NCBI GenBank assembly: GCA_034620365.1
Contig: JAQGEQ010000192.1
Coordinates: forward strand, 3,777,001-3,841,000
Direction: 5' to 3'
Length of the DNA stretch: 64,000 nt
DNA from: Pegea sp. RAD2-039
Taxonomy: Eukaryota; Chordata; Thaliacea; Salpida; Salpidae
The translations under genes and the position numbers were made by a program. The notes under the pieces were generated by a model. It ran no database searches and was not told the DNA's origin. It saw nothing but the letters and a program-made list of their open reading frames with translations. The first letter of the stretch is position 1. The number at the start of each line of letters is the position of its first letter. Below, piece after piece: positions 1 through 64,000 of this stretch.

Positions 1-3000
1 GTATTAGTTACCTTACATAAAAAGTAAAAAAGACCCCTACACATTTGATATATTCTAAAGTTTCACATTGTACACTACAAGTGATAGCCACTGCATTAGT
101 TTTTCCCCTTAATAAATCAATTTCAGAATTTGTTTTCAATTTATTTTATTTTTAGCTGGAATCTCGATGGTTAATCAATAAGTAATTAAATACTATTTCT
201 ATCTTTCCTGTTTTTCCACGCATACATTACATTAGATCTAATTTTCTAATAATATTAAAAATAAAAAGAATATCTCAGACATACAGGAATAACTCTTGAA
301 GTTTTTTCCTATTTGAAGGTATATAGCTTTAACAAATCATTCAAGCAACTGAACAACATTTTTTTTGCAAAATGTAAAGCTCTTGTGGGAATTTACCAGA
401 GGATCATGAAACTAGTTTGTAAAACAAATCAGTAGTAACAGGGACATTAATCTTTGTGCAATTTAAGCTTTCCTAAAAATAAAATATAATATAGATAATG
501 ATATCTGATTTAATTCAATTTTAATTTTAATCCTAAATTTAACCATTGACTTATACAGATAGCGAATTTATTTCAATGAGTAAAAAAATTATTATTTATT
601 TTTATAAATTTGGAACAACAACAAGGAAATGAAATCATCATTAAAGATAAATCCATCTCAGTAAGTAAGAAATATATATACAAAAGTAAAAAGTTTTTTT
701 TTTCAAAATAGTGTTTTCTATAGAAGTAAGATTCAAAGTTAGATAATCAATATTATAATCAATTTTTTAAGTGGCATATTTTCGATAGGATAATTCCTTT
801 TTTCATTATAACCATCATACACTATCTGTATAAATATTGCGTTTAATCAATTTACAGATTATACAGAAAATTAGTTGGCACACTCTACTAATTTAATATT
901 CCACAAAACATTCATGCTTTCAAAGATAGCTTCTTCATTTACTTGAAAAATCTCTCTTCTTTAAAAACAAAAGGGCATTAAGAACGTTCATTGATTTCTC
1001 ACAAATACATTCAATAATTCAATTTATTTTTTAATTCTCGAATTTTACTAATTACTAGTTTTGCTAGTAATGGTACTATAGTTAATTACACCGTCTAAAG
1101 TTTAAATTATTTTAAAAATACAGTAGTAGAAGTTTGTGAAAATGGTTATCTAGTTTTTTTATGAAACTAATTCATACAACAAACTATCTGGTCATTTGTA
1201 AGAAAGTAAAATTAAACGATAGAATCCCACAAAAAATATCGATAAGAAAGTGTAAAAGACTATAGTTTTAAATTTAGGTAAAGATTAGTTTACTAAATTA
1301 TTAACAGCTTTTTATTTGAAGTGATTTAAAATTAAAGACTGTTTAGGAATCTAACAGAAGTTTTACAAAAACATTAAGTTTTTCATAGTAGACAAAACAA
1401 TTCTTAACAAAATAAGGCACTGGGATATTTTCAAGGCATTGAAGTTTTAAATTTTCAGTTATCAATTTCACAAGTAGGGAAACTGTATTAGTTTATGGGT
1501 AAGATTGATTTTTAAAGTTCACTTACATTCAAACCCAACTGAGATTTACTCTTCTTGTTTTGTAGCAAAGTCATAAATTCACCTTTCAAGTACCTGCAGA
1601 ATTTGTTGGAAATAGTGCAAAAATAAATTTAGCCAATTTATTGTTTTAATTTGTGCCACTATTAAACCAAAAGGTTTCTTTGGCTCATGATAAATATGTT
1701 TTATTGGAAGTTTACAATTAATAATCTGTATTTAAATATAACTAGCAATAATTCTTTTCTAACTGTATGTGATAAAGCAATTTTTATTCTTACCCTAAAA
1801 CATATTGTTTTCTAAATCATATTTTAATTTACTTTTAATATTAATTGTATTCATACAGATATACCACCAATTTTTATAGATTACTTTACAAATTTACATA
1901 ATTGAAATACTAAAATAAAGGATAATAAAAATCTTGATTAAAAATATGTCACGGTTAAGTAAAAATAAAAGGATCTTCATTTAGCTGTGTTTTTGTAAAA
2001 AGTCAAAAACAAAAACAATAGGACTAATTGTTCAAAAATTTTCACTTATAACCAAACTTTTTCTCCTGACTTAGCTTGTTTAGAAAATACATAAACTCAT
2101 CATATGTTCAATCAGTTTTTTTCAGGTTGTCAAATGACAACTAGATATTTTCCAGTTGCTGTAAAGATAAAATCGTTGCTGGTAGAATTAGATAATATAC
2201 AGTGAGTAGAAACTTGTTTTAGTTTTCAGTAAAATAAATCCGGATTTACAAGATAACAAATCTCTAGAAAAGTTCATTAGAATTTTTTTAACCACATTTT
2301 CACAATTTATTTTTTAATTGGCCCAGTCTATATTATTCTATCAAAAGTCACAATAGGGCTTTATTCTCAAGATACTTTCAGAAAAGCAAATAAAACTGTT
2401 CTTACATGACTGAAATTGTAAGGCTCATGCATTTACTGAAACTGCTCTAAAATACAAAATTGAAATAACCAACACTGAAAAGTGTTAGTGTAGTAGTAAT
2501 TGCAATGTTGATAAAGGTGCTTAAAGCATGTTTGTTTCGAGAAAATGAATCAAACCATCTTTCTTGATGGAGCTTTGTTTCTCAAAAAGTTTCTGTATGT
2601 TTAAACTAGTTCAAAAATTATTAAAAACTATATGGAAATATTTTTAGTTTTTTTTTCCAAATTAAAAGATAGAACAAAATTGTAATTTCTTTTCTTAATA
2701 GTAAATCTAAAATAATCTTTTGCAAATTTATCGTTCCTATCACGATCAAAAACTATGATTACTCAAAGTTAAATGACTTTTATTAACTTTTCCAAGATTT
2801 GATTATGAATAATTATATATTAGACTAAAATCAATATCAAATTTATTTCAATTATTTTTGAAACCAAATATTTTGAACTGACTAAAATTAAACAAAATAT
2901 TTACCTAACATATCAAAGAAATCCCTTTTTCAAATGAATAGTAAAATATTTTATATTAATTTCAATATTAGTCAATTATTCTACAATTTACATTAGATAA

Positions 3001-5273
3001 CAATCATTTAATCTTTCATTAAAAGGTATTTTTTTAAGTTTAAAGTTAATAACATAAAAGTTTATTTAATAAAACTTTGTTTTACATTTTTTGTATCAAT
3101 ATCGTCCAAATATATTAAACTAAATAATTTATTCAGGGCTATTAAGTAATAAAAAGCTCACATAAACCAAAAAAAAAATTCAATGTTTTGCTTATAGAAA
3201 TAATAACTCAGAATATGTTTAACTTGTATAAATTGACAACTAAATCAGAAAACAGCTATTTGCTCCACCTAGTGAACAAGCCACAGTTTGCATGCTTTGA
3301 CTAAGTGTCGCTAGGCTGTAGTAATTCCCGTTTTTTAAGTGTTGTTTTACTTTTAATGTAAGCAATTATATTGTTGCAAATCAAATTGTTTATGAAAATA
3401 CAATCCATAAATAAGCGGTGTGACCGAGTTGAATTGTTAAAAAGATTTGAATTGTTATAAATTAACTCAATTATAAAATCATTTATTTATTTATCTTAGT
3501 AACAATATGAAAATTTTGCCATTACTTTGAAGACTCAATACTTTCACGTCTTAAAAACTGTTTATGATTTTTTTGCATACAAAGTTTAGTTATTGAAAAT
3601 GTGCTGCAAGTTTAATTGAGCTTAAAATCCAAACCATTCATTAGTATTTTAAAGAAATTAGCTTAAGCAGCAACTTATCTTTTATAACCCATATTTTTTA
3701 TTTGTTTAATTCTTTTATATGTAAGTAAACAAAAAGAATTACTAAAATTTCTAAGATAAATCTGAAATTTTCGGGTATTGATTTTTTAACGTTTTTAGGC
3801 GAAAAGCGGAACCACCAAATGACATCATTAAAACCGGAATGTATCAGTACGTACGTCAGTTTTTTACTTTTACGTACGCAATGTGCTTCAGAGTCGCTAA
3901 CCTTAAAAATCGAGAGAGCTTAAAGGAAATATTTTGACATTACACATAAAGAAATAGAAAATTGGTTAGTCATGAGAAAGGTTTGTTGATAAAAGGGGCC
4001 TGACCATCAAATACTAAACACAATAAGGAAAACTTTAATCATTAAGAAGCAACATAACTTTAAGATGAGGTCTAAAAGGTTTAATTCATATTTGTAGTTT
4101 TTCTATTTAACTTTTTTTTAATAAATTGTTTTTGTAGTTTAGCTTCAACAGAATCAGAAATTTAGCCGAAGGATTCAGGCATTAAATTAAACGACAGAAA
4201 CAAACAGGATTATAAAAAAATGATTTTTATTCGAATTTAATTCATTTGTTTACAATTGTTTGTCAAAATATTTTTAAAACATAATAAACAGTTTTTTCTT
4301 TAAAATAAATATTTGCAGATATTGTACCTAATGAAATTATTTATGACATTGTAAACTTATTGTAAATTGATTAGGTTTGAATAATAACTTAATATTTGTG
4401 TCGAAATATTGCAAACACTTGTCTATTTCCATTTAAACTACAATATTCTTAGATATTAGATTCCATTTAAATAATTTTAAGATGATAATTTATTTGAGTT
4501 GTTTATTTAGTAAATCAATAAAAATGGAAAATAATTTCAAAAATATCTGTCAAATGAACAATCTATAAATCTATTTGTATGAAAAATGTTCAAATTTTTC
4601 TTGAAAATATTATTATCTTTTTTATTAAATCGAATAATTATTTGTGCAAATCCAAAATAATAAAAATATCCTTATTTCCCATTTTATTATTCGTTTTCAT
4701 TATTTAGGGTTTGCCCAGATAATCTTTTTATTTAATGTAAAGCTTTTTCAGTTAACTTTAACTAATTAGCTTTTTTGCAAATAACATTTTGTATAACTTA
4801 TCAGTTTTTTAGAAAAAAAAAACTTTCTGACAAAGTCTGTTAGAGTACAATGAATAATTTATGATGGCTTAAACAAAAGCATTGCGCCACCTCGTGGCAA
4901 TAATATATCGTATAAAAAACAAAATCATTTCACATTAGATTCCAAAGAATTAACAATCGTTCACTGGTTTAATGATTTATAAGCAGTAGTTTTTAAGAAA
5001 TACTGATTTTTTTAGTGCTTTACTATAACAAATAAAAGAGAAGAACATAGGTTGGTTTTTATTAAAAATAAATGAAAGGATAAAACGTCGATATTGATAA
5101 AATATTGAAGAAAAGTATTGAATGTTATAATTCAAAGCAAAAAGAATTAGAAGAAAACTGGATATTTAATAGATAAAAGTTGAGATTTAATGAAAATATT
5201 TACAGAAGGTTAAGTTTTAAAATAACAGCTTGTTAAAAATATCAACAACTAAATCATAAAAGTATTTGTGTTG
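1..5273. other. AT-rich upstream region of PC2, no gene seen
   Basis: No open reading frame with splice-compatible homology was found on either strand. The sequence is mostly low-complexity AT. Two islands stand out. One is 3799-3905, less AT-rich, with a CRE-like octamer (TGACATCA, one base off consensus) and repeated ACGTACG words. The others are two short motifs of the form CCACCT(A/C)GTG near 3262 and 4884. Being upstream of the PC2 start, these may be promoter or enhancer elements, but that is inference. The 5' UTR and transcription start of PC2 cannot be located from sequence alone. Confidence 0.6.
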
Positions 5274-8200
5274 ATGGATATTCAAAGATGTCCTCTTTTT
5301 ATCGTTCTGTTCCTTTTTGGCAATTTTTCTCCGGTGAAACTTCAACAATCAACGAAAAGATACACAAATGATTTCTTAGTTACACTAAAGCCGCCGAAAA
5401 ATAATCAAAACTTGCTACTTGCCCATTGGTTGGCTAATAAACATGGTTTTGTTAACCATGGCCAGGTATTTATTTCCAAAATCATTGTGTAGTCTATCTA
5501 TAAAAATTAACTCGATTTGTTTTTGGATACAAATAATCTTGTCCTAAAAATAGTTGTTGGTGTAATTAGGTTGAATTTAACAAAATTCAGATAAACGATG
5601 CTACAAAATTGATAGAAAATACAGTTTAGATATATATATAGTTAAAAATACACTTTATCTGAAATAAGATTTACAGTATCTAATAATATCGTATATGTTG
5701 GTATTTATTATTGAAAGATGTCTTTCCCTGGTGTAGATTGTATGTACATATAACTTTTTTGATTTAGAGCGTCGTTTTGAACCAAATTTCTTAAAATAAT
5801 AAATTTTAACGATAGTTTCTTATGCTTTAATGAAATAATCTATCTTTTTAATAGGGGGAGCTTACAAAAAACTATTTTTAATTCTCCGGTTGAACAACAA
5901 CAAAATTTGATTGTTATTTGAATTTACTTTTTAGAAAATAGCTAAAATAAGAACTAACGCTTGTTACATAAAACAAAAATTGAAAAAACTTTTTAATGCT
6001 ATATGGACTATTTAAGTAAAAAAACGTTTAAGACTTTTCCATAATCTATTTGTAAATAATGTTAGATAAATTCTTACTGAAATAAAACTCACTACGACGA
6101 TATGTTATAATAAAATAATTCTTTATCATTCAATAATAAAAATAATTACATAAAATTAATTGCAACTTTACATATGAATAACCTCAAGGGTTTAAAGACT
6201 AAAATCAAAAAATTTTTAAGCTTCCTATGATTTTTTTTCTAGTTAATTTGTAAAATGAGAAGAAAACCGGCCAAGATTTTTTAATATTCAGCTGTTTTAA
6301 ACGTACTTTGTCTTAAACTATTAGATTTTCTTCCACTAGTCAAAACTTATTCAAAGAACGTATAAGCTGAAAACTATTTGTCCATGAATTACCTTTAAAC
6401 ACAGATTAGTTTATAATATCATTAATGATAACCATTGAAATAATTATATATTTTAACTGAAAAATGTATTTGTTACAGGTTGGAGGCGAGCTTGATAAGT
6501 ATCATTTTCGACACCATAATGTCAGGCCAATTTCAGTGACACCCAATTTACCACTTATTCTTAAACTTAGTCTGTCTGATCAGGTTAGTTTAAGAACTAG
6601 TTTTGTGGCTCATTAATTAATTAAGAGGTTATCAATTAAGTAAACATTAGTGTAACTATAAAAATCGGAGTAAACAATGATACCAATAAGAAAAAGTAGG
6701 TATTTTTGTTTTTGATAGAAAATCATAAAGTAAATATCAAATCGAAACTTGTCTATCAAAAACATCATTGTGTTGACTTTTGAGTTTGATTATAAATCTA
6801 ATAATTAAAAGATTAATCTTATTTTTAAAACAAAGTCAAATTTGAACTTTTAAAATGAAAACCTTAAAAGGTTTAAGATAAAAAGATTGATTATTACTTT
6901 AAAAATAAACGTTTTATGTATATGTGAGTACTAATCTAAAATGTTGACAAAATAAAATAAACAAAATAAAACTAATTTAATATCGTTTGTGGTATAAGTA
7001 TAGCTTGTCATCAAAATTGTAAACTAAATTTTAATGCTTTTTGTTTTGTTTATTTTGAGAAGATTAAAGAAAGAAAAGTGACCAACATACTTTTAGTTGT
7101 TTGTTTTTTTATGAAGTAACATAGTATTATTTAAGCTTTTGTTATGAGAGCTTTGGTTTGTAGACCCTTCAAAGCCTTTTACATCCTCCTTGTCACAAAA
7201 TCTAGATAATAAATAAATTTAAGTTGACTTGCTACCAAGGCCATTACAACTCCTTGGGTAACAGAATGAGGCCTCAAAAACTCTAGTAAAATGTTGTACT
7301 TAGTAGTGAACTTGATAAAAGTTAAGTATAATATTAGAAAAATCTATGAATAATATCAATTTTATCTAAACTTGACACTAGAAGCACCAAAGAGCTTTTA
7401 ATTAGTATTTTGACATTTTTAATCAATGAATTTTTATTTTCACATCGATTCACATGATTTGGTTAAGCTTTTCAATTTCATCATTTTTGGAAAACTTGCA
7501 AAATTTAGTAACTTATCTATCCAAAATACTTTCTTCAGGTTAAGAGAGTTGATCAACTTGAAGGTTATAACCGATTAAAAAGAGGTTACGGAAAATCTAA
7601 ACATCTATACAAAGGTCAAGATCCCTTATATGCTTTTCAATGGTATATTGTAAGTTATTAGAAATCTTTTTTGATTTAGTTTTTTACTTTAATCTGTAAA
7701 ACTTGTATTCTGTAAACCGTTGTATTTTAATAGAATTTACAGTAATTTCAATAAAATTTCTATTTGTCAACGACATTTATAATAATTTAAATCCTTATGA
7801 AATCTACCTATCATCATAATGAAGATAAAAGTTCATAATCAATTTTGTAGAACAATACTGGGCAAGCAGGTGGAAGCCCTGGTCTTGATCTTAATGTAAA
7901 GCAGGCTTGGGATATGGGTTACACTGGAAAAGGAATCACTGTTGCAATTATGGATGACGGTATAGATTATCTGCACCCAGATTTACATGATAATTATGTG
8001 AGTATATTGTCTTATTTTTTTATTTACTCAGTGTTACTTAGTTAATGGAAGTCAAAATAGAATTCTAATCAAAGTCAAACTTTTAGAAAGGTTAGTAAAA
8101 ATGTGGCTAAGAAGTCTGGTGAGAAAGTTTTCCTTTTATCAATAAGCTGACATTAAATAGAAAGTTATTAGCTGCTTATTTACATCAGTTAGATTGAAGA

Positions 8201-11200
8201 TCGTTCTTTTTTAGTTGAGACAAACTTTATTAATGTAAATATTTAAACGAAAGCCAAACAAAAAGTAAAAAGAAACTTCAACTTTAGCAACAAAATATGA
8301 TTAACTCTAATAACATTTCACAATCGCTATATTACTCATACACACATAGAGGAGTAACACGATGTTGAAACGAATTATTCACGTAACGAGTTATTGTGCT
8401 ACGAGTGATTCCACCTCTATGGCGAACAAGATTCGCAGTTAGATAAGAATCAAGTAAAGTTCTACGTTTAGACTCATCTAATTTACCCCATTCTAAAATA
8501 CAGCTTGTGTCATCAAATGAGAAAAGGACATCACGCACTAGCCTTTTTACAAAATGTGAAAGAACGCATATCAATATGTTTTCTTCAGTTTGCGTCCTCT
8601 CTAACCATGGTACAGTCGATATTACGTCAGCAGCAGTATAATTGGCAAATCCACACGGAATACGTGATTTCAAGATGACATTTAGACGTTCTGTGATGTT
8701 AGTGATACGAGCTAATTCTTGATATATCTCGTTTCGTCTCTTTTGACAAAAGTCAGTTCTTTGAGCTCCTCTATTTCTTCTTCTCTTTTTTCTTCTATTT
8801 CTTTCGCTTCGTCTTTTCTTCTTCTTCTTCCGTTTTTTGATTACAGGGGATAGTAAAAAATTGATGACTCGTTTGCAAGCGCGTTGTGATAACGACGCTA
8901 ACCCGTGACGTACCACCCACAGCTGTGAACGTATGTTCATTGTCCAGCTTCGCTTTGTCACTTCTAAGTAGTGGACTTTGTATCTCAATGATGATATCAT
9001 AAATCGTATGAAGTAAGCACCAGTCTGGTCACATGATTCTGACAAGTTGACTTGATCCAAATATATCCAAGGGTGGTTGTGACACACATCAACATTTGCT
9101 TCAAATTGCATTCTTCTTTCTCGATGCATCTTACAAGCAATGACTCTTCGATTGTGAACTGATAAGTAAACATCATTTGATATGTGACGTAAAAAAACCT
9201 TTCGTGTGTGATTAGTGGTTTCATCATGATATAGTTCAATGCTGGCTGTAAAAGGCTCAAAGGTTTAGAAGATCTAAAACTTAGAAAAAGATTTAACTAG
9301 TTCACCTTTTGAATGGTTTGAGAGAGAAGTTGACTGAAGAAAACCAAAATGAAGAATTGATGTCATGTCTCCATCAATGATTGGATAGATTGATAGATGA
9401 CGACTATGATCTTTCAAAGTGATCACGACACGAGAACTTCTACTTCGGACTTTCCAATATGACCCCTCAGTCAATCGTAAACTAGCCGTCGTGTTTTGAT
9501 TGGGTGATGACATAGTGACGTTGCAATTGTACGCGAAGAGAAGAAGGTAGAATGTGGCGAAGCTCATTTTGCCCCGAATTTCGATTCACACATCATTTCA
9601 TTAGTGGGACATGCAGTGATTTACTACTAATCTGCTGAAAGAATTGACGGTTAATTGAAGAAAATAATATCAGATAAAAACTCTACATCAGTAAAGACAG
9701 ATTATTTCATCAACATAGTTTTGAGATCTTTGCATTAGACTAGTCGGATCTCAAGAAATCTCATAAAAATAATCTCTTCAAATTGATAAACGTGCTGAAA
9801 ATGAAGATACAATTTTTTGAAGATTTAGATATGATCCATATGTATACAAAAGTAAATAAAGTATGAACTGAGACAAAGGTTTATAATGATATAAAATCTC
9901 ACTGATTGGACAGATCAATCAAACTATAAAACTAATAACTCTTTGCTAAAAGTTTTCTTGAAATAATGGAAGATAATAAACTGATTTGGATAATTTTGCG
10001 GTTTTTAAAGTTATTTGTTTGAAGCTAAAACGTAATTATAAGTCATAAAAACTATAAAAACTAAATTTCATTTGTTTAGCTAAGTAATTATATCAGTTTA
10101 GTATTTGTCAATTCTTTGCTTAATCTTCTTTTTAAAGAAACAAAAAATTGTGGAAAAAAGGTACAAAAATTGAGGAAAAAAATAGAACGATTATTTAAGA
10201 ATTAGTCCAATTAAATGAAAATATTTTATATTAGGATATATTTTAATGATTTAAAAATTGTTTAGTTCAAGTTCTCATAGTCAGTGTTTGTTTTATAAGA
10301 AATTATCTTTGAAATTATGACACTATAAGGTGCTTCAAATATGATTTTGGAAAATGATAAACTTAATTTTACAATAATGATTTTCAAAAATTGTCATTTG
10401 TGCTATTATTCAAAAAAACTATTTCATCTATTTTCTTTGAAAATCTTTTCAATTTCTATAATTACTTTTTCAATTTTTCAAGATGCAATTAATAGAATAA
10501 TCATGAAGTAAGTTTTAATTTTCTATAATGGAACAAATGTTTGTTTTACAGTCATTACCTGCCTTTACTCATCTATAAAATTAAAAAAGTTCCTTTTTTC
10601 GTCAATCTTTTCAAATTATCTGCCATTAAAGTTTTGATATTTCTGTCGTCACTATAACAACCCTAAAAGCTAGTAGATGACCAATTATAGATCAGTCATG
10701 TGACCATGCTGTTGTTCTACTCACATAAAAATAAACCATCGTAAACACCTCCTTAGTGACGTCACTACACTGCACACCTGCATACAACTCACAAGCAGAA
10801 TTTGAAATGGAAGCAGCAAATTGTTGGCACTTTTTGTGTGAGAAGAAAAGGAAGAACTATGTTGAATGTGTTGTTAAAGTTGTGGTATAAACCAAAAGCA
10901 AACAGGTTGGATAAAAAGTCATAAAAAATCTTTTGTTCAAATCCATAATCTTTAATTTTAACCCTATGTTGTTAAATTGCTTTTTTAGGGGATACTTTCA
11001 AAGGATTTTCGCAGCTGATCGAAAATAACAAAAGATCCCTGAGTTTTATGACGTTATTAATCTCACCGCTGTACATATTGGCCCTTACTTTGATTTACGC
11101 CACTAGACTATATAAACGATTGACGTTTAGCTTACGCGACCAAATAAATGTTTTTTTATCATTTTAGTTTTAATATCGCTGATTTGAGTCTTGTGTGAAG

Positions 11201-14200
11201 TAATAAGGTGATAATTCAGTACCTTGAAAACTCCTCAACTAATACTACCAACTGTCTTGTGTACAAACGTTTCGCATAAAGGTCTAGACTTACAAGAAGT
11301 ACCATATTGCAAATAAGGGCGTTATTGTAGCGATTAAGCTCTTAAAATCTGTTTTAGCAAGTTTATAAGTTTTCTATGCTAAAAGTCGAAATGGTTTTGT
11401 AGGATTTTCCAAAACATTGGAAAAGGCAAACTAAATGATTTTGCAAAATTCTTTGTCTGGTTACGTTTTATGATTTGATTGTCAATTTTATGATTGTTTT
11501 GCAGAATGCCAACGGTAGCTATGATTTCAGTGACAATGATCCTTACCCTTACCCACGGTTCACAAAAGATTGGTTTAACAGGTTTCACATTCATTTATTA
11601 CATTTATTTATAGATATTATCTCTTACATAGAACTTTGTGGACTTATTTTCTAATCAAAGGTGTTTACTAAAAACATTTAAAAATTGATATGATATATAC
11701 TTCTTAAATTACATTAGGTTAACAGTAAATAAAACGCAACATTTTTTTAACTGCTGCAGTTTATTACATTACCTACTCATCCATTAAATGCCTTTATGCT
11801 CACGTGACCATAAAGATTAAAAATCGTTCAGTATATTTTAATGTACAAAAAGTAATTCGCTGATATACGCCAGCAAAGATAATGAAAAGTTTGTAAATTG
11901 AGTTACTAAATTTAGATTTTTATTGAAAGTTATTTTTGTGATTATTTTATTGATATCCTTTTATCTGTATTATAATAAGTTTTAAAACTCTATAAATCAA
12001 AAACCTAAAGTTTGTAACTAAGAAGCAGAAACAAGCAATTAGTCAAAAACAGAAATATTTAAAATAACAAAAAAATCTTTGCTGATTGAAATACAAAACA
12101 AAAGATCAATCACTAAAATAAAACTTGTAATAAAAACACTTCCAATATTAGAAAAACTTATGATTAAAAGAACATTTAAAATAAAAATAAAAATTTTATC
12201 GACTTTATGTTTGTCTTCACATACCTTCATCTAGTCATGCATCAGCAGTATCCAGAATTTTACAATATTTTTTACTATTAAGTGCAAAAATATTATAGAT
12301 CAATTCGATTTGTCACTTAAGAATAGAATGATTGAATTTGAGCAATTAGTTTGACTTAGCTGAAAACTCAGTTCAGGTTTTGTATCAATATGTTTATCTT
12401 AATTAAAATTTAATTTTGACTTTTTATCTATAAATTTGAAGCAATTTTTATCATATATCTAGTTAAGTAAAAATATAGCAACGTATAGCTATCTAAATGT
12501 TTGTTGTTTCTGATGTTTGTATAATTTGAGCTGAAATAATAACACCTTAAAAAATAAATTGAAATTTTTTTCAACAAAATCTCAAATAAAATAGACAAAA
12601 ATGAAATGTAGATATGTTTGTACAGCCATGGTACTCGATGTGCTGGGGAGGTGGCAAGTATTGCAGATAATGGAATCTGTGGTGTTGGTGTTGCATATGA
12701 TTCAAACGTTGCTGGCATTAGAATGTTAGATCAACCGTATATGACTGACGTCATTGAAGCAAATTCAATGTCTTACAAGCCTAATATCAACCATATCTAC
12801 AGGTTAGTCATTTACATTTTTGATTATTAAAACATTTTTAGCTTTAAAAATCTTCAATTAAAAGTAACCTCAACTAACCTTTATATAAATTAAATTTGTT
12901 TGAAATCGATTTAAAAAAAAAATTAAAATTTGAAATTATTTTTACGTATCTAGTGCCTCCTGGGGTCCTACTGATGATGGAAAAACAGTAGACGGACCTC
13001 GTGAGCTTACATTAAGAGCTATCGTCAATGGTGTTAATAAGGTGATCTGAAGTATTAAAATCAATCAATAAAAAGCTACATGAAACATATTTGCTTTTTG
13101 TATCAATTCATTAAAATGATCCAACTGCCTTTTTGCAGGGAAGGAATGGGTTAGGGTCAATCTATGTGTGGGCGTCTGGTGATGGAGGAGAGAATGATGA
13201 TTGTAATTGTGATGGATATGCAGCGTCAATGTGGACAATTTCAGTAAATTCAGCAGTCAATGATGGAGAAACTGCTCTTTATGATGAAAGTTGCTCTTCG
13301 ACTCTTGCATCAACATTCAGTAATGGCCGAGGAAATAGAAAAGGTTCTGGAGTGGTGAGAAAAGCGTTTTATTAAAACGGTGACATTTATTAGCTAAGTT
13401 AGCTTCAATTTGCTCTGACCACAACTGTTAGGCAATTCTAATGACGTACATAGTGGCATCAACTTATCGACTTTTCTTTTCTAATACCATCTTGTGTTAA
13501 CAGAAAAACAGAAGTATTGATTTGTAGAATAGAAACTGTCTAGCAATAATAAATCGATCATTGTCTGGTCCTGTATTTATTTAGTCAAGTTTTAAATTCA
13601 GGCAACCACTGACCTTTATGGGCAGTGTACCTTACGTCACTCAGGAACATCAGCAGCTGCTCCAGAAGCTGCAGGCGTTTTTGCTCTTGCTTTGGAAGCA
13701 AATCAAAACTTGACATGGAGAGATGTGCAGGTTTGTGTTACTAATTTGTTGGCTTATCAAATAAATAATGTAAACAATATTTGTTTTTATCTTTAAAAGA
13801 ACATTCGAAAAGTGCTTTAGTATTGTTGCCGCAATTTTGAGCCTGATTGTCTTAAATGTCAAAACGTAGAAGTTTCCATTTTTATATTTTTAATTTTTTT
13901 TGTTGAAAAAAATATTGAAAAATTATCCCTTTTTTAATAATTCAAAAAAATCATTTTATATAATTTAGAACAAACATAGAATAACATTTTGACAATTTTT
14001 GTAGACAGCCCCTTTAAAATAACTATTGACCGAGATTGACTGTTCAAAATAACTTCTTTTGAATTTCGAAAGACTGCTGTTTAATCAATAACTTTTAATT
14101 GAAAATGAAACAACTTAAAACTTTCAATTTTGAATCAAAAATAAAATAAATTAATAGCATATAAGCATTCAGTTCGTCTACAGCATCTGACTGTTCTAAC

Positions 14201-15360
14201 ATCAACACCAAACCTGCTTCATGACCAACTTCATCAGTGGCAAGTTAATGGAGTTGGACTTAAGTTTAACCATCTTTTTGGATTTGGTGTTCTTAACGCT
14301 GGCAATATGGTACTAACTGTTTAAAGATGCTTTTTCTGACAGATCAATTCACTTAAAAAAAGGAAATCTAATTTTCAAATTTTCAGTTTTTTAGAAATAC
14401 TAAATTTTTTCTAAATATTTGCTTTTATTTTTGGTGCTTGATCTAAATCGAGCAAATTTATCATGATCAAATCGTTTGTCATCAAAGATATTTAAACGTA
14501 TTCGACATACTGTCAAATGGAAGAAGTAGATTTATGAAGAATACATTAAGATAGAAAAATTATAATTAATTTAAAGGACATATATTTTACTTTTGAAGGT
14601 TAGAACTGCGGTTTCATGGAAAACTGTTCCTCCAAGGTTTCGGTGTTCTGCTGGAAGAGTTACAATCCCAAAAAAGATACCTACAACAGGTGTATTAAGG
14701 TTAAAAATTAAGTCTGATGGATGCCGTGGATCGAAGAATAACATTCAGTACCTTGAACATGTTCAGGTTTTTATTTATACAAATAAACTTTAACACAAAC
14801 AGCAGGCCACAGAATAAAAACAACTTTTTTTCATATTCAAGTCTTTTCTCACTATTGATTCTTCTCGAAGAGGTGATTTGAACATCAATTTGACTTCACC
14901 GCTTGGAACTAAATCAATGTTGTTGAACCGCAGACCAAATGATGACGACCAAATAGAAGGTTTTAAGAGGTAAACATATTTTGATCGTTTGGATGAATGG
15001 CATAAAATTATGAATTTAAAATTTGATTTTACTTGTAGTTGGCCATTTATGACTACTCACACTTGGGGAGAGGATCCGGCTGGTGAATGGATTTTATCAA
15101 TCGGTTTCAAGGGGTCAAGCCAACAAACAGGTGGCTATAACTCTATGATCTATTGAAATAAATTTTCGAAACACAAAAACAAGTTTATCTACTCAGGACT
15201 TTTAAGTGAATGGGAACTTGTTCTTTATGGTACACAAAAAGCTCCCTATATCGATGAAGTTATCAGAAATAGCAACTCAAAGTTAGCAATTTCTAAAAAA
15301 CTTGAATTTGCTGAAGGACTTCTCCATGATCTTGAAGAAGAGAGACGCGACAGAGATTAA
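5274..15360 (+). CDS. PCSK2: Neuroendocrine convertase 2 (proprotein convertase PC2)
   Basis: Secretory-granule serine protease of the subtilisin/kexin family that cleaves prohormones and proneuropeptides at paired basic residues. Exons: 5274-5465, 6479-6583, 7539-7649, 7851-7997, 11505-11581, 12626-12802, 12954-13041, 13139-13354, 13602-13730, 14184-14309, 14599-14766, 14842-14969, 15039-15130, 15197-15360; 639 aa, against 638 in human PC2. A hydrophobic signal peptide starts at the ATG at 5274; the open frame runs back through GTG and TTG only. The propeptide ends at RLKR114 before GYGK. The catalytic triad is Asp171 (MDDG), His212 (SHGTRC) and Ser388 ([12 protein letters not shown]). The oxyanion residue is Asp314 (ASGDGG), not the Asn of furin and other convertases; this is the hallmark of PC2. 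The P domain contains the conserved RRGDL (RGD at 522-524). Every exon joins in phase. Intron 4 hosts an antisense gene. In other animals PC2 needs the chaperone 7B2; no 7B2 gene is in this window. Confidence 0.97.
8226..8231 (-). terminator. Polyadenylation signal of the nested FGF-like gene
   Basis: AATAAA on the minus strand (TTTATT on plus) about 100 nt downstream of the stop codon at 8332. It supports the idea that the antisense reading frame is an expressed gene rather than chance. Confidence 0.5.
8332..9567 (-). CDS. Predicted secreted FGF-like (beta-trefoil) protein nested in a PC2 intron
   Basis: Two exons, 9306-9567 and 8332-9245, split by a 60-nt GT-AG intron (AAAAG/GTGAAC ... TTTTACAG/CC) that removes two in-frame stops and keeps the frame; 391 aa. 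Residues 1-20 look like a signal peptide, followed by several N-glycosylation sequons (N16, N25, N84, N99, N155). From about residue 47 the strand pattern fits the FGF core: HLSIYP at 57-62 (compare HLQIYPDG of FGFs); [15 protein letters not shown] at 103-117 and IACK at 123-126 (compare the V-I-x-V..Y-L-x-M..G.L.A-S segment); MQFEA at 133-137 (compare CxFxE); and LWVVRHG near 196-202 (compare WYVALxxxG). A polybasic tract (224-246) follows, then about 145 residues I do not recognise. The core has an insertion between MQFEA and LWVVRHG. Assignment rests on pattern matching by eye, so it is an inference; another beta-trefoil family is possible. A polyadenylation hexamer follows about 100 nt downstream. 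Confidence 0.6.
10755..10766. promoter_or_regulatory. Palindromic cAMP response element in PC2 intron 4
   Basis: The 12-base palindrome AGTGACGTCACT contains a full CRE (TGACGTCA). It sits inside PC2 intron 4 and about 1.2 kb upstream of the start codon of the antisense FGF-like gene, so it could serve either gene. Function is inferred from the motif only. Confidence 0.35.
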
Positions 15361-15371
15361 GTTTTGTATCA

Positions 15372-15377
15372 AATAAA
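15372..15377 (+). terminator. Polyadenylation signal of PC2
   Basis: AATAAA lies 12 nt after the PC2 stop codon. It is the first such hexamer downstream and gives a very short 3' UTR. Confidence 0.6.
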
Positions 15378-16559
15378 GTAAATAATACGTAACCATTTTG
15401 TATTTGTCTATCCTTTTTATATAAAGCTTTGGTACATTATAATCATAGTAAAACCAAATTTCTATCATATCTAAGCGATTAATATAATTTGTATATAATT
15501 TTATCAATTATAACAGCTGCAGCTCGTTTTCGAATATTGAGTAAATAATTTTTATTGTAAACTATTTCAAAATCATCTCGTAAAACATTAAAATACTTTT
15601 ATGAATAAATCTTTTCATGTTTTGCTGTTTCGCTTGCACAAAAACCTATAAAAACAGGTTTAAATTATCAAGAGCATAGTATTTATTCGTGTAAAGTTTG
15701 GAAAATGTGATAGAATAAATTTTGCTTCAGGTTTAATTAATTATTTATAACTGATCTAAGTAATTAAATACAAATATGATTATACTAAGTTTCAAATTTA
15801 AGTTTAATGGTTTAGTTTATCATTTTATTAGTAATCAGTCTTTACAAATATAAAAAGTTTAAATTCTGATTTGAATTTTTGATAATTTTAAGAAAATTGA
15901 ATAAAGGTTCTTAGAGATTTTATTTATGTAGCTGATTTGTAATGCTACGAGGCTTACTTTATATCTAAAATCGATCTCAGACTAATATGTCACTTCTTTT
16001 TAAGCCAAAAAGCTGCTGTTATTTTTAATACTGCATTTTCAATTTTGCTTAAATTTCTACATTGATGATATTTTTAAATTTACTGTTTGAAATTTTCTGA
16101 AAAGTAATTAAATATTCTGTTTATTACTTTTCAGTTAGAACTTTGAGCAAAATTTAAAGTTTTTATTTAAAAATTGTAGAATTTGCAAGAAATCATTTTA
16201 GCAAACGAAAGCAGCTAAAGAGGCTTGTCGTAAACCTTTTTATTAATCAAAAAATAAATATTATGAAACCTTTATGAGAGTAAATATAGATTTAAAGTTA
16301 GATAAGACTTATTTTCTATCTAAATGTATATTTTTACTTTTTTTTTTCTTATTATAGCTTAGTCATGGGCTTCTACTGTTAATAATTTTATTTTTATCTC
16401 ATTTTTGAACTATTTTATTTTCTTTAAGCTTCCTTTATGTCTGCTTTCTTTAATCTTATATTGCCAAAAGCTTTTACTAACCTGAAAATTTCTAAATAAG
16501 TTCTATACTTGTATACAAGAGTGAAAGGTGCCAGTGAACAAAATTTTAATACTTTTTCA
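15378..16559. other. AT-rich spacer, nothing recognised
   Basis: Low-complexity AT-rich sequence on both strands. The few short open frames show no homology that I recognise and no consistent splice structure. Confidence 0.6.
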
Positions 16560-16700
16560 TCCAATATTAAAAATTGTTTCGTCCGTTTACGAAGTGTGAC
16601 GGTAATCATACTCGCCTTACTTTCCGTTTGAGTCCGGGCGAACACATATTTCCGACAAGAAAAAGTCCACTAAAAGCCCGAGCAGAAGGGCCTTGTTAGT
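16560..16700 (+). mobile_element. Candidate tRNA-derived SINE fragment
   Basis: A GC-richer island in AT-rich DNA. GTTTGAGTCC at 16626-16635 resembles the RNA polymerase III B box (GGTTCGANTCC), with tRNA-like sequence before it. It is followed by a unit at 16653-16700 (CGACAAGAAAAAGTCCAC ... CTTGTTAGT) that recurs in shorter form at 16944-16982. An interspersed repeat relic is likely; the SINE assignment is an inference from the B-box-like word alone. Confidence 0.4.
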
Positions 16701-16943
16701 ATGTTATATAACAATATCATTATCCAAAAGTTCTACTTATTCAATAAGGTATATGTTATTGATAACCATTAAAGCCATCTTCAAATATGTTTGTATTTAT
16801 TGTTACTTAAAGTAGAGCTACAGTTTTGAAATGATTTCTTATAACTTCGAAAAGTAAGCATAAACTCAAAGTAATAAACTTAAAGATGATAAAAACAATT
16901 ATGAAGCTAAATACTATTTCCATCTTAAAATATTCAAATAATG

Positions 16944-17245
16944 CGACAAGAAAAGGTCCACAAAAACCTGGGTCTTGTTAGTCTGGTTATTGACAACACT
17001 TCTAGAGGACGCTGAACTCTGGACTTAAAGCTGAAGTTGAAGCCTCGTAGGCAGTTAGTTACTGTACTTAGTGTCATTCTGACAGCTCCTACGACTCCAG
17101 CCAGGAGTATCTGCATCAGTTCGTTAACTCCACTGCATAACCTTATTAGCGTGGAGCACAGAATCTTACTGCATGGACAGCAACTAGATCTCCATAAGTT
17201 TTGCCCTAACTTACATCATAGTTGACCCCGGCTAAAGCATGCCAT
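16944..17245 (+). repeat. Second copy of the 16.65-kb repeat unit with a GC-rich flank
   Basis: 16944-16982 repeats the unit at 16653-16700 with small indels. The sequence that follows, to about 17245, is clearly richer in G and C than its surroundings (for example GCCTCGTAGGCAG and GACCCCGGC). No coding frame is convincing. It is probably part of the same or a related mobile element. Confidence 0.4.
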
Positions 17246-17895
17246 AACAAAATTAAAAACTGTTTTTAAAGAAAATTCAAGATATAATATCAACTTTAAG
17301 CTGTGTAATAGTACTTTTAAATGATTTTAATTCAAAGTGCTCTTAAACTTAAAACTGTTAAGTTTGTACTTGATTGTCTCCAAGCTAAGGAGAGCTTACT
17401 TAAATACTTCCAAAGTATAATCATGTAAAATATTTTGGTAAGTTTAAGGTACATTCAACTAAAGAATTATCTATTAAGAAAAGGAATTACAAAAGGTAGG
17501 ACGATACGAAGCAACCACAAGGCAATATATTGATGGAACCTTACAGTGGTATTGCCCGGAGGAAAATAGGATAAACATTAGTATTAAGAAAACTAAAGAT
17601 TGAGAGAAGAAGCTTCCAGAGGCGTGCTAGGTTTTTAACATGTGCATATATGAACGGAACTCCTCGCCCAAGATTCCTTAGCCCCAATCAAAGAACACCT
17701 AAAAGACGTAATTGATTTTCGTTTTATTTAAAGCATGACTGTAAATGAAAAATTATTCAGCTCTTAAAGCGAACAAAAAAATATAGCTGTAAATGGATAA
17801 TTAAAAGGTCTTTAGTACAAAGCTTAACATACTTAATGTAGGAAAAATACCAATACTGCTGTGATATAATTAGATCATTATATGTTATATATTAC
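17246..17895. other. Spacer with possible decayed element sequence
   Basis: Mostly AT-rich. From about 17500 to 17700 the composition becomes less AT-rich, and a plus-strand frame is open for roughly 40 codons before in-frame stops. It lies directly before a LINE fragment and may be its decayed upstream part, but I could not match it. Confidence 0.35.
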
Positions 17896-18198
17896 TTGTT
17901 AACAAAATTAATTAATTCATATTTTCAACACAATCCTAAAAAGGATGATTTGGACGTAGTGATTGAGTCGAGAAGAATATTCCAAACCATGGTTACCCGA
18001 TTGAACAAACTTTTAGTCCATTGGACGTTATTAAAGTTGTTTAGTGGGTTAACTATGAACGACGATCTAAAAATGAGCTTAAAGAGACTGTTTTTGTACG
18101 AAGAAAGAAGAATGCCACATACTAGGGAAAAATTTCCTGGAAAACAATCTTTGAACGAATTTAAACTTTATATATTTTTATATATTAAATTTTTATAA
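17896..18198 (+). mobile_element. LINE ORF2 C-terminal fragment (sense)
   Basis: An open frame of about 100 codons. Its segment KKDDLDVVIESRRIFQTMVT, followed by RLNKL, resembles the post-polymerase region of non-LTR retrotransposon reverse transcriptases (K-D-I-D-x-I-E-x-V-Q-R-R-F-T-x-M-V-x-x-L). It is truncated on both sides, has lost its RRLRGD-type continuation, and is a pseudogene relic, not a host gene. Confidence 0.5.
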
Positions 18199-18239
18199 GA
18201 TAAGAAATTCAAATGAAGGAATTGAACTCTAATTTGGAA

Positions 18240-18775
18240 TGGATGTATACAGTGTCCAAATACTTCCAGTCTTTACAGATTTAAAATTTTTTTATGAAGT
18301 GGACCAATTTTAAGTAATAATTTAAGTTACTAGTCCATTTTAAATCTTTAGAGATAAAAATGCCTAAATCTTTAATGACCGAATACTGGGAAATTTTATT
18401 GCTTCTTATAAAAATCTCCAAAGAATTATGCATCAGAAAATGAATAGTTTATTTATTGACAAATGGAAATATTTGTCAGTAGCTAGCTGGAGTTGTCTCG
18501 ATTGAAGCAGTAGGTTAGTAGACTCCAAATAAGATTAAAGAGTAACTTTAGTACTAGAAATCTCGGCATCATCGGCAGAGAGAATTAAATTTCCATAATA
18601 ATTTAGTGATGAAGAATATTCTGTAATATAATTGATGTAAATATTAAAAAAGAGCAAATAATGCTACTTTGGGAAGCACCACTAAAAACCCGACAAAAAT
18701 TGAAACAGAGTTATTGATGGTGATTTTTTGCCTATCTTAAAAAGTGCTCAATCCGAAAGATAAGAATAGGGTTAG
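18240..18775 (-). mobile_element. Decayed LINE reverse transcriptase palm/thumb (antisense)
   Basis: Reading the minus strand from about 18775 down, and allowing stops and frameshifts, the order of non-LTR reverse transcriptase motifs is intact: SGASQSS (compare SGVPQGS), then a hydrophobic stretch, then LSADDAEI (the YADD/FADD catalytic box), and finally VIKDLGIFISKDLKW (compare V-K-D-L-G-V-x-x-x-x-x-L-x-F/W). The copy has many stops and is dead. Its upstream end faces the plus-strand LINE 3' end at 18838, an arrangement typical of twin-primed, 5'-inverted insertions. Confidence 0.75.
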
Positions 18776-18837
18776 TATGATATTAAACTGCCTAAGAGTT
18801 TCAACTAGAATGTTATTTATGTTTGAATAGTTTTTTT

Positions 18838-19190
18838 AGGATTACTACCACTGGTAGAGACAGGACATCAACTGATCAACCTTGCATCCTTAGAACCCAA
18901 ACTGATATTCTGCAGAAATTGAACCGTCTTAATAAAAATTATTATTTTAAATAAATGGTCACATTGCCAACATTGTGATTTCTATACTGTGATTATTTTT
19001 ATATATCTGACATTCTATATAATTATTTGCTGTTATATTGTATAGGAACTACTGAAATGCGATAACTGTTACATCTTTTTCCTTCGATATTTTCAACTTG
19101 ATTATATATAATGAGTGTTATTTTTGAGAATGTGTGTTAGCCAGCGTAGCTCTCTTTAGATAGATAAAGCGCTCAACAAAATAAAAAAGA
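18838..19190 (+). mobile_element. LINE C-terminus and 3' UTR (sense), same family as the 63.4-kb copy
   Basis: Begins in the end of ORF2 (STDQPCILRTQTDILQKLN, compare TLNQLPSVMLESRALFKQKLN of the copy at 63.6 kb). The shared 3' UTR follows: blocks around ATTGCCAACATTG (18965-18977), GTTACATCTTTTTC (19068-19081) and TGTGTGTTAGC near 19131-19141 align in order with the reverse complement of 63375-63640. The family's 3' end lies near 19165-19190. Confidence 0.75.
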
Positions 19191-19480
19191 TTTTTTAGAA
19201 ATCAGAAATGATAAACTGGTTGCAGGTGGAAGAGATGAAAGAATTGACTGATCAGAGTAGCAACTTGTTAAATCCTGAGGTGTTACAGAACAAAAGATCC
19301 AAAATGGAACTTCAAGAGTGAATAATTTCATGAATATACAGAGTTGGAGAGTTATTTGTAAAATTAAGAAAGAGATTATTAGCAGAGTCCTTTAAATATA
19401 GGGCGATAATCCAGTTTATGCTAGGAAGCTTAAAATATCCTGACAAGTAAAAAGATATTACCACTATGCATGGTATGTCT
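19191..19480. other. Spacer with possible ORF relic
   Basis: Less AT-rich than average. A plus-strand frame is open for some 35 codons around 19340-19450 (VGELFVKLRKRLLAESF). No family is recognised. It is probably element debris, given that it sits between a LINE end and a tandem duplication. Confidence 0.3.
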
Positions 19481-19718
19481 AATAATATTACAGATACCAG
19501 ATTGTATTTGTCCATACTGTCTTCGCTCTAAAGATATCTGAAATCACTCAACATTGCAATTACTCAACCAGCAATTGGGAAGATATCGCAGCCGATCGCT
19601 TCGAATAATATTGCAGATACCAGATTGTATTTGTCCATACTGTCTTCGCTTTAAAGATACCTGAAATCCCTCAACATTGATACCAGCAATTGGGAAGATA
19701 TCGCAGCAGATCGCTTCG
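19481..19718. repeat. Tandem duplication of a unit of about 120 bp
   Basis: Copy 1 (19481-19603) and copy 2 (19604-19718) are head-to-tail and nearly identical. Both start AATAATATT, contain CAGATACCAGATTGTATTTG and end GATCGCTTCG. Copy 2 has a deletion of about 8 bases before CCAGCAATTGGG and a few substitutions. The near-identity implies a recent local duplication. Confidence 0.9.
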
Positions 19719-20840
19719 ATTGACGTTTTTTTCTCTGCAAAGAACTCAATAATAGAAAATAAACCTAGCTTCGATGAAAATGAAGAATTCATAGAAACTT
19801 TTAGCTCTTTTGCTTTTCTTTGTATCTTGATTTTTTAGTTTGTTTGCATCTTACTGTGTTTTGCTTTACTTTTAACATCATTCATCACCTATAGCACATT
19901 CAGTATGACCGTTCTCGGTCGAAGCAGGCCTTATTATTAAGCTAAGACCATAATTGTAGCTTCTGATAGGCTCCTTGTGGTGTAAGATAAGCTAGAAAAA
20001 CAATTAATGTAATGAAGTATAATTATTTTTGATAAAAATTACTTATTAACTGATTTAAATTTTATTCTTTCATCTTTATTGATAAAAAGTGAAAATAATC
20101 AATAAGTAAAATTAATGAGCTTGCCAATATAAATGAAAATTAATTTTGATCATTAACTAAAGCATCAAAAATAACAAATTAGCAAGGTAGTCTACAATCG
20201 TCGGTACTTTCATTCCAATGTGGAAAAAGTGAAATATATATTCAAATGTATTGGAACAATATACAAAAAATTGTATAAATGATAATTAATGGGTAAAAAT
20301 GAAAAACATAAGTAATATTTTTAAATGAAAGTATTTTTGTACTAAATTTTATTGACCTTTTTTAGATTCTGCATTCAAGCTTATGAGGATGATGTATTAA
20401 ATGAAAATTAAATTAAAATACTTTTGATAATTTAATTTTATTATAAAAATATTAATTATAAGAGCTTACTATTTTTAGAATTTTTTCAACAATCAATTTT
20501 TAATGGCAATGTCTTACCAATCGTTGAATGTAAAAGTTCACAACCTTTAAGATAAAAACGAAAAAAGTCACTCGCCAATAAAATGTATTTATACTTTTTT
20601 GTAAAACTGACATTATCATTATTACTAAACATTTACATAAATTGGCACATGCTTTATGACGTTTCATCATTAATAACAGTTATGACGTCACTATGGATAA
20701 TCTTAAGCATTAATTTTTTCAATCATAATCAGCTAGCAATAAAAAACAAACTTAAGCTTAGTCCAGAAAACGTTCTACAAAATATATTAAGAGCCATTTT
20801 TTTGCTATCTTATCCTGTAAGCAACTTTTAAGCAATAAAA
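19719..20840. other. Spacer and putative promoter region of the plus-strand BCAT gene
   Basis: AT-rich with no recognisable gene. The open frame at 20583-20831 carries no known motif and overlaps the presumed promoter. A full CRE octamer lies at 20683-20690. Confidence 0.5.
20683..20690. promoter_or_regulatory. Consensus CRE upstream of the plus-strand BCAT gene
   Basis: TGACGTCA, an exact palindromic cAMP response element, 151 nt upstream of the proposed start codon. A half site (TGACG) lies 26 nt before it. Positioned as a promoter element; function is inferred. Confidence 0.4.
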
Positions 20841-23800
20841 ATGATCAATTTATTTAAATTCAGGTTGTTTTGTGATCGGACTAAATTCAATCGGCTTAGC
20901 TTTGCTCAATTAATGGTAAGTTATCACTGTTTATTATCTTTAAGTTGATTTTATTTTTTAAAGCTATTATTCGTAAACTATTTTATAAAAGTATACTTTA
21001 AGTTTTAGTCGAGTCATTCTATTTTTAAAGAGATAAATATTCTTTATAGAAGTTAGTTTGATCTTTTAAAAAGCTCTTCAATCCTAAGTGTGAAGATCAA
21101 ATAATTTTGAGAGATTATAAAAGTTAATTCTGAATTCAACTCAATCAGTCTTTTTTTAAATATGTACCTTTCAAAATAAACTAAACTAGACTTTATTATA
21201 CTCATTTTCAACTTATTATTGATTGATCTAAGAACTGATGACGCTAAATTTTTGTATTTTAATTTGCTTTCAGAGCTCGCAAGAATGCCCACAAAAAATG
21301 TTTAAGGTAAACGCTTCATTATCTTTTAATACTTGTACATAATTATTTGAGTGGTACCATTTTTTGGTAAAATTCGATCAATTATTTTATCGAGAACCTC
21401 CAAAGTATATAATAAAATATATAATGTTACTTTTAAAGTGTGCTAAAAGTTATATATATTTTGTATTATCCGTTCAATATGAACGCTACCTTAACATCAA
21501 TTAGTTTATCTTTGCTAGATATCTGAGTTTATTAAATTCAAACTTTTCTGTAAATTATTAAATAATTTATTTGAAACTTCTTGCTATATCTACCTCTCAA
21601 AGTTTAGGACTAAAAACGTGTGTGGGTATATACTTAAATTCTAAATTTATGTAAAGATATTTAGTTTGTTTTATCATTCGTAAATCACTGTTAACTAAAT
21701 TCTTTTATTTTCAGGCGTCTGAAATTAAGATTACAAGAACTGAAAAACTAAAGGAAAAGCCGACTAACTTAGACGAAACTATGTTTGGATCTATTTTTAC
21801 AGATCATATGTTAACTATCGAATGGAATAATAAAGATGGGTGGAAAACACCTACTATCAAACCTATGGATGATTTGAACCTACATCCGGCATCTTGTGTA
21901 CTTCATTATGCAAATGAGGTTTTTATTAAATATTTACTGATATTAGTGATAACTGGCATCTGCTTCAAGTTCTCGTAAGAAAGTATAATAAAGCTATAAA
22001 GATATTACGAATGGATTTAGATCTGCTGCTTTAATTATTTATTTTATTGGTTTGATTGATCATTTAAGTCATCATAATATGTTACAGCCATTTTTTAAGC
22101 TAAAAACTTTAAACTGCCATAAAAAAAATTTGAGAATCTATTGACTTTAATAGAAAAAATTCATTTTATGATATTTACAGTTTTAGTAGTTCATGTTACA
22201 ACTGGTTATTGTAGCAAGACTCAAAAAATGATTACCTAATTTAAAGAATTTCAGATTTTTGAAGGAATGAAAACTTATATAACTCCAAGAGGTGGTATAA
22301 ACATGTTTCGGCCTATGTTACATATGGACAGATTTGCAAACGGTGCCGAGCATGCATGCCTGCCTGTAAATAAAAAAATGTTTTTTCTTTATATTTAAAT
22401 TAAGAAACATTAGTTTATGGAATATCTGTACAATACTAGCAAATGTTACTTTTTCTTGAAATTCTTTATTCATAGACGTAAAAAAATCAACAATCAAATT
22501 AATACTTGTTCTGTAATACTTAGGCTACAAATGCAAACTAATTGTGCTGAAAACTGAATTTTTTGAAAACTAATGATGTTAGCAAAAATGTTGATTATTT
22601 TTGCATTAAATTCAGTTTAATTTGGTTCAACCACTTTAAATTGTAAAGATTTATAACAATTAAAACGCTCATTGAAACAGAGATATGTATGAAATGCAAT
22701 AAAGTTTAATTTTTAGACATTTGATAAGAATGAACTGCTCAAATGCATTTGTAAACTGATTGAAGTTGACCAAGAATGGATTCCAAAAAATGACAATCAA
22801 TCATTATACATAAGACCAGCTTTAATTGGAACTGAGGTAAAGAAATCTAGCTTTTATTGATGATTTGTTGGTAACTCTACTTACTTAAGTGAAGATGTTA
22901 ACTTGACAAATTGTAATATTACTAAACGAGTTTTGATTTTTTAAGAAACAAAAATACTCTTATTTGCAAGCTCTATTTTGAAACTTTATGTTTTGTAGCC
23001 GAGTTTTGGTGTCAAACGACCAACCAAAGCGTTACTATTCTGTCTGTTAACACCAGTTGGTCCTTACTTCTCAACAGGATGCTTTAAACCAATTTCTTTG
23101 CTGGCTGATCCTAAGTATGTTAGAGCAAGTAGAGGTGGTTTTGGAGCTTATAAATTTGGAAGGTATACAAAAAGCTGTTACAGATTGAGACTTTGAAAAA
23201 AATTATCAAAAAGGAATATTTTTAACTCTAACATTAGTATTTTTCTTTTGCTTTAAAATAAGTCGTAAGAAAAAAAACTCACTTAATTATTTTATAAAAA
23301 AAATATGTGTCTTTGAAAGAAAGCAAACTACAAATTTGTAACCAAAAATATGTAATTAAATAGATTCAAATTCTTAGATTAATAATCATTTTTTAATTAA
23401 CCCATTTTTGTCAACCTACTTAAATTTTGGCAACCTTTTAAAGCAATTATGGACCAACTGTATATATATACGAAAAGGCAAAGCAATTAAATTGTAATCA
23501 CGCCTTGTGGCTTTATGGAAATGAACAATTAATTACAGAAGCTGGGACGATGAATATTTTTATTCATTGGATCAATGAACACGGCAGTAAGAAAACAAAA
23601 AATAAACCCCTGCAAAGTCTAGTCAATCTAAACACCTTTTTGAACACTTTATTAAATTATTTATCTTATATCTAAACAAGTGTTTAATATATGTTTATAT
23701 GAATATAAGATTTAGGTATTATCAAGCAACCATTAATGTAATTGATAACTATTCTCTTTGAACAAATTACGAACATTTTCTTAATTTGAGTTGTAAACTA

Positions 23801-24651
23801 ATATATAAGATATTTCTTAATATTTTAAGCTGAAGAACTCTTGACGATGGGCTTAGATGAAGGAATAGTTCTTCCTGGAATTACTCGTCAATCTGTCATT
23901 GATATTAACAAATTTTGGGGAACATTAAAAGTAACAGAACGCTCTTTGAGCATAAAAGACTTTTGCTGCGCTGTAAGAGAAGACAGAGTAAGTAATCAAC
24001 CCCATTTGCAATCATTTTGTATAGAGTAGATTATTTCACTTTATATGTTAGTTATATCACTCTTATAATATGATAAATTAGATGTTGTAGCAAATTCTAT
24101 CAGGAGCTTCAAAACTAACAGACTACTTTAGTAAGTGAAAGAAATAAAAAGGCTTTTATGAATAATGAAGGTTTATGTAGCAATGAATCACTTGAAATCT
24201 TATTTAGTTTAGCACCAGTCCTACTTGAAAATATTAATCATTTTCAAAACAATATACAATTATCGTTTCTTACATATTGTAAACCTAAGTATATTTTGGC
24301 TTGTTGTATTTAATTCTTTTTTTCATGTAATATAAAATGTATACATCATTTTTTATGTTAGATTTGCAAATGATGAGTTCTGTGTGACTTTTTAGGTGTT
24401 TGAAATGTTTGGTACAGGAACAGCATCTGTTATAGTACCAGTAAATCGAATTGTTTACCAAAACCAAGATTACTGTCTTCCTGAAAATGGATTTAAATTG
24501 GCTAAGTGCATGTCTGATACTCTCAGCGATATTCAAGTGAGAAAAAGAATTATACAAATACATTTTGAGTTTTATTTTTCTAATCATATTTTAGTATGGG
24601 AAGGTGGAACATGAATGGAGTTATCAAGTGGGTCAGCTCACTACATGTTAA
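20841..24651 (+). CDS. BCAT: Branched-chain amino acid aminotransferase, CxxC-less copy
   Basis: PLP enzyme that transfers the amino group of Leu, Ile and Val to 2-oxoglutarate. Exons: 20841-20915, 21274-21306, 21715-21918, 22255-22365, 22717-22836, 22999-23162, 23444-23586, 23830-23987, 24396-24536, 24595-24651; 401 aa. The N-terminus ([20 protein letters not shown]) is basic and hydrophobic without acidic clustering, consistent with a mitochondrial presequence. Class IV aminotransferase landmarks: [38 protein letters not shown], the PLP lysine K233 in [18 protein letters not shown] and GIVLPGITR. The family's redox CxxC (TACVVCP in mammals) is replaced by TASVIVP (S347, V350). It faces a second BCAT gene tail-to-tail about 1 kb away. 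Exon 1 and exon 2 are less certain than the rest because their peptides are not conserved. Confidence 0.93.
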
Positions 24652-25671
24652 TCATCAACGTTTTAATATTATATCCAAAAGATGCAATAAATAAAACTTC
24701 GATTTTTAATCTATTTTGTCTTGAAGATGAAAGACTTTAAATTTCAAACGAGTTTCAAACACGATTTCAATTAAAAAATAATTAAAATTTTTCGTTTAAT
24801 TTCAAAAGTTAATTTCTAAACGTTTTTAAATCAAAAGGTTGCCTGTAAATTTTTTTAAGTATATTATAAAAAACTGAATCATAACTCTTGCTTTATCTTA
24901 TGTACACAATTTGTTTGCTAGCTAGCAAGTATACTTGATGCTAAAATCAATATTTAAACCTCAAAAACTAGTTTGTGAAAGCCAAACAACATTATTGGTC
25001 TTATATTAGTGCTTCAAACATTTTTAAATATCAAAAAATATATACAGAAAAAATGCAACTGATTGAAATGAACTATAAGAATATCAACACAACTAAAAGC
25101 TACTTTTTCAACTGATTCTTACTTTTAAGTTGAAGCTATCGAGCTTTCTAACTTTTAAAACCAAATAGTGTCTTCATTTGTCAGTTGTTGTTAATCGTTT
25201 AAACAAAGTATCAGAAAAACTTTGAGAATAGTGGAAATGAGCCAAGAAGCGAAGAGATGAACTATTTTATTGAGTTTATAAGTGCTATGATAAACACAGC
25301 TAGTGCATTAAGGGTACCATACTCAAAATAAAAAAAGATTACAAAAATCAAATGATATCTGAAGCTATATTGTTTTTACAAATTGTAATTTACTGATATA
25401 TAACATTAATACTTTTGATTCAGTTTATAAAATATTCCATTAGTGTGCAACTTTATATGATTTGATGCTTCTTGAGGTGGTAGATATACATCGTAAACAA
25501 AAATACTTTAAAAATACAGATTTAAAAATTGTTAAAACATTAATAAGATTGGGGCAGATATGTTGGTGATTGATGATAAAATTGCATTTAAAAGCTTAAA
25601 CAAAATTGATTTGTTAGTTTCACGTAAAAGTTTACTTGATTTTACGTGGTTTTTTAAATAAAATAATCTTC
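24652..25671. other. Convergent intergenic region between the two BCAT genes
   Basis: Holds the two 3' UTRs. AT-rich; no gene or repeat recognised. Confidence 0.6.
24686..24695 (+). terminator. Polyadenylation signals of the plus-strand BCAT gene
   Basis: Two overlapping AATAAA hexamers 34 nt after the stop codon. Confidence 0.6.
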
Positions 25672-28600
25672 TTAAAGATTGGATGATGAAGAATCGTGAT
25701 CTGAGCAATTGTCAACAGCAATGTAAGTCCAATCATGTTCAACTCTTCCAAACTAAAACAAAATAAAGTTTAGAGTCGAATATCTTAGCAGTAAGATTAC
25801 TCATGATGAGTAGCCAAAATATCAATCAAAGAAACCTGTATAGAAGTGAGTTGGTTGTAGAGTCTGGAAGACAAACCCTCTGGGTCACATGGAATCAGTA
25901 GTTCTTCTTTCATATACAAAATCCGTTTGATGGGGCAAACAACACAAGCAGTACCAGCTCCAAACATTTCAATTAACTGTTTACAAGAAGTGATTAAAAA
26001 TATCAAACTTTCTCTTAACATCACTTACTCGTTCCTCATTCAGAGCTTTTACCAGATCTCCCATCGTAACAACTCGCTCTGTCACTTTAAAGTCACCCCA
26101 TTCCTTCGCTATTTCAAGAATCGATTGTCGAGTGACTCCAGGAAGAACAATTCCAGCATCAAGCGGCATTGTGGTGAGTTCTTTTTCTGTTAGTATCAAA
26201 TGTGATGATCAATTTGAACCCCACAAGTCGGAACAAACCTCCATTCTCATTAATCCAATAAATAAACATGTTCATGGTTCCAACTTCAGTGATTTCGTGA
26301 TCTTTTCCATACAGCCACAAAACCTGTTCACACCCTAGTTTGTTTGCTTGTTCCTGAATTCTTATTGTAGGGCCATAATTACTGTAAGCAAATCAAGGTG
26401 AGAGGATGTCTTGGAAAAGTAAATGAAAGTTTGATGCACAGCGAAAAACGAGGATTTTGAAGAGGCGCTGGGTGATATGAAATTCAATAAAACACAAACG
26501 CATCATTTCAGTTGTCCTTATTCACTTTTCTATTCTTATTTCCACGATTACAAAACAATGACGTAACTTGTTTTCAACAAAAAACAAGTTGGTAATCGAT
26601 GTGTAAAGCTTTTTCATCTCTCACGTAAAATTGCATCATTAACACGAAGCCAGACAGACTTGAACAAAACATACAGCAGTGAAGCTTTGTAATAATTTCT
26701 TCAACTGAATAACCACATAAGGTACATAGAGTTGGCTATCATGTTCAACAGCTGATAAGATTAACAAAATTTCACCTCAAGGTCAAAGATAAAACCAACT
26801 GGTTGTTACTCACTACTTAATAAATAAAAAATAAAAACCTTCCAAGTTTGTAGGCACCAAATCCACCCTTGCTTGCTCGAACAAAGCTAGGATCGGCGAG
26901 TAGGGACACCGGTTGAAAAGTTCCGGTATTAAAGTAGGGTCCAACAGGGCACAGAATGCAGTAAAGTAAAGCGGAGCTGGTCATATCAACTCCTAAAGTA
27001 GGCTGTTGAAGATGAAGATTTTAAAGGTGATCTATTGATGAATTTATATAAAACCTCAGTTCCAATATAAGTCGGGCGAATATAAAGAGAAGCTGAAGTA
27101 GTATTTGGAACCCAATCTTGCTCAATCCTCACCAATTCCGTGATGCATTTGAGCAGCTCATCACCATCAAATGACTGTTGGTAAATAAAGAATTGTATAA
27201 AACTGAATTTCGTTGAAAGACTAACAATTGGCTTACAGGTAAACAAGCTCTATTAGCACTTCGTAACATACGAGCCATGTTTAGTTGTGGTCGAAACAAA
27301 GATATCTGGTTTTTAGGAGTTCTATAGGCTTTCATACCTTCAAACAGCTATCATAACAAAGATTAAATTCAATCGGTGTAAATGGAAAGAAGGTACAGAC
27401 CTCTGTAGCATAGTGAAAAACTGCAGTGGCAGGGTGTAAGCTGATGTTTTGAAGAGGTTTAATGACTGGTCTATCCCAACCAGATTTAACATTCCATTCA
27501 ATCGATAACATATGATCAGTGAAGGTTTTGCCAAAAAGACATTTATCGGGATCTTCAGGTTTCGACTTGAGATCACCAGCTAGATTGACTACTAAGTCTT
27601 CAGCCTGTGAAATTTACATTTAATTAAAGCTTGGTACAGTTCAAATAGAAACTAAAGAATAAAAACTACTTCAATTTATTTCATATGATAGTTTCTTGCT
27701 TAAACGATTGATGTTGTGTGAAATTCTTTGTTACAAATAATCAATATAATTTTCGTGTTTCAAATCAGTTAAAAATTTATTTCAAAAGTAATTTGTTACA
27801 AATAATTTCAAAAATATTTTTTAAAAATTAAAAAAAAATTTTTTAATAAATAAAGAGATGTCAATGAGAGAAGTAAAGGGCTCATGTTTCATTTAAAACA
27901 TATTATCAATAATATGAATCCATCAAAAGCACTCTGATGCCAGGTAGGTATTAAGCAAAAGAAAATGTAAAAGCCTTACATGTACAAGCATCCTGATTGA
28001 GAACTTGACAAATACAGTAAATGTAGTTTGTCGTTTGTATATTTTCTGAAATCTTTCTTCGTTTTGTACAGCTCCTGAGCACGTAATAAGTTAACTTCTC
28101 TACTCTATGCTAAATGTAGCCCAGAATTTATATAAAATATGGATTTTTTTCAATGAATAAACAAGTAGCATAATTTTGTATGCCAATCAGTTGGATGAGG
28201 TTTTTGTTAGATGTGTCTGATTTACACCTAATTAGTTTCAAGTTAATTATAAAGCTAATTATTATAATGATTATGATGTCAAAGAAAGTCAAAAAATAAA
28301 CATGTTGTAGCAGTTGACATACGTATTAGACTAAAGTTCACAAAAATTCTTAATTTTGAAACATTAAAATAGCATTAAGTTGTGTAAAAAAGTTACTCGT
28401 GAGACAACTGCTTAATTTTGATAACCAAAAAACTCAAAAATATAAACAGGATTTAATTGATAAAAAAGTTTTTTTCAAGAAATAAAAAAGAGGGGTTCTG
28501 CTCATAGAGAATGACTTTAGGCCTGAAGCAAAATTTGAGTGTCAAGAGACACATTTTTAACAGTTTTCTACAAAAATAAGAATAGATGAATACTACCTAA

Positions 28601-28934
28601 CTAAAAACTCTTTGGCCAAAACTTACGCCCAAAAATTTCTTGACAAAAATTGTCATAAAATGACACCAAACAGATCATTAATAAATGTAATATATAAAAG
28701 AGAACTTACACGAAAGGACTCATTGGCAGAAGATCCAACCATTCGCCGACCCTTAAAAAATAGTATGATTAAGATTCTTATACATAGGTTTCAAACTTTG
28801 ATTTATGAAAAATAATTCATAGATAAACAAACTTCTAAGACAAATGGTTAATGATGGTAAAATGTACTTACGAGTGTGATTACAGGTGATCTGGCATACT
28901 TGTAGAGCAATTGAAGACGTCCGCATGTTGCCAT
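25672..28934 (-). CDS. BCAT: Branched-chain amino acid aminotransferase, CxxC-containing copy
   Basis: Paralogue of the plus-strand gene at 20841. Exons in transcript order: 28872-28934, 28710-28751, 27401-27604, 27237-27347, 27055-27174, 26839-27002, 26239-26381, 26029-26186, 25836-25976, 25672-25752; 408 aa. Exons 3-9 have exactly the same lengths (204, 111, 120, 164, 143, 158, 141 nt) as in the other copy, so the pair arose by gene duplication. The N-terminus [20 protein letters not shown] is a plausible mitochondrial presequence. Landmarks: [41 protein letters not shown] lysine K232 in [23 protein letters not shown] and the redox pair C346-x-x-C349 in TACVVCP. The C-terminus ends in a short acidic/Ser tail ([12 protein letters not shown]) absent from the other copy. 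The segment after the exon 6 start ([10 protein letters not shown]) has lost the usual KKPTKALL. Confidence 0.95.
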
Positions 28935-31884
28935 TATTCAAAAAAGATTATTATTAAATGTAATACAAATCAATATTTGTTTCTTACTGAGAAATAATAA
29001 ATAATTATAATTTTATAGTTTAATTAAACTTAATTATTTAAAAATCTTAAATTAGATAATTTCAATGACTTATTATAAATATCAAGAAATTATAATGTTT
29101 CTTTAATTTAAAACAGATTAAGTAAAAAAAATTAATTAATTTATGAAATTTATAATTTGATTATCTACATATTAAAAACATTTCTAGCATTCTAACATTC
29201 AATTATTGATTTTGTTCTTGTCATAAATAACTTAAATTGTTTTTATATTTTCAATAGACAATTATTAGAACAAATATCAACTCAGATATTTATATACAAA
29301 TAAATAAAAATTATTTAATTGGAAAAAAGTTACAAAAGTTGGACGAGTTTCAATAGAAATTAAATTTCAATGAGAATTAGTAAATATGATAGCCAAAAAA
29401 TATTCAGGCAAATTCTCCAAAATAGAAATCACATGAAAATTGTAAACAAAAGTCACATTTCAAAAAATATTTGATGGGCTAGATAAGAAATTTCTTGAGA
29501 ACTTTTCTACACTAAATAAACTAAGACTAATAACTATTAAATAAGCAAATACAAAAAAATCTATAAAAAAAATGAATAACTTAAATTAAAAATGAAATAA
29601 ATAGTAATAATATCATAAATTTTGTGACAAATTTTTAAAAGCAAAAAACTTGAAAACTAAATATCGTTGAAATTCAAATTCAACATAAATAAATGAAAAT
29701 TTACTTTCAAATAATAAAATTAAATTTACTATAATTTTATCTATATAATGCTATAATCGATTAACATAAATCATAATAAAATCAAAAACACATTTAACTA
29801 ACATTAAATCAAATCAAACTAAAGAAAACCTTTTTTATACTTTATCATTTGACTAATAGAAAATTAAAAGAAAAACATTTTGTACAACAGTATAATCGAG
29901 ATAATTTCTCTCATTTTAGTAGGCGTTTCTTAGTACGTGGTTCTGATTGGTCACGACGATGCTAAAACTGAATGAAATAAAGTAACCTGCGCTCATATGA
30001 TTAAACTTTAGTGAACTCCATTAAGTAGCAGGTAACTATAAAAATGTAATTATTATAAACTAACTACTAAATAAATAACCTAATTCTGAAAAGTAACAAT
30101 AAAAATAAACTGACGAATTCTCGAAAAACACCAATACTGCTGATAAAGGCTGGAAATATTATTGTGAAATAAACTTATTTGAACTTCGTACAAAATGACT
30201 ATTATTATTAAAGGTTTAAATAAAAAGGCTAAAAAACGGAGTTAAAGTTATAAATGAATAAATTACCGACAAAATTTATTCAATACAATATTTTAAGTCT
30301 ATCTAACAAGATCCAATTAGTTTTTTTTGTAGGTATTTCGATAATTTCTCAAGTATGATTAGTACAACTAATTAGTAACTAAGGATTTAAATTGGATAAA
30401 TAAATCTTACTAAAGTGAGTTGACTGCTTACCGACTAATAAAAGTAAAATGACAAACTAATATTATTAAAATGAGTTATTTGTTTGAAAACCTAGCAAGT
30501 TTTCTTAGCTTTTTGCTGATGTATTACTAAAAAGGCTCGTCACACTTAAAACCAAGAAATCTATGCTCAACAGTATTTACAATGTTTCTTTTTGAGGAAA
30601 TTTAACCAGACACAAGATTGTATAACTATGCGCTATTTAATGAATAGTGGAAGTTTTAACCTCTTAACGATTGAACCACTATATAGGAGTTGTCGTGATC
30701 ACTTATGGATTAAAAGTCTCTGGTAACAAACTCTTTGAGTTCATCTTGAAGTGTGATAAGGGTTTCTTACCAGCTACACAAAACTTGATTAAAAGTTCTG
30801 TATCGAATATATAAAATTAGTATACTGACAAATCTTGCACTTAGTAATCGTGGAAAATTTGAATTATTGAGTTAAGCAAAGTATCTTTCTTTTGTATAGT
30901 ATTCCACCAAATCTTGTTGCTTTCGAAAAATGTCTATACAGATAAAAATGTTTATACAGATGAGTCATAATTTCGATAATTTTAAGAAACCTTTTTTATC
31001 AAAAAATAACTACTTCTTTTCATTACTTCTATAGTCTGTTTACGATTATTAAACAGACTTATTTATACCTGAAATTTGTTTAATATATGTAAGCTTCGCT
31101 GCAAAACAACCGTTTTTTTATGACAAATTTTTGGTTTTCACTTTCATAATTAGTTGAAAACCGAAATTTACCGAAATAAGCTATTTACCAGTCAATTTAA
31201 AACAATCGAACAGCATGATATTAGAAAATTATCAACAATTTGAATTCATTTTGCTCGGTATTATTTGGAATCTTTTTATTACGGTCCTAGCATGTAATAA
31301 ACAATGAAAAAAAGTTATAAATTTATAATATTTAAACTATGAACATTTGGTAAAAATTATTAGCAATTAGTGTTTCCAAAAACTGTCAAAAAATTGTTTT
31401 TTACCAGTTTTCAGCCAAAAGGTATCACACAGAAGTTCTGTCTTCGCGAGATAATGAAATAAGTTTAAATCTATTTTAATTTAAAGTGAGTTTCTCAAGA
31501 TTTTGCAGCTAACTTAACTTCAAGTGATTAGAAATTCAAAAAAGATAGTTTACGTAATTCTTCTTCAAGAATTTTAAAGGTGTAAAATCAAATCATAATA
31601 ATATAGATAATCTTTTTTTTTTGTAAGTAAATTGTAAAAATCTAAATGGCCAGAAACTGGTTTCAGATATTACAAAAAATCTCCAAATGAAAATTAGAAC
31701 TCTTAATAGCAATTTACACTTCGTTTTATTTTATAACAAGAACATTTCAGACTACTAATTCAACCCTATTTTCAAACAAAAATTTAGTTCAAAGCAGACT
31801 ATTTTCACATGACATCTTCAATGACAATCATACATCAATTAAAAACTAAATAAGAAAGTTTCTTCAAAATAGAAAATCAAATAA
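28935..31884. other. Long AT-rich spacer, nothing recognised
   Basis: Nearly all AT-rich low complexity. A less AT-rich patch around 29915-29990 contains GATTGGTC (a CCAAT box in reverse) and could be a promoter of the upstream-facing BCAT gene, though it is about 1 kb from the start codon. No coding frame or repeat family recognised. Confidence 0.55.
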
Positions 31885-33884
31885 TTAAAGTAAACCTTTC
31901 ATTTCTTTCATAAATGAATCATAAGCTTCATCCGCATTTGACTTATCGTTGGAATTCAATGAACTTTTTTGAGGACCAATCATACCACTAGTAAGACTTC
32001 TAGATACCAGAGGTTGGTATCTAACTGAGTTCCGAGCTTGTTTAACTTCACGTTTAACTCGCAAAGTGGTGGGCAAAAAGCGAGTTGTATCACCACGTGG
32101 TAGACCCGTTAACTGTGGCTTGGCTGAAATAGTAGCTGCAGATGAAGTCAACTTGTCATCCATATCATTGAGAGCAGAAGGTCTATTGATAAGATTCGGA
32201 GGAGCGCTAAAGACATTTGAATTGAGCTTTATAATAGATGAGCTTTGCTGCAATGCTGCTTCAGATAAGTTTAACATTGAAGGAGGTAAAGATGTGGTGG
32301 AAAGTCCTGAAGGAGGGCCAGGAGGTATGCCAGGAGGAGGTCCTGGTGGAAGGATCCCACTGGAAGATTTCATCATAGGGGGCATTCCCGGAGGTGGACC
32401 CGGTGGTAGGCCTGTGAAAGAAGATTGATGAAAGTTTTCGAATTTTTCACGATTTTATCAAACCAGGTGGAGGTCCTGGAGGTTCTAGTTGACGAAGAGA
32501 TGTTTCAGGTCCTCCATCGTCATTGTGTGGCCCACCAAGTACTGATGGAATCTTCTGACCAGCCATTTTCAACATCATAGCTTGCAAAGGTGTGACATCA
32601 GCTGATAAGGATGAGTCATCTTTCTCATCAGCAAAATGAACTCCTTTACTCAATTTACTTGAGCTTCCTACTTGATCATCTGCTTTAAAATCGAAAGTTT
32701 ACAAACTAATCAAATTGATAAACTTAAATTAGAAATGATCAGAAGTTTATCTAGCAAAGAGCTTTGAAGTAAATCATTTCAAAATCTTTCATCTTTACTC
32801 TTAATTTCAGAAAAACTTCAACAAACCGTCAAAATCATCGTGATCATCACGGTGACGAAACTCATCTTCATCTTCTGAAAGTACCTCTTCTACATCTTCT
32901 GGTCTCAATCCCTGGTTATTTTCAAATGAATCTTTAAGTTCTTTCTTCTTATCAACAGATGCTGAAAAGTTGTCATTTTATTTACGCTTAATATAAAACA
33001 GGTGTTGCTACGTACTTGTGGACACCAATTTGAGGAATTCTGGGGCATCTCTGCTTATAAACCTTTAAAAATATTTAATTTTTAATTAGATTAGAATCAC
33101 ACATGTCTAGTTAAGACTTAAAATTTGATATTAAGCAAAAAAAACTTAAATACAAATTTCTAATGAAGATTGTTTTTTGATACAAAGGAAAAATAATTTA
33201 TCAAAAAAGATCTTACACTTTTTTTGCAGGTGGATGACCAGGTGGATGACCTGGGGCATTTGAATGCCTTACATTAGCTGCTGGAAACCCAACAGCAGGT
33301 CCAAATGATTTCTTCAAAATACTTTGGGGCATGGAACCAGGCAATGGAATCTCACTGAGGTTAGGAGTTGCAAAAGGTTTATCTGGTAAAGGAATGGCAC
33401 CAAGCTCAACAGTTTCCGCATTCTTTACAGATTCACAAAAAGATTCTTTTTGATGTCTTCTGTATCGATATTCTTCCAAAAGTATTTTAAATTGTCTACC
33501 TTTTGGTGGATCTTCTTTACAATAAAACTGAACAATTCTAACCAAAGAACCTAATAACTTTCTTCTTTTTTCTTTAATAACCTAGAACATTAAGTATTAT
33601 ATAAATATATACTTTATCAATTCAAGAAAAATTATTATAGTAAATAAAACTATACAAACTTTATCATTATATGCAGGTTCAATTGTTGGGTTCAGTTCCA
33701 TCTCATCTAACTCATCTAGTTCTTTAACCATTTGATGAGGATCTTTTGTTTTAATAACAGCTTGTCTAACAGCCATGCGCTGACGTTTATTTTTCTTCAG
33801 TTCTCTTCTCCTGGCTTCCTTTCTGGCCTGGTCTGTAGGATTCATAAACTTCCCACCCTTGGTACTTGTAGTTTTGCGACCCAT
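31885..33884 (-). CDS. WBP11: WW domain-binding protein 11 (splicing factor)
   Basis: Nuclear proline-rich protein that works in pre-mRNA splicing and binds WW/SH3 domains and protein phosphatase 1. Exons in transcript order: 33660-33884, 33217-33581, 33016-33062, 32827-32961, 32464-32682, 31885-32411; 505 aa, shorter than the vertebrate protein of about 640 aa. The start is MGRKTTSTKGGKFMNPTDQA, the conserved N-terminal Wbp11 domain; codons upstream are non-ATG. Then come PLPDKPFATP and IPLPG/SILKK motifs, an acidic EDEDEF stretch, VHFADE..VTPLQAMMLKMAGQ, proline-rich PPGPPPG repeats, TISAKPQ..TRFLPTTLRVKR and the terminal FMKEMKGLL; all are known landmarks of the family. The exon 2/3 junction could shift by some codons. 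The last intron is only 52 nt, showing that very short introns are normal in this genome. Confidence 0.95.
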
Positions 33885-36432
33885 GCTCAACACTTATTTT
33901 TTTTCAACACTATTTATATAAAATTTATAAAAATGATTGAATCCTTAGAAATAATAATATTTTAAAAATTAATAAAATTTATAATGACTATAAGCCCCAA
34001 AAAGTCTTTTGACTCAAATAATAAAAATCAGAAAAACTATTAGAGAGAATTTTACATCTATTCTTAAATATTAAATTCTTATTATTGAGTTAATTTGAAA
34101 TAATAAACAACTATTGTATATATTATAATAATATCATTACTTTATTGTTCTTATATCTAATATGTAGCTTAACATATATAACAAGTATAAATTCAAAGTA
34201 AATAAAAATATATTTTAAGTTAAAAAATATTCATATATAACTTTTTATATAAAACTATATTTACAAGTTTTGAGATCAAAATATTTTATTTGCTTATTGT
34301 ACAAAGTACTATTTAAGTTCATTTTTCTATTTTACAGTCTTTTTGTAAAGCAATATTATTAGGCAATATTTTCTAATTATTTAAAATAAGACTCTTAAAT
34401 CAACCTTTTAAAAACAAACTGTTACTGCTATTTCAGATAACAACATTCAGTTAAATGATTTTTGATAAATAATGAGTATTTTTTAAGAAATAGAGACAAA
34501 AAAAATAATTTTAAAATGTTAATAGAATAGCTGTATATAAAATAATAAAATATTTTAAAAAGATTTATGTTGTTTGCAGAGTATCAACAAAATGTTATCA
34601 TATCTAAAATAAAAATATATCTAAAAAAATTAATTTTAGTAACTTTTCGAGATAAGAGCATTAATAAAATTCTTAAAAAATAATACTACTACTTATTTGG
34701 CGTTTGAACTTAGTGTACGATTTAATACATCGCTAACTTTCCAAAACTTTAGAATAACAAAAATTAATATAACTTATTATATAATTTCAGGGCTGATATT
34801 TTATTAACAATCTTTTAACTTATATCAAACTGAATTTAGAGAAAGAATTTTACTATATTTAATATATACCAAAAGTATATTTCTTAGTGGATAATGAGAT
34901 TGATTAAAACAATGTTTTTCTTTATTATTTAAATTTTTTAGGCTTCTGAAACAATAGAAACAAAAATCGTTTATATAAGTTCGACTGATTATTACCAAAA
35001 TTGATAAGAAATAACTATATTAATGATTTTAAAAACACCTCTATGATTTTTTCATGATTTAACAACAATACTCAGATAAGGATAAGCCTTATAGAAATAA
35101 ATTGTAATAAAAGACGGAAACATCACTTTATTTTTTATTAAATAAACTTTTCTTCTACATTTTTAAAGATAGGACTTTAGATGTATAGAGGCTCAACAAA
35201 AATCTTATTGTTGAAACTCGGGAGATAATACCAAAATCTACATTTTCAAAATACTTCAAATATAACTTTTTTATTTTATGACTTCAAGACTTGTTTACGA
35301 TTTAGAATATTTATGGGTAACATAGCGAAATCGACCACTTATTTTCTTTTAATGGCAAATCTAAAATAGTTTAGAAGAAATATCTGAAATTCACTAAAAT
35401 AGTATGAACATAGCTAAAATCAGAGCCTATAATTCTTTTACTTTTTTTATTGCTATTATTATTTAATAACTACTTTTATGGTGAATGATTGCCAATTTTC
35501 AAAATAACCTTAAGAGTAATAGCCATTAAACATAAGAACCACTACTTTTCTGTAAAACATAACTTTCACGGATCAACTTTCGTAAACAGAAGATTTTTAA
35601 AAGACCTGCCGATAATTTGAGTAGCTTTCATTAAATCATTTTTTTTATAACGACATAATTGATACCTTTCAAACCAATGCTTCTGTTATGCTACAAAGAC
35701 ATATTCTTCAACCTACTAAATTACTTTAGATTCATCTCTCAGAAACAAAATTACTTCAAAACTAGATCAGTAAACATCATCTAAAACTAATTATTTAATT
35801 GTGGTTTAATTTATCTGAACAATTTTCAATCGTTGTAATATAACCAATACGAGTTTAGTTGAAAAATAAATAAATACTTCAGACCTTGAAGACCTTATTT
35901 TTTAAATCAATAAAATTTCTAATAATCTCATCTTTTCAACTAAAATACTTTTCTATATAATCCTAGCATGTGAATTTCAATAAAACCCTTTGATAAGACG
36001 CTCTGTAAATTAATCGAATAAAAAGCTATTTAACGAATTGAAACTTTTTTGGAAATTTAATTTAATATTTACCTTTTATATATAAGAAAAATGTATTTCA
36101 AGAAATCGGTTTAAAAAGAAACAGCAGAGCTTCATCAAGAGGTCGAAACAGAATGACTGAAGTTCAAAGTTAATTTATTAAAAATTACAATCATGTGTTT
36201 TATAATTATAGAAATACTTACAAGATTTAAATGATAAATTACCACAAAAGAAGAAACAAAAAGATTGAATCAGCTGATAAAACTTGAAATAATAGTTTAC
36301 AACTCAGCAACAAGAATTTTCATTCAAGAAAAATATCAACCCCAATCCTCCGACCCAACCACATTCTTACTTTATCCAGGCAGGGATTATTTCAAGGCAG
36401 TAAATTTAAATCAGGCAACAATTTCGATTATT
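33885..36432. other. AT-rich spacer between WBP11 and POLR1F
   Basis: Extremely AT-rich on both strands with homopolymer runs. Nothing recognised. Confidence 0.6.
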
Positions 36433-38724
36433 TTATGTCTTCGAATATTTTGCTGATGGTTCATATGTTGAATCATCTGCTTTTCTTTTCTTAGATTTCT
36501 TTTTCTTCTCTGCGCTTTTCTTTTCAGATTTATCTTTCTTTTCCTTTTTCCTTTCGGATTTATCTTTCTTTTCCTTTTCGGATTTATCTTTCTTCTTTTT
36601 CTTCTTCTTTTTCATTGGTGTTTCAACGATCTCCGAATTGCTTTCTTCAAGTTTCTTTTTCTTTTCTTTCCTTTTCTTTTTTTTCATCGCCTTTTTTTCA
36701 TATTTAGCCAACTTTTCTTTAAGTAGATTTATTTGCTGAGCATCTGGGTCCAGTGGCTCCTCCTTAACATCAGCAGTCAACGACTCTTCTGGAAGATCAG
36801 ATCTTCAAAAAAGTTTATGTAAATTAAACTGTCGTGTGGAACAGAAACTTACTCAAGGTTGTTTTGTTCACTCTCGGATACTTGGCTGGATTCTTCAGAT
36901 TGAACTTCATCACTTGTATGCTGGACTCTAATCAAATCAGTTTGCTTTGTGCTGAAGTAATACTAAACAAAGAACTTACTTCGTGTTGTAATTGGTTGAA
37001 CAATCCAGATTCGTATCAGCCATTTGCTGAAATATGGAATTATTTAGCTCAAAAGCAGATTCTTCGTTCTGATCATTGTTTTGTAATGTAGCATCTTCAG
37101 GGTACAGATTGTTTAATCTAAACAAAATCAGTGTTAAATTGATGCCAAAATATTTACTGAAAATGTTATAGAAAACTAAATTAGTTTACCGTGAATAAAC
37201 TTCATTAATAGCTTCCTCATCAATACCAGAGTCAATTTCCATACTCTTTGAGCTAAAAGATTGAAAATTAATTCAGGGTAGCACTACATTGTCTATTTAT
37301 ATCTACCTAACATATTCACCATAAATGGATAGATAGCCGTTCCCATCTTCATCAAGTTTTATAACTTTGATAAATACCTCATCTTCGAGGTTAACTGAAA
37401 TTCTAAAACAGAAAATTTTTTCATGGTTATCTTACAAACTTTAACTCCCAACAAAATGTTTTTTGAATTCTTTAAAAACTATTATCAGTCAATAAATAGT
37501 GATATTTTTGTGATTTATAACTGTTCAAAATTAGTTAAATTCTAACATAACAATCACTAACTGTTGATCACTGTTTGGGAATTCATATTTGACAGAAACA
37601 TAGAAATATCCATGTACTAGACATCCAAAACTTTTCGGATTTAACTTATGTACTAAAGCCTTCAAGAAAAGTCATTATGAATAATAAAAATACAAGATAC
37701 AAAGCTTTAGGAGTTTAACAAAATCTAACTATATAATTAATACTTAGGAATAAATTATCTTTTTCTAATCTAAGAAATTTATAAAAGTTTTAAAAAGTAA
37801 GTTGGTATCAAAAAATTACTTTAAGCTTATCTCCTATCTTTGGTGCAAAGATTATGACTTCCACAGAAAAATCTGTATGAACATTAGATTGTCCAGGCAT
37901 GATTCTACCATATTGAGATAGAAGCTTGATTTTTTGTTTGTTAAAAGCAACTGGAACACCTTTCAATCTAATAAAATGAGAATTAAAAAAATAAAATTCT
38001 AATCAGATGTTAAATGATTCAAGTTGCAAAAAGCAATCTAATATTAAAAATATAAAAAGCACATATCAATGATAGTTATATCTATATAAAGGTATTTCAT
38101 GGCTTAAGAACTTACCAAAGTATTGAAAATAAAACAAACCAAATCATAATATTAATTTTGATATATACAATATATAATATATCTTAAGTTTCAGAAATAT
38201 ACTTAAATAGATATAGCAAGTACAAATTTAATATCATTAAAAATAGTACAAAATAAATTTAAGCTAAAAATAGAGTTAATATATCACTCATATATATAAT
38301 AAATATTTTGATAGATATCAAAAGTATTCTACTTCATAATAAACTGAAAGAATAAAATTAACAAAATTAAGTTTGAAAAATAAAAAATGTTAAGCACTTC
38401 CTACTTCACTAAAAAACAAATGATCCAATAAAGATTTTTTTAACAATTTGCTTTAAATATTTAATTCTTTATAATATACAATAATTAATTTGACGAATCT
38501 TGTATTAAAAGTAGCAAAAATTATAAATAATACATTTTAACTTACTCGTTGTTATAAATTTGTAGTTGTCCAGTTAATGTAATTCCAATGTATTTACTGA
38601 TATTGTCTAAATAAAAAGGAGGTATGGCCACATGCATAACATGATTTATAAGTTTTAATGCAGCATGTTTATCATTAACAACAAGTGCCGCAGATTCAAA
38701 CTCATTTATCAAAGAAAAATTCAT
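36433..38724 (-). CDS. POLR1F: RNA polymerase I subunit RPA43 (POLR1F/TWISTNB)
   Basis: Stalk subunit of RNA polymerase I, needed for rRNA synthesis. Exons in transcript order: 38546-38724, 37820-37967, 37562-37659, 37307-37402, 37190-37252, 36980-37117, 36853-36927, 36433-36802; 388 aa. The N-terminal Rpb7-like part (about 30-110) includes LKGVPVAFNKQKI. The OB part contains KSFGCLVHGYFYVSV, matching the human SSHIGCLVHGCFNASI, and ends YLSIYGEY. An acidic linker follows. The last 75 residues or so are very rich in Lys with KKDKSE repeats, as in animal RPA43. An acceptor-like TTTTTAG at 38757 sits 32 nt before the chosen ATG and the frame stays open up to it, so an upstream coding exon cannot be ruled out. 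Confidence 0.9.
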
Positions 38725-38756
38725 TCTATGAATACTATACACAGTAGTTTCAACTT

Positions 38757-41700
38757 CTAAAAATATACATTTAGAATATTAATCAAGAAAAAGTAAATCT
38801 ACATTAACAAATTCAAGCACTAAAAAACACTAATTAAAGCAAAAAATAATTGAAGATAAGACTTAAAACATTGAAATATACCAATAAAAATACCAAGATA
38901 CATTAAGATATGAATTGTTACTTTTACCAAGATACATTTGAATCGTTACTTTTAAAGTTAACCATCAAATTATTCTGTGTAAAATTCACTAGTAACAACA
39001 TGTTCTAGTTGCTAGAACTAACCATAACTCTAACTTAGATTTTATAAGAACTTTTGTGACTTGTGAAAATAAAAGGTTAAAATTCTACAAAACAAATTTA
39101 TTAAAATGAAAAAAAAATTATATAAATCATTAATAATTAAAACCTGAACAATTAATAATTTTTAGTCATTTTTTTCAAAATTAAGAAAATATCAAGAAAA
39201 ATTGAGAACTCAAAATGGCATGAGAAGTCAAATAATTATTTTGAAATCATTAAAACATAAGTTTATCAGGAAATTTCCAAAATAAAAAAGCAGCTTAAAT
39301 CCGGAAAGTAACTTCAATACCATGTTGCTTAAAATTGTTACAACCACTAAGTCGCATGACAGAGTTACCAGAGTAATAAAATTGAAAAATTATTAAGTAG
39401 CACTTTTTTGGTATAAAACATTTTATAGTATTTGATATAGATACTGATCTGCTGTGAAAATATATAGGATTATTAGAATCATTTGCATCAAAATTTTTAA
39501 GAAATTTATTTAGTATCATAAAATTTTAAGTATTTTTTTGACTTTTAAATACTTTTTCAAATATGTGAAATTTTAAGCTATGTTGTACCACCTTATCACC
39601 AATAAGGTTAAGAGCAACATTGAAAATGGTTATGAGAATTTTTTTTCAATATTCAAATTTTAACCAGGGAAGACTAGATTTTTTTAAGAGCAAAAATAGA
39701 TACAATAATATAATAGAAAATTATCATTATAAAAATAGGCTTACTTAACGAAACTTGCCTTAAAGAGTACTGTAACTATCAATATAAAGTAAACGTGTTA
39801 AGTTAACTATAAGCTTTGTAAATAATCTAAAACTCGTAGTGAAAGCTAATCTACATCAGTTATCATTGTTATGTAAATATAAATCCAAAAAAAAACAAAC
39901 AATAAAACACAAATAACCACAATACTGCAAAAAAAGTAAGTCAAGTAAAACATAACACACATTTTTTTATCAAAGTTTGTGCTTATTACGATGTCTATTA
40001 CGGAACGTTTCATCAACTAGGGACGAATTTTTACAAGTGCAAGCTAAATTAATCAAAAGAGATTTTTTCATTAAATGCTTCTTTTATGCTAGTGGCAAAG
40101 CCAATTAATCAAGTATTCTTATAAAGAATTGTATTGCTGTCAAAGAACCTTTTTTCACCAAAGTTTTTTTGAAATGAAATTTATTTATTTGTAAATTGAA
40201 GAAACTTTTCAAAATAAAGATGAAGTAGAATTCAAAATAAAAGAAAAGCTATTTACATATCTTTTCTGGACACAGATTGCAATTTTATTGCAATTTAAAT
40301 TAATAGAATTTGTATGATTGGATACAAAACTTGTATGATAATTATAAAAATGATTTCAAATTATGTAACTCCTAAGAAAGTTCTTGATTAAAAACAATAG
40401 TATTTTAAGTTGGTATGAGTTATTCAATTTTTTTTAGAATGATCAAGTAAAACTAAAAGAATTTAACTCAAGGAAGTATTAAAACTAACTGATAAACCTG
40501 ATGCGATCAAGAAAGTTCAAAAAGATAAAAGTTTTATTGTGAGCCTCAAAAAGGGATTTGTAAACTGTTGATAAATCATAGTTCTTGAAAATTTAAAGAA
40601 ACTAGTTAAAACTATTTGAACTGTAAGTTTAGTGAAACTAATTATTTAATTGCAAATAATTCATTACGTTAGTTATACTAAACAAAATTACTTTGAAGAT
40701 ATAAAGAAAGAATATTATAACCGAACTTCCAAGTAAACTTACTTTTGAACTCTAAATGATTAGTTTAAAATATATAAGCTCAGTTGATCGGTAATCAAGT
40801 TGTCTTTGTCTGCTTTAATAATTTATCATCTAAATATTCAAAAATCAACTAATTAACTTACTTGTAATCATAAATTATTATTCAATTTCATAAATTAATA
40901 TAATATCTATAATATAATAATCAGTAAGTAAATTTTTAATTATTTAACATTTTTGTATACAAAACAACCACAAACTGTATTAAAAGATAACCTATGTTCT
41001 TAGTGAAAGCTTGAAATTAAGTTACAAAAGCTTTCTAGAAACCTAGCAACGAAAGCTTGCTTCTGCGATTTTGTCCAAGGCTTGTCTACATATCTACCAA
41101 CACTATCATGTTTTTTACTAAGTTTAATTTATAATTATATAAAATAAGTCATAAGGAAAATAAATGTTATATATTTATTTGTTCATTTCTTTTGTAATTA
41201 TATTTCATTTTGTCAATGAAAGATAATGTATAATTATAAAGCCTAATAATTTAGGTATAAAAGCTATTGTCTATAGTTTTATAAACATTATAATTATCTC
41301 AAATTGATATTACTTTAAGTTGAATTTATACAATTCTTTCACGGTTATGTTTAAGTAATTCTTTAGATAAAAATTTAGTCATTTTAGTGTTTTTAAGTCA
41401 TCAACATTTATGATTAATTTTATGTTTATATTGTACTTATTATTAACTACTGCACTGTAATATGGCATTGCTACTACAAAAGGTTTTATTTTTATGATAT
41501 ACTAAAATATATACCTTCAAATTACCTTATATGCCAAATGTAATGGTTACTATTTGTATATCTTTCATTTGATCTTTTTGTAATTTTTTTTTATTGCTTT
41601 TTAATTTCATTGTTGAAGTTCTTTTGAAAAATTTTTTAATCTTAGAGATTAAAGTTAATTAAAAATGAAAGTTAAAAAAATTAATTTCGTCAATTAATTT

Positions 41701-42027
41701 TGATCTAATCTTTTATTATATCTATTTCAAATCATCGAGAAATAAGTTATTATAAATTAATTTTCTGATTACTTTGTTATTCAAGATGACTTGAAGTTTA
41801 TTCAATGTACCATGGTAAAATTTTGAATTGATAGCATGTTAATTTAATTGTTTAACTTCAGGCTGTAAGAATTCTATAAAATTATATAGTAAGTTTTTAT
41901 TTGTTAAAATTTATTTTTACAATTTTCTCTCAATTGTGGTTAACTTAGTAAAAGCTTTTTCAAATCGTAATGATGATCTATCTGAAACAACTCAACGTGC
42001 TAAGAGTTCTAATTTTTTTACTTAGAT
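38757..42027. other. AT-rich spacer between POLR1F and CCDC24
   Basis: Contains the presumed divergent promoters of the two genes. No gene recognised. A less AT-rich patch near 41030-41110 carries an RFX X-box-like element at 41038-41050. Confidence 0.55.
41038..41050. promoter_or_regulatory. X-box-like element upstream of CCDC24
   Basis: GAAACC-T-AGCAAC resembles the RFX X-box (GTNRCC, short spacer, RGYAAC) with one mismatch in the left half. RFX factors drive ciliary genes. It is about 1 kb from the CCDC24 start codon, so the link is tentative. Confidence 0.2.
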
Positions 42028-43189
42028 ATGAAAGCAAGTAAGAAAGTACTACCATATAAAAAACCATTTTCAGTTTGGGAGTTAATAAAATCAATTGTAC
42101 CTAATGAAGAACTTCCTATTATTCAATCTGCTATTGGTGAATCACTCATTGAATCATGTATTGATTTCAAAAATGAGATTGAAGTTCTCTTACAAATTTT
42201 GAATGATATTAACTGTAATAAAGAATTTATTTTTTCAAATAAACCCAAAAACTCTCTACCAGAATCCCCACGAATGAAAGAAATGTTGAAGATGGAAATA
42301 AAAATGTTAGCTCAAAATTTAAACTTTAAATCAAACATTCAATATTCATCATTAAATGAATCCAATATAAAAACAATTGAATATATTTCGGAAAATGTCG
42401 CATCTGACGGACCTTCAATTCCTGTTCGGTTGCAAGAAAATTCAGCTGCTTCATCATCTTCTCCAGTCAAGTTAAAAGATGTAAAGAAGAAATATAAACG
42501 TTTGTGATGTTGATAGAGTCCTCCAGATCCTTAAAGACGCTGTTTTAAAGGAGTGTAAAACACTGGAACAAGATATTAAGTTTTTGCAGGAATCTATCGA
42601 GCAAGCACATACATCTAATCACCAAAGATCTGTTGGTAATGACTGTGCAGTCGAACCGACAATGATACAATTAAAGGAAGCGAGAAAGAATCTTGAAAAT
42701 GAGATCTTGCATTCCTGCCGTAAATCTGCTTCAACACGATTATCAAGTGCCCCTTCTACTTCTTCGTGGAAATCAAAAGTTCCTGATTTACTAGCAACAA
42801 CAAAAGTTGAGGTTCAAAAAACAAGCAGTTGTAAGAAGTTTAAAGTTAAAGAATGCTGGGTAGAACCTTCATGGACAAATGAAATGAATGATCATTCACC
42901 GATGGTAAGTCGTCCATCTACTAGAGACTTGAATACTATTCAAAAAAGGCTAGACACTTTAAATATAAACTCTTCAAAAACATCAGATGTCGTCAAAACT
43001 CATTCTTTAGATGATATAGAAATTCATAAACCAACCATAAAAAGAATGCCCAAAAATAATAACGATCATACTATTAATAAAAGTTCAAATAAACTTTTAA
43101 CTACTCGTCAGCAGTTGATAAAAAATGGGACTCTTCTGAATTCACCTATTTCTAAAGTTAATTCTTCAAATTTACAAAAAATTATGTAA
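42028..43189 (+). CDS. CCDC24: CCDC24 homologue interrupted by a one-base frameshift
   Basis: Frame 1 (42028-42507) begins MKASKKVLPYKKPFSVWELI and contains NEELPIIQSAIGESLIE and the SPRMKEMLKMEIKMLAQNL segment, matching the order W-E-L-(x)-P..LLRQELR-x-LLQGL of CCDC24 as I remember it. It then stops at TGA after KKYKRL. Coding resumes at once in the +1 frame with CDVDRVLQILKDAVLKECKT, LEQDIKFLQESIEQ and AVEPTMIQLKEARKNLENEI, which correspond to the next conserved block (IDQVARHL..EECHTLEREI..EPTLAELKEQKKAMEQE in human), and ends at 43189. Without the extra base the product would be about 386 aa. A GT-AG intron at 42481-42589 would rejoin the frames but would delete the conserved block. A splice acceptor two bases before the ATG suggests trans-splicing or a 5' UTR intron. 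Function is poorly known; the family is coiled-coil and expressed in ciliated tissue and testis. Confidence 0.8.
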
Positions 43190-46100
43190 CTAAAATTAAA
43201 AGTTTAAATAACAAGTTAAAGCGAGAAGTTTTGAGTTATACAGAATCTAAATGAGCTTAAAATAGTTCTAAAATTAGTTTTAATTTAATTACTATATCCT
43301 TTCTTTGTTCTTCATGTCTTATTTATTTTAAATTATGCTATTTAATTGTTTTGTTGGGATATGTGGAATACTGTAGTGGAGATTTTATGTATAACGTCAT
43401 TTTTGTTGATGTAAAAAAATAAATTTTTAATAAACTTTTGATAAATAAAAAACATTTGACTGTTGACTATTTACATTTCTTGAAACTTTCAGGTATAAAT
43501 ATGTTTTATTACTTCTTCTTTGCGGCAAATTTCTAAAAAAATTATATGTTGTTACTGTTTATAATAAGTTGCTTTATTACTTAAGTACCATGTGGCTTCT
43601 TCAACATATTTAAGAATGAATTTGGTGCAAGCTTATCAAATAAGTGATCTTTCACAATTTTCAAAAGAACGCACCTTTAAAGCCGAACAAAATCAATGAT
43701 AAAATAATAATTTCGGTTTTTGACATTTTTATGACAGAAAAATAGCCTCAGGGGTGTTAAGTATAATCGCTTCCACTTCCGAAAACCGTAAAGTATTTCA
43801 AATAGTTTTACAATACTGGTTGAATACTAGATGGCAATTTTGAAAGGTTTATGAGTTTTGGTGAAAAGTATGAATTTCCTGACAAAAGCATTTAGTTGTA
43901 TTGAAATAATTCCTAGCACTTTGCGTGTTAAAACTGATGAAATTGCTAGCAACTTACAAATGATATCACTACTATATATAAATCATAAAATAAATTTAAA
44001 GTAAGTTATCAACGATGTTTTATGAAATTAATTAAGGAAAAAATAAAGCTAATTAATTTTCAAATTACATCTTTAAATAGCTGTATCAAAAATTTTTAGA
44101 AAAAGTCGAAAAAGATTTCTTTTACAAAAAGTTACCTCTATATTTAGTAATAAATGTATTCGTTTTAATTGTATAACAGTTGAGCTAATACCTCATATCA
44201 ATTATCAAGTAAAAAAATTGGTCGATAAGTATAAAAATAATTTGTAAAGTAATTTGACTAAAGATTTTTGAAAACATATTCTTGCCTTTGAATTGTTTTA
44301 TTTCTAGTCAGAGATAATACTACCTCTCTTCAGCTTGTTTTTCGAGAAAATAGATAAAGTGTTAAAGAGTGAACCTTTTTAAACCAGTATCAGTTGAGAG
44401 TATATACAAGATTGAGCTTCTACATTTTTACAAAATCAACAATAATGATTTCAAGAGTCAATCAAATTATGAATTAATATTAAACTCCAATGCATTTTTA
44501 TTGATAATTATCAAAACAAAATCAGTTTTAAACATGGCAAATGGATTATGATTAAGTACCAAATTTATTTTTCAAATCTTCTGAGTTATGTGTACAACTT
44601 CTTATAGAATTTTCCGAGATTTAAGCATAAACTTTTTTTTTCTTCTGCAAAGTTCCATCAACATAATCTAACTTGAAATTAAATAAATAAAAGAAAGTTT
44701 TTAGTAAATGTAGCTGTAGCTTGTTTATCACAAAATTTATTTTGCGTTTATAAATATTTACGTAGGGTTTGATAAATAAACGAGATTAACTGATTTTATT
44801 TCTAAACAAAATAACTAGCATAGTAAAAATAATCTCCCAGCAACATAACCAAATAAAATGTATCCGTCTTACATCTTTTAAATATTGAACTTCAAAAACA
44901 CAAACTTATAGTAAGAGAGTATTTTGCTTTGTTATTCATAAATCTATTTTCTACGATATCAAGTATTTACTTCTAAATTCAATCAATAAATTTGTTTTTT
45001 AAGTCATTATGTCTTATTCTTTACTGATTAGCATTAAAAGATTTTAGAAGAAACTTTTTTGGTACTTCTTACTTTTTGAACCCTATATTCTAGAGTTCTG
45101 CTAACGCCAGTAACATAAACAAGATAAAACCATTCTTCAACTCAATTGAATCTGTACCTTTCCTCAAGATAAATTGATCTTATTAAGATTTATGGTTGAA
45201 GTGAGAAACTAATGTAAATCAACAATGATACTATTTATGCTGAATTTTAAGAATATCAGTGGAATACTATTCTAGGTACGAATCAAATATTATCTTTCAT
45301 GAGAAAACCCACAACATACAGAGAAATTGATTACTTTACAAGAAGTTATTGAAATATGAGATGGAAGCCGGAATTGATGTATCAATTTATGCTTTTCAAT
45401 TTTGTAACGGTCTTTTGACTGAACTCTTATTTGTCTTACTAAATACTGATTACCAAAGAATGAGGTAAGTAGCAATTCTTTAAAAGTTGTACTATCATAA
45501 GATTAAGTTAGCTAGTGTAAATGACTTGGGATGTTTATTAAAAAGTAAAAGAAACGAACAGTTTTTCGTTTTTCAACAACAACAAAGTAAATAAAAAATA
45601 TTTTCTAACTAATAATTGAATCTAAAATATTTTGTTTAATTATTTTCAATTATGGTCATAATTGTCATGCTTAATTGAACAATATTTGGAAAGCTGATCA
45701 GGATCATCAAGAAACTTTGTTTTTCAGGGTGTCGACTATCGACGTCAGTCAGTGTTGTCACTAAACACCGTGTATGTGCTTGCGTGCCGATGACGTAGAA
45801 GCTCAATAAGTTGAGATGGTTTTTGATAGACGCCTTCAGTTTTCTTTAGCAAGTCTGCGTGAAAACATATCACAAAATTAATCTTTAAAGAACCAATTAT
45901 ATTTGGTTGTTTTAGCTTTCTTATGTTTTTGCTCTTAACAGATTAGCAGCTTATTTATTTGAAGTTATAACTACTTTAATTTTTATTGTGGGTACTTAAA
46001 AGACTTGCTTTTAGCGCGTCTTTATGTCTTTGATGAGTTCTATTGTTGAAAGATTTGGTTTCAAGGATTTTAAATTGAAAGTATTGAATTTTTAGTAATG

Positions 46101-47284
46101 TTTTAAGTAAAATAATAAACGAAAAGCTTTTGAAAAAATCGTATTTAAGCCTTTTACTTTTCCCATGATTCAACTGCTAAATGCTCATTGTAAAAAGATT
46201 ATGAAACTAGCTGTGTCTTACTCTTCTTAAGTAAATTTGAAATATTGAATACTTTATTTGATTCTTACGTGTGGTATGGTTGAATCAAATATAAACAAGT
46301 TAATGCATGTCTGACTTTATTTATGTTAATTGTAGTTGTAACAATTATCATTATAAATGTTTCACCTGCAGTCCTGATTTTTCGCCTTAAAATGTACTTG
46401 TCACTGACTTATTTACTTATCAATTCTTATTAGTCAAACAAATCTTGTTTTTAAAACAAACCTTTAATATCAGATAAAGATATAAACAAACTATTCAATA
46501 CCGTAAAAAATAATATGTAATTAGCTTTTTTGAGTTGATTTAAATCATTAGTTCAAGATATGTGAAGTAACTTTTTTGAGTATAATATTTTGGAAAGTAA
46601 ATTTAATGGTTCATAATTCTAAGAGATAAAACTTTGTTTACGTTTGAAACAATTGATCTATCTAAGATTATTCAATCTTATCTATATAAAAATACAACAT
46701 TCTGCCTTTGTTAGTGTATTATTTCGATAAGAGATTCGATAAATCATCCGCAAAACTATATAGATTCTCGCTGAAAAAGAAAGCTTAAATAATTTTTGCG
46801 CTGAAAATAAAATTTTGATTTATAAACCTTTACGGCTCGTGAAAGAATTCCCAATTCATGAAATATCTATCGGTGTCATGTGTTTAGGTTTATTTGATTC
46901 TAGCGTCATGTGAAAAGCATTTGATAATAATGAGTTGAAACTTTCATTGCTATATTATTACTAATATGCAACTAATGAAACATTAAAAAATATAAACTGT
47001 TTTATTGATTATTGAAATTTTAGATATAAACTTTTTTTGGTTTGATTGTAATTATGTTTGAGTGTTAACCATCTAGTTATGCGATAAACATTGCAGACAG
47101 ACGCTACACTAAAGTATCACAGTATTTATGATAAAAGTAGATCCATAAACTTGAACTGTGGGCGTTTTAGTTATTTTAGATACCAAATATTATCTAAAGG
47201 AAACCCAGTTTTGTTCATCTATTTTACAGACAACTCTTTAACTAAACGATTGAAAATGTGACGTGATTAAGTCACAATTATACT
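43190..47284. other. Long AT-rich spacer upstream of the PDE gene
   Basis: AT-rich with no gene recognised. A compositionally distinct patch at 45725-45830 has GACGTCAG (45741-45748) and TGACGTAG (45791-45798), two CRE-like words, and may be a regulatory island. Confidence 0.5.
45741..45798. promoter_or_regulatory. Paired CRE-like words
   Basis: GACGTCAG and TGACGTAG 42 nt apart in a GC-richer patch about 2.8 kb upstream of the PDE8-like gene. They are candidate CREB/ATF sites by motif only. Confidence 0.25.
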
Positions 47285-47690
47285 GTGCTTGTATAATAAA
47301 TCAGACACATTGACAGCCTTGAGACTTCTTTCTTCTCTGCACAAGGGTTTTGATTATAGTGGAAACTACATGCGCCGACTTGTAGCTCGAAGCTTGACGG
47401 CAGGTCCCAGTGACATGGTATAGTGTCATCGAGGTCAACGAAATGTAGATTTTTTGTTTTGATTTACTTCCATGCCCTTTGCTTCTCCCCAAGCAACTAA
47501 AAGGTAGTGGCATCACTAATAACAATCGGGAAAAATACTTTCGGCAGTCGATAGTTGGCGCTGTTTGCGCGGTTAACCGTATCTCCGACGATAAAGTGAG
47601 ATTCAAGCCCACATATGCAAGTCATATTGGATTGGTATCCAATAGTGTGAACCTCCACCTTGTCGCCCTGGTCACTTAATATAAGATCAC
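47285..47690 (+). mobile_element. GC-rich interspersed element, candidate SINE
   Basis: A sharp GC-rich island of about 400 bp. GATTCAAGCC at 47600-47609 resembles a polymerase III B box, and about 45 nt upstream the text AGTTGGCGCTG resembles an A box, so a tRNA-derived head is plausible. Both-strand open frames through it carry no known motif. It has no detectable sequence identity with the island at 16.6 kb apart from the B-box-like word. Confidence 0.4.
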
Positions 47691-48561
47691 TTATTAGATA
47701 TGTTTTAATGCATCCTATAATCTTATTAAATAGCTTTATAAAAGCTAAATCTCTGTGGGTTTAGACTTTGCGAATAAAAGTTAGGTGGTCTTTTGTGTCT
47801 ACACGATTTAATGGTGATGTAATACAATCTTTTTGACGCTTGTAAGAGAGTGTTAAACGCCAGAGGCGTTGGCAGCTGTGAAATAAACTCTTTTGTAAGA
47901 CGCCGGTGTAAGTTATGGAACGAAAATCAGCAAGATGTACAAAATTTAATGCAAAAAGAAGCTGAGGAATTTAAAGAAAGGCAAAAGTAGTAAGTGGACT
48001 CGTAGAAGGTGTTGAAACTCATTGTGAACCACAAGGCAAACTCCACACACTTGCCTTTTTCGTAAACATCAACGTAATTACAGCATGTACTGTGATTAAA
48101 AACAGTCTATCAAAAATTTAGCATACATTTTGTTCTTTAGAAAGCAGTGCAGTTGAGTTGAAAGAGCCTCTTAAAATTACAAGCTGCTATCAAGACCATG
48201 ATTTATTACTTTTTGGAAAAATGATAACATTTAATGTTTATATAATTTTATATCATCAGTGAACTCAGTTTGACTTTAGAAGTAATATAAACTGTCATAA
48301 AGAGAGATAGCGTTAATAGATGATTTTATATAGTTTGTTCAGTATATTTTGTTTCACAATTATTCAGATACTACAAAGTAGCTTGAAGCAGAAGTTAGAA
48401 AAAGTGTAAAACTAACTTAACTAACCCTAGCAGTTCAAATAGTTCAAACTTTTACGAAAGTATTTTTTACGATATTGTTTTCGAGTGACATTTTTCAGGC
48501 TGTATACAAAATATTCTACTGATTTTAATGATTTAAAATTTTATTTACAGTAAAGTTTAAA
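47691..48561. other. Spacer before the PDE gene
   Basis: Moderately AT-rich. 47830-48060 is less AT-rich and may be the tail of the element to its left. No coding frame recognised. A splice acceptor (TTTACAG) at 48544-48550 precedes the first PDE exon. Confidence 0.45.
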
Positions 48562-50667
48562 ATGACCTTAAATATTATTGAAAACATTGAAGAACTTAAA
48601 AAGTATGATCAACCAAAAATTATAAAAATCGCAACCTGCTCTACAACGAAAAACTTTTATGCTGAAAGTAAGACCATTATTGATTGTATTTTGTCCTAAT
48701 ACTACATCTACCTATCTATCTATTATATATACGTAGAATTTATCAATGAAGACCAGGAAAACAAATTATCAAGAGGCAGTGAAACTTCAACAATCGCTAA
48801 TTCTGATATCTACTCTTGGAACTTTGAAATTTTTTATTTTGAAAATATTAATAAGGAAAGGTTAGTGAAAAATAAAAGATTATAATTGTAAGATAAAATT
48901 TAAAAACTTTAGATCTTTAAACTTTCATTATGAATGTTTTGTCAATTAAAAATATTTTCAACGTAATCGCAATTATTACTTTCAATTTTAAAATTATTTC
49001 CAAGACTTCCAATCTTACCGTTAAATAGTATTGTATTAAAATAAGAAAACTTCTGAAATATTTTAATCGCATAATTAGGTTTTTAAAAATTATTTTTATG
49101 TACGTAGAACTTTGGTTATAATGGGAATGACTATACTTGAAGATTTTGATGCTTTAAATGTTCTTAAATGTTCAAAAAAAATTCTTCAAAACTGGTTAAC
49201 TAAAGTTGAAGAAAATTATTTTTCCGAGAATCCTTATCACAACTCTACTCATGCTGCAGATGTGCTACATGCCACGACATTTTTGTTGAATCAGCCAGAC
49301 ATGGAGGTCTCATTTAATTTAATTCACAAATTTATTAAATGAAAATCTGGCTTATTAAGATAAATTGCTAGATTTGTTTAGTGAAAACCATATCAAAGTT
49401 ATATGTTAGCTTTTTATACGAAATACTTTGTTCATTTAATCTCATAGTTAAATGTTTAAAAAAGTTTTCTAAACTTAATATTTATTATTTAGAAATGGTT
49501 TGATAAAATAGACAAAGTTGCAATTTTGCTATCAGCTATTATTCACGATGTTTCGCACCCAGGAAGATCTAATACATTCCTTATCAATACCAATAATGAA
49601 TTAGCAAGATTATACAATCACAAGTAAGTAAAAGTTAGAAAAACAGATATTTTTGAAATTTAGCTTTTACTAAAAAAATTGAATCTTATTTCTGTACGGT
49701 TCATTTGTTTTAAAATTGCGGGATTTATTCTTTCAGTTCAATATTGGAGCATCACCATTTCAATGTTGCTTTTTCTTTTACTTTAAAAAATGATAATTGT
49801 AATATATTTGCAAATCTAAACAAGTAAGTTTTTATTAAAACCGTTATGCGTATAAACATTAAAAATAAAATGAACTTTAAATAGTGATGAGTTTGAGTAT
49901 ATGGAAGATTCTATTGCTAAATCAGTTTTGGCAACTGATATGTCAACTCACGATGAACATATCACAGATTTTGTGAGTTTTTTTGAAGGAATTAAATATA
50001 CTCAAGTAAGTAAAATGCATGCACCTGACTAAAGTAAATGTAGTTTATGACTATTTGCAGGGAAATCTATCTGAAGAAAGTCTACAATTTGGCAAAGGAA
50101 TCATTCAAAGAATTATATCTAAGATAGCTGATATTTCCAATATTAGTAAAAAAAGAGATATTAGCTTGGAGTGGACGTATCGTATAACAGAAGAGTTTTT
50201 TCAACAAGTTAGCAGATGGCTTGCAATTATAAGCAGAAATCAAAATATCTTTGATCATTAAAATTACATATTACTCAGTAAAAGGTGTTATGATGATTAA
50301 TCGCTTATTTTCTGTTTAATTCGTAGACTGACGAGGAGGTTAGTCAAAATCTTCCTCTTTCATTACCCGACTTCAAGCGTAACTCATGCAATTTACCAAT
50401 TACTCAATCTTACTTTATTCAAAAATTTGCTATAGGTCTCTTTGAAGCATATAATAGTAGGTTTTTTTCTTTAAAAAATTTAATTTAGAGGTAAAATTGT
50501 TGTATAAGCCATTTCTAACATAGCTTATTTTTACAGATGTTTTTGATGTGACGGAGATCTTATCTCATGCTCATACGAATCTTTTGTTTTGGGAGAAACT
50601 CACAAGTTTTAAGTTGAAAAGTGTTGAAGAAGTGAGAAACTTTTGTTTGATCAAAGAAAATGATTGA
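48562..50667 (+). CDS. PDE8-like 3',5'-cyclic nucleotide phosphodiesterase
   Basis: Class I phosphodiesterase that hydrolyses cAMP (PDE8 is cAMP-specific). Exons: 48562-48667, 48737-48860, 49108-49306, 49493-49623, 49737-49823, 49885-50005, 50061-50207, 50327-50456, 50537-50667; 391 aa. The region from YSWNFEIFYFE onward follows the PDE8 catalytic domain: YHNSTHAADVLHAT (His121 and His125), HDVSHPGRSN (His161, Asp162, His165), LEHHHFNVAF, VLATDMSTHDEHI, KIADISN (metal Asp280) and the nucleotide-clamp Q332-S-Y-F335. All metal and substrate residues are present. The usual second Asp in HDVDHPG is Ser. The N-terminal REC and PAS domains of PDE8 are absent, and the loop between HDEHI and LIKR is short. 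The frame is open to the acceptor at 48550, so upstream coding exons could exist, although none was seen in 5 kb. Confidence 0.85.
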
Positions 50668-53119
50668 TACTTCTTGTAATGAACTGATGATTAAATGCTA
50701 ATTTTGCAGCAGTTTGTTCAATTATTTATTTTTGATTTCAATGAAAGCTAATATTTTTGTTCATTTTGCTGCTTTATTTTCGCTTTTATCAAAGCTTTTA
50801 ATTGTCTATGTTCCAAGATTTTGTTTGAATAAAGTTTTTGAAAATCAAAATTATATAATTAATAATCTTAATAACTAATGTTGTTGCCATTTCAATTTCA
50901 TTTAGGATTTACTATTTTTTATAAAAACTTTTCTATTTTTTTTGCGCATTTACTATTAAAATTTTAAAACTATATCCTTTTTCAGATCACTTTTTATATA
51001 CCATTTAATAGATTTGTCGAGTTTTTTTTCATTTTCTAACAAAGTTGTTCTTCTCAAATATCTTTTCGAATCTTTGTTAAGAAAAGGTTAATGTTATGGG
51101 TGGTATTTTTTAACGAATACGTAAATGTCATTTCGTCAAAGGTATTCGCGCGCTACTGGTTTAATTGACTTTCTGTGTGCTTACAGTCAGATTCTTCTAA
51201 CCCTCTTTTGTTGTTGCTCATATTTTATAATGAAGCTTTTTTTGAATAATAATTATCAACACATTCTGTTAAATACAAAATGATAACAATCAAAGAAACC
51301 AATTTTTTGTTTAATGAAAATACATTAAAATTAGATTATTGTTAGTAATTTAATGAACTTGGTTAATTAATTGTTGATTTTCTTCGATTTCGAATATTAA
51401 AAAAAGTAATTACAGAAGTTTCTTGTTTTTATTAGCTTTATAAATTAAGGTAAAAAAGGTATAAAAATACTTGTACTGGGAAACATTTTACAGTATCAAC
51501 AATCTTTTGTTTAATATTTAATGTACATAATAGACACTACTGGTGTTTTACTTATTGTCTTAATGTTTCAAGGACTTGTTTTTAGTTTTTGCATACTGCC
51601 AATTGGGATGTTCTTATGACTACAAGTATAGTATCATCTATCAACTTTTTGAAGACCCCCATCAACAATTAAATTATCTTTTAGCATTAGTATATTTGAC
51701 TTATATTTCATTACATTTTATAGAGGTGCTGAAAGTTTTTGTAACAAAAAGAATGCTGATGCTTCATACAATGTTGTTACTGATTGACAATTGTATAAAT
51801 TTTGAAAGATAGCTTAAAATCTACTAAGCATTAAAATTAATATTTCTCACAAAATTTTTGACTTATTTTTCAATCAACTTTCTCAGTTTATGCACCAACG
51901 AGAAATATTTTTTAGGTTTATGCATAAAAATAGTCTTTTAGAGAAAAATGATTAATTTCCTGAAAGTTAGTAAATGAAGCACAGTCAGCTTTTTCAAGGA
52001 TTTATTTGAATCTGCAAACTAGGGTGGGAAAATAACGAAGTAAAGATTATTGTTATTTGTGCCAATAAAATTCTGTTAACCGCTTGCTAAAAGCTTACAA
52101 ACTTTCGAAGTATATTGGAATAACAATTAAAAATTGTTTTAATTAGCTTAATATTCACTCATTTGAACTTACATATTGTAATGATAAGGAGTCTGTGTAT
52201 TGAGCTATCTATGACCGAATGACTACCGCCTGTACTATAGTTACGTTTAATACATTTACGTCAGCGGCAAAATACTTTACAGTTATACATTTCGAATATA
52301 CCACACATATTTGAAAAAGAGTTTTTAAAAGTGCTTCTGAAAAATCAACAAAATTTGTTTATCAGTTTTGATTTGCAAATTTATCTTGTTTCAATATTTG
52401 ATTTTAATATTTCGTTCTTCACTTTTTTTGATCATTTTTAACTTGTTTAAGGCACGTTTATTCAGTATTAGAAAATTATAACTATTTTGATGTTTAGTTT
52501 ATTTTAACTATTTAGTCGCATATATCATTAAACTTTATAACCTATCTTAACATTTTTTATTAATCTTTAAATTTGTTCAAATAGACAATTTACTGCTAGT
52601 TAATGTTAAACACTGTTTGAATAGTTAGAAAAATCTGATAAGTTTATATCCAAAATTTGTCTTTGAAATATTAATTTTTAGCATAATACTTTAGGTATGT
52701 GTGCGAATATGCATCAAATTCTGCGCCTTACATACAATTTTACCTTTTTAATTTTGTATAAACAATAATTCGAATTCTTTGGACTTTGATCTCAGCTGAG
52801 ATTTACAAAATTTTATTGTTTTGATGAAAGTAATAGAAGAGGGTAAACAGCGATGTAAGAAATTGCTCAAATCAACTAAAAACTGATTCTATAAAAATCG
52901 ACTGCAGATCCAAAACAGATTGAAACAAAGAAGAAGAATCAAATGGCTGATGACAATAAAAGTGATTTGATAAAAATGAAAAAGCAGTAAATTTAGATAG
53001 ATTTTGCAAACAAGAAAAGATCTTATTCAAGAAATATAAATAAAGATGAATAAGATTTTGGTAATAGAACAAGTAATCTAGTCACGACTTAAACCAGTTT
53101 ACAAACATTTATCTCAAAA
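50668..53119. other. AT-rich spacer between PDE8-like and CCDC93 genes
   Basis: Convergent intergenic region with both 3' ends. No gene, element or CRISPR-like repeat recognised. The open frame at 51576-51812 has no known motif. Confidence 0.55.
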
Positions 53120-55154
53120 TTATTGTAATTTAGAAACTAGAATTTCATTTTTTCTACATTCTTCCTGAAAATCATGAACCGTTTTCACATATTGTCTATG
53201 CTTTTCTAATAAATTGTGATGATTTTCGTTCAGTTCATCTCTTCTTACTTTCTCTAGCTGCTTCTTCTTTTCAACCTAAACAGAAATCATATTTTCACTT
53301 TCACTAAAGTAAAACTATATAGAAACTTCACCTTTATTTTGTTCGCTTTTACACCATCAACAATCTTCTCAAATTGTTTTAGATACTGCAACATATTAGA
53401 AGAAGATCCTGTAGCAGCTTGAAAGTTGTCATAAACAGAATCAAGAAGATCAGCTTCTTTCTCTAGATATCTTCTAGAGTCATCTAATGTATTGTACTTA
53501 GTGTAAAACTGCTTTGTTTCAACATGAGTTTGTGAAATCTACAACCAAAAAGACATTTTTTAAATTCATTTATGATTTAGTTCAAGATATTAAGTGACAA
53601 AAACTTTACCTGATCATAAAGTTCCACAAATCGTTTTTGATATTGAGTAAGTTCAGCTCTTGTAGGTATTTCATCTAACTTTCTACTTAATGCTGCTGAA
53701 TAACGGTTTTTTGCAGCAAGTGAAAACCGCATTTTTGACAATCTTTCATAATCTGCTGAATGTTGATTCTTCATCACATCATCATTCTCATTTTCAACTT
53801 CTTTACTTTTCGCAATTTGTTCTTCTAATTCAGCAATATCTTCTTTCAACTTTTTATGAGCTTCTTTACATTCATTCTTGAAACTAAGCTCTTCTTTTTT
53901 AAGCTTTTCATGAAGCAGCACCAGTTCCCTAATCTTCTGCACATCATTTTCATTTGCTCCCTCTTCTATTTCATGCAGACGTTGAAATTCTTCTTCAATT
54001 GCAGTCTTCAAATCATCTTGCTCACTGACTTCTTGTTCTAATTGTTGTTTTAGAGTCAAGATTGAATCCAATTGGCTTTTAACTTTTTCTTTTTGCTCTA
54101 AACTTTTTGCTAATTCATTTTGAAGCTTCTTCAAGTTATCTTTAACATCTTGAATTGGATCAAGCATACTTTTGCTGACAGATTCTTCTATTTCTGCTTT
54201 CTTTTTTGCAAAAGTATCGGAAATTTCTTGTATTTCTTCTGACTGCATACCAACAATAGAACCAATTACTTTTGAGGCTAGTTTCCCTTCAACTTCACGA
54301 CCAGACATTTCCAGCATCCCTCCCATCAGCTTTTGCAAAACTTTTTCTTGCACCAAACGAATTCTTTCTTCTTCATCTTCTTCATCTCCAACTTTAAGAG
54401 AGTTAAATTTAGTCAAAGAAGATTCTGTAGTTGATGTTTTACTAGATTTAATTGATAGTTTGCTTTGGTTTTCTTCATTATTGCCAACAACAGCTAGTTT
54501 TCTATATTCAAGTAAAGTAGAAGAGACTTTTGCCTCTTCTGTGCTTAACAACTCTTTTTCACCAACCCTTTTAAACTTTCGTATCGGTTTATAGTGGAAT
54601 TGAACATCTTTTAATGCTTTTGCAACTTTTTTCATTTGCTCTTCATCTTTTTCACCAGGTATCAAATACTGTTTATCAAATTGAGAAATGCTATATGCTC
54701 TTCTATGGTCTCCCAAAACTTCCCGAGTTTCAATCACTTTTTTAACCAGCCACTGTATAACAGGAAATATGCTTTTGAAATCCAGTCCTTGAATTTGATG
54801 AGGTTCAATGGGACTTGGACATACCATTTTCTTCAACACTAGAACAATCTTTTCTGTTAAAGCAATTTTTTGACCAATGGTTGAATTTTCTTGAAAAAGC
54901 AAATCAATATCAATTTCAAATGTACAATTAGTAATACACCATGTTATTCCACCAACTACTTTATCAAAAGATGATAACCCTTTAATTCTAGCCCTGAAGT
55001 ATCCAGCTGCTATCAGAAGACCAATGATTTCTTGATATTTGATCTCTTGACCTTCATCTTCTCTAGTCTCGATTAGTATTTCATTTCCTTCTTGATCTTT
55101 TTCTATACCAACTTTTAAATTACTTTTAACTTTTCCAAGAGCAGAATTGAACAT
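53120..55154 (-). CDS. CCDC93: CCDC93, subunit of the CCC/Commander complex
   Basis: Coiled-coil partner of CCDC22 and COMMD proteins in the CCC complex, which works with Retriever and WASH in endosome-to-surface recycling. Exons in transcript order: 53610-55154, 53332-53538, 53120-53275; 635 aa, against 631 in human. The N-terminal calponin-homology-like domain (about residues 1-150) includes [40 protein letters not shown] and FDKQYLIPG. Long coiled coils run from about 300 to the end. The C-terminal part ([63 protein letters not shown]) is closely similar to the human end. Start ATG at 55154 is the first in a frame that is closed just upstream by the acceptor-like CTTTAG. A single 1.5-kb exon carries most of the protein. 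Confidence 0.95.
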
Positions 55155-57692
55155 TTTTCAGTTAGACTAAAGACTAATTTAAATGATGAACCAGCTAATA
55201 CAACTTGTCCTAAATGATATTTACTTAATATATATAAGACAAATATTTTAACAAAACTACTATTAACAATTATATAAGAAAAGAAACAAGTTGAATTTAT
55301 TAAATTAAGTATTATAACAAAGAAATTACCATAAGTGATTTTTATTATATATTACCTCTATTTCTATGATAGTCTTATGATACTTCTACTATATTAGACA
55401 AACAAAAGTTTTTTTTCATAATCAAATGATAACTACAAAATTGTTCATCACTCAAAAATGATTCTATAATCTTCATAGAACGTTATAAACATGTTATTCA
55501 ATATCCTGATTATTTCATGTGTTCAATTATTACTAAAATATTGTATACTAAGATAAAGTATAAATAGAATCAAACTATATGATAAAATAAACAAGTTAGA
55601 GATAAAAAATCTAAATCTGGAATAACTTATTATCAACAGAATCTAATTTAGTTTCAAACAAGTAATGATACTTTTGAAAAATGTATATTTTGAAATACTC
55701 ATTTATCTAAAAGATAAATTATATTAATTGATTATAGATTAAATAAACTTATAAATGTCTATGTGCTTTCTGTTTTTCAAATAGAATAAAAAATAATTTC
55801 AAAAAACTAAATTTTTGTTAATTTTTAAAAAAGGTAAAAAAATAATGTATAATAATTAGTATCTTAATAAAAAAAGTATAAATATCTATTTCATTAAAAA
55901 AAGTCTACCAAAAAAGCAAGCACAAATTTTATAACTTAGTAAACATTGTTAAATAAATCAAATATAAATAAAATATCTTCTTTTATAATTTATTATATTT
56001 TGTTGTGTTTTCTAAAAATAAAGATTATACAGATATTTATCATGAATTCAAGCTTGAAAGTTAAAATAGAACTATTATTTTGATTCATAATCAGTTACTG
56101 ATGTTACTAAAATGTACCAAATAAATATGTTTTATGAATGCAAAACTTTAGTTGATAAATTCTGTAAACAACTTTTAAACAACGCAAGTTGTAATCAATA
56201 CACTTTGGTAATTATATTATTCTTTATTATCGCTTAAAATGTTGCTTGGTTCAATTAAATTTATTTATTTGGTTTAAATCATGTAAAATTGAGATGATTA
56301 TGATTAAAAAATTTAACACTCGCTATTAAATTTATTGATACACTTTTTGTCTTTTATAAAAATTGAAACATAAAAAAGTACAGAATAGTAAAATTGTGTA
56401 ATTTTTTAATAAGGTAATTAAGCAATTTTAAATAAAAATTCTTTTTATTAATTTTTTATCATGTAGAGATAAATAATAGAAAAATAAAATTTATACTGAA
56501 ATAGATTAGTTATTCTTATAGTAAAGGCAAAAATATTCAGGAGTATGAGTCTTAAGGATTTAAAGCTTTTGAATGAAAAAATTAATTGCCTTACTGAATA
56601 CTATTTAAAAATTTATTAACTTTTTTTGCAAAACAGAATTTAATTTCTTATCATAGTTGATAATGAAAATATATTTAAACAGTGTATCCACTTCTATCTA
56701 GGTCTATGGCATATCCCAATTTTGTAAAGATTAGTATTGTATACTTTTTTTAGTTTACTAAAAATGTTCTATCCCGTTGAAATCTTAAGAATAAAAAATA
56801 AGTACTGACTGAAGAATACTTACTAAGGAAGCAAGTCACTGATCAAGCAAAAATGATAATTTCAAGAGTTAAACAATTTAAAATGGTCTCTGTAAATCAT
56901 CCTTAAATTCTATAAGTTTTTTTTTTCATTGAATATCTTTGGGTTTCCTGATGTCAAGAACAACTATTCAAGTAAATTTAAGGCTCGGTAGTTGGTGTAA
57001 CTAACGTTTGGTATTCAGCCTTTCGTTATTCTTCAGTTAGTTTCAATCAATAAACCGTCAATCAACTACTTATGATGAAATTGATTGGAAAAATAGAAAA
57101 TTAAGCTGCTGTAAAATTTGAATTGATTATAAGGCACAAAGACTGATTAGAGAAGCAGGGTGTCAGTCTTATATTCTGCTACTTATATTGTGCTCAGTTT
57201 TTGAATGTAATAATCAATTAGTTTGCCAGCCTTGTAAATAAGTTTCTATCATTCAAGTACTTTTTCAAAGTTAGAAAACAGATCTCATTAAATACAACTC
57301 CAGCTTACATATAAACTGAAAAATTATATGTGTTCCAGAACATTTTATAGAACTAAATCTAAGCATTTATCGTGCATTTATTTTTTATTTATTAACCAAC
57401 GATTTTCGTATATACTAGCACAATAAATCTTATGTAGTTGAATATACAAAGATTAGCAATAGAAAAGAAATAGTTTCAAAAACTAAGCCTTAATAGGTAT
57501 CTAGTCAGAAATTGTATTATTTTAGGAAAACATCACAACACTAAAAAGCAACAACTTATAAAATAGTCATTTAAAAGCTTGAAATTGAATTTTGGCTCCT
57601 CAATCAAACTTTGATGCTACATCTTACCACAAACATAAAGATAATCAATTTGAAAATAAAACATTTAGCCTATTTACAAATTGTGTCGTCTC
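55155..57692. other. AT-rich spacer, nothing recognised
   Basis: Low-complexity AT-rich sequence on both strands. The stretch around 56940-57240 is slightly less AT-rich and has no open frame of note. Confidence 0.6.
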
Positions 57693-59941
57693 TTATTTGT
57701 CTTGTTTACTCATTTTTTGTGAATTCATTTTTGCAAGTGTAATTTTTGAGAACTCTTCAAACATCTAAAAATTAAAAATATAATATTAGTATATAAAACA
57801 AACTTTAAGACTGACTGGCAATCTTCTAAGTAGAAATCTAAAAATTGTACTAAAATGTTTATCAACTTACTTGTATACTCGCCAGCACTTCTGGGTCAAC
57901 GTTTACTTTCGGAAGTTTATCTGCGCTTTTTACTATTGACGTATCGCTTGGTGGAAAAGAAAGACATTTAGATTTAAGAGGCTCAGAAGACTTGGTTTTC
58001 ATAAGATTTAGATGAGCAAACTTTGGTTGAGATTTTAAAGCTCTACCCTCGATCAAATTAGAATGGTTAAAAGTTAAAGGAATGCTGACAGATTCTCTCA
58101 AAATATTTTTCTTGACGCTTTGACTTGTCGGTTTTCCACTAGATACTCCCTCATTTGTCTTGATGTCAATTTTTTCTAAAAAGCTCTTTTATAAAATAAA
58201 AATAATTAATCAAATAATTTGCTGAACAATATTAGAAATATCTTATTAAAGTTCAATCATTACAGTATACGAAGCTGTACTACAAATAACTGGTAATATT
58301 AATACATTATTCTAAAATACTTAATGTTATTCTTACTTTTTTTTGTGTTTGTAGTTCTTTCAGCTCTTCATCTATTTTAGCCATTCTTTTTTTCATTTCA
58401 TTTAACTTGGAAACCAGTGGCGTTTTTTCTTTAACAGAAGCAGGTCGTTTTAATTTCTTTTTTGAATGCTTTAGTTTGAAGCTATTTTGTTGTTTTTTTG
58501 TATTTAGGTCACGTGAAACTTGCGCTATTTTCAACTGCTGTGAATTGCGTCTTCGGTTCAGCATAGCCAAATTTCTTGTTAGTATATTATCATCATTATT
58601 TGAAAAACCTCTTGGTAAATTTAAATCCGTCTTATGATGCTTTGTTGATATTGATGACTGTATTAGAAAATATTTTGATTAAAACTTTACTGTGGTGAAT
58701 CTGTTGACACTTTCAATAAATTTAATTTCAATGGTTTAAAAAAATTATAAAGGATAGTGCTGCTTACAAATTTCTATTTTTATTTATGAAGCTTTATTTT
58801 AATCTGCAAGCTCTAGGTTTTAAAGAAAAAAGCTAACTTCAACTTGTAGACTGTTAAGTTCTTTGAATAATTTTTGTTTGTCAGCTTTTATAACTTGGAG
58901 CAGCTCTTGCTTCTGCAAATCAGCTGCTAAACAATTTACTTTGCTGTTTTTCTGTATGAATAATTAATTAGTTGAAATATTTTGATAAAATAATGATATT
59001 ATCAACCTGAATTTCGTCTTTGCTCTGCTGCGAAAGATTTGTATTGTGAGCTTTTTGCGATTGTTCATGACTATTGCTTATCAAATGGCTAAAAATTCAA
59101 GAAGAAAACTTTGAAAACAAGAGTAATAATAAACTTACATCAATACCTGTCAGACGAAGTTGATTTGTTAATGCTTTCAAACCATTTAGCAATGTCATCA
59201 GATTGATCTGAGCTTAGATGGAATTTTATTTTTTTCTGAAATTGAAAAGTATTTTGAAAATGTAGAAGGATATTGAATAATATCAAAATACTGAACTTTA
59301 CTTTCCATGGAGATAAAAGCATTTTGAGAATTAGCATTTTCAATTGAACACTTATACTCTTTTAAACTCAAAGATTCACATGGTGCATAACTGTGAGGTT
59401 TATCAAACAGCTTTAATTGGTCAATCGAAAGTATACACCAATATCTGCAGAAACAAAACTATGTGAAGCTTACAGAGAAAAATTTGATGCTAGGCTGACC
59501 TTTTCCTGTTTTTATTGCTGCTTTTAATATTCAAGTAACCTTTTCGAACAATTTGGTTACCTTTAATTTGCTGTAAATAATTATAGTTTCTTTTATCAAA
59601 TAACTTTCTTTGAGATTTCTCGAAAGAATTTAAACGTCGAACTGATGTTTTGAACCAGCTTGTTGAAACTAATTTTGATTGATCTGAAAACAAAAACATT
59701 TTAATGTGATGTTCACATCCTTTTTTGGTTAAAAGATATTTTCATTTATAAGAAAGTTAGCTAAAAAAATTTCAATTTTATAGAAAATTTATTTTTATTT
59801 ATATGACTTAAAAAATAAAACAATTTCATAGGATTGACCTGCTACTTTCTTTCTCAGCTCGTATGTTTCCGCGAATTCTGCTTTTGAAAGCTTTGGTGTC
59901 TTCAGAATTGTGTTTTGAACACAGTTGTTTGGAGATGACAT
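57693..59941 (-). CDS. Uncharacterised coiled-coil protein, nine exons
   Basis: Exons in transcript order: 59839-59941, 59500-59683, 59297-59444, 59147-59235, 59007-59088, 58838-58951, 58337-58657, 57871-58185, 57693-57764; 475 aa. All nine join in phase with GT-AG borders, which is strong evidence that the model is real although each piece is short. The protein starts MSSPNNCVQNTILKTPK and is hydrophilic, rich in Ser and Lys. Two helical coiled-coil segments stand out: AADLQKQELLQVIKADKQKL (about 215-235) and LNEMKKRMAKIDEELKELQT (about 325-345). The end is DPEVLASIQ/MFEEFSKITL. I do not recognise the family. The layout (low complexity, short coiled coils) is common in centrosomal and ciliary proteins, but no function is claimed. 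Splice acceptor TTATAG lies 10 nt before the ATG. Confidence 0.75.
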
Positions 59942-62900
59942 TGATCTTAAACTATAAGTTAAAACTATAAACTGCTTCTTATAAGTAAACGCTCACTAAA
60001 AATTTGAATAAAAACTTAGTAATATTTTATCAAACAAAAAATCGTTTGAACTATATGAAACAATCTCTTCAATTCAAAAATCTTCCTGTTTTTTCTTTGA
60101 GAGCTCTATTTGCCTGATATTTATTTGATACCAAATTGCAGTTAGTGTTTGAACTAGCTTGCAAATTATCTTTACTCTAGTCTCTATGCCAAGCATCTTA
60201 AATTGAATTTAAAAAGGCTGTTTGCTCTCGCATTTTTTGAAGCTACAATTGAAAGTATTGGAAATGATTTTTTTTCTTTTTTCTTTTACTCAACTACAGT
60301 TGTCAAATTTTTTAGGCTTCTGTCACGTTGGATCTGAATACTTTTCTGCGCTTAGCTTTACATGTATTATAAGATTAATTGAAGATTATACCAGTATTAA
60401 AAAATATTGCTAAGTTAGATTTGAAAGCTAAAGATTTTAATTGTAAATATTCATTGAATTTACAAAGAAATTCATATTTCTAAACTCATTTGAAATATTA
60501 GTTTAAAATAGTTGTTTTTATCTAATTTACAATAAATTTTTATCACCGTATACATCTAATAACAAGTTCCTAAATAATAAATTGAATCCGTTCCATAAAT
60601 TTGTTAAAACATTCTCTGAATTATATTTTCATAAAAAAACAATCTAAAGAAATTTTTAGGATCTTCAATTAAGTAAACAAATTAATCTTTATATTTTGAT
60701 GAAGTAATGTTAAAAAGCAAGTTTTATATATTGAATCATTCTAATCTTAACGAAATTCTGTAATTATTGATTTTATATTATATCTTTATAATCTTTTATT
60801 TGATAAATGATATACTGATAACACTTTTAGTTTAATTAATTTTAGCTTTTTCTAAAAAAAATTGATACAAGAATAAGCACTAAGGTTCTAAAATAAATTT
60901 AGACAATTTTCTAAGGTATTCTTAGCCCTCTAATTGTTGAACTTAACAATTACATTTTTTAAAGATGTTCAAGTAAAATTACCTCAAAAATAAGTTAGCT
61001 ATTGGATCCTTACATATTAAAATATTAAGTTAATTACTAATTTTTTGAAACAAATAAATAAACACTAAACTGCAAACGAAAAATAACTTAGAAATTTTTA
61101 ATGTTATAGAAGTATTTGATGAATGGTAAATTCGAAAAATAAAAGTAAACAATGTAACTAAGCTAAAAATAAAAGAAATATTTTCCAAACATTCACGGTT
61201 TTGTAGTTGCCTCTTTTTAGATGACTGTACAACATCCTGTGCTTGTAATTGAGGTATTCGCCTATAAAAGTTATCAAAAAATTAAATAACTTTTTTAATT
61301 AACTTACCAGTTTGTCTCGTTTGTATTGAAAACTATATACAAGAAAGAATAAGTGTTTTAAATATACATTCATCAATTCACTGTTATAAATAATATAAAT
61401 TTATTTTTAAGTTAAGTTTGAAAAAATGCTGGCCCTTTAAGATATCAAAACTTTAAGCTCTGTTCATAAATTAAAGTAAAATTGTGAAACGTTTTATTCA
61501 TGTTTTATGAAAGTAAAAGTTTTACAATTGACCATTTCATGATATTAAACATAAATGAACTTAGTAAGCTTTATAAATTTTCTGTCAATCGGTCAACAGT
61601 CCTTGAATAGGTAGATTGTTCGGAAGTTTTGCTGGAAAGTACCACAAACTGCCAATATATCAGTAAAACTGTTTACTAGTAAAACTGTTTACCCATTAGT
61701 TTCTTTAGAATTAATTACAGTAAAACTTACACAAAAAAGAAGTATATAAAATAATTATAATAAAAAATCAAAATCATTTTACAAAAATAATTGTGATGAA
61801 TGAAATTGCTATCCAATTTATGATTTTTACTTATTACATTTCAATATTAGAGTATTTGAATGATTTCATTTTTTTTTTATTCTAACTTTTTCCTGGAGAG
61901 AAAAATTGGTATGAAAGATTTTGCTGGTAAAATACAGCTAACTTGTATCTTCAGAAATATAATAAATCAAATAATTGATAAAAGAAAATTTCTTATCTGA
62001 GACAGAGTGATAAATTGTAAAAAAAATTATTAATTGATCGAATTAAATTATTAAAGGAAATCTTCATGGCTTGAAAAATTATGAAAATTATATGAATGCT
62101 TAAATCAGTACAAAGTAATAGTTGTTCTAGATATTTTTTGTTTAGAAAAATATTTACTAAATATAACTGTTGATAAATCATTTAAACCAAAATTTTCAAA
62201 AAAAAATTTGAAGCTAGCAATATTTTTATTCGAAATACAAACTTTGAGAAGCATAAGACTGATTATTTTCAAATCGTTTCAACTTTTTAAAAAATGCTTT
62301 TCAAATCTAAGAAATATAAATAATCATTTTATTGACTTATCAGTTATTATCAATACTTTTAATACTAAACTATTAAATTGTTAAAATATTCACAGTCATA
62401 GAAAAAGATACTTTAGAAACTATTTAGCAGTCAAATGAGTGTTTCTTTAAAATTGATTCATATTTCTCCTAACTTTTAGGTTATTCTACTTTATTTTGTG
62501 GTGAAAAGAAGCTTGTCAAAATAGCAAAACAGAAGCCATCGGAAGTGATGGAAGTATTTGGAACAAAGTTACTATTACGTAGAAAACTAAAGTCGAGAAA
62601 ACGCTACTTAAGTTAAAGAAATAGATGAATCAGAAAACACCGGAGGATAATAGTTTAAATGAAAAGCAACTTTCCCAAATCAATTAATTGTAAACTGGTT
62701 ACAAAGCTTTATAAATTAAACCGTAATGTAATGTTAGAAAAAAAATATAAACAAAATCGTTTAAAAGTAATAACAGATGATAATCTTCTTCTTCATCTCT
62801 TATATTTAAAAAAAGGAAGAAATTGTCATCAATATCTCTTTCCACAAATCATTTTTAATTGGTTAACTTATTGACTTTAAGGAGTTTAGTTTTTTTAGAT

Positions 62901-63339
62901 TTCTTATAGAATTTCTCCAAATAGAAATATTACAATATAAAAATATAAAATGTTTTTCTTGTGAGCGCGTTTGACTGAAAGTAAATAAGTTTTCCTTTTT
63001 TGTTTAAATGAACTTGACTAAGATTTTAGGTAATGGAGTAAAAAAGGTTTATGTTGCCAAACTTTAGCTAATATGACCCAATTTTTATCTTACAACATTA
63101 AGAAACAAATGTTTTTCTTTGTCAATGATAACATGAAAAGTTACCTTAATAAATGTTTTTCAAACTTTATCTTGACTTTTGTACTATATATAAATGTTTT
63201 CAGCTCTTTTTAAGAATAGTAGCTTGCCAAAACAGTTATTAAGACTTTAAAAGAAAAGGATTGAAAATAAAGTTTATAGTAAATTTTGGCTTATATTTTC
63301 ATAATTCATATCTTATACTTTTTTTCTGCAAAACTAATT
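59942..63339. other. AT-rich region upstream of the coiled-coil gene
   Basis: No complete gene seen. Two pieces could be isolated exons. One is minus-strand 61195-61262, an open frame RIPQLQAQDVVQSSKKRQL bounded by TTATAG and GTGAAT. The other is plus-strand 62480-62617, an open frame rich in Lys/Arg ending RRKLKSRKRYLS after a CTTTTAG acceptor. Neither joins in frame to a neighbour. The rest is low complexity. Confidence 0.4.
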
Positions 63340-64000
63340 TATTTATTCATTTATTTATTACAAAAAATACGAAGGAGGGTGCCTAGGGAGAGCACCTCTC
63401 GCTAACACACGTTCTTACAAATAACATCTACTAAGTTAGAAATGTAGAAAGAAAAAGATGTAACACATGGCATTTCGGTAGTCCTGAAAACATATAACAA
63501 AGAACAATTACATAGAATTATAGTAATATTAAAAAAGGAAAAATTCACAATTTAGAAATGGCAATGTTGGCAATATTATAACAGTTCAATTTCTGCTTGA
63601 ACAACGCACGTGATTCTAACATGACTGATGGCAGCTGATTCAAAGTACTAATTGTGTGGTATGAGAAAAAATTTGCTCTGATTAATGTACCAGGTGTTTA
63701 TGGGCTTATTAAGATGTAATGAGTGTCGTCTGAGTTGATATAACTTGAGGGAAGGACTAATAGAAAAGAAAGCATCGAATTTAAAGTCAATTAAATTGTG
63801 GATAATTTTACAAATAAAAATCATATCGGATTTAATCCGTCGAATTTCCAAAGTATCTTAATTAAAGAAGCTGAGACGATTTTCATAGATATCGTATTTG
63901 ATATTAAGTTTCCTACATACCAATCTCGTACATGTTGCCTAAATAGCTTCAATTTTTTAATATCGCCAACTTGATATGTCATCCATGAACTAGAATTATA
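63340..64000 (-). mobile_element. LINE 3' portion with tail, running off the window edge
   Basis: Minus strand from 64000 down: decayed ORF2 C-terminus (IEAI..TRLVCRKLNIKYDIYENRLS, then the usual LEIRRIKSDMIFICKIIHNL, then RRHSLHLNKP and TLNQLPSVMLESRALFKQKL) with several in-frame stops. A 3' UTR of about 250 bp follows, shared with 18838-19190. It ends at a short inverted repeat near 63375-63398 and a tail of TAAATAAATGAATAAATAA type at about 63340-63362. Non-LTR retrotransposon of the CR1/Jockey-like superfamilies; the exact clade is not determined. Probably inactive. Confidence 0.85.

Follow-up and report, generated by a model that had tools for sequence, protein, structure and literature searches.

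We asked whether a two-exon gene predicted on the minus strand of a 64,000-nucleotide stretch of DNA (the window) encodes a divergent ligand of the FGF family, and in what kind of animal it does so. An earlier note had predicted a 391-aa secreted protein, encoded antisense inside an intron of PC2, from two minus-strand frames linked by a 60-nt GT-AG intron. We recovered the frames, 9274-9585(-) and 8332-9264(-), in the open-reading-frame listing of the window, and excision of the 60-nt GT...AG stretch yields a single 1,176-nt CDS of 391 aa plus a stop. Exon 1 (9306-9567, minus strand, 262 nt) holds the start codon, a signal-like N-terminus and the first third of a putative trefoil. The phase-1 intron (9246-9305) is followed by exon 2 (8332-9245), which contains the other two thirds of this putative trefoil, a polybasic segment, a C-terminal extension and the stop codon. 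The longest open reading frame spans 310 codons, against a mean of 81 and a maximum of 153 in 300 composition shuffles of 8332-9567, and the G+C content of the CDS is 38% versus 28% in the remainder of the PC2 intron. An AATAAA polyadenylation hexamer, read by eye, lies 101 nt beyond the stop (8226-8231, minus strand). The prediction of a two-exon minus-strand gene at 8332-9567 is confirmed as a sound observation.

The host gene was located with a PCSK2 query sequence, which matched plus-strand exons on both sides of the candidate: one upstream (7851-8021), where the match extends a few codons beyond a GTGAGT donor, and one downstream (11505-11579). Judged by these matches, the candidate is antisense inside a PC2 (PCSK2-like) intron, as had been proposed. 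The PC2 alignment is broken by gaps of 66, 69 and 75 nt that resemble short introns of that gene, so an intron of 60 nt appears ordinary here. Elsewhere in the window, Pfam identified WBP11 (33597-33893, minus strand), CCDC24 (42013-42507, plus strand) and CCDC93 (53577-55157, minus strand), together with a match below the cut-off to a cyclic nucleotide phosphodiesterase (49079-49342, plus strand). Two similar frames in opposite orientation, 21655-21978(+) and 27332-27613(-), look by eye like exons belonging to branched-chain aminotransferase copies and had no Pfam match at 0.01.

The sequons and the polybasic segment that had been listed for the protein are present as well. By hydropathy the N-terminus is hydrophobic and signal-like, and there are eight N-glycosylation sequons, one of them within the signal-like region. 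The polybasic segment (8764-8838, minus strand, counted from the CDS) covers residues 224-248, with 19 K/R in 25, and includes two of the three R-X-[KR]-R sites of the protein. The segment and the three sites hint that the protein may be retained on heparan sulphate and possibly cleaved. The C-terminal extension, put at about 145 residues in the earlier note, measures 144 aa (8335-8766, minus strand); its frame is open and encodes five cysteines, and a single-sequence AlphaFold model of it is mostly helical at low confidence (pLDDT 39.2). Searches with the extension gave no hit in Pfam, nothing in the PDB better than E 0.55 and, at E<=10, no second genomic copy. For the whole protein, no relative turned up in the rest of the genome at E<=0.001, nor did the trefoil part find one among viral contigs. 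A scan for bacterial promoters and terminators, which was not designed for animal DNA, returned nothing above chance.

We next consider the host, which the earlier note had supposed might be a planarian. A locus at C14 (68000-77900) contains a glycosyltransferase-2/cellulose-synthase exon (Cellulose_synt, 31.3 bits against a cut-off of 24.7), and after it, in the same orientation, come two GH6-matching exons, one at 35 bits (cut-off 27) and one at 21.9, below that cut-off. A cellulose synthase paired with GH6 in an animal is a tunicate trait. Because of this GT2+GH6 cellulose synthase locus and an orthologue of FGF11/12/13/14 (FHF), described below, we assign the host, on its gene content, to the tunicates; the same two loci rule out a planarian or rotifer origin. 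An appendicularian origin was considered as well. Ku is lost in Oikopleura; here Ku matches occur at two loci of the genome, so an Oikopleura-like loss is not seen. A COX1 search for the mitochondrial code gave nothing at E<=0.001. In an excerpt of PMC3420111, tunicates are described as having known FGFs, in sets that are reduced and hard to classify, and the FGF11/12/13/14 subfamily is described in Ciona and Oikopleura.

A search of the genome (105.7 Mb, 387 contigs) with PF00167 at E<=10 gave 11 exon matches spread over seven loci, and 7 of the matches lie above the cut-off. Four loci (C3:4517, C58, C3:1837 and C293) are above the Pfam cut-off and three are below it: C28 (21.7 bits), C71 (16) and C35 (15.9). 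The exons of C71 and C35 reached noise-level scores in a small four-member profile, and for C35 no first exon was found. In a leave-one-out hhalign comparison, with exons joined by hand and some of them chosen from the frames by eye, C28, C71 and C35 reached 97.83, 96.47 and 96.75, and for this reason we count all three as probable FGF loci. The gene at C3:4517 scores 157.7 bits to FHF1/FGF12 versus 95.9 to FGF9, which identifies it by similarity as the FGF11/12/13/14 orthologue. A minisatellite reading RRSEEDQKKI repeats on one strand adjoins its exons (C3, about 4517980-4518450), and long polybasic stretches stand before or after the FGF core in a frame of C293 (2518-3684) and in one of C35 (8242-8607). 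There is at least one FGFR, a count that comes from four loci inspected among 128 kinase matches: a frame at C47, uninterrupted for 699 codons, contains a kinase domain that among PDB entries is most similar to FGFR1 (352.6 bits). This receptor lies around 787934-788767 on the minus strand, and its N-terminal part looks Ig-like by eye. The genome therefore has an FGF pathway with several ligands. With four other FGF loci above the cut-off, three probable ones and an FGFR in a tunicate genome, the candidate does not supply a missing planarian FGF ligand, and the ground on which it had been rated of high interest falls away.

Is the candidate itself an FGF? By sequence it is not a recognisable one, and tests of membership fail or are marginal. 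At E<=10, PF00167 matched neither the whole protein nor its first 202 residues, and the locus is absent from the 11 exon matches in the genome; since domain membership was tested and not found, we do not file the candidate under PF00167. Aligned to FGFs with hhalign, it obtained a probability of 0.13, and 289 of 500 shuffles scored equally high. The seven paralogue loci, each scored with itself excluded, reached 96.47-99.78, an easy control in that they had been found through PF00167. A HMMER profile of 13 FGFs gave 5.6 bits, which was equalled by 141 of 40,000 shuffles overall and by 98 of 40,000 on the best domain; it aligned the stretch [17 protein letters not shown] of the candidate with an FGF strand pair.

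The HMMER signal varied with the null and with the members of the profile. When shuffles preserved the hydrophobic pattern, 245 of 20,000 scored as high. A profile of the genome's own FGF loci was matched by 105 of 20,000 shuffles and aligned only beyond the exon junction. A profile without C28, C71 and C35 gave the register of the 13-FGF profile again (165 of 20,000 shuffles as high), and the genome's own loci without the FHF gene gave a different register (122 of 20,000). Six reference FGFs alone produced no signal, with 4,509 of 20,000 shuffles as high. None of three pairs showed a significant internal trefoil repeat (3,077, 259 and 2,518 of 5,000 shuffles as high); the same comparison on FGF9 as a control gave 157 and 138 of 5,000. 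Recurrence of the motifs was found in 1,671 of 20,000 shuffles. The heparin-binding glycine box that precedes the last strand in FGFs was absent by eye from a MAFFT alignment with FGFs. A single-sequence AlphaFold model of the intron read-through, made without relatives and of low confidence (pLDDT 31.5), shows eight strands and no helix.

The position and phase of the intron point the other way. The candidate's junction codon is G|CC, in phase 1, and is followed by S-I-E-L; the corresponding residues are A-L-E-F in C58, L-L-E-M in C3:1837 and L-I-E-V in C293, all in phase 1, and among the weaker loci I-M-V-I in C71 and A-L-I-F in C35, also in phase 1, with C35 placed by its acceptor only. The candidate's intron falls at the exact aligned residue of intron 1 in these five genes. 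In C28, intron 1 is likewise in phase 1 and lies two aligned residues further on, and the FHF gene is without an intron at this place. We take the shared phase-1 place to be that of intron 1 in vertebrate FGFs also. In a forced MAFFT alignment the junction lay at offset 0; of 200 shuffles, 1 did the same, 7 came within 1 residue and 14 within 3. Agreement in phase contributes a further factor of about three. The 13-FGF HMMER alignment placed the junction at offset 0 unprompted, and only 1 of 40,000 shuffles combined such a domain score with a register within 3 residues. Among the shuffles preserving the hydrophobic pattern, 133 had such a domain score, of which 44 spanned the junction, 11 came within 3 residues and 0 lay at offset 0, so with this null the register carries less weight. 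The candidate does not have the paralogues' phase-0 intron 2; its second exon continues across that place. The earlier note did not use the intron place, so the evidence from the phase-1 intron is for the most part independent of the way in which the candidate was picked. FGF ancestry of the candidate therefore stands as likely, mainly on intron place and phase; Pfam and hhalign do not recognise it as an FGF, and support from HMMER is marginal.

Taken together, we consider it probable that the candidate is a fast-evolving secreted FGF-family paralogue or FGF-like factor that bears a polybasic linker together with a unique C-terminal extension. Its N-terminal 200 residues would form a secreted, diverged beta-trefoil that may act on or near an FGFR, while the polybasic segment would anchor the protein on heparan sulphate. 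Furin-like proteases might cut at this segment and free a helical C-terminal piece, and the second intron seen in other FGF genes would have been lost. The alternative that we take most seriously, although we think it unlikely, is a lineage-specific, beta-rich secreted protein with no kinship to FGFs, its motifs and intron place matching by chance. Such a protein would account for the failure of standard homology searches and for the lack of relatives in the genome, and the order of motifs had been picked out by eye in the first place; what it leaves to coincidence is that intron place and phase both match FGF intron 1 and that the 13-member profile arrives at offset 0 unprompted.

Two narrower readings accept FGF ancestry. 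The protein could be a relic that no longer signals through an FGFR, with a helical C-terminal module, released at the furin-like sites of the polybasic segment, doing the work. A trefoil region diverged past recognition fits such a relic, as do the open frame, the five cysteines and the modelled helices of the extension; the module, however, has neither a recognisable domain or structure nor a second genomic copy, and we find this improbable. A two-part secreted signal, in which an FGF paralogue beyond the reach of the profiles tried has kept the old FGF intron and gained a new, cleavage-released helical module while nested in a prohormone-convertase intron, would be a long shot. That the gene is decaying or mis-modelled and makes no protein would agree with the lack of relatives in the genome or viral contigs, but is highly improbable given a frame twice as long as any in the shuffles, a coding-like G+C content and an AATAAA soon after the stop.

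If the probable reading as an FGF paralogue holds, the candidate is probably an extreme case of a known family. A gene that profiles miss and its intron betrays hints that FGFs may be undercounted in fast-evolving tunicates, and intron place and phase may be a way to find such hidden members; the finding has no bearing on planarian FGF ligands. A 2025 paper reportedly treats FGF loss and duplication in appendicularians, and among the literature matches listed none dealt with divergent tunicate FGFs of this kind. A possible parallel, by description only, is a possibly highly derived FGF of Ciona robusta mentioned in an excerpt of the Corella inflata genome paper (PMC7337526).

Within the genome, the candidate's intron sits at the residue that intron 1 occupies in C58, C3:1837, C293, C71 and C35, in phase 1 as there (C28 being two residues off), and the candidate shares with these FGF-type loci the order of the strand motifs of exon 2 and, with some of them, polybasic stretches. 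It differs from these loci in that they are matched by PF00167 or by leave-one-out hhalign and the candidate by neither, in its C-terminal extension, which the others do not have, and, relative to C58, C3:1837 and C293, in being without their phase-0 intron 2. The FHF orthologue, finally, belongs to the FGF domain family and is strongly conserved, whereas the candidate, unlike it, carries a signal-like N-terminus.
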